This document shows positions 1 through 26,400 of a stretch of 26,400 nt of DNA, in pieces. The stretch is from an uncultured delta proteobacterium (GTDB lineage: Bacteria > RBG-13-61-14 > DRUE01). Within the stretch, counting starts at the first letter, position 1. Each line of letters opens with the position of its first letter. Below the pieces are notes generated by a model. The model ran no database searches and was not told the DNA's origin. It saw only the letters and a program-made list of their open reading frames with translations. The position numbers and the translations under genes are program-made. The stretch lies in contig CAIYYW010000394.1 in the NCBI GenBank assembly GCA_903930515.1, positions 1-26,400 on the forward strand, written 5' to 3'.

Positions 1-45
1 CTGCGGATATGAGCCGCATGCTCTAACCACCTGAGCTACGCCGCC
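1..45 (-). tRNA. tRNA-Met (CAT anticodon), 5' part only; 3' half lies outside the window
   Basis: Read on the minus strand, the 5' acceptor strand GGCGGCG is followed by TA, a D stem GCTC/GAGC, and an anticodon stem TGCGG/CCGCA enclosing the loop CTCATAT with anticodon CAT. This is the standard 5' half of an elongator tRNA-Met. A tRNA-Ile whose CAT is modified by TilS has the same anticodon and cannot be fully excluded, because the variable loop, T arm and 3' acceptor strand are cut off by the window edge. Confidence 0.93.
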
Positions 46-118
46 ACGCCCTATCTTTTTAGCATAAAAGGCCGCTATGTCAAGGTTATAAAAAAACGCT
101 GCTGGAGTTGGTGGAAGC

Positions 119-156
119 GGGGCGCAGGCATCCCGCCTTAAATCGGGACCTGCGAC
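119..156. repeat. Dispersed 38-nt hairpin repeat, copy 1
   Basis: The element folds as a 6-bp outer stem (CGCAGG/CCTGCG), a CA bulge, a 5-bp inner stem (TCCCG/CGGGA) and an 8-nt loop containing CTTAAA. A second copy at 25257-25294 matches at 33 of 38 positions, and one pair of differences is compensatory (G-C here, A-T there). A shortened relative lies at 22098-22119. It sits between the tRNA and the dehydrogenase promoter. No T-tract follows it, so it looks like a REP-type repeat and not a terminator. Confidence 0.75.
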
Positions 157-169
157 AGTCATATTGTTT

Positions 170-198
170 TTGACTTCCAATTCCCCAAAAGCTATATT
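170..198 (+). promoter_or_regulatory. Sigma70-type promoter for the SDR gene
   Basis: A -35 box TTGACT (170-175), a 17-nt spacer and a -10 box TATATT (193-198) each match the consensus at five of six positions. Predicted transcription starts near 205, about 50 nt before the start codon at 255, which leaves room for the leader carrying the AGGAG site. Confidence 0.65.
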
Positions 199-254
199 GA
201 AAAAAAAATATATGGGATTTTGAACCCGGCCTGATTTCAAGGAGCAGAACAGGA

Positions 255-1079
255 ATGGACATATTCAAGGATAAAATCGCCATCATCACCGGCGCGGCCT
301 CCGGAATCGGCAGGTCTCTCGGCCTGGAACTTTCCAGACAGGGCGCCAAGCTGATTATGGCGGACCATAACCCCGCCCTGCTTTTGGAAGCGGTTGAGGC
401 GGTGAAAAAGTCCGGCGGCGCTGCTCATTCGGTCTGCCTGGATGTCGCTGATTTCGGGGAAGTGAAAAAAATGGTGGACGACACGATCGCGGAGCACGGC
501 CGGCTGGATTACCTCTTCAATAACGCGGGCGTGATTGTCTTTGGGGAAGCGCGCTTTTATGAATATTCGGACTGGACCAGAGTGATCAACACCAACCTTT
601 ATGGAGCGGTCAACGGAATCGCCGCGGCATATCCCATTATGGTCAGGCAGGGCTTCGGACATATCGTCAATACCGCTTCCGCGGCCGGGATCATCCCCAT
701 GCCCGCCTCGGTTTCCTATACCGCGAGCAAATACGGCATTGTCGGCCTGTCCCATTCCCTCCGGGTGGAAGCCAGGGACCTGGGAGTCCGCGTCAGCGTG
801 GCCTGCCCCGGTATGATAGAAACCCCCATTTACGACACCAGCAAAATGGTCAAAGCAGACCGGCTGAAATTTATCTCCCTGCTCCGCAAAACCGGCCCTT
901 GCTCAGCAGACCATTGCGCCAAGGTGATCCTGCGCGGAGTCCAAAAAAACCAAGCCACCATTCCCATCACCGCCTTCCCCAGGGTGTTCGGGATTTTGCA
1001 AAGATTAAGCCCGTCATTGGTCAGACTGATCCTCGGAAATAGCATCAAACAATTCCGGGGGCTTTATTGGGCCGCCTGA
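255..1079 (+). CDS. SDR family NAD(P)-dependent oxidoreductase
   Basis: A 274-aa classical short-chain dehydrogenase/reductase with a Rossmann fold. The cofactor motif TGAASGIG is at residues 12-19, NNAG at 89-92, and the catalytic Ser142, Tyr155 and Lys159 (YxxxK) are all present. Asp37 at the end of the second strand suggests a preference for NAD(H) over NADP(H), a family rule and therefore an inference. The substrate cannot be read from sequence. The C-terminal 60 residues, after the PGMIETPIY segment, are basic and hydrophobic, as in membrane-associated SDRs. The start is supported by AGGAG a short distance upstream and by the promoter at 170-198. The gene appears to stand alone; the next gene begins 89 nt later with its own ribosome site. 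Confidence 0.93.
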   Translation: MDIFKDKIAIITGAASGIGRSLGLELSRQGAKLIMADHNPALLLEAVEAVKKSGGAAHSVCLDVADFGEVKKMVDDTIAEHGRLDYLFNNAGVIVFGEARFYEYSDWTRVINTNLYGAVNGIAAAYPIMVRQGFGHIVNTASAAGIIPMPASVSYTASKYGIVGLSHSLRVEARDLGVRVSVACPGMIETPIYDTSKMVKADRLKFISLLRKTGPCSADHCAKVILRGVQKNQATIPITAFPRVFGILQRLSPSLVRLILGNSIKQFRGLYWAA

Positions 1080-1168
1080 CCCGCCGGGTGCATGTGCTGG
1101 AGATGGGCGCTGAGGGTTATCTATTAAAAGCGAGAGAGAGATCCGGTAAGAAGAAGGAGGCAAAATAA

Positions 1169-2104
1169 ATGCAAGATGTGGAACAGGTGGTGAAGAACCT
1201 TGCCGGAAATTTGGGCAAAGTCATTCTCGGTAAAGACGATAAGATTGAGCTGATGATTTTGGGCTTGCTTGCCGGAGGCCATATTTTACTTGAAGATATC
1301 CCCGGTGTCGGCAAGACCACTCTCGCAAAAGCGCTCGCAAAGTCTATTGAAGGCAGCTTTAAACGCATTCAATTTACCCCGGACCTGCTTCCATCCGACA
1401 TCCTGGGTTCCTCAATTTACCATGCCCAAGACTCCTCTTTCCATTTCCGCAAAGGCCCCATTTTTGCCAATGTAGTGCTGGCGGATGAAATCAACCGTGC
1501 TTCCCCGCGAACCCAATCCGCCCTGCTGGAAGCCATGAGCGAAGCGCAGGTTACTATTGAGGGCGCCACCTATCCTTTGGAGCAGCCTTTCCTGGTCATT
1601 GCCACCCAAAACCCAATTGAATATCGGGGCACTTACCCGCTTCCCGAGGCGCAGCTTGACAGGTTTTGGGTGCAACTCGCTCTCGGCTACCCGCCGCTTG
1701 AGCAGGAACGCGGGATGCTTTACGCCCAGAAAATTTCACACCCCATTGATAGTCTGCAGCCCGTGGTGAATTTGTCCAAAATCCTGGAACTGCAGCGCCA
1801 AGTCAGCGATGTGGAGGTTGAAACCTCGGTTGCCGATTATATCCTGGCCATCGTGGATGCCACCCGCCACCATCCAAGCATCTCGGTGGGGGTCTCCCCT
1901 CGGGGTTCTTTAATGCTCTTCCGGACCGTTCGCGCGCATGCGTTATTGAAGGGCCGCTCTTATGTAATTCCCGAAGATGTCAAGAAACTTTTGATTACGG
2001 TTCTCAGCCACAGGATCGTGCTTGAGACCCAGGCCAAATATTCCGGTGTCCGAAAAGAGGATCTTATGAAGGAGATCCTGGAAAAAATACCTGTCCCGCG
2101 ATGA
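1169..2104 (+). CDS. MoxR family AAA+ ATPase
   Basis: A 311-aa AAA+ ATPase of the MoxR class, cytosolic and chaperone-like. Walker A (GVGKTT) lies at residues 46-51, Walker B (VVLADE) at 102-107 and sensor 1 (ATQNP) near 145-149, and the C-terminal lid includes the family segment SPRGS. MoxR ATPases are thought to help maturation or assembly of partner proteins, usually encoded next door as DUF58/VWA proteins. The start follows a strong AAGGAGG site at about 1155. The stop overlaps the DUF58 start (ATGA at 2101-2104), implying translational coupling. MoxR, DUF58 and transglutaminase in this order is a widespread gene set. The specific client is unknown. Confidence 0.96.
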   Translation: MQDVEQVVKNLAGNLGKVILGKDDKIELMILGLLAGGHILLEDIPGVGKTTLAKALAKSIEGSFKRIQFTPDLLPSDILGSSIYHAQDSSFHFRKGPIFANVVLADEINRASPRTQSALLEAMSEAQVTIEGATYPLEQPFLVIATQNPIEYRGTYPLPEAQLDRFWVQLALGYPPLEQERGMLYAQKISHPIDSLQPVVNLSKILELQRQVSDVEVETSVADYILAIVDATRHHPSISVGVSPRGSLMLFRTVRAHALLKGRSYVIPEDVKKLLITVLSHRIVLETQAKYSGVRKEDLMKEILEKIPVPR

Positions 2105-3336
2105 ACGCTTCCCGCCGGCTCCCGGTCTTTCCCTGGCGGAGTTCCGCAAGCATCCGCTGGGGGTTGGATTGGTATGACAACCGTTTAACCTCAGCGGGCC
2201 GGATTGTGGTATTCGGAGTTGTAACCTCAACCATTCTGGGCTTCTCCTCTATAGATGTGCCCATATATCTGATCGCCTGCGCCACCGCCGCCCTTCTCCT
2301 CACCGGCGTTTTTCTCAGCCTGTTCTTCCGGCCAAAGGTGGATGCCATCCGCCGACTTCCCAAGCATGTGCGCGCGGGAGAAACCATCAAATATGAAATA
2401 ACAATCATTAACTCCTCTCCCCAACCGGCCCGATACCTCAAAGTGGAAGAGATCGGGCTTCCCCCGGAACTAAAACCTTACCCGCTCAATTCCCCGGGAT
2501 TTAAATTCATACCGGGAAAGTCGGAAACCGAATTGAGCTTGTCCTTGGAATGCTCAAAGCGAGGAGTTTATCGCCTGGCTCCGCTTGCCATATCTTCTGC
2601 ATATCCATCCGGCCTGGTAAAGGCGATAAGGCGAGCCGGGCCGGAACAGTCCCTAATGATCTATCCCAATTTCAAGCACTTGAGTGATTTCCCCCTCCCG
2701 ACCTCCAGGCGCTATCAACCGGGCGGCCTGTATATGACTTCTGAGGTTGGGGACTCAACCGAGTTTCTCTGCACCCGCGAATATCAAGAGGGGGATAATA
2801 TCCGAGACATCCATTGGGCCTCCTGGGCCCGGACCGGCAAGCCGGTAATCAAAGTCTTCCAAGAGGAATTTTTTGTCCGATTGGCTCTGCTTCTGGACAG
2901 CGAAGTGAGGGGAGAAGATGATCAGGCCTTTGAAGCTGGAATTTCTTTGGCCGCTTCCGTGGCCGATGTCCTCTCCCGACAGGAATATATTATTGACATT
3001 TTTGCGGCCGGGGAAAAAATTTATCGGTTTCAGGCCGGTCGCAGCCTTGCCCATTTTGACAACATCCTTCAGATTTTGGCCTGTATCACCCATGCGCCGC
3101 GCGTAAAAATGAACCCGGTTCGGGAAGCTTTGGCGCCGGAGGCCGAAAGCCTTTCGGCGTTAGTCTGTATCTTGATGGACTGGGATGAAGAACGCCGAAA
3201 TTTGGTAAGGAGTTTGAATTCCCTTGGACTCGCCACCAGAAGCATCGTTGTCAAAAAGGAATCTCCAACCCTTTCCATTCAAGGCGAGCCGGGAGTTTCC
3301 TGGTGGAAACCCGATCAGATTGGGAAGGCTTTTTGA
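2101..3336 (+). CDS. DUF58 domain-containing membrane protein
   Basis: A 411-aa protein with two N-terminal membrane segments (about 33-49 and 54-76), a beta-rich middle region that is probably extracytoplasmic, and a DUF58 core. The family signature of GD, R and IHW residues followed by K.F is seen around residues 230-250, with HW at 238-239. DUF58 proteins carry a VWA-like fold and are partners of MoxR ATPases; the LLLDSE segment is the likely remnant of the metal-ion site strand. It overlaps the moxR stop by 4 nt, and its TGA overlaps the ATG of the next gene by one base, so all three genes are translationally linked. Its biochemical role is unknown. Confidence 0.93.
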   Translation: MNASRRLPVFPWRSSASIRWGLDWYDNRLTSAGRIVVFGVVTSTILGFSSIDVPIYLIACATAALLLTGVFLSLFFRPKVDAIRRLPKHVRAGETIKYEITIINSSPQPARYLKVEEIGLPPELKPYPLNSPGFKFIPGKSETELSLSLECSKRGVYRLAPLAISSAYPSGLVKAIRRAGPEQSLMIYPNFKHLSDFPLPTSRRYQPGGLYMTSEVGDSTEFLCTREYQEGDNIRDIHWASWARTGKPVIKVFQEEFFVRLALLLDSEVRGEDDQAFEAGISLAASVADVLSRQEYIIDIFAAGEKIYRFQAGRSLAHFDNILQILACITHAPRVKMNPVREALAPEAESLSALVCILMDWDEERRNLVRSLNSLGLATRSIVVKKESPTLSIQGEPGVSWWKPDQIGKAF

Positions 3337-5555
3337 TGAGGGGCAAACGGGAACATCCTTTCCTTATTCTCCCGCTCGCCGGGGCATTAGTTACCTATGC
3401 TACCGGCCGGCAGGATTGGATATTACCTCTGGTCGTTTTCGCCTTGCTTGTGCTCGCTTATTGGGTTCCAAGCCCGTCATGGTTTGGAAATAGAAGGGGA
3501 TTCGCGGCGCTTTTATTCCTCAGCCTCGGTCTCTCCTATGCCTATCAACATTGGTTTTTAGAAAAAATCGTGAAACAGATCCCCGCTGAATACGCTTCCA
3601 CCTCTTTGATCTATCTGGACCCGCGGATTCTGGTCAGCCTCTCTGTGCTCAACACCCTGCTGCTCTTGTTCCTCTGGTATCTTCCCCCGATAAAGATACG
3701 AAAAGGCGCTTTGTTGGCGGCAACCATGTCGCTGGTTTCCCTAAATGGCAACACCATGGCTTTGCAAGAAATAACCTACCAATTAAACCAGTTTGCAGTG
3801 TCGCTGGTTTCTCTTAATAGTCAAACCGCAGTTGCTTTTGAGGCTTTAACCCAAGCGGCCAAAAAAGCCAGCCAGGCCGTTTATTACCTCCCCAGCCTGG
3901 GACTTTATTTTTTCACGCTCCTGATCTATTTCCAGTTTGAGCAAAGACGTGAATATAAGCCTTCCCGATTACTTCATTTCGGGTATCGGGAAAAAGTTCT
4001 GGAGTTTTTCTATGTCTTTATTTTTATTTTCATCAGCATTATTGGGACCGGCTTTTTTGCGGTCGGCTTAAGGAATTCCGCAAAAGGCATGGAATATTTT
4101 GCTTCGGAAGTGGTTCGTCTTACCGGGGGCCGCACCCGTTTATACTTTGACCAGTCCATGAAATTGGGAAGCGCATTTAACTTTGATAATTCCAGCGAAC
4201 CCCTTTTCAACATTGAGGGCCAAGGGCCGGTCTCGGAATATTTACGCTGCCAAGTTTTTACGCTTTATGAGAAAAGCTCCTGGAAACAGGTCGGGGAAAC
4301 CCCGCAACCCCTTAAACCTGCAGCCACCGTCCCGTCAATCGCCCCGGGACAGTGGTATGCCATCGGCGAAGATACTACTACGCCGGCGAAACCGTGGAAT
4401 TATCGGGTCCATTTGGCCGCAAGCTTAGGGAAAATAGCGCCTTCTTTTTATGGAACAACCAGGGCCAAATCCCCCAACCCTCTTCTTTACGATCCCCTTA
4501 CCGGGCTTCTTTCCTTCTCAACCGATGATATCCCTTATCAATACGACCTGGAAGGGGGCATGGATCAGCCCATTCCCGGAACTCCTAAAACGATTGAGCA
4601 GGCCCTTTTCATCTCCGATGATCTCCGCAGCGCTTTATTGCCCAAGGCCATGGAGATCACCAAGGGACTCAATACCGACCAGGAGAAGGCAATGGCGGTG
4701 GCGCGCTATTTCCAGGATTTTGAATACTCCCTTGAAGCCCGGATGAAAGCAGGCGCTGACCCGGTAGTGGATTTTGTCCTCAACCGACGCAAGGGCTATT
4801 GCCAATTTTTTGCTTCAGGCGCCGCACTGCTCTTGCGCTCAGCAGGAGTGCCGGCCCGGGTGGTGACGGGATTCCTGATCCGGGAACCCGTCCAGTCCGA
4901 AAAAAAATCCTGGATCATTTGCCGAAGAGATGCGCACGCCTGGTGCGAATTCTACGACCGACAACAACGGAAATGGGTGCAGATTGAACCTACCCCGGTA
5001 TCATCCATGAATGATGCGCTCGGGATTGAAAAACGAGGCTATCCTTCTAAATTCCTGGACTGGACACGATTGAACCTGCGGTTTCTGGTTGACTCCATAC
5101 GACGGCTGAATTTTTCTTCAATCCGGTCGCTCCAAACCAGATCTCTAATCTTGGCTATCGCAATCCTTTTAGGTTTGACCGGGGCGGGGATGGTAATCCG
5201 ATGGAGAAAAAAGCTTTTCCCCAAACTATCCGGCTTCCGCAAGCGGTTTGCCCCGGCCGAGAAAACCCTGCAAAAGGATCAAAGTGTGGTCAAAGGGAGG
5301 TATCAGCTCTTTCTGGGAAAACTTGAAAAAATGGGTATCCCCGTCAAAGACAGCGAGACCAGCGAGGAAATTCTCGGTCGCGTCAAGCAGATTATTCCAG
5401 ATCAACAGGTTTATCTGCAGTGTCTGGAATTTACTAACCGGTATGCCTTGGTCCGATTTCGCGCCACCCCTGAAAAGGAGCTGGAACAATTCTTGTCCCG
5501 GTCAAATGAAATCCTGAATTGCCCGAGCTTTGCGCCAAAAGAATATAGGCATTAG
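3336..5555 (+). CDS. Transglutaminase-like membrane protein (TgpA/DUF3488 type)
   Basis: The ATG at 3336 overlaps the upstream TGA (TGATG arrangement) and has GGAAGG upstream, giving 739 aa. An in-frame GTG at 3303 would add 11 residues but lies inside the DUF58 gene without a better ribosome site. The protein has about six N-terminal membrane segments, a large extracytoplasmic part with a transglutaminase core, one membrane segment near residues 605-625 and a cytoplasmic DUF4129-like tail. The catalytic Cys is in GYCQFF (residue 489) and the His in DAHAW (534). The third catalytic position reads IEPTP (Glu551), where Asp is usual. It is probably a peptidase or crosslinker acting outside the membrane; the substrate is unknown. 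Confidence 0.93.
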   Translation: MRGKREHPFLILPLAGALVTYATGRQDWILPLVVFALLVLAYWVPSPSWFGNRRGFAALLFLSLGLSYAYQHWFLEKIVKQIPAEYASTSLIYLDPRILVSLSVLNTLLLLFLWYLPPIKIRKGALLAATMSLVSLNGNTMALQEITYQLNQFAVSLVSLNSQTAVAFEALTQAAKKASQAVYYLPSLGLYFFTLLIYFQFEQRREYKPSRLLHFGYREKVLEFFYVFIFIFISIIGTGFFAVGLRNSAKGMEYFASEVVRLTGGRTRLYFDQSMKLGSAFNFDNSSEPLFNIEGQGPVSEYLRCQVFTLYEKSSWKQVGETPQPLKPAATVPSIAPGQWYAIGEDTTTPAKPWNYRVHLAASLGKIAPSFYGTTRAKSPNPLLYDPLTGLLSFSTDDIPYQYDLEGGMDQPIPGTPKTIEQALFISDDLRSALLPKAMEITKGLNTDQEKAMAVARYFQDFEYSLEARMKAGADPVVDFVLNRRKGYCQFFASGAALLLRSAGVPARVVTGFLIREPVQSEKKSWIICRRDAHAWCEFYDRQQRKWVQIEPTPVSSMNDALGIEKRGYPSKFLDWTRLNLRFLVDSIRRLNFSSIRSLQTRSLILAIAILLGLTGAGMVIRWRKKLFPKLSGFRKRFAPAEKTLQKDQSVVKGRYQLFLGKLEKMGIPVKDSETSEEILGRVKQIIPDQQVYLQCLEFTNRYALVRFRATPEKELEQFLSRSNEILNCPSFAPKEYRH

Positions 5556-5614
5556 ACGCCGCAGCGGACCGGGAATCTAATCCCAAATATTTTATCACAT
5601 TGCATAGGCATCAT

Positions 5615-5643
5615 TTGCCCTTTCCAGAATGATGTTTTATAGT
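5615..5643 (+). promoter_or_regulatory. Promoter placing the RNA start at the ATG of the next gene
   Basis: A -35-like TTGCCC (5615-5620), a 17-nt spacer and a -10 TATAGT (5638-5643, five of six matches) lie directly upstream of the ATG at 5652. Only eight A-rich bases separate the -10 from the start codon and no Shine-Dalgarno is present, so transcription would begin at or next to the ATG. Confidence 0.55.
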
Positions 5644-5651
5644 AAAAACAA

Positions 5652-7058
5652 ATGATGATTCCTATTTACCTCTTCTGGAATTATCTTTCACCCTTTCCCT
5701 GGTGGCTCGGGCCGGCGCTCCAAATAACAGGCATCTTGCTTTTGTGGAGCACAAGACATACCTCCCGGTTTTACCCGAAATTCGGAAAGGTTTACTATCT
5801 ATTCTCTTCAATCGCAAGGCCTGCGGGAATCGTCCTGATCGCCTGGGGCTGGCTGGAAATCTTTTCGGTCCAGCCGGATTTCTATCTGCCTAAAATCATT
5901 CAGGATTACCACTCTTTCCTGGCCTTGCCTTTTTTGATAGTCTTTATTTTTTTCATCGCGGCTGACCGGTTTCTGGCAAAATTTACCGCATTGGTATTAT
6001 TACTATGCCTTTTCCCGATGTTTGCAATCGCGTGTGCCACGGGGGGGCAGATGGTGGGCCCCAATATATATTTGCCAAGGGTATCATTGGCGCTGAGCCT
6101 GGCTTTTGCTTTCTGGAGCATATTTTCATTGGGGTTAAGACGCAGTTTTCTTTATGGCAAGATCGACGATCAGCTCGTTACCGGGGGGGCCTATAAATAT
6201 TTTCGGCATCCGCAGCTTCTGGCCGCGATTTTTATAACCCTGACCGGCATCGCCACGCTTTCGCAGGGATACTGGGACAAAAGGTCTGTCTCATTTCAAC
6301 TCCTCAATGCCTTGGTGTTGATCCTGGGGTTATATTTTATAAGCATCGGCGAAGATACTGATTTGGAAAAAAGGTTTGGCCCGGGTTTCCTTGAATTCAA
6401 AACCAAAGTGCCTGGATTTTTCTCCAGAAAAAAGGATGAAACCTTCAAAAAGAATGCTATAAAATGGCAAAAAGTTTTGGGCCTGGTATTCCCTGCTTAT
6501 CTGGCGGCGATTTTATTCATTCCAATTTTTCCGACATCAGGAAGAGAAACCCAAATAATTTTCAGCGCGTTTGATTTTCGAAAATGGGATCACTCGTATT
6601 GGCCTGTTGGACGCAAAGTCCTGGAAAGGATGGCCGAAAAAACCGCAGAAAAGAAAGGCGAGGCCCGCAAAAATCTTGAAGGTCTTGATTCCTACCCCAT
6701 GAGCTTCTTAAATTGCCCGGTCACCATTTTTATGTGCGGACAAAGTCAAATTATTTCTAAATTTCCGAGCGATGCGACAAACCCCGGGAGAAAAAATCCC
6801 AGGAGAAGGTTACAGCCGCCCAATGCGGTTACCACCCTGCCTTTTGACTTGGAGTGCAGCGATCATAAGATAGAAATAGCCGCTGCGTATAATTGTGATT
6901 ATGACGATTTCGCGCATATTGCGGTGATAGTTGTGAAGGGAGATGATACGGGCGACACCAGATATTATGATAAATCCTTAATTGCCGCCGATGATTACGC
7001 AGACAAGTTCGCGCCTGAGTTCATCCCCAGGATGAAGCAAAATTCAAGCCCCAGGTGA
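5652..7058 (+). CDS. ICMT/PEMT-like membrane methyltransferase family protein with an extra C-terminal domain
   Basis: A 468-aa protein with about seven membrane segments in its first 235 residues. The motif GGAYKYFRHP (178-187), followed by GEDTDLEKRFG (233-243) and a KVPGF ending, is the SAM-binding signature of the isoprenylcysteine carboxyl methyltransferase/phospholipid methyltransferase superfamily. Members methylate isoprenylated, lipid or small hydrophobic substrates at the membrane; the substrate here is unknown. Another membrane helix at about 272-292 leads into a soluble domain of about 175 residues, rich in charged residues and with three cysteines, that I do not recognise. There is no ribosome site; the second codon is also ATG (5655). 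Transcription is likely independent of the upstream cluster because a promoter sits in the gap. Confidence 0.78.
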   Translation: MMIPIYLFWNYLSPFPWWLGPALQITGILLLWSTRHTSRFYPKFGKVYYLFSSIARPAGIVLIAWGWLEIFSVQPDFYLPKIIQDYHSFLALPFLIVFIFFIAADRFLAKFTALVLLLCLFPMFAIACATGGQMVGPNIYLPRVSLALSLAFAFWSIFSLGLRRSFLYGKIDDQLVTGGAYKYFRHPQLLAAIFITLTGIATLSQGYWDKRSVSFQLLNALVLILGLYFISIGEDTDLEKRFGPGFLEFKTKVPGFFSRKKDETFKKNAIKWQKVLGLVFPAYLAAILFIPIFPTSGRETQIIFSAFDFRKWDHSYWPVGRKVLERMAEKTAEKKGEARKNLEGLDSYPMSFLNCPVTIFMCGQSQIISKFPSDATNPGRKNPRRRLQPPNAVTTLPFDLECSDHKIEIAAAYNCDYDDFAHIAVIVVKGDDTGDTRYYDKSLIAADDYADKFAPEFIPRMKQNSSPR

Positions 7059-7218
7059 TTCTTAACCCTGGACACTAACCCGACCTTAAACCCCCGGGAT
7101 AATCTAAATTGGGGTCAGGGCTTTAGTTTAAAGTTAACAATTTAGAATTTATGGGCCTTGCCAAACACAGCTTGAAAAAGCGGCGGATGATGATTCTATT
7201 TTGGCTGCTCAAAGGAAT

Positions 7219-7238
7219 GCGCGACATGAATGTCGCGC
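7219..7238. repeat. Perfect 8-bp hairpin, GACA-N4-TGTC family
   Basis: The arms GCGCGACA and TGTCGCGC enclose the loop TGAA. Geometry and core match hairpins at 7373-7392 and 24098-24119, but the stem bases differ in paired fashion. No T-tract follows. Confidence 0.65.
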
Positions 7239-7360
7239 CCACCGGTCTGCCGGCAAGCGCAATTAACCAGACTCAACCTCGTTTCTGCTTCATTGCTCCA
7301 GCGCCTGGGCAAAAAAAATTATTTGCCCTTGGAACAACAAACGTGGATTTAGCGGGAGGA

Positions 7361-7410
7361 GTGTATTCAAATGCGGGACAAGAGTGTCCCGCCCCCCAGG
7401 GGTGTATTCA
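7361..7410. repeat. GACA-N4-TGTC hairpin flanked by a 9-bp direct repeat
   Basis: The perfect hairpin GCGGGACA/TGTCCCGC with loop AGAG occupies 7373-7392. The nonamer GTGTATTCA occurs on both sides, at 7361-7369 and 7402-7410. A direct repeat bracketing a hairpin repeat is what a target-site duplication would look like, although chance duplication is possible in so short a stretch. Confidence 0.6.
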
Positions 7411-7610
7411 GAGCTATCGCACCTTCCGCCTTCGCCGACAGATTGTCCGAGCAAGAAGAGGCTATGACGGACAAAAAAGTCGCTCGCACAGAAATGAATC
7501 GCGACTTGCTTCGGCAAGCTCAGCACAAGAAGTCGCTGGCCCATTCAAACTTGCGAGTTAGATGAGGATGTGATAAAGTATGAAAGTTAAAATGACAAAG
7601 GAGGGCTAGA

Positions 7611-9209
7611 ATGGGCCGAGCAGTCGGAATTGATCTGGGGACCAGTACCAGTTGCGTGTCCATCGTCAAAGACGGCAAGCCGATCGCGATCCCGGGACCG
7701 GACCAGAATTTGATCCAGGCCTCGGTGGTGAGTTTTCTGGAGGACGGCAACCGGGTGGTTGGAAACTCCGCGAAGCGAATGATGATCGAGAACGCGGAGA
7801 ACACGGTCTATTCGGCAAAGCGCCTGATCGGGCGGAAGTATTTTTCCGCGGAGGTGAAGAAGGCCCAGGCGGTTTCCTCGTATAAGATCGTTGAGGGCGA
7901 GAACCAGAGCGTGCGGATCCGGGTTCGGGATCGGGATTATTCGGTGCCGGAGGTTAGCGCGATGGTTCTGATGGAGATGAAGAAAATCGCGGAGGCCTAC
8001 CTTGGGGAGGAAGTGGATAAGGCGGTAGTGACGGTCCCGGCCAATTTCAATGACGGGCAGCGGCAGGCGACCAAGGACGGGGGCACGATCGCGGGCTTGA
8101 ATGTTCTCCGGATCATAAACGAGCCGACCGCGGCGGCGCTGGCATACGGGTACGGCAAGGGGCTGAAGCAGAAGATTGCGATCTACGATCTGGGCGGAGG
8201 CACTTTTGACATTTCGATCCTGGAAGTTGGGGAGGATGTTTACGAGGTGATCAGCACGGCCGGGGACACCTATCTGGGCGGAGACGATTTTGACGACCGA
8301 TTGATTGATTATTTCGCGGAGCGTTTTATGCGCGAGCACGACCTTGACATCCGGTCCAACCGGATGGCCCTGCAGAAGCTCAAGAACGCCTCGGAGAAGG
8401 CCAAGATCGAGTTGAGCGAGAAGCTGGAGACCCGGGTCCTGCTTCCGGGAATTATGGAGACGATGGATGGGCCGATAGATCTGGACTATACCATCAACCG
8501 CAATTATTTCGGACAGATGGTGCTGGACCTGATCCAGCGGACCTTCAAGGTCTGCGACGAGGCTCTCCAGAACGGACGGCTCACGGTCGGGGATTTGGAC
8601 GCGCTGATTTTGGTGGGCGGCCCGACCAAGAGCCCGATGGTTCAGGAAGCGGTAAAGAACTATTTCTTCAAGGACCCCGCGGGGGAGGTTGATCCGGAGT
8701 TGGTGGTTTCGATCGGCGCCGCGATCCAGGCGGCAACCCTGACCGAGCGCAAGGCCGGGGCGTTGCTGCTGGATGTTACGCCGATGAGCCTGGGGATCGC
8801 GACTGCGGGGGGCTTGATGGACACTTTGATCGAGCGGAACACCCCGATCCCGACCGAGTCCAGCCGTATCTTCACCACCACCCACGACAACCAGACCGCG
8901 GTCCGGATCAAGGTGTTCCAGGGCGAGAACAAGTTCTACGAGCAGAACGAGCCCCTGGGGGAATTCCGGCTGGCGGATATTCCGCCGGCGCCCAAGGGAG
9001 ACCCGAAGATTGAGGTTACTTTTGAGATTGACGCCAACGGGATCGTCAATGTCACGGCCAAGGACAAGGATACCGGCCGGGCGCAATCGGTTCAGCTTAC
9101 GGTTTCCGGAGGCCTGAGCAAGGACGAGATTGATAAGCTGAGGAAAGAGCATAAGGATAAGGACGAGGAAGTCGCGACATTCAAGCCAACCGCTGAATTA
9201 TCGGAATAA
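7611..9209 (+). CDS. Hsp70 family chaperone lacking the C-terminal lid
   Basis: A 532-aa DnaK-type protein. The nucleotide-binding domain starts with GIDLGTSTS (6-14), and the second phosphate loop YDLGGGTFD is near 192-200. The interdomain linker DVTPMSLGI is near 388 and a beta-sandwich substrate domain follows to about 500. Only about 30 charged residues come after it, so the helical lid of housekeeping DnaK (about 640 aa) is missing. The stop is natural and the next gene starts 13 nt later, so this does not look like a broken gene. The ribosome site AAGGAGG is strong. The gene uses G/C-ending codons more strictly than its upstream neighbours, suggesting high expression. It probably works with the downstream J protein in ATP-driven remodelling of a client; the client is unknown. 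Confidence 0.95.
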
Positions 9210-9222
9210 CGGAGGAAGGTTA

Positions 9223-9753
9223 ATGGTGGAGGAGGATTTCAAACGCCAGATCAATTCGCTGTCCAAGGTGATTGACGATCTGGATTACTATCAGATTCTG
9301 AAGGTGGACCAGATGTCCTTTGAGGAGGACATCAAGAGGGCGTATTTTGAAGAGTCCCGGATATATCATCCGGACAAGTATTACACTGATCCGCCGGAAT
9401 TTCAGCAAAAAATCACCGCTATTTTTAAGCGCGTTTGCGAGGCGTATAGGGTCCTTTCCGACCCGGAAAAGCGGCCCTTTTATACCAAGCTGATCAACGG
9501 GCCGGACCGGAAGAAATACCTCCGGTTTGATTTGAGATTGCTCAAGGCCGAGACCGAGAAGGCCGAAGATGAAGGATCGTCGCCCCTGGCCAAGAAATAC
9601 TATAAAATGGCCAAAACCGCGATCCAGAACAAGGACTTCAAGGCCGCCAAGATCAACCTCCAGCTTGCAATCAAAATGGAGTCAAAAAATCAAACCTTCC
9701 TGGATAAACTCAAGGAAGTCATTGACATCCTGGCGAGCAGGAAAGGCCTTTAA
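9223..9753 (+). CDS. J-domain (DnaJ-like) co-chaperone with helical TPR-like C-terminus
   Basis: A 176-aa protein. A J domain spans about residues 21-90, starting DYYQILKVDQ and carrying the essential HPD tripeptide at 49-51, which stimulates Hsp70 ATPase activity. The C-terminal 65 residues are helical, with a TPR-like pattern (AKKYYKMAKTAI, then AKINLQLAIKM), a possible client- or partner-binding platform. It lacks the Gly/Phe and zinc-finger regions of classical DnaJ. It starts 13 nt after the Hsp70 stop with GGAGGAAGG as ribosome site, so the two are almost certainly one operon and a dedicated chaperone pair. Confidence 0.94.
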   Translation: MVEEDFKRQINSLSKVIDDLDYYQILKVDQMSFEEDIKRAYFEESRIYHPDKYYTDPPEFQQKITAIFKRVCEAYRVLSDPEKRPFYTKLINGPDRKKYLRFDLRLLKAETEKAEDEGSSPLAKKYYKMAKTAIQNKDFKAAKINLQLAIKMESKNQTFLDKLKEVIDILASRKGL

Positions 9754-9902
9754 TTAGTATCATCCGGCCCTGCTAAAAGCGGCGTTTCCGGCTCACCTTA
9801 TCATATTGTCGTTAAAAACCAATATCTTGCCCGCTATTTTTTGGGACGAAAAATTAAATCGCGGCCCGGGATCAGAGCATCATAATAAATGGAGGCAGTA
9901 AG

Positions 9903-10574
9903 ATGAGATGTCGGGCGGTTATGGTGATGATGGCGATGGCGGTAATGATCCCGCTGATTGCTGACTCGCAAACCCCTCCGGAAAAAGGAATAGACCCTTC
10001 GCTTTATCTGACCCCGATTTCCATCTATTCCCGGATCGGCAAGAGCCTGGCGATCAGGTATCAGCCGGAATTGATCGCGATGATTGATCGGATCCAGCGC
10101 GAGATCGGCTCGGACCGGTTTCAAATTATGGATTTGGACCAATCCCCGAACGGCGGGGTCGGCTTCTGGGTGAATCCCGATGTGATGGCCCCAGACCATC
10201 GGTTCCTGGGAATCGCCGCCCGGGTCAATATCCAACTCCCGTATTTCCCGGACTCCGGCGCCGGTCGGGTCTGTGACACCCTGGACGCCTTTGGCAAGGA
10301 TCTGTTCGTCATCCTGCAAGACACCCTGGACCGGATCCCGGACAATTCAGTCCAAGGGGTGGCCGTGGTTTTGATCTATTCCAAGAGCCGTCTGGACGAT
10401 CCCAATTTTATGGAGAAGGCGGAAATCTCAATGATGTTCATCAACCGAGACGACCTGAAAAAATACAACGGCCATCAGTTCACACTCCAGACACTTTTCA
10501 ACCGCACCGACTTCTATTACTTCCAGACCCGCGACCAGATCCGGTTCTTCTTTGACCATTTCCTGAGAGGGTAA
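9903..10574 (+). CDS. Secreted or periplasmic hypothetical protein
   Basis: A 223-aa protein of unrecognised family. The first 20 residues form a Met-rich hydrophobic signal peptide, with likely cleavage near residue 22 before TPPEKG. The mature part is mixed alpha/beta with one cysteine, no repeats and no obvious catalytic motif. The start is well supported by GGAGGCA upstream. It follows the chaperone pair by 149 nt on the same strand, so co-expression is possible but not shown. Confidence 0.82.
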   Translation: MRCRAVMVMMAMAVMIPLIADSQTPPEKGIDPSLYLTPISIYSRIGKSLAIRYQPELIAMIDRIQREIGSDRFQIMDLDQSPNGGVGFWVNPDVMAPDHRFLGIAARVNIQLPYFPDSGAGRVCDTLDAFGKDLFVILQDTLDRIPDNSVQGVAVVLIYSKSRLDDPNFMEKAEISMMFINRDDLKKYNGHQFTLQTLFNRTDFYYFQTRDQIRFFFDHFLRG

Positions 10575-10613
10575 ATTTAAAACCTCCCGCGTCGCAGCTC
10601 AGTCCTTTGAGGC

Positions 10614-10642
10614 TTGCTCCGGGCGGGATGATTACATAGAAT
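10614..10642 (+). promoter_or_regulatory. Candidate promoter directly upstream of the 105-aa membrane protein
   Basis: A poor -35 (TTGCTC, 10614-10619), a 17-nt spacer and a good -10 (TAGAAT, 10637-10642) lie six bases before the ATG at 10649. No Shine-Dalgarno is present. If used, it would produce a leaderless transcript. Confidence 0.4.
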
Positions 10643-10648
10643 ATCCCT

Positions 10649-10966
10649 ATGAAGACAGAGCGGTTCTGGAGGCTGGATCAGAAATGGTTTTTGGCTTTCG
10701 GCTTTTGCTGGTTCCTGGCGATGGAGTTGACGCTCCGGCTCAAGCTGGGGGTGATCTTCTGGCTCTGCTTCGGATGGCTGATGGTTTTGGACTGGGAGGC
10801 GAAGGTATTTTTCCAATCCGGCTTCAGCAGGAACCCGTTTGAGAGAATCCTGAAAAGCCTGTATTACGCGTTTATCGTCACGCTGCTGATCTTCCTGGGA
10901 TTCACTTTTTTCAACTTCCTGCTCCGGTCTTTCAATAACAACATTTCCTTCTTTCAGCTTCCCTGA
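10649..10966 (+). CDS. Small integral membrane protein, function unknown
   Basis: A 105-aa protein rich in Phe, Trp and Leu with three likely membrane helices (about 13-28, 31-48 and 72-92). No family is recognised. There is no ribosome site; a -10-like hexamer lies six bases upstream. The 3' end overlaps the convergent DUF1648 gene by 13 bp. The strongly hydrophobic pattern and plausible promoter argue for a real gene, but independent evidence is thin. Confidence 0.62.
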   Translation: MKTERFWRLDQKWFLAFGFCWFLAMELTLRLKLGVIFWLCFGWLMVLDWEAKVFFQSGFSRNPFERILKSLYYAFIVTLLIFLGFTFFNFLLRSFNNNISFFQLP

Positions 10967-11472
10967 AGGGGCGGGTTTCCATCCGCTTCCTTCAACTCCC
11001 GGCGTTGCGCCAGGTTGATGCGGATGACGAGCAAGATGATCCCGCAGAACCCCAAGCCGAGGAGGATGAATAAGCCGGGCCCCAGCCCCTGAATTTTTCC
11101 GAGCGCGATCCTGAGGGTTTGGATTTGGAGGAACAGGAACAAAATCAAGGCCCCGATCATAGTGCAGTCCACCACCAGGTTTGATTTGGAGATCAGCCGG
11201 CTCAATGCCTGATCGCTTACGGGCTTGCGCAGTTTTTTTCTCCAATACTTCGGGTCTTGAACCAACTTGAATGAGATCAGGTAAATGAAGCAGACAAAGG
11301 CTTGCATAACCGGGAACATAACCAACGCCGGGGTTTTGGAACCGTATCGGTCCGGGAGGCCCTGTCCGTTGAAATGGACCGGCACCCGGCAGGGCAGTCG
11401 GTCCTGGTAATAAAGGCTCAAAGCCGCGGACACGGATATTAAGGCGATTACAATCAAGATCCGGTTTTTCAT
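10954..11472 (-). CDS. DUF1648 domain-containing membrane protein
   Basis: A 172-aa protein with four likely membrane helices (about 4-21, 48-68, 104-122 and 130-150). Residues 25-46 carry the DUF1648 signature of LP..VPVHFN followed by G.PDRYGSK. Members include SdpI-like immunity/signal proteins and many uncharacterised membrane proteins; this one has a single DUF1648 unit and no clear SdpI partner domain. It lies 67 nt downstream of the diadenylate cyclase gene on the same strand and may be read from the same transcript. No strong ribosome site is seen before its ATG. Confidence 0.85.
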   Translation of the reverse strand: MKNRILIVIALISVSAALSLYYQDRLPCRVPVHFNGQGLPDRYGSKTPALVMFPVMQAFVCFIYLISFKLVQDPKYWRKKLRKPVSDQALSRLISKSNLVVDCTMIGALILFLFLQIQTLRIALGKIQGLGPGLFILLGLGFCGIILLVIRINLAQRRELKEADGNPPLQGS

Positions 11473-11539
11473 CCAACAACGGTTTTAGCTTTGGAACCTT
11501 TTCAGCCTTTTGACCTTGAGGCCTTTCCACCTTTGACCC

Positions 11540-12520
11540 TCAGCTTGCGCGTTGGGGGGTTTCCTTTTCAATGGTCAGGAACACCTTGCCGTTTTTGAAG
11601 ATGCGGGCGTCACCGGTGCTTTCGGAGATCACGATGGCGATGGCATTGGTCAGGGCGGTGATCCCGGCGGCCGCGGCGTGGCGGGCGCCTAGTCCCTGGG
11701 GGAGGTTGGCGTCTTCAATGGAGGCGTTCAAGTATCTCCCGGCCGCGAGCACCACGCCGTCATCGCGGATGATGAAGGCTCCGTCCAGGGAGGAGAACTC
11801 TTTGATAGTTTCGCGGAGAGTGGGGTCCAGGATGTTCCGGTCTTCCTCCGGGTATCCCTGGAAGGGATTGAAGATCATCTGCCGGGAAAGTTGCATCACC
11901 CGCTCGGAATCCCCGAGCACGAAAATGGTTCCGAGGGGTTTTCCTTCCCGACCCTGGTTGGCGAGTTCCACCGAGATTTTGAGCAGTTCCCCGAACACCC
12001 CGGGGTGGACCGCGGCGGAGATGTTTTCGGCTTCCTTGGAACTGAGGATTTCAAACTCTTTCCCGATCTCCACGATCACCAGGGTGTCCAAGGTTTTAAA
12101 TTCCCTGACCCCGCACACACAGACGATCCGGTCCCCGAGTTCCACGATCCCCTTGCTGATCCCGCTCATCACCGCCAGCTTGATCTTGCCGATCCGGCTG
12201 AACTTGATCTCCGGGATGGTCAGCAGGGTCGGATAGAGGCTCCGGGACTGCTCCTCGGCCTCCTTGGCGCTGATCACCACCTTTAAATCTTTACGCCGGC
12301 TGAGCGTTTCCGGAATCTGAAAATCGCGCGGGTCGTCCAGGATCAGGAACAGTGATTTGGCCGCCAGCTGAGTGGCGATCCGGCCGGCCGATTCCAGGAC
12401 GGATTTATTGAACCGGGCCCGCTCCCTTTCCGCAGGATCAATCTTTTTGCGGGGCGCGGCCTTTTTCAAGGCCGCGGACGGAGTCGCCCCCGCGTTTTTT
12501 TTATCCAATTTATCCGGCAT
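11540..12520 (-). CDS. Diadenylate cyclase (DAC) domain protein with pyruvate-kinase-C-like N-terminal domain
   Basis: A 326-aa protein. The first 35 residues are basic and Lys/Ala/Pro-rich and probably disordered. Residues about 42-160 resemble the PK_C-like domain found before the DAC domain in the archaeal DacZ/CdaZ type. Residues about 195-320 form a DisA_N/DAC fold with the catalytic DGA at 246-248 and the nucleotide-binding segment GARHAAAAG at 278-286, in place of the usual GTRHR type. DAC domains join two ATP into cyclic di-AMP; residue positions suggest activity, but the altered RH motif should be tested. No membrane helix is present, unlike CdaA, and no DNA-binding part, unlike DisA. 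It lies 24 nt downstream of the REC-PilZ gene, so both are probably co-transcribed. Confidence 0.87.
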   Translation of the reverse strand: MPDKLDKKNAGATPSAALKKAAPRKKIDPAERERARFNKSVLESAGRIATQLAAKSLFLILDDPRDFQIPETLSRRKDLKVVISAKEAEEQSRSLYPTLLTIPEIKFSRIGKIKLAVMSGISKGIVELGDRIVCVCGVREFKTLDTLVIVEIGKEFEILSSKEAENISAAVHPGVFGELLKISVELANQGREGKPLGTIFVLGDSERVMQLSRQMIFNPFQGYPEEDRNILDPTLRETIKEFSSLDGAFIIRDDGVVLAAGRYLNASIEDANLPQGLGARHAAAAGITALTNAIAIVISESTGDARIFKNGKVFLTIEKETPQRAS

Positions 12521-12544
12521 TATTATTTCACCCGCAAAATCATT

Positions 12545-13255
12545 TTATACGATGGCGGCCCCTTCCGATTTTTGTCGTTCCAAATATTTATCCAGGACCT
12601 GCCCGTTCTCTTTGTTCAGGCCGAGGAATTTTATCCCGAGCAGGTATTTCCCGCGTTTCGGATCCGGCTCGGCGCGGACGATTTCTCCGTCAACCTCCTT
12701 CGTCGCGAGGTCGTTGAAAATGGGCAGCCAGAGCCGAAGGCGCTGCCCAAGCTCCATCTTCTGGTCCGACTCCACCAGAATTCCGCTCTGGGAGATATTG
12801 CGGGAAAACCCGGTAAAGGTCAGGGGAGGAGCTTCTCCTTCCACCCGGAAATTCACCGCCAGCCTCCGGTGCAGGCGCTGGGGCACCCCCAGGAATTGAG
12901 CGGCCCGGGCCAGCACGGTTTCCGGGTTGATCGGCTTGGTCAGGTAGTCGCTGCAGCCGGCCTGGAAGCAGGCGTCAATGTCTTCTTTTTTGGTAGAAGT
13001 GGACACGATGATTACGGGGATGGAACTGGTCTGTTGATCGCTCTTGAGTTCCCGGCAGACCTGATCCCCACGGAAATCGGGCATCAGGTAATCAAGCAGG
13101 ATTAAATCCGGACGCCGCTCCCGGGCGATCCGGATCGCGTTTTTGCCGGAATCCGCGGTCAGGACCAGACATCCGGCGCGTTGAAAAAAGGTTTCCTCCA
13201 ATCTCAAAAACAGCTTCACATCGTCCACCAGAAGCACGGTTTTCTTTTCAATCAT
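12545..13255 (-). CDS. Response regulator with REC and PilZ domains
   Basis: Starting at the ATG at 13255 (AAGGA upstream), the product has 236 aa; an in-frame TTG at 13285 and an ATG at 13264 are less well placed. Residues 5-120 form a CheY-like receiver with acidic Asp11/Asp12, phosphoacceptor Asp55, Ser/Thr 85-87 and Lys107. Residues about 125-225 form a PilZ domain with RxxxR (Arg127, Arg131) and NxSxxG (153-158), the two motifs that bind cyclic di-GMP. It would combine phosphorelay and c-di-GMP input, with no DNA-binding output. No histidine kinase is encoded nearby. It is followed after 24 nt by the DAC gene. Confidence 0.93.
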   Translation of the reverse strand: MIEKKTVLLVDDVKLFLRLEETFFQRAGCLVLTADSGKNAIRIARERRPDLILLDYLMPDFRGDQVCRELKSDQQTSSIPVIIVSTSTKKEDIDACFQAGCSDYLTKPINPETVLARAAQFLGVPQRLHRRLAVNFRVEGEAPPLTFTGFSRNISQSGILVESDQKMELGQRLRLWLPIFNDLATKEVDGEIVRAEPDPKRGKYLLGIKFLGLNKENGQVLDKYLERQKSEGAAIV

Positions 13256-13319
13256 TTTCACCATTCCTTGGCCGATCAGGCTCAACCGGTTCCAACCATT
13301 AGCAATCCTTGCCTGTATT

Positions 13320-13348
13320 ATTATACCGCAAAGCGGGCTGATTGGGAA
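13320..13348 (-). promoter_or_regulatory. Promoter for the REC-PilZ/DAC transcription unit
   Basis: On the minus strand a consensus TATAAT (13320-13325) is preceded, after a 17-nt spacer, by TTCCCA (13343-13348, four of six matches). It lies in the gap between the HtrA stop and the REC-PilZ start, so this pair can be transcribed independently of the upstream operon. A small CCGC/GCGG inverted repeat lies in the spacer. Confidence 0.6.
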
Positions 13349-13372
13349 ATCCGGTTCCGGCCGGGGTTCCGA

Positions 13373-14788
13373 TCAAAGAACCCGGAAGGCGTAATAGCCG
13401 ATATATTTTTCACGCTGATACTGGATCCGGACCAGGTCGCCGGTTTTCAGTTTGGCCACCAGATCGTTGAAGCTTTTGGCGTTGCCGATTTCGGTCCCGT
13501 TGACTTCAATGATCAGGTCATTGGGTACCAGGATGTCCGCCAGGGGGCTTTGATCCGAAACCGACACCACCAGGGATCCCTTGGAAGTGTCATAATTGAG
13601 CGCCAAGGCTTTCTGCGGGGTCAGGTCGGTGACTTTTACCCCGATGATATTGCCCGGTTTCTGAACCGCGGTCTTGCTGACCTTCTCTGGTTCCGGCCTC
13701 ATCTCCAGGGCGATGGCTCGCTCAATGACCTGGCCGGAGCGGAAGGTTTTAAAACCCACCTTGGACCCGGGTGCGAAGCCGGAGATCAGGCCGCGGAGTT
13801 GACTCTCGTTTTCCGCGGGCTTGCCCCCCACTTCCAGGATGATGTCTCCTTTTTCCAAGCCGCCTTTGTCCGCGGGGCTGTCCTTGGAAACCTGGGTGAT
13901 CAGTACCCCTTTGGTTTCCTTCAGCCCGAAGCTCTCGGCCAGTTCCGGAGTCAAGTCCTGGATATTAACCCCCAGCCAGGAGCGGACCACTTTTCCGGTT
14001 TCCTTCAATTCCGGCAGGAGGGCCTTGACCAGCTTGATCGGGATTGAGAACCCCAGCCCGACATTCCCCATTGAGGGCGAGATGATGATTGAGTTGATCC
14101 CGACCACTTCCCCGCGCATATTCACCAGCGGGCCTCCGGAATTGCCCGGGTTGATGGACGCGTCGGTCTGGAGAAAATCGTCATAAGGACCGCCCAGATG
14201 GCGGGCCCGGGCGCTGACGATGCCGGCGGTGACCGTGTGGGGGAACTGGAAGGGGCTTCCGATCGCCATCACCCAGTCTCCGGCCACGACCTGGTCGGAG
14301 TCTCCCAGCACCACGGTGGGAAGGTTCTTGGCCTCAATCTTGATCAGGGCGATGTCCACCTTTTCGTCCGAGCCCACTTTCCTGGCGTCATATCTTTTCT
14401 TGTCCTTGTCGCCGATCTCCACCTTGATCACCTCCGCCCCTTCCACCACATGGTTGTTGGTGAGGATGTATCCGTCCGGGGTGAGGATGAAGCCGGAGCC
14501 CATCCCTTTTTCCTTGTGCGGGCCGGGTCCGAAGAAGAAGAAAAACTGCCCCGGCTCGAACTGGGAGGGATTGAAGGTCCGGGTGGTATAAACCGTGACC
14601 ACGGCCGGAATAACTTTATCCGCGATCGGGGCGAAGCTGGGAGGGGAGTTAAAGACCACGGCCGGCTCTTTCGCGGCTTCCTGCCAGAAGACCCTGGGGC
14701 CCTGCGCCAGGGCTATGGATACCAAGAGAATACCGATTGCCGACAGAACCAGCAGGAACCCGTTTTGGGATATGCTTCTTCCCTTCAT
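13373..14788 (-). CDS. htrA: HtrA/DegP-type trypsin-like serine protease with two PDZ domains
   Basis: A 471-aa periplasmic or membrane-anchored quality-control protease. An N-terminal hydrophobic segment (about 10-30) is a signal peptide or anchor. The protease domain has the triad His113 (NNHVVEG), Asp145 (VDIALIK) and Ser217 (GNSGGP). A Phe-rich loop (FFFFF near 82-86) lies where the regulatory LA loop is found. Two PDZ domains follow, at about 250-345 and 370-465. Full length for DegP/DegQ-type enzymes. The start has AAAGGAGAT upstream. It is the last gene of the tight unit beginning with GldA, only 2 nt after DUF1844, suggesting a role in envelope maintenance tied to that cluster. Confidence 0.95.
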   Translation of the reverse strand: MKGRSISQNGFLLVLSAIGILLVSIALAQGPRVFWQEAAKEPAVVFNSPPSFAPIADKVIPAVVTVYTTRTFNPSQFEPGQFFFFFGPGPHKEKGMGSGFILTPDGYILTNNHVVEGAEVIKVEIGDKDKKRYDARKVGSDEKVDIALIKIEAKNLPTVVLGDSDQVVAGDWVMAIGSPFQFPHTVTAGIVSARARHLGGPYDDFLQTDASINPGNSGGPLVNMRGEVVGINSIIISPSMGNVGLGFSIPIKLVKALLPELKETGKVVRSWLGVNIQDLTPELAESFGLKETKGVLITQVSKDSPADKGGLEKGDIILEVGGKPAENESQLRGLISGFAPGSKVGFKTFRSGQVIERAIALEMRPEPEKVSKTAVQKPGNIIGVKVTDLTPQKALALNYDTSKGSLVVSVSDQSPLADILVPNDLIIEVNGTEIGNAKSFNDLVAKLKTGDLVRIQYQREKYIGYYAFRVL

Positions 14789-14790
14789 AA

Positions 14791-15177
14791 TCAGATCTCC
14801 TTTGAGGCTTTGGTTAAATCCACATATTTGATTCTGAGTTCGAACAAAAGGTTGTTAAAAAGATCCTGTTCCTCTTTGGTCAGGTTGCCCCGGGTTTTTT
14901 CCTGCAGAATCCCGAGCAGGTCAATGGTCTGCTTGGCCAGCTCCGGGTTCCGATCCAGGTTCCCGCTGACCGGATCCGGAAGCAGGCCCAGGTGGATCAG
15001 CGCGGATGTATTCAACGAAATTAAAAACGAGGCAAAGGTCATTTCGGGAAATGAAAATTTCTCCGGCCCGGACCCCACCTTCGCTTCCGGCCCGGGAGCG
15101 GCGGCTGATTTTACCGGTTGTTCCGACTGGACCCGGCGGTCGGTCACCCGGAATCCCTTTTTGTCTTCCTCGTCCAT
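14791..15177 (-). CDS. DUF1844 domain-containing protein
   Basis: A 128-aa soluble protein. Residues 1-45 are charged and low in complexity; the rest is the DUF1844 domain, recognised by the FASFLISLNTSALIHLG segment, LLPDP, AKQTIDLLGILQEKT.GNLT and LLFELRIKYV. The family is common in Desulfobacterota, Acidobacteria and related groups. Its function is unknown. GGAGGGG precedes the ATG. It lies between the 32-aa membrane microprotein (15 nt upstream) and HtrA (2 nt downstream). Confidence 0.92.
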   Translation of the reverse strand: MDEEDKKGFRVTDRRVQSEQPVKSAAAPGPEAKVGSGPEKFSFPEMTFASFLISLNTSALIHLGLLPDPVSGNLDRNPELAKQTIDLLGILQEKTRGNLTKEEQDLFNNLLFELRIKYVDLTKASKEI

Positions 15178-15192
15178 TTTCCCCTCCGATTT

Positions 15193-15291
15193 TTAGAAGA
15201 GATTTAACTGAAACAGGTCTCCCATCGCCACCGCTAGATAGACGGCCAGATAAATCAACAGAACCGCCGACCAGAACAGGTCTTTATTCAT
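15193..15291 (-). CDS. 32-aa single-pass membrane microprotein
   Basis: A short open frame on the minus strand begins ATGAATAAAGAC and ends TTCTAA. The peptide starts MNKDLFW, continues with a hydrophobic helix (SAVLLIYLAVYLAVAMG, about residues 8-24) and ends DLFQLNLF. It fits exactly in the gap between two genes of the same operon, with 7 nt before it and 15 nt after it. Upstream GAAAG is a modest ribosome site. The fit, the membrane-helix composition and the absence of any other use for this gap support a real gene. No family is recognised; it may modulate the neighbouring membrane transporter or HtrA. Confidence 0.6.
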   Translation of the reverse strand: MNKDLFWSAVLLIYLAVYLAVAMGDLFQLNLF

Positions 15292-15298
15292 CTTTCTT

Positions 15299-15508
15299 TC
15301 AGGATTCTTTTTCTTCCGGATCGGATTCGGCTTTCCCCACCATCTTGTTGATCAGACCCTTGGGAAGGAGTTCTTCCAGCGTAGATTCCTCATACTTGCC
15401 CTCCAGGTCTTCCAGTTGCCTGAGAAAAGACTGGTAATCTTTTTCCGTGATTTCTCCGCACTGAAGAAACCGCTCCAGCACCCTTAAATCAAATTTCCAG
15501 TTCTCCAT
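15299..15508 (-). CDS. Small acidic helical protein (69 aa), function unknown
   Basis: The ATG at 15508 has an excellent AGGAGGA site seven bases upstream; an in-frame TTG one codon earlier is less likely. The product is charged and mostly helical, beginning MENWKFDLRVLERFL, then the segment GEITEKDYQSFLRQLEDLE, with a conserved-looking LEELLPKG and a charged tail. No membrane segment or known motif. It lies 22 nt after the DUF4340 gene and 7 nt before the microprotein, inside the same operon. Confidence 0.82.
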   Translation of the reverse strand: MENWKFDLRVLERFLQCGEITEKDYQSFLRQLEDLEGKYEESTLEELLPKGLINKMVGKAESDPEEKES

Positions 15509-15530
15509 CAATCCTCCTCCTGAAGCTCAA

Positions 15531-16928
15531 TCATTCTTTTTTAGACAGAAACACGCCGGGGTCCGGCGGTATTTTTCCCGCCAGATCAAAATTAAACCAG
15601 ATCAACTGGTCCGGCCCCGGGAGATAAGCATAGCATTTTGCCTTACCCGCCTCCCAGTTCCCGACCCAGACTTCCAGAAATAATTGACCGCCGCTGTAAA
15701 ACCTGAGCTTCGCCCGGGGCGGCTGAAGACCGTATCTCTCAAAATTGATCGGCCGCTCGGTTAGATACCCCAGATAGTCGCTGATCACAAACGGCTCGGT
15801 CACCCAATAGGTCTTGCGAGCCTCGAATTTCTTTTCCCGGTCCCCCCCGACGGCCCAGAAACCTTGATCCTGCTTTACCAGCTTAAAGTCTCTCCCGTCG
15901 GCGAAGCTGATTTCAATCTGATCCATTTTTACCAGATCGTTTTCCAAAAGCAGCTTATGAGTCCTGAAATCGCTTCCGAGTATTTCCAGGATCGGCGGCT
16001 TCTGGAATCCCAGGAGTTTAAATCTTTTTTCCTGCATCAGGTAGATCAGGCCGTCTCTTTCATTACCCACCAGGACTTTTTCCGTATGGTCGGAATAGGT
16101 GATTTCAAAATAGGCGCGGGGCGGATCCAAACCCCATTGCTTAAGCTCTTTCGGGTCCAGGTCCTGCATCTTGTCCGCGATCGCGGCCCCTCCCATCCAG
16201 GCCAGGATAGCCTCCACCTGACCGCCGTCATTGTGGCTGCCGGAGGGATCGAGCGCAAGCCATTCCGGCCCCTGGCTGGTGCTTTGCTTGACCACGGTCC
16301 TGGTCTCGGGGACCAAAAGTTTTTTTCTCAATTCCGGATCCTTAACCACGATTTTAAATTCCCGGGCCAGGTCGGCCTGGATCCCGCCCAGCCTGCGGAA
16401 GCGCAGTTCCTGGAAGCCCATCACGATAAACATCCGGATTTTGGGCTCGGTCAGAAAAATCTCCGGCTCGTCCTCATACCAGGCATAGAGGGCGTTGTAT
16501 GCCGGGTTCACCCCTCCGATCCGGAGGATTTTTTTCTCCGTCTGGTTTTTAAATTCAAAAGTCAGGGTGGCCAGGGGCGGATTCAGGCCGTATTGAGAAA
16601 GGTTTTCCTTCTCGGCCTGGATCACAATCCTTTTTCTGGTCAACTGGGGAAGGACCTCCGCCAACCCTCCGAAGAAAAGGATATCCGGGATATCCTTTTC
16701 CGGCTTTTCGATCAGCCACATCCCGTCTTGGTTCCGGCGGAACCGGACCGTTCCTTTGGCATTTTTCAGTTCAAAGGCTTGTGCCTGATCCAGATCAATC
16801 ACCTGCGAATTGACCGCGGTTTCCGTCCGGAGTCGGGGGATCTGCTCCGGTTTCTTCCAGAAAAAGGCAAGATATGACAGAACCGCGATCGCAGCCAAGC
16901 CGGCCGCGACCCCCCCCCACCGCTTCAT
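15531..16928 (-). CDS. DUF4340 domain-containing protein
   Basis: A 465-aa protein with one N-terminal membrane anchor (about 6-24) and a long extracytoplasmic part. DUF4340 is recognised from its repeated beta units, for example DLDQAQAFELKNAKG with WLIEKP, and later YGLNPPLATLTFEFK and WGLDPPRAYFEI, where the recurring YGL.PP/WGL.PP motif appears at least three times (the last is YGLQPPRAKL). Proteins of this family are regularly encoded beside GldG-type ABC components. It starts 1 nt after the GldG stop with GGAGGAGG as ribosome site. Function is unknown; a periplasmic accessory role is inferred from location and anchor. Confidence 0.92.
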   Translation of the reverse strand: MKRWGGVAAGLAAIAVLSYLAFFWKKPEQIPRLRTETAVNSQVIDLDQAQAFELKNAKGTVRFRRNQDGMWLIEKPEKDIPDILFFGGLAEVLPQLTRKRIVIQAEKENLSQYGLNPPLATLTFEFKNQTEKKILRIGGVNPAYNALYAWYEDEPEIFLTEPKIRMFIVMGFQELRFRRLGGIQADLAREFKIVVKDPELRKKLLVPETRTVVKQSTSQGPEWLALDPSGSHNDGGQVEAILAWMGGAAIADKMQDLDPKELKQWGLDPPRAYFEITYSDHTEKVLVGNERDGLIYLMQEKRFKLLGFQKPPILEILGSDFRTHKLLLENDLVKMDQIEISFADGRDFKLVKQDQGFWAVGGDREKKFEARKTYWVTEPFVISDYLGYLTERPINFERYGLQPPRAKLRFYSGGQLFLEVWVGNWEAGKAKCYAYLPGPDQLIWFNFDLAGKIPPDPGVFLSKKE

Positions 16929-16929
16929 T

Positions 16930-18474
16930 CTATTTCCTCCTCCACCAGAGCGCCAGGCCGATCACGCAGAGTATTTCCGGAATGATCAGCACCGAACTGT
17001 AGAAGATAATCCGGGTCTGCCCGGCAGTGATAAAAATCCGGCTGGGCTTGCGGGTATGGGGCACGATAAACGCCTGCGACTGCTCGCCCGCGGCCCAGTT
17101 GAACAGGTTGATCGCCAGTAGATAATTGGAATAAACATCCAGGGCCAGGTTGCGCATAAAAAAGGTGCTGCCCACCACCGCAATCCGGATCTGGGCGCCT
17201 TTAAAGTTTTCCTCCCAGGCCTGCGGCTGAATCCTCTCCTGGTAGCTGGCCGCCAGCAACAACGGCCCTTTGTGGTCCGCCGGGTCCTGGCGCGCGCGTC
17301 CGTATTTAAACAGGGTTTCCAGGTCGGTCTCCTCATAGCTGGTGGCGGAACTGTAAACCAGGGGGGTCCATTTCCCGGGCCGCTCCGCTCCGCCCATGAT
17401 TTTCAGCGGCCGGACCCGGGGAAAGGCCGCCAGTTTTCCTTTCAAGGTCTTAGTGATCTCGGATTGTTGGTCAAAATTGTTCGCCACCGGAGCCAGACCC
17501 ATCGCGTCCATCCCGACCAGGTATTGCACCTGGTCAATCACGATTCCGGGCAAAGGCTCGATCCCGTATCCGATCAACATATTTTCCAGGTTGCTGAACA
17601 CGCCGGGGTCCAAAAGGAATACCGCGTCGCCGCCTTTGCCCAGGTAATGATCAATCGCCTCCACTTCCCCCGGCTGGTAAGGCATCCGGGGGCCGGCGAT
17701 CACGATCAGGCACGCCTCCGGCGGGATTCCCTGGCTGGTAATCTGGAGTTTTTTTACCTGGAAGTTCTCGTCTTCCAGAAACTTCTTGAACATAGACAAG
17801 CCGCCTTTATCTTCCGTCTCCGGGTCGGCCTCGCCATGGCCGGTGATGAAATAAATCACCCAGCTGGTTTTGCGGGACACCCGGAGCAGGGAGTTGGTGA
17901 TCCGGTCTTCCTGGGGCTCGGTGATCCGGGTTTGCTGTCCCTGGTAATCAAAAACGATCGTGCCGTAAGTATTGATCCCTTTGGCCTCGGCCAGCTCCGG
18001 GTGTCGGTCCGGGTCAATAATCTCCAGCTTGACCTTCTTGCTCTCGCCCTGGTAAAGCTTGAGCAATTGTCGGCCCTGGTCAAATCCCTCGGACGGGAAA
18101 TAAGCCGTGATCTTGACTTCGCCCGGAAGGTTCTTGAGGATTTTCTTGGTCGGCTCGGACAGGGCGAACAGCCGGTCCCGGGTCACATCCATCATCAGGT
18201 CGCGCTGATAACTGATCAGGCCGATCAGGAACACGATCACGGCCAGGATCATCATTTGCAGGATCGCCCCGCTGTAGGCCCGGCCGGCGCGCTTGCGGAA
18301 ATAGTCCAGGAACCCGGCCAGGTTGCTGAGCAGGCCGATCAGGACCAGGCCTCCCCCGACCACCAGATGGGCGTTGATAAAAAGATTGGTCTTCTGCCCG
18401 ATTAACAGGGCCAAGAACCCGATCCCCAAAACCACCAGTCCGATCAAACCCAGGATCTGCGTAAACTTCTTCAT
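16930..18474 (-). CDS. gldG: GldG family ABC transporter auxiliary protein
   Basis: A 514-aa membrane protein. Three N-terminal helices (about 7-26, 34-56 and 69-88) are followed by a large extracytoplasmic domain and one C-terminal helix (about 488-509). The sequence after the third helix (SYQRDLMMDVTRDRLFALS) and the motif ITGHGE near residue 215 are hallmarks of the GldG/uncharacterised ABC auxiliary domain, which has a Rossmann-like fold. GldG takes part in gliding motility in Bacteroidetes, but homologues are widespread in non-gliding bacteria, so the motility name should not be read as function. It sits between the permease (13 nt) and DUF4340 (1 nt) genes. Confidence 0.93.
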   Translation of the reverse strand: MKKFTQILGLIGLVVLGIGFLALLIGQKTNLFINAHLVVGGGLVLIGLLSNLAGFLDYFRKRAGRAYSGAILQMMILAVIVFLIGLISYQRDLMMDVTRDRLFALSEPTKKILKNLPGEVKITAYFPSEGFDQGRQLLKLYQGESKKVKLEIIDPDRHPELAEAKGINTYGTIVFDYQGQQTRITEPQEDRITNSLLRVSRKTSWVIYFITGHGEADPETEDKGGLSMFKKFLEDENFQVKKLQITSQGIPPEACLIVIAGPRMPYQPGEVEAIDHYLGKGGDAVFLLDPGVFSNLENMLIGYGIEPLPGIVIDQVQYLVGMDAMGLAPVANNFDQQSEITKTLKGKLAAFPRVRPLKIMGGAERPGKWTPLVYSSATSYEETDLETLFKYGRARQDPADHKGPLLLAASYQERIQPQAWEENFKGAQIRIAVVGSTFFMRNLALDVYSNYLLAINLFNWAAGEQSQAFIVPHTRKPSRIFITAGQTRIIFYSSVLIIPEILCVIGLALWWRRK

Positions 18475-18487
18475 CGCTTTCCCTCGC

Positions 18488-19291
18488 TTAACTCCATCGG
18501 GCGCTTTCCGCGTTTATCCTCGAAGCGAACAAAAAGAAAATAATGATCAAGAGGAAAAATACCGGGTCGGTGAGCTGGATCCGGCCGGCCACGATATGGC
18601 TGTAATGCTCGAACAGGGACAACTGCCGGAGCAACTCCCCCAGGTCCAACTGGCGGGAAAATATGGAGACCACTCCCACGGACCGGGCCGCCAGCCCGAC
18701 GGAAAAAAACAACAGCCCAATTACCGCGCACACGAAAAAGGCGATGATCTGGTTCTCGGTTAAAGAGGACGCGAAAATTCCGATTGCGGCCAGACTGAAG
18801 GCGACCAGGAACAGCCCCAGGTATCCGGACAACACCGTGCCGAGATCGGGTTCGGAACCGTAATACAGGATCAGGCTCATATAAACCCCGACCGGGATCA
18901 GCATCAGGAACAGGAGCACCACCGAGGCCAGGTATTTCCCGAGCACCACCTGTCCCATCCGGATCGGCGCCGTAAGCAGCAACTCCTCGGTCTTCAGCTT
19001 CTTCTCCTCGGAAAACAGCCGCATGGTGACCCCGGGGACCAGGATGATCAGGAACAGGCTGAGGTTCTTGTAGAGCGGCCCCATAATGTCATCCGCAATG
19101 GTCCATTCCCGCATAATCTGGCCCTTGACCATATACCCGGACACAATGTTGGTTATGCGCAGAAAATAATTAAGCAGTTGGTAAAACAGCCAGCCGCTGA
19201 TCGCGGTGAACCCGGTCAAAACCACATAGGCCACCGGGGATAAAAAGTATCCCTTTAACTCCTTCCAGAAAATCGCGCCGATCACTCGCAT
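18488..19291 (-). CDS. gldF: ABC-2 type permease (GldF family)
   Basis: A 267-aa integral membrane protein with about six helices, the usual ABC-2/GldF length and topology. The N-terminus IFWKELKGYFLSPVAYVV and the segment MRLFSEEKKLKTEELLLTAPI are typical of this permease class (an amphipathic region followed by a cytoplasmic E-rich loop). It overlaps the ATPase gene by 10 nt and would form the membrane channel energised by it. The ribosome site GGAGAAG lies within the upstream coding sequence. The transported substrate is unknown. Confidence 0.94.
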   Translation of the reverse strand: MRVIGAIFWKELKGYFLSPVAYVVLTGFTAISGWLFYQLLNYFLRITNIVSGYMVKGQIMREWTIADDIMGPLYKNLSLFLIILVPGVTMRLFSEEKKLKTEELLLTAPIRMGQVVLGKYLASVVLLFLMLIPVGVYMSLILYYGSEPDLGTVLSGYLGLFLVAFSLAAIGIFASSLTENQIIAFFVCAVIGLLFFSVGLAARSVGVVSIFSRQLDLGELLRQLSLFEHYSHIVAGRIQLTDPVFFLLIIIFFLFASRINAESARWS

Positions 19292-20013
19292 CGCTTCTTC
19301 TCCAATTCCTCAGCCCCGATCAATTTTAAAAAGGCCTGCTCCAGATCCTGTCCGCGGGTGAACTCCTCCAGCCTGGCGTCCGCGGCGATCCGTCCCTGGT
19401 GAATGACGATCACCCGCTCGCAGGTCAGGGCCACTTCCGGCAGGATGTGGGTGCTCAGGATGATGGTATGAGACCCGGCCAGGCTCTTGATCAGCGACCG
19501 GATCTCCGCGTTCTGTTTCGGGTCCAGACCGATGGTGGGCTCGTCCAGGACCAGCAGTTCCGGGTTATGGATCAAGGCTTGGGCCAACCCCACCCTCTGG
19601 CGGAATCCCTTGGAGAGATGACCGATCATCCGGTCAATGACCTCATCCAGCGAGCAGGTATGCGCCACCCGCTCAATCCCCTCCCGGGCCTGCTTCCGGT
19701 CCAGCCCGCGCAGCCTCCCGACAAAACCCAGGTACGACCGAACCGTCATCTCATTATAAAGCGGCGGATGCTCCGGAAGATAGCCGATCTTCTTCCGAAC
19801 TTCCATTGACCGGCTCTCCACATCGAACCCCGCGATCCTCGCCTTCCCGGATGTGGCCGGCATATAGCAGACCAGGATCCGCATAGTGGTAGTCTTGCCC
19901 GAGCCGTTGGGTCCCAGGAACCCCACAATCTCGCCCTTGCCGATCTTGAAGGAGATGTCTTCTATCCCCCGAACCTCGCCGTAGTATTTGGTCAAATGTT
20001 CAACTTCTATCAT
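19282..20013 (-). CDS. gldA: ABC transporter ATP-binding protein (GldA-like)
   Basis: The ATG at 20013 (MIEVEHLTKYYG) is chosen because AAAGGAG precedes it at good spacing and the family begins here; the product has 243 aa. An in-frame upstream extension to 20091 runs through a leader hairpin and lacks family similarity. Walker A GPNGSGKTTT, signature LSKGFRQRVG, Walker B LLVLDEP with GLDP, and the H-loop LSTHI are intact. The C-terminal 50 residues are those of multidrug/GldA-type ATPases. It heads the eight-gene unit reaching to HtrA. Confidence 0.95.
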   Translation of the reverse strand: MIEVEHLTKYYGEVRGIEDISFKIGKGEIVGFLGPNGSGKTTTMRILVCYMPATSGKARIAGFDVESRSMEVRKKIGYLPEHPPLYNEMTVRSYLGFVGRLRGLDRKQAREGIERVAHTCSLDEVIDRMIGHLSKGFRQRVGLAQALIHNPELLVLDEPTIGLDPKQNAEIRSLIKSLAGSHTIILSTHILPEVALTCERVIVIHQGRIAADARLEEFTRGQDLEQAFLKLIGAEELEKKRCE

Positions 20014-20034
20014 TCCCCCGACTCCTTTAAGGAA

Positions 20035-20053
20035 GGGGGCAAGCCCTGCCCCC
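20035..20053 (-). promoter_or_regulatory. Hairpin in the gldA leader
   Basis: Perfect arms GGGGGCA and TGCCCCC enclose a five-base loop about 20 nt before the gldA start codon. Its position just ahead of the AAAGGAG site means it could affect translation or transcript stability. It has no T-tract and might equally be another hairpin repeat. The 155-nt gap it sits in shows no convincing promoter. Confidence 0.4.
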
Positions 20054-20168
20054 AGATTCTCTAAAAATTCTCCTCGCTTAGACCATTCCACGGTCCCTTT
20101 GGTTTCCTTTTATCGGCCGGACCGGAAATTAAACGGCCCAGCCTTGGGTATCCCCCGGCTGCCGCCAA

Positions 20169-20393
20169 TCAATCCTTGTCCTGGATATCCTGGGAGTCAG
20201 GTCCGGTCAGCGTCATCAGGATTGATCCCGCCACCATCACCAGGCCGGCAATGATAAACAAATACCCCGGCCCCGTCTTCAGCGCCAGTTTGAAATCATC
20301 GAGCCACCTGCCCTGGACCAGGAGGGAAATACAGCCGGCAATGCTAATCAGACTCCCAATGCCGATCCCCGATATTTTTTTCCCGCTTGACAT
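20169..20393 (-). CDS. Small two-helix membrane protein, function unknown
   Basis: Read from the ATG at 20393, the product has 74 aa with two membrane helices (about 9-27 and 43-64) and an acidic tail. An in-frame TTG three codons earlier is possible. There is no Shine-Dalgarno, but a promoter (20403-20431) ends nine bases before the ATG. It lies upstream of gldA on the same strand, separated by 155 nt, and is divergent from the DUF1846 gene. No family is recognised. Confidence 0.65.
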   Translation of the reverse strand: MSSGKKISGIGIGSLISIAGCISLLVQGRWLDDFKLALKTGPGYLFIIAGLVMVAGSILMTLTGPDSQDIQDKD

Positions 20394-20402
20394 CCCAATC
20401 AA

Positions 20403-20431
20403 AAGATAACAGAATCATTGCCCGAAATCAA
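20403..20431 (-). promoter_or_regulatory. Promoter for the 74-aa membrane protein
   Basis: On the minus strand TTGATT (20426-20431), a 17-nt spacer and TATCTT (20403-20408) each match the consensus at four of six positions. The -35 box lies within an inverted repeat (20417-20440). The -10 is nine bases before the ATG, consistent with a leaderless or nearly leaderless transcript. Confidence 0.5.
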
Positions 20432-20440
20432 CCGGGCAAT
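20417..20440. promoter_or_regulatory. Inverted repeat, operator candidate in a divergent spacer
   Basis: Perfect 8-bp arms ATTGCCCG and CGGGCAAT are separated by 8 nt and overlap the -35 box of the minus-strand promoter. The half-site CGGGCAA recurs at 20530-20536, nearer the DUF1846 start. This spacing is typical of a dimeric repressor site. Confidence 0.45.
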
Positions 20441-20455
20441 CCATCAAAGCCGCGG

Positions 20456-20471
20456 CCGGTAATTTTACCGG
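20456..20471. repeat. Short perfect inverted repeat in the DUF1846 upstream region
   Basis: CCGGTAA and TTACCGG with a two-base centre lie midway between the divergent starts. This could be a protein site or a hairpin; nothing more can be said. Confidence 0.4.
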
Positions 20472-20507
20472 GGAGCCTTGGCGGATTTCATCTGCGGAGA
20501 AGGACCT

Positions 20508-20534
20508 GCCCGGGTAGCAAAATTTGCTTCGGGC
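20508..20534 (+). promoter_or_regulatory. Stem-loop in the DUF1846 leader
   Basis: An outer stem GCCCG/CGGGC and an inner stem AGCAAA/TTTGCT are joined by a small 3/1 internal loop and close on a single A; in RNA the inner stem would open by one or two pairs. It lies about 30 nt before the ATG and could control expression or serve as an operator. No known riboswitch pattern was recognised. Confidence 0.45.
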
Positions 20535-20564
20535 AACGGCCTCAAATAATTCAGGGAGGGATTG

Positions 20565-22079
20565 ATGATCGGGTTTGATAATGAAAAATATCTGCGGGTG
20601 CAGGCCGAGGCGATTGTTAAAAGGATTGAGATGTTTCAGGGAAAGCTCTATCTGGAGTTCGGGGGCAAGCTGATCCAGGATCAGCACGCGGCCCGGGTGC
20701 TTCCCGGCTATGATCCCAATTGCAAGATCAAGTTGCTGCAAAGACTGAAGGAGATGGTGGAGATCGTTTATTGCATCTGCGCCGGGGATATTGAAAAAGG
20801 ACGGATCCGGGGCGATTTCGGCCTGACCTATGACACCGCCACGCTCAAGACCTTTGACGACCTGGAGGATTTCGGGTTTTCCATCAATACCGTGATCATG
20901 AACCGCTACCACGGAGAGAGGAGCGCGAACCGGTTCATTGATTTTCTCAAGATGCGCGGGATCCGGGTTTATACCCAGCCCGAAATTGAGGGGTATCCCG
21001 CGGATGTGGAAAAGATTGTCAGCCCGGACGGGTACGGCCGGAACCCGTTTGTGGAAACCAACAAGCCGCTGGTGATTGTTACCGGCGCCGGACCGGGCAG
21101 CGGCAAGATGTCCACCTGCCTCTCCCAGGTTTATCATCATCATCTTCACGGACAGAGCGCCGGGTTCGCCAAATTTGAAACCTTCCCGATCTGGAACCTG
21201 CCGCTCAAGCATCCGGTCAATGTCGCCTACGAAGCGGCCACCGCTGATCTCCAGGACAAGAATATGGTGGACCCGTTCCACCTTGCGGCCTACGGGGTCA
21301 CCTCAATCAATTACAACCGGGACATAGAAAACTTCAGCATTATGGAAAAAATCATCAAGCGGGTCAGCGACCCGAGTTCGCCGATGTTATCTTACCGCTC
21401 GCCCACGGATATGGGGGTAAACCGGGCCAAGGAAGGGATCGTGAATGATGAAGCGGTGAGCCGGGCGGCAAAGCAGGAGATCATCCGCAGGTATTTCCGC
21501 TACGCCTGGGAATTGAAGCAGGGGCTGGAGAAAAAGGAAACCGTGGAGATTTTGGAAAGGTTGATGCAGGAAATGGGAGTGAAGCCCGCGGACCGGCCGG
21601 TGGTGCCGGCCGCAAGAGAGGCGGCGAGCCAGGCCCAAACCCTGGGCAAGGGAAACCGCGGCGTGTATTGCGGAGCCGCGATCCAGCTCCGGGATGACAG
21701 CGTCGTTACCGGGATCAATACCCCGCTTATGCACGCGGAATCCGCCGCGATCCTGAACGCGGTCAAGAAAATGGCCGGCATTCCGCGCGAGATAGACCTG
21801 CTCTCCGAGTCTCTGATCAAAAATATCGCCCGGATGAAAAAGGATATTCTGGGTTCCAAGACCGAAAGCCTGAATGTGGAAGAAGTCTTGATCGCCCTGT
21901 CCATCAGCGCGGCCAACAGCCCGGCCAGCGAGGTCTGCCTGCGCAAGCTGGAACAATTGGCCGGAGGCGAGTTTCATTGCACCCATATCATCAGCAAGGG
22001 CGACGAGAACGGACTGCGCAAGCTAAGGCTCAATGTCACCACCGACGCCCTGCCCACCTCGCGCGGGTTCTATTACTGA
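20565..22079 (+). CDS. DUF1846 family protein
   Basis: A 504-aa cytosolic protein of the DUF1846 family at full length. The N-terminus IGFDNEKYLRVQAEAIVKRI and the segment YLEFGGKLIQDQHAARVLPGYD are the family's most characteristic parts. A glycine-rich loop GAGPGSGKMST (174-184) resembles a P-loop, hinting at nucleotide binding, and the region HLAAYGVTSINYNRDIENF is also family-typical. The biochemical function of DUF1846 is unknown. The ATG at 20565 is preceded by GGGAGGG; an in-frame TTG one codon earlier is less likely. It is a single gene, divergent from the gld region, with an inverted-repeat-rich upstream spacer. Confidence 0.93.
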   Translation: MIGFDNEKYLRVQAEAIVKRIEMFQGKLYLEFGGKLIQDQHAARVLPGYDPNCKIKLLQRLKEMVEIVYCICAGDIEKGRIRGDFGLTYDTATLKTFDDLEDFGFSINTVIMNRYHGERSANRFIDFLKMRGIRVYTQPEIEGYPADVEKIVSPDGYGRNPFVETNKPLVIVTGAGPGSGKMSTCLSQVYHHHLHGQSAGFAKFETFPIWNLPLKHPVNVAYEAATADLQDKNMVDPFHLAAYGVTSINYNRDIENFSIMEKIIKRVSDPSSPMLSYRSPTDMGVNRAKEGIVNDEAVSRAAKQEIIRRYFRYAWELKQGLEKKETVEILERLMQEMGVKPADRPVVPAAREAASQAQTLGKGNRGVYCGAAIQLRDDSVVTGINTPLMHAESAAILNAVKKMAGIPREIDLLSESLIKNIARMKKDILGSKTESLNVEEVLIALSISAANSPASEVCLRKLEQLAGGEFHCTHIISKGDENGLRKLRLNVTTDALPTSRGFYY

Positions 22080-22097
22080 GATGGGGAGCGGGATGGC

Positions 22098-22119
22098 GGC
22101 GCGGGCATCCGGCCTGCGA
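22098..22119. repeat. Shortened copy of the 38-nt hairpin repeat
   Basis: The outer parts of the repeat are present (CGCGGG and CCTGCG with CATCC following the first arm), but the inner stem and CTTAAA loop are missing. It lies between two converging genes. The relation to the copies at 119-156 and 25257-25294 rests on about 20 bases. Confidence 0.5.
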
Positions 22120-22123
22120 TATT

Positions 22124-23053
22124 TTATTTCCGGGCCTTGAGGTTCTGGTCCAGGAACTGGAGCATCCGCTCGCAGCCTTTCTGGCCGCGCTCGTCCCAGA
22201 AGTAATTCAGGAACGCGTGTCCCTGTCCCGGAAATACCCAGAGCTCAATCGGGTTGCCGGCCGCTTTCACCGCCTCCACATAATGCTTATTCTCTCCCCG
22301 AAGCGGGTCCTCGCTTCCCACCAGCACCAGTTGCGGAGGCATGTCCTTCCTGATGTTGAGCGCGGGCGAGAGCAGCCGATATCGCTCCGGGTCTTGCTGA
22401 TAGCTCTCTCCCAGATAGGACTTGGCGATGGCGGGGGAGATTTTGTTCAGTTCCACGAAATCAAACACCCCGTAAGTCGGGATCGCGCAGGTGACCGAAA
22501 GGTCGGTCTTGCCGTTGCCTGAGTAGCTCGGCTTGAATTGGGGGTTCCCGGCCTGGGTCAGAAGCATCGCGGTCAGATGCCCGCCGGCGCTGTCTCCGGT
22601 CACCGCGATCCGGCCCGGGTCGCCGTTGTATTCCGCGGCGTGTTCCTTGACCCAGATCAATGCCCCCATACAATCCTCCACAATCTGCTCCAGCTTCACC
22701 TTGGGCAAGACCCGGTAGTTGATGTTAAAAACCACATAGCCCTGGTTGGTGAGGTGGCGAGCCATCCCCTCCATAACTGTGTTGGTATGCAGGGTCCAGC
22801 CCCCGCCGTGGATGATCATCAGCGCCGGGAACGGGCCTTTGCCCTCGGGCGCCGAGATGTCCATCGTGAGCGTGGTCCCGTCCACAACCGTCCATTGAAT
22901 CTGGTCCCAATAATGCGCCACCTGCTCCACCGGATGCTCGGCCACATATTTGTTTTCGCGCAGGATGGAATGCTCCCGCGACTCGCATCCGATCAAAGAC
23001 AAAATCTGGCAGATAAAAACAAACCCGATAATTTTTGAAATCCTTCTTTTCAT
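22124..23053 (-). CDS. Lipoprotein alpha/beta hydrolase (esterase/lipase, HSL-like)
   Basis: Starting at the ATG at 23053 (AAGGAG and GAAGAG upstream), the 309-aa product begins with a lipoprotein signal: basic MKRRISK, a hydrophobic stretch, then LIGC with lipidated Cys23. The upstream in-frame extension would bury this signal. The mature domain has the oxyanion motif HGGGW (82-86), nucleophile Ser155 in GDSAGG, Asp249 and His279, a complete triad of the hormone-sensitive-lipase-like/carboxylesterase group. It likely cleaves ester substrates outside the inner membrane, possibly acylated carbohydrates, which is inference. It lies 59 nt downstream of the GMP-synthase-like gene on the same strand. 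Confidence 0.93.
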   Translation of the reverse strand: MKRRISKIIGFVFICQILSLIGCESREHSILRENKYVAEHPVEQVAHYWDQIQWTVVDGTTLTMDISAPEGKGPFPALMIIHGGGWTLHTNTVMEGMARHLTNQGYVVFNINYRVLPKVKLEQIVEDCMGALIWVKEHAAEYNGDPGRIAVTGDSAGGHLTAMLLTQAGNPQFKPSYSGNGKTDLSVTCAIPTYGVFDFVELNKISPAIAKSYLGESYQQDPERYRLLSPALNIRKDMPPQLVLVGSEDPLRGENKHYVEAVKAAGNPIELWVFPGQGHAFLNYFWDERGQKGCERMLQFLDQNLKARK

Positions 23054-23112
23054 CTTTCTCTTCGCTCCTTTGGGATCTTGATTGAAAAATTCATAACCCA
23101 TAATTCATAATC

Positions 23113-24078
23113 CTAAATGGCTTCTATCGTTGACGGCGGCTTGCAAGTAATATTGTATGTAACGCTCACCACTCCCTTGACCTCAGTCGTGATCCTGGCC
23201 GACAATCGCTCCAGAATCGGATACGGAATTCTGGTCGGCTTCGCAGTCACCGCATCCCTGCTCTCCCAGCATCTGACCTCAATCTGCAACCCGAAATCCC
23301 TCTTCCCGTCCCTAACCCCGGTCACCTTGTCCTTATGCAAAATCGCCAGATACTGAAACGCGCCACTGTTCTTAAGCGCGTCCTCAACCAGCCTGGTCGC
23401 CTGGCGCACAATCTCAATCCGCTCCGGAGTAACCTCGCCGATCACCCGGGCCGCCAGCGCCGGTCCCGGAAACGGAGGCCGGCTCCAGATTTCCCCGGGC
23501 AAGCCCAGCGCCTTCCCGATCGCGCGCACCGCGGGTTTCCTCAATGCCACCAGCGGCTCAATCAGCTTGTATCCGTATAACTTTTTGGTGTCTATCCCCA
23601 GTTGCTCCAAAATATTGTGCTGCCGCTTCACCCCCGCCAGCGTCTCTTCAATGTCCGTGTAATTGGTCCCCTGAAGCAAAAATTTCGCCCCGCTCCTTTT
23701 CACCAGCGGACCGAAAACCGTCTTGTAAAAAGTCTGAGTGATCGCCTCCCGTTTTTCCTCCGGATCGTCAATCCCCTTCAAGGCCCGGAAAAATTCAGGG
23801 CGCGCGTCCAGAACTTCCACCCGCACCCCCAGCTTCTTGAAAACGCCCACAATGTATTTCGCCTCGCCCTCTCGCATAATGCCGTTTTCAATGAAATATG
23901 ATTTCAGCCGCTTGCCCAAAGCCAGGTGCGCGAGCAAGGTGACCGCCGACGAATCCACTCCGCCGGAAAGGGCGTTGACCGCCAGACCCCCTCCGACCAT
24001 ATCGGAAATTTGCGCCACTTGCCCCCGGATAAAATTTTTCACATCCAGCCTCGCCAGCGTGATCTCCTTTATCTTCAT
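23113..24078 (-). CDS. guaA: GMP synthase-like ATP pyrophosphatase subunit without a glutaminase domain
   Basis: The ATG at 24078 has a near-perfect GAAGGAGGAG site and gives 321 aa; the longer in-frame extension to 24264 is translated repeat DNA. The PP-loop SGGVDSS lies at residues 38-44. QGTNYTDIEET replaces the usual QGTLYPDVIES, the segment PPFPGPALAARVIGEVTPER is clear, and the C-terminal dimerisation end KPPSTIE matches KPPATIEWE. This is the XMP-to-GMP amination half of GMP synthase. The N-terminal class I glutaminase found in most bacterial GuaA is absent and not encoded nearby. The length suits archaeal-type two-subunit GMP synthase. It could use ammonia or a partner elsewhere, or be a paralogue acting on another substrate. 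Confidence 0.88.
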   Translation of the reverse strand: MKIKEITLARLDVKNFIRGQVAQISDMVGGGLAVNALSGGVDSSAVTLLAHLALGKRLKSYFIENGIMREGEAKYIVGVFKKLGVRVEVLDARPEFFRALKGIDDPEEKREAITQTFYKTVFGPLVKRSGAKFLLQGTNYTDIEETLAGVKRQHNILEQLGIDTKKLYGYKLIEPLVALRKPAVRAIGKALGLPGEIWSRPPFPGPALAARVIGEVTPERIEIVRQATRLVEDALKNSGAFQYLAILHKDKVTGVRDGKRDFGLQIEVRCWESRDAVTAKPTRIPYPILERLSARITTEVKGVVSVTYNITCKPPSTIEAI

Positions 24079-24097
24079 CTTTCTCTCCTCCTTCGTG

Positions 24098-24119
24098 GCG
24101 CGGACACTCTTGTCCGCGC
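24098..24119. repeat. 9-bp hairpin, GACA-N4-TGTC family
   Basis: Perfect arms GCGCGGACA and TGTCCGCGC enclose CTCT. It is the longest of the three hairpins in this family and lies directly upstream of the GMP-synthase-like start. Confidence 0.7.
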
Positions 24120-24132
24120 ACTGCTTTGAATG

Positions 24133-24154
24133 TGCGAGCGCCTTTAGGCGCGAT
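24133..24154. repeat. TTTA-loop hairpin repeat, copy A
   Basis: TGCGA, then GCGCC, loop TTTA, GGCGC and GAT. It differs from copy B (24207-24228) at only two positions, which pair with each other (C-G here, A-T there). Confidence 0.65.
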
Positions 24155-24172
24155 ACCGATTGTAATTTGCGA

Positions 24173-24206
24173 GCGGTATTCCGCGAGTCCCGCGTATTTC
24201 GCGGGA
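24173..24206. repeat. Two adjacent small hairpins between the TTTA-loop copies
   Basis: GCGG-TATT-CCGC (24173-24184) and TCCCGCG-TATTT-CGCGGGA (24188-24206) lie one after the other and are perfectly paired. With the flanking copies they form a cluster of hairpins in under 130 bases. Confidence 0.6.
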
Positions 24207-24228
24207 TGCGAGCGACTTTAGTCGCGAT
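24207..24228. repeat. TTTA-loop hairpin repeat, copy B
   Basis: TGCGA, then GCGAC, loop TTTA, GTCGC and GAT. This is the second copy of the element at 24133-24154, with one compensatory base-pair change. Confidence 0.65.
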
Positions 24229-24284
24229 GGTCGCAAGTCTAGCAAACCCCTTTTGCCTTGTCAATTTTCAGAATTCCAATGTAC

Positions 24285-24305
24285 GGGCGTTCCGGTGGAA
24301 CGCCC
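24285..24305. repeat. 9-bp hairpin GGGCGTTCC/GGAACGCCC
   Basis: Perfect arms with a three-base loop GGT. No T-tract lies on either side, so terminator function is unlikely. It belongs to the repeat-rich spacer between the GMP-synthase-like gene and the toxin-antitoxin pair. Confidence 0.6.
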
Positions 24306-24320
24306 TCGGAGGCGCATCCA

Positions 24321-24355
24321 GCCTTCGTAGCCGAAGCTACTACGGCGGAGTAGGC
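24321..24355. repeat. Imperfect palindromic repeat with CTTCG/CGAAG and CGTAG/CTACG arms
   Basis: The segment is bounded by GCCT and AGGC. Inside, CTTCG-TAGC-CGAAG and the alternative CGTAG...CTACG pairing compete. The related word GGCTACGG occurs in the hairpin at 25196-25218. Confidence 0.5.
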
Positions 24356-24387
24356 AAGGTCGCAAAGCAATTCAATCTGGATTTATC

Positions 24388-24414
24388 CGCAGATGGACGC
24401 AGATAAACGCAGAT
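24388..24414. repeat. Three CGCAGAT units with a 10-bp period
   Basis: CGCAGAT occurs at 24388, 24398 and 24408 with three variable bases between units. It is too short and too few for a CRISPR array. It lies just downstream of the antitoxin gene. Confidence 0.7.
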
Positions 24415-24441
24415 GAGGACGGCTGAAGCCGGCGATGAATA

Positions 24442-24726
24442 CTATCTGCTTTCCGAGAGCTTGATCTCAAGCTTCTTGCCCATGGCCGCGGCAAACCGCT
24501 CAAGCGTGGAAAGTTTGATGTCCTCCGCGTGGTTCTCAATCCGCGAAATCGCGGTCTTCTTGGTCTTCAGCCGGCGCGCCAACTGTTCCTGGCTCAGTCC
24601 CGCCGCTTCCCTTTCCATCCGGAGCATCACTCCGATTTTCAGGCGCTGGTATCCCGCCTCGTAATCCTTGGCAAACTTAGCGTCCCGCCGCTTTCTTCCC
24701 GCAATATACTTTTTCAGATCACTCAT
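24442..24726 (-). CDS. higA: HigA-type antitoxin, XRE family helix-turn-helix protein
   Basis: A 94-aa protein. A helix-turn-helix of the XRE/Cro class occupies about residues 35-85 (LRMEREAAGLSQEQLARRL, then KTAISRIE), and the N-terminal 30 residues are basic and helical. It overlaps the toxin stop by 8 nt, with GGAGGAAG as ribosome site, the toxin-first order typical of HigBA systems. It should bind and neutralise the toxin and repress the operon through an operator such as the one at 25087-25104. Symbol assignment is by family. Confidence 0.9.
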   Translation of the reverse strand: MSDLKKYIAGRKRRDAKFAKDYEAGYQRLKIGVMLRMEREAAGLSQEQLARRLKTKKTAISRIENHAEDIKLSTLERFAAAMGKKLEIKLSESR

Positions 24727-25078
24727 CTCTCTTCCTCCGTTCCAGAAAATCCCTCCGGCAAGACTCCGCCTTTTGAATTTCCGCTTTGGGGGTCTTCTGA
24801 CTTTTTTTCATGAACCCGTGGGTCAACACGATAATCGAATTCCCAGCGAAAAAACACAAGATCCGGTATGCGTTCGAGCCGAATCTCACCCGGCATTCCC
24901 AAATCTGATCCGAGCCCGCCAGCTTTTTGAAGAACTGCGAGGGGACCATTGGCAAATCCTCCAGCAGTTTTAGCGTCCAGGTCACTTTGCGGGCTGCGCC
25001 GCTCTCGAGGGAATCAAGGAATTCCTCGACCGGGCATTTGCCCTCCGCCGTCCGGTAGAAAATGACCGTCCTCGGCAT
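24719..25078 (-). CDS. higB: HigB/RelE-like toxin (phage-derived Gp49-like family)
   Basis: A 119-aa protein of the Gp49-like/HigB group: it starts RTVIFYRTAEGKCPVEEFLDSL, then the WECRVRFGSNAYRILCFF segment and LTHGFMKKSQKTP, all family hallmarks. Such toxins are ribosome-dependent mRNA endonucleases. The basic and aromatic residues expected in the active cleft (Arg in R.R.LCFF, Lys/His in HGF.KK) are kept. The ATG at 25078 has no well-placed Shine-Dalgarno (AGGGA is too close) and a -10 box only six bases upstream. It forms an operon with the antitoxin gene. Confidence 0.9.
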   Translation of the reverse strand: MPRTVIFYRTAEGKCPVEEFLDSLESGAARKVTWTLKLLEDLPMVPSQFFKKLAGSDQIWECRVRFGSNAYRILCFFAGNSIIVLTHGFMKKSQKTPKAEIQKAESCRRDFLERRKRDE

Positions 25079-25084
25079 TTCCCT

Positions 25085-25113
25085 ATGTTAACATGCCGGT
25101 TAACTAAAGTCAA
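25085..25113 (-). promoter_or_regulatory. Toxin-antitoxin promoter with embedded operator
   Basis: On the minus strand TTGACT (25108-25113, five of six), a 17-nt spacer and TAACAT (25085-25090, four of six) form the promoter. An inverted repeat GTTAAC-N6-GTTAAC (25087-25104) spans the spacer and the -10 box, so a HigA dimer bound there would block RNA polymerase. Transcription would start at or next to the toxin ATG. Confidence 0.65.
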
Positions 25114-25195
25114 GAGCACGGGGAAAAATATTTTTCCGGGGTCCGGACCCTCTGGTCTGCGACAAAGAAAAGGTTTTCACCGAAGAGTCGCATCC

Positions 25196-25218
25196 TCCTC
25201 CGCCAAGGCTACGGAGGA
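25196..25218. repeat. 7-bp hairpin TCCTCCG/CGGAGGA
   Basis: Perfect arms enclose the nine-base loop CCAAGGCTA. It shares GGCTACGG-like wording with the element at 24321-24355. Confidence 0.55.
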
Positions 25219-25256
25219 CAAGAAGGCGCAAAGGTCGCAAAGGTTTTTTCTTTTTT

Positions 25257-25294
25257 GGGGCGCGGACATCCCGACTTAAAGCGGGATCTGCGAC
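25257..25294. repeat. Dispersed 38-nt hairpin repeat, copy 2
   Basis: The architecture equals copy 1 (119-156): outer stem CGCGGA/TCTGCG with one G-T pair, CA bulge, inner stem TCCCG/CGGGA and a loop containing CTTAAA. It matches copy 1 at 33 of 38 positions with one compensatory pair. Confidence 0.75.
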
Positions 25295-25491
25295 AAATAA
25301 GCAGTTTTCAGCGCTTCAGATCACTCATCGCCCTTAGTCATGGTTTGAATGGGCACCCGATAAAAGTCGGTTCATTCATCTACCCTTTATGGACCCGTCC
25401 CTATAATCACCCTCCCCTTGTTCTCCTCTCCGGCACTCGCTCGGCAATTGATTGTGATCGGGAGAAACCCAAGCCTAAACGCGCATCGGCC

Positions 25492-26400
25492 CTATTTGTA
25501 AGGATTGATGATTATGGGATTAAGCTTAAGATTGAACTTCCTTAAAGCCTCCTCGTCCAAAAGCCCTTCCTGCATTGTCTTCTCATAGGTGGCCCTGTCC
25601 ACATTGCACTTCAGCACCACAGATTCCCGCATATTGAGATATTCATCCGGCACATCAGCCTTTATCTCAATAAAAACCTTAACAATTTCCGGATGCGCAA
25701 ACACTGTTTTGAGAATTTTCAGGCAAGGACTCGCCAATTCCGATAGGTTATATTTGAATACATCCTGGGCTAGAGGAGGGAACTTTGGCTGAGCTACCAC
25801 ACCCACAACCATGAAGAGTCCCCATAGCGTGACCTCCTCATTCATAAGCGGGGGATTATTCCCTTGGACTTCTTTTTGTAGTATGATAAATAAGTTCTGG
25901 TCATCGGGGGGAATATAGCCATCCACCACTTCAACGACTTTAGGCGTTATCCCCAATTTTAGGGCAACCACTTCACGGGCTTTGTCAGCATCCAGTTCGG
26001 CTAATTTCTCATCATGAGTGGCATAAAAGATCCTGTTTTTGAAATCTGGGCCAAGCTTTTTCTGGGCTTCTCTCAAGACCATTTCCTCTTGAACAAGCTC
26101 CGGAATGACCTTTGCAATTCTAGCATCCGCCAATTGATTGCCCAACGTCACGGACTTTTTTCCAGATAGATAAAGCTTCAATTGCTCGTCACTCGCAGTT
26201 TTAATTACTTCTCTGACGATAGTTTTGGTATCCGGAAGAGAACGGGGGGCGGCACCTAATTTATCAAATGCGCTCATGTTCTTAAGGTCTGCCTCGGTAA
26301 TTTCATGGTCAAGCGCAATTACGCAAATCGCATGCTGAAATATCGCTTCATCATATGCCTCCTTGCCAACTTTGGCCTCTTCAGCGGTAAGGGCCTTCTC
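25492..26400 (-). CDS. Unknown protein, N-terminus beyond the window edge
   Basis: The frame is open from the TAG at 25492 to the right edge, 302 residues. An internal ATG at 26277 has no ribosome site and the 41 codons upstream of it look protein-like (charged, helical), so the gene most likely begins outside the window. The visible part alternates helical, Lys/Glu-rich stretches with beta-like ones. It has no clear membrane segment, and the VVDGYIPPDDQNLF and EVTLWGLFMVVGVVAQPKF segments might identify its family in a search. I do not recognise it. It is visibly AT-richer than the chaperone and gld genes, consistent with more recent acquisition. Confidence 0.72.
   Translation of the reverse strand, partial: EKALTAEEAKVGKEAYDEAIFQHAICVIALDHEITEADLKNMSAFDKLGAAPRSLPDTKTIVREVIKTASDEQLKLYLSGKKSVTLGNQLADARIAKVIPELVQEEMVLREAQKKLGPDFKNRIFYATHDEKLAELDADKAREVVALKLGITPKVVEVVDGYIPPDDQNLFIILQKEVQGNNPPLMNEEVTLWGLFMVVGVVAQPKFPPLAQDVFKYNLSELASPCLKILKTVFAHPEIVKVFIEIKADVPDEYLNMRESVVLKCNVDRATYEKTMQEGLLDEEALRKFNLKLNPIIINPYK

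Follow-up and report, generated by a model that had tools for sequence, protein, structure and literature searches.

DacZ of Haloferax volcanii and CdaZ-DacY of Methanocaldococcus jannaschii combine an N-terminal domain resembling the C-terminal domain of pyruvate kinase (PK_C) with a C-terminal diadenylate cyclase (DAC) domain that carries the motifs DGA and RH. The H. volcanii enzyme is the only DAC of its genome, and its gene shares an operon with mscS2 (PMC6741144). Bacterial proteins with a PK_C-like fold have already been reported within the DacZ branch (Braun et al., 2019; PMC6741144). Such bacterial DacZ_P-DAC proteins (PF21755 plus PF02457), found in Thermodesulfobacteriota, Nitrospinota and Planctomycetota, have the same layout as the cyclase described here and are 36-58% identical to it; their genes adjoin those of ClpB, HtrA, HtpX, DnaJ, a sigma factor or SpoU, and no REC-PilZ gene is found beside them. 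REC-PilZ response regulators, on the other hand, join a receiver to a PilZ domain with the motifs RxxxR and D/NxSxxG. The locus described here brings both together: its host is, in contrast to H. volcanii and M. jannaschii, a bacterium, and its DacZ gene forms an operon-like pair with a REC-PilZ gene, which distinguishes the latter from other REC-PilZ response regulators as well. The cyclase type is already known, while the gene pairing is what is new. A literature search, whose coverage was largely without subscription journals, returned no report of a DacZ and PilZ pairing and no account of a diadenylate cyclase under the control of a c-di-GMP receptor.

The window, i.e., the whole analysed stretch of 26,400 nucleotides, contains the following features around the pair:

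10954-11472, minus strand: DUF1648 membrane protein, 67 nt downstream of DacZ and on the same strand
11540-12520, minus strand: DacZ-type diadenylate cyclase, 326 aa (Pfam, NCBIfam, AlphaFold model, fold matches)
12521-12544, minus strand: intergenic gap of 24 nt between the REC-PilZ stop and the DacZ start (sequence)
12545-13255, minus strand: REC-PilZ response regulator, 236 aa (Pfam; 51% identical orthologue with the same motifs in genome G002)
13320-13348, minus strand: promoter-like TTCCCA-17-TATAAT upstream of REC-PilZ (score 10/12)
13373-14788, minus strand: HtrA/Deg-type serine protease with two PDZ domains (Pfam Trypsin_2, PDZ)

REC-PilZ and DacZ are arranged head to tail. Both reading frames are intact: DacZ runs from ATG 12520 to a stop at 11540, while REC-PilZ ends with a stop at 12547-12545 and has its best start at ATG 13255, with AAGGA about 9 nt upstream. 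The coordinates and the 24-nt spacing of the first-pass annotation are correct. The TATAAT which it had reported at 13320 is a plausible promoter-like site but a weak match, since chance alone would give 0.9 sites scoring 10/12 in the 2.5 kb scanned; the corresponding intergenic region of the congener G001 has a TATAAT at almost the same position. The HtrA gene, about 117 nt upstream of REC-PilZ on the same strand, is context outside the minimal pair. The DUF1648 gene was rejected as an operon member, as it has no match in G001 or G002. Downstream of DacZ, DnaK/DnaJ genes lie in convergent orientation. No conserved RNA element was detected in the window at gathering score. Upstream of the DUF1844-HtrA genes, a Gld-like ABC transporter set (ATPase, permease, GldG-like and a further protein) occupies positions 15531-20091, and a similar set lies downstream of DacZ in genome G033 (L036:7726-11039).

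In the cyclase, Pfam recognises DacZ_P in the N-terminal part (1.5e-15) and DAC in the C-terminal part (3.4e-22). Among the NCBIfam models, DacZ (NF041371) gave 1.3e-49, compared to 9e-11 for CdaA and 0.005 for DisA. With 169 bits against the curated cut-off of 430 bits, the protein is homologous to, yet outside, the narrow haloarchaeal equivalog that NF041371 describes. The AlphaFold model, built on an alignment of 45 sequences, has a mean pLDDT of 89.5; in it, the N-terminal part (residues 29-158) resembles in fold the pyruvate kinase C-terminal domain (Z 14.2, 125 aligned residues, 3.3 Å), while residues 163-320 represent the DAC fold shared with DisA, CdaA/DacA and CdaS (Z 13-16). Unlike CdaA, the protein lacks N-terminal transmembrane helices, and this region is predicted to be alpha/beta and PK_C-like instead. 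A DAC-domain tree, with low support at many of its forks, gathers 29 CdaA rows into a group of their own, distinct from the DacZ set; a 30th CdaA row (L019) is probably a wrongly picked reading frame. Within the DacZ set, the archaeal DacZ sits at the end of a long branch, which leaves its exact position unsure. The window cyclase groups with DacZ and not with CdaA. It is thus of the DacZ type, and the first-pass classification as a DacZ-type DAC protein with a PK_C-like N-terminal domain was right, given that Pfam, NCBIfam and the structural match agree. The profile search bore this out for DAC and DacZ_P, both of which are present in 45 of 45 relatives; Pfam PK_C itself, however, is not matched directly by the window protein, only by 14 of these 45. 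The same annotation had called the layout archaeal in kind and distinct from the CdaA and DisA classes. While the latter is true, the archaeal emphasis was overstated: our scan of bacterial and archaeal genomes delivered at least 560 confirmed relatives, more than 500 of them bacterial, and the domain is in Pfam. The 80 relatives kept of these at least 560 belong mostly to the Thermodesulfobacteriota/'Deltaproteobacteria', Nitrospinota and Planctomycetota. No plasmid with DNA similarity to the window was found, and a plasmid protein search matched only two Haladaptatus DacZ genes. Other DAC proteins were met as well: G002 encodes an 854-aa ADP-ribosylglycohydrolase fusion with a divergent C-terminal DAC-like domain (L039:5237-7801, minus strand), and G049 a DACND-DACNH-DAC protein of another DAC class (L040:4976-6409, plus strand).

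In the host genome, which is 93% complete, this DacZ is the only DAC detected. Two further features of the c-di-AMP circuit were found outside the window:

L131:920-1049, minus strand: c-di-AMP riboswitch before a KimA-type gene, host genome
L134:1622-1751, minus strand: c-di-AMP riboswitch before a KimA-type gene, congener G001

The riboswitch of the host scores 90 bits and is followed after about 50 nt by an APC-type permease gene, which is cut by the contig end. G001 shows the same arrangement, and its permease, read over 523 residues up to the contig end, matches the potassium transporter KimA (6s3k, 8e-63). The riboswitch search gave no match in G002. A 7TM-HD domain, typical of PgpH phosphodiesterases, occurs once in each of the three genomes of the phylum, and a NrnA-like DHH-DHHA1 protein was also found. 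Judged by the established roles of these families, the most likely function of DacZ is that of an active synthase serving potassium homeostasis. It would be the main, and probably the only, c-di-AMP synthase of this genome. Its DAC domain would condense two ATP; the probable role of the PK_C-like domain at the N-terminus is to sense a metabolite or ion or to mediate assembly. The c-di-AMP formed would feed a potassium and osmotic circuit by binding the riboswitch that controls the KimA-type potassium importer, and would probably be degraded by the PgpH-like phosphodiesterase. This cyclase and potassium part of the model is likely whether or not REC-PilZ regulates DacZ.

The partner gene encodes a Response_reg domain (1e-25) followed by a PilZ domain (1.9e-15). 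The receiver possesses the acidic pair D11/D12, the phospho-acceptor D55 and K107, and the PilZ domain carries RxxxR as R127LHRR131 and D/NxSxxG as N153ISQSG158. The protein thus has the motifs of a REC-domain response regulator as well as those of a PilZ c-di-GMP receptor, judged from its sequence, and should bind c-di-GMP. All these residues are kept in the G002 orthologue, which is 51% identical, and the motifs which the first-pass annotation had called intact are indeed complete. Two GGDEF proteins of the genome could supply c-di-GMP. Pfam recognised no DNA-binding or enzymatic output domain besides PilZ; therefore, REC-PilZ probably works via a partner. The most economical candidate is the neighbouring cyclase, with phosphorylation and c-di-GMP as inputs.

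The first-pass annotation had also proposed a survey of gene adjacency in related genomes. The host's phylum is known from three genomes in collections: the host, G001 of the same genus and G002, which shares the order but not the family. In G002, REC-PilZ is followed after 40 nt by DacZ, while the flanks are quite different; the pair is intact there without HtrA, DUF1844 or the downstream gene at its side. In G001, the order DUF1844, HtrA, REC-PilZ is present, and the start of REC-PilZ is 88% identical to that of the window over 33 residues, before the contig ends inside this gene. Loss of DacZ in G001 was considered, but while DacZ itself was not seen there, the contig end most likely explains this. 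Thus, the pairing is present in both genomes of the phylum with a detectable DacZ, which represent two families, and the third is consistent with it up to the contig end. Among the 79 other named DacZ loci, in contrast, no REC-PilZ or PilZ neighbour was found in the fetched flanks, some of which were short. The pair is conserved in the phylum, was held together while its surroundings changed, and is a lineage-specific addition, as judged from two full cases and one truncated case in a tiny phylum. Since REC-PilZ is absent at the 79 other loci, DacZ in general does not need it.

Several explanations could be envisioned for this arrangement. Membership in one operon does not imply that adjacent genes regulate each other, and it is quite possible that DacZ and REC-PilZ are ordinary neighbours: a housekeeping synthase and an independent c-di-GMP effector that share a promoter, without any regulation of the cyclase. 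This idea fits the lack of REC-PilZ at all other named DacZ loci. It likewise fits the dozens of REC proteins across the three phylum genomes and a separate group of REC-PilZ paralogues in G001 and G002 that is located away from any DAC. However, mere neighbourhood does not sit well with G002, where REC-PilZ and DacZ have stayed together with none of HtrA, DUF1844 or the downstream gene beside them.

In a second explanation, the main partners of DacZ would be stress and proteostasis genes, HtrA in the window and ClpB, HtpX or DnaK/J elsewhere, and c-di-AMP would be connected with envelope or heat stress instead of c-di-GMP. The underlying observation is wide:

L043-L122 and window 7611-14788: DacZ beside protein-quality-control genes, 44 of 85 loci

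In these 44 loci, which represent several phyla and are counted uncorrected for kinship, ClpB, HtpX, HtrA, DnaK or DnaJ genes lie within about 6.5 kb of DacZ, many of them directly adjacent. ClpB is often found 10-20 nt downstream of DacZ in Syntrophales. HtrA directly adjoins DacZ in Nitrospinota, Thermosulfurimonas, Tectomicrobia and others, and lies within about 1.1 kb of it at eight loci besides the window. In G033, the order is ClpB-DnaK-DnaJ-DacZ; DacZ_P surveys in the phyla of G033 and G034, each represented by one genome, yielded nothing further. A parallel is given by Bacillus, where the DisA gene is part of the clpC operon. However, the locus set is dominated by relatives within the Syntrophales, HtrA does not adjoin the pair in G002, and a kept gene order may reflect hitchhiking. 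We thus regard stress genes as the main partners only tentatively, and this explanation is compatible with the others.

The boldest explanation is that REC-PilZ binds DacZ as a dedicated regulatory subunit, so that a kinase signal and c-di-GMP together set the level of c-di-AMP. The tight and conserved adjacency, the intact phospho-acceptor and c-di-GMP motifs, and a regulator without Pfam DNA-binding or enzymatic output, which probably acts on a partner, all point in this direction. Genome G026 adds an independent case, in which about 100 nt separate a receiver gene from a short DacZ-like DAC downstream of it. However, this arrangement was not found in two genomes of the same family, and few sequences are available for a co-evolution analysis. 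Direct control is rather unlikely in our view, and an indirect or expression-level coupling takes up what probability remains beside direct control and mere neighbourhood. Co-transcription is the safer form of coupling, direct protein contact the bolder one. As for G026 itself, the receiver there stands alone and the short DAC is without an N-terminal domain (L038:5707-6871, plus strand); the genome comprises two more DACs.

A last point concerns the third residue of the canonical RHR motif, which the window DacZ lacks in contrast to the other DAC classes. The motifs D246-G-A and R280-H are present, and none of the 45 aligned relatives deviates from DGA or RH, but RH stands within GARHAAA, which the first-pass annotation had noted as a possible anomaly. 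Arginine follows RH in 27 of 30 CdaA-type rows. In the DacZ set, however, it does so in only about 10 of 85 loci, with I, M, V, A, S, E and H also occurring, a share that is biased as one of two scan patterns fixed A, V or M at this site; the commonest residue is nevertheless I, outside that pattern. The haloarchaeal DacZ of Haladaptatus has RHH. Since the position varies across DacZ proteins, GARHAAA is a feature of the class and not a lesion. Thus, although arginine is the rule in CdaA-type loci, a degenerate cyclase is very improbable and was rejected, with arginine in the minority among DacZ loci, the Haloferax enzyme active (PMC6741144), and this DacZ the sole detected DAC of a genome with riboswitch and phosphodiesterase.

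Taken together, we consider it likely that DacZ is the c-di-AMP synthase of a potassium circuit, probably co-transcribed in this phylum behind REC-PilZ, which may modulate the cyclase. Such control is plausible from the motifs and the gene order: phosphorylation by a histidine kinase and binding of c-di-GMP may modulate the level or activity of the cyclase. If direct gating were true, it would hard-wire both cyclic dinucleotide networks to each other and to potassium homeostasis. The REC-PilZ/DacZ pair thus offers a compact system in which a possible cross-talk of c-di-GMP with c-di-AMP can be tested, while the proximity of DacZ to ClpB, HtrA and DnaK/J in several phyla provides a broader clue to the stimulus of bacterial DacZ.
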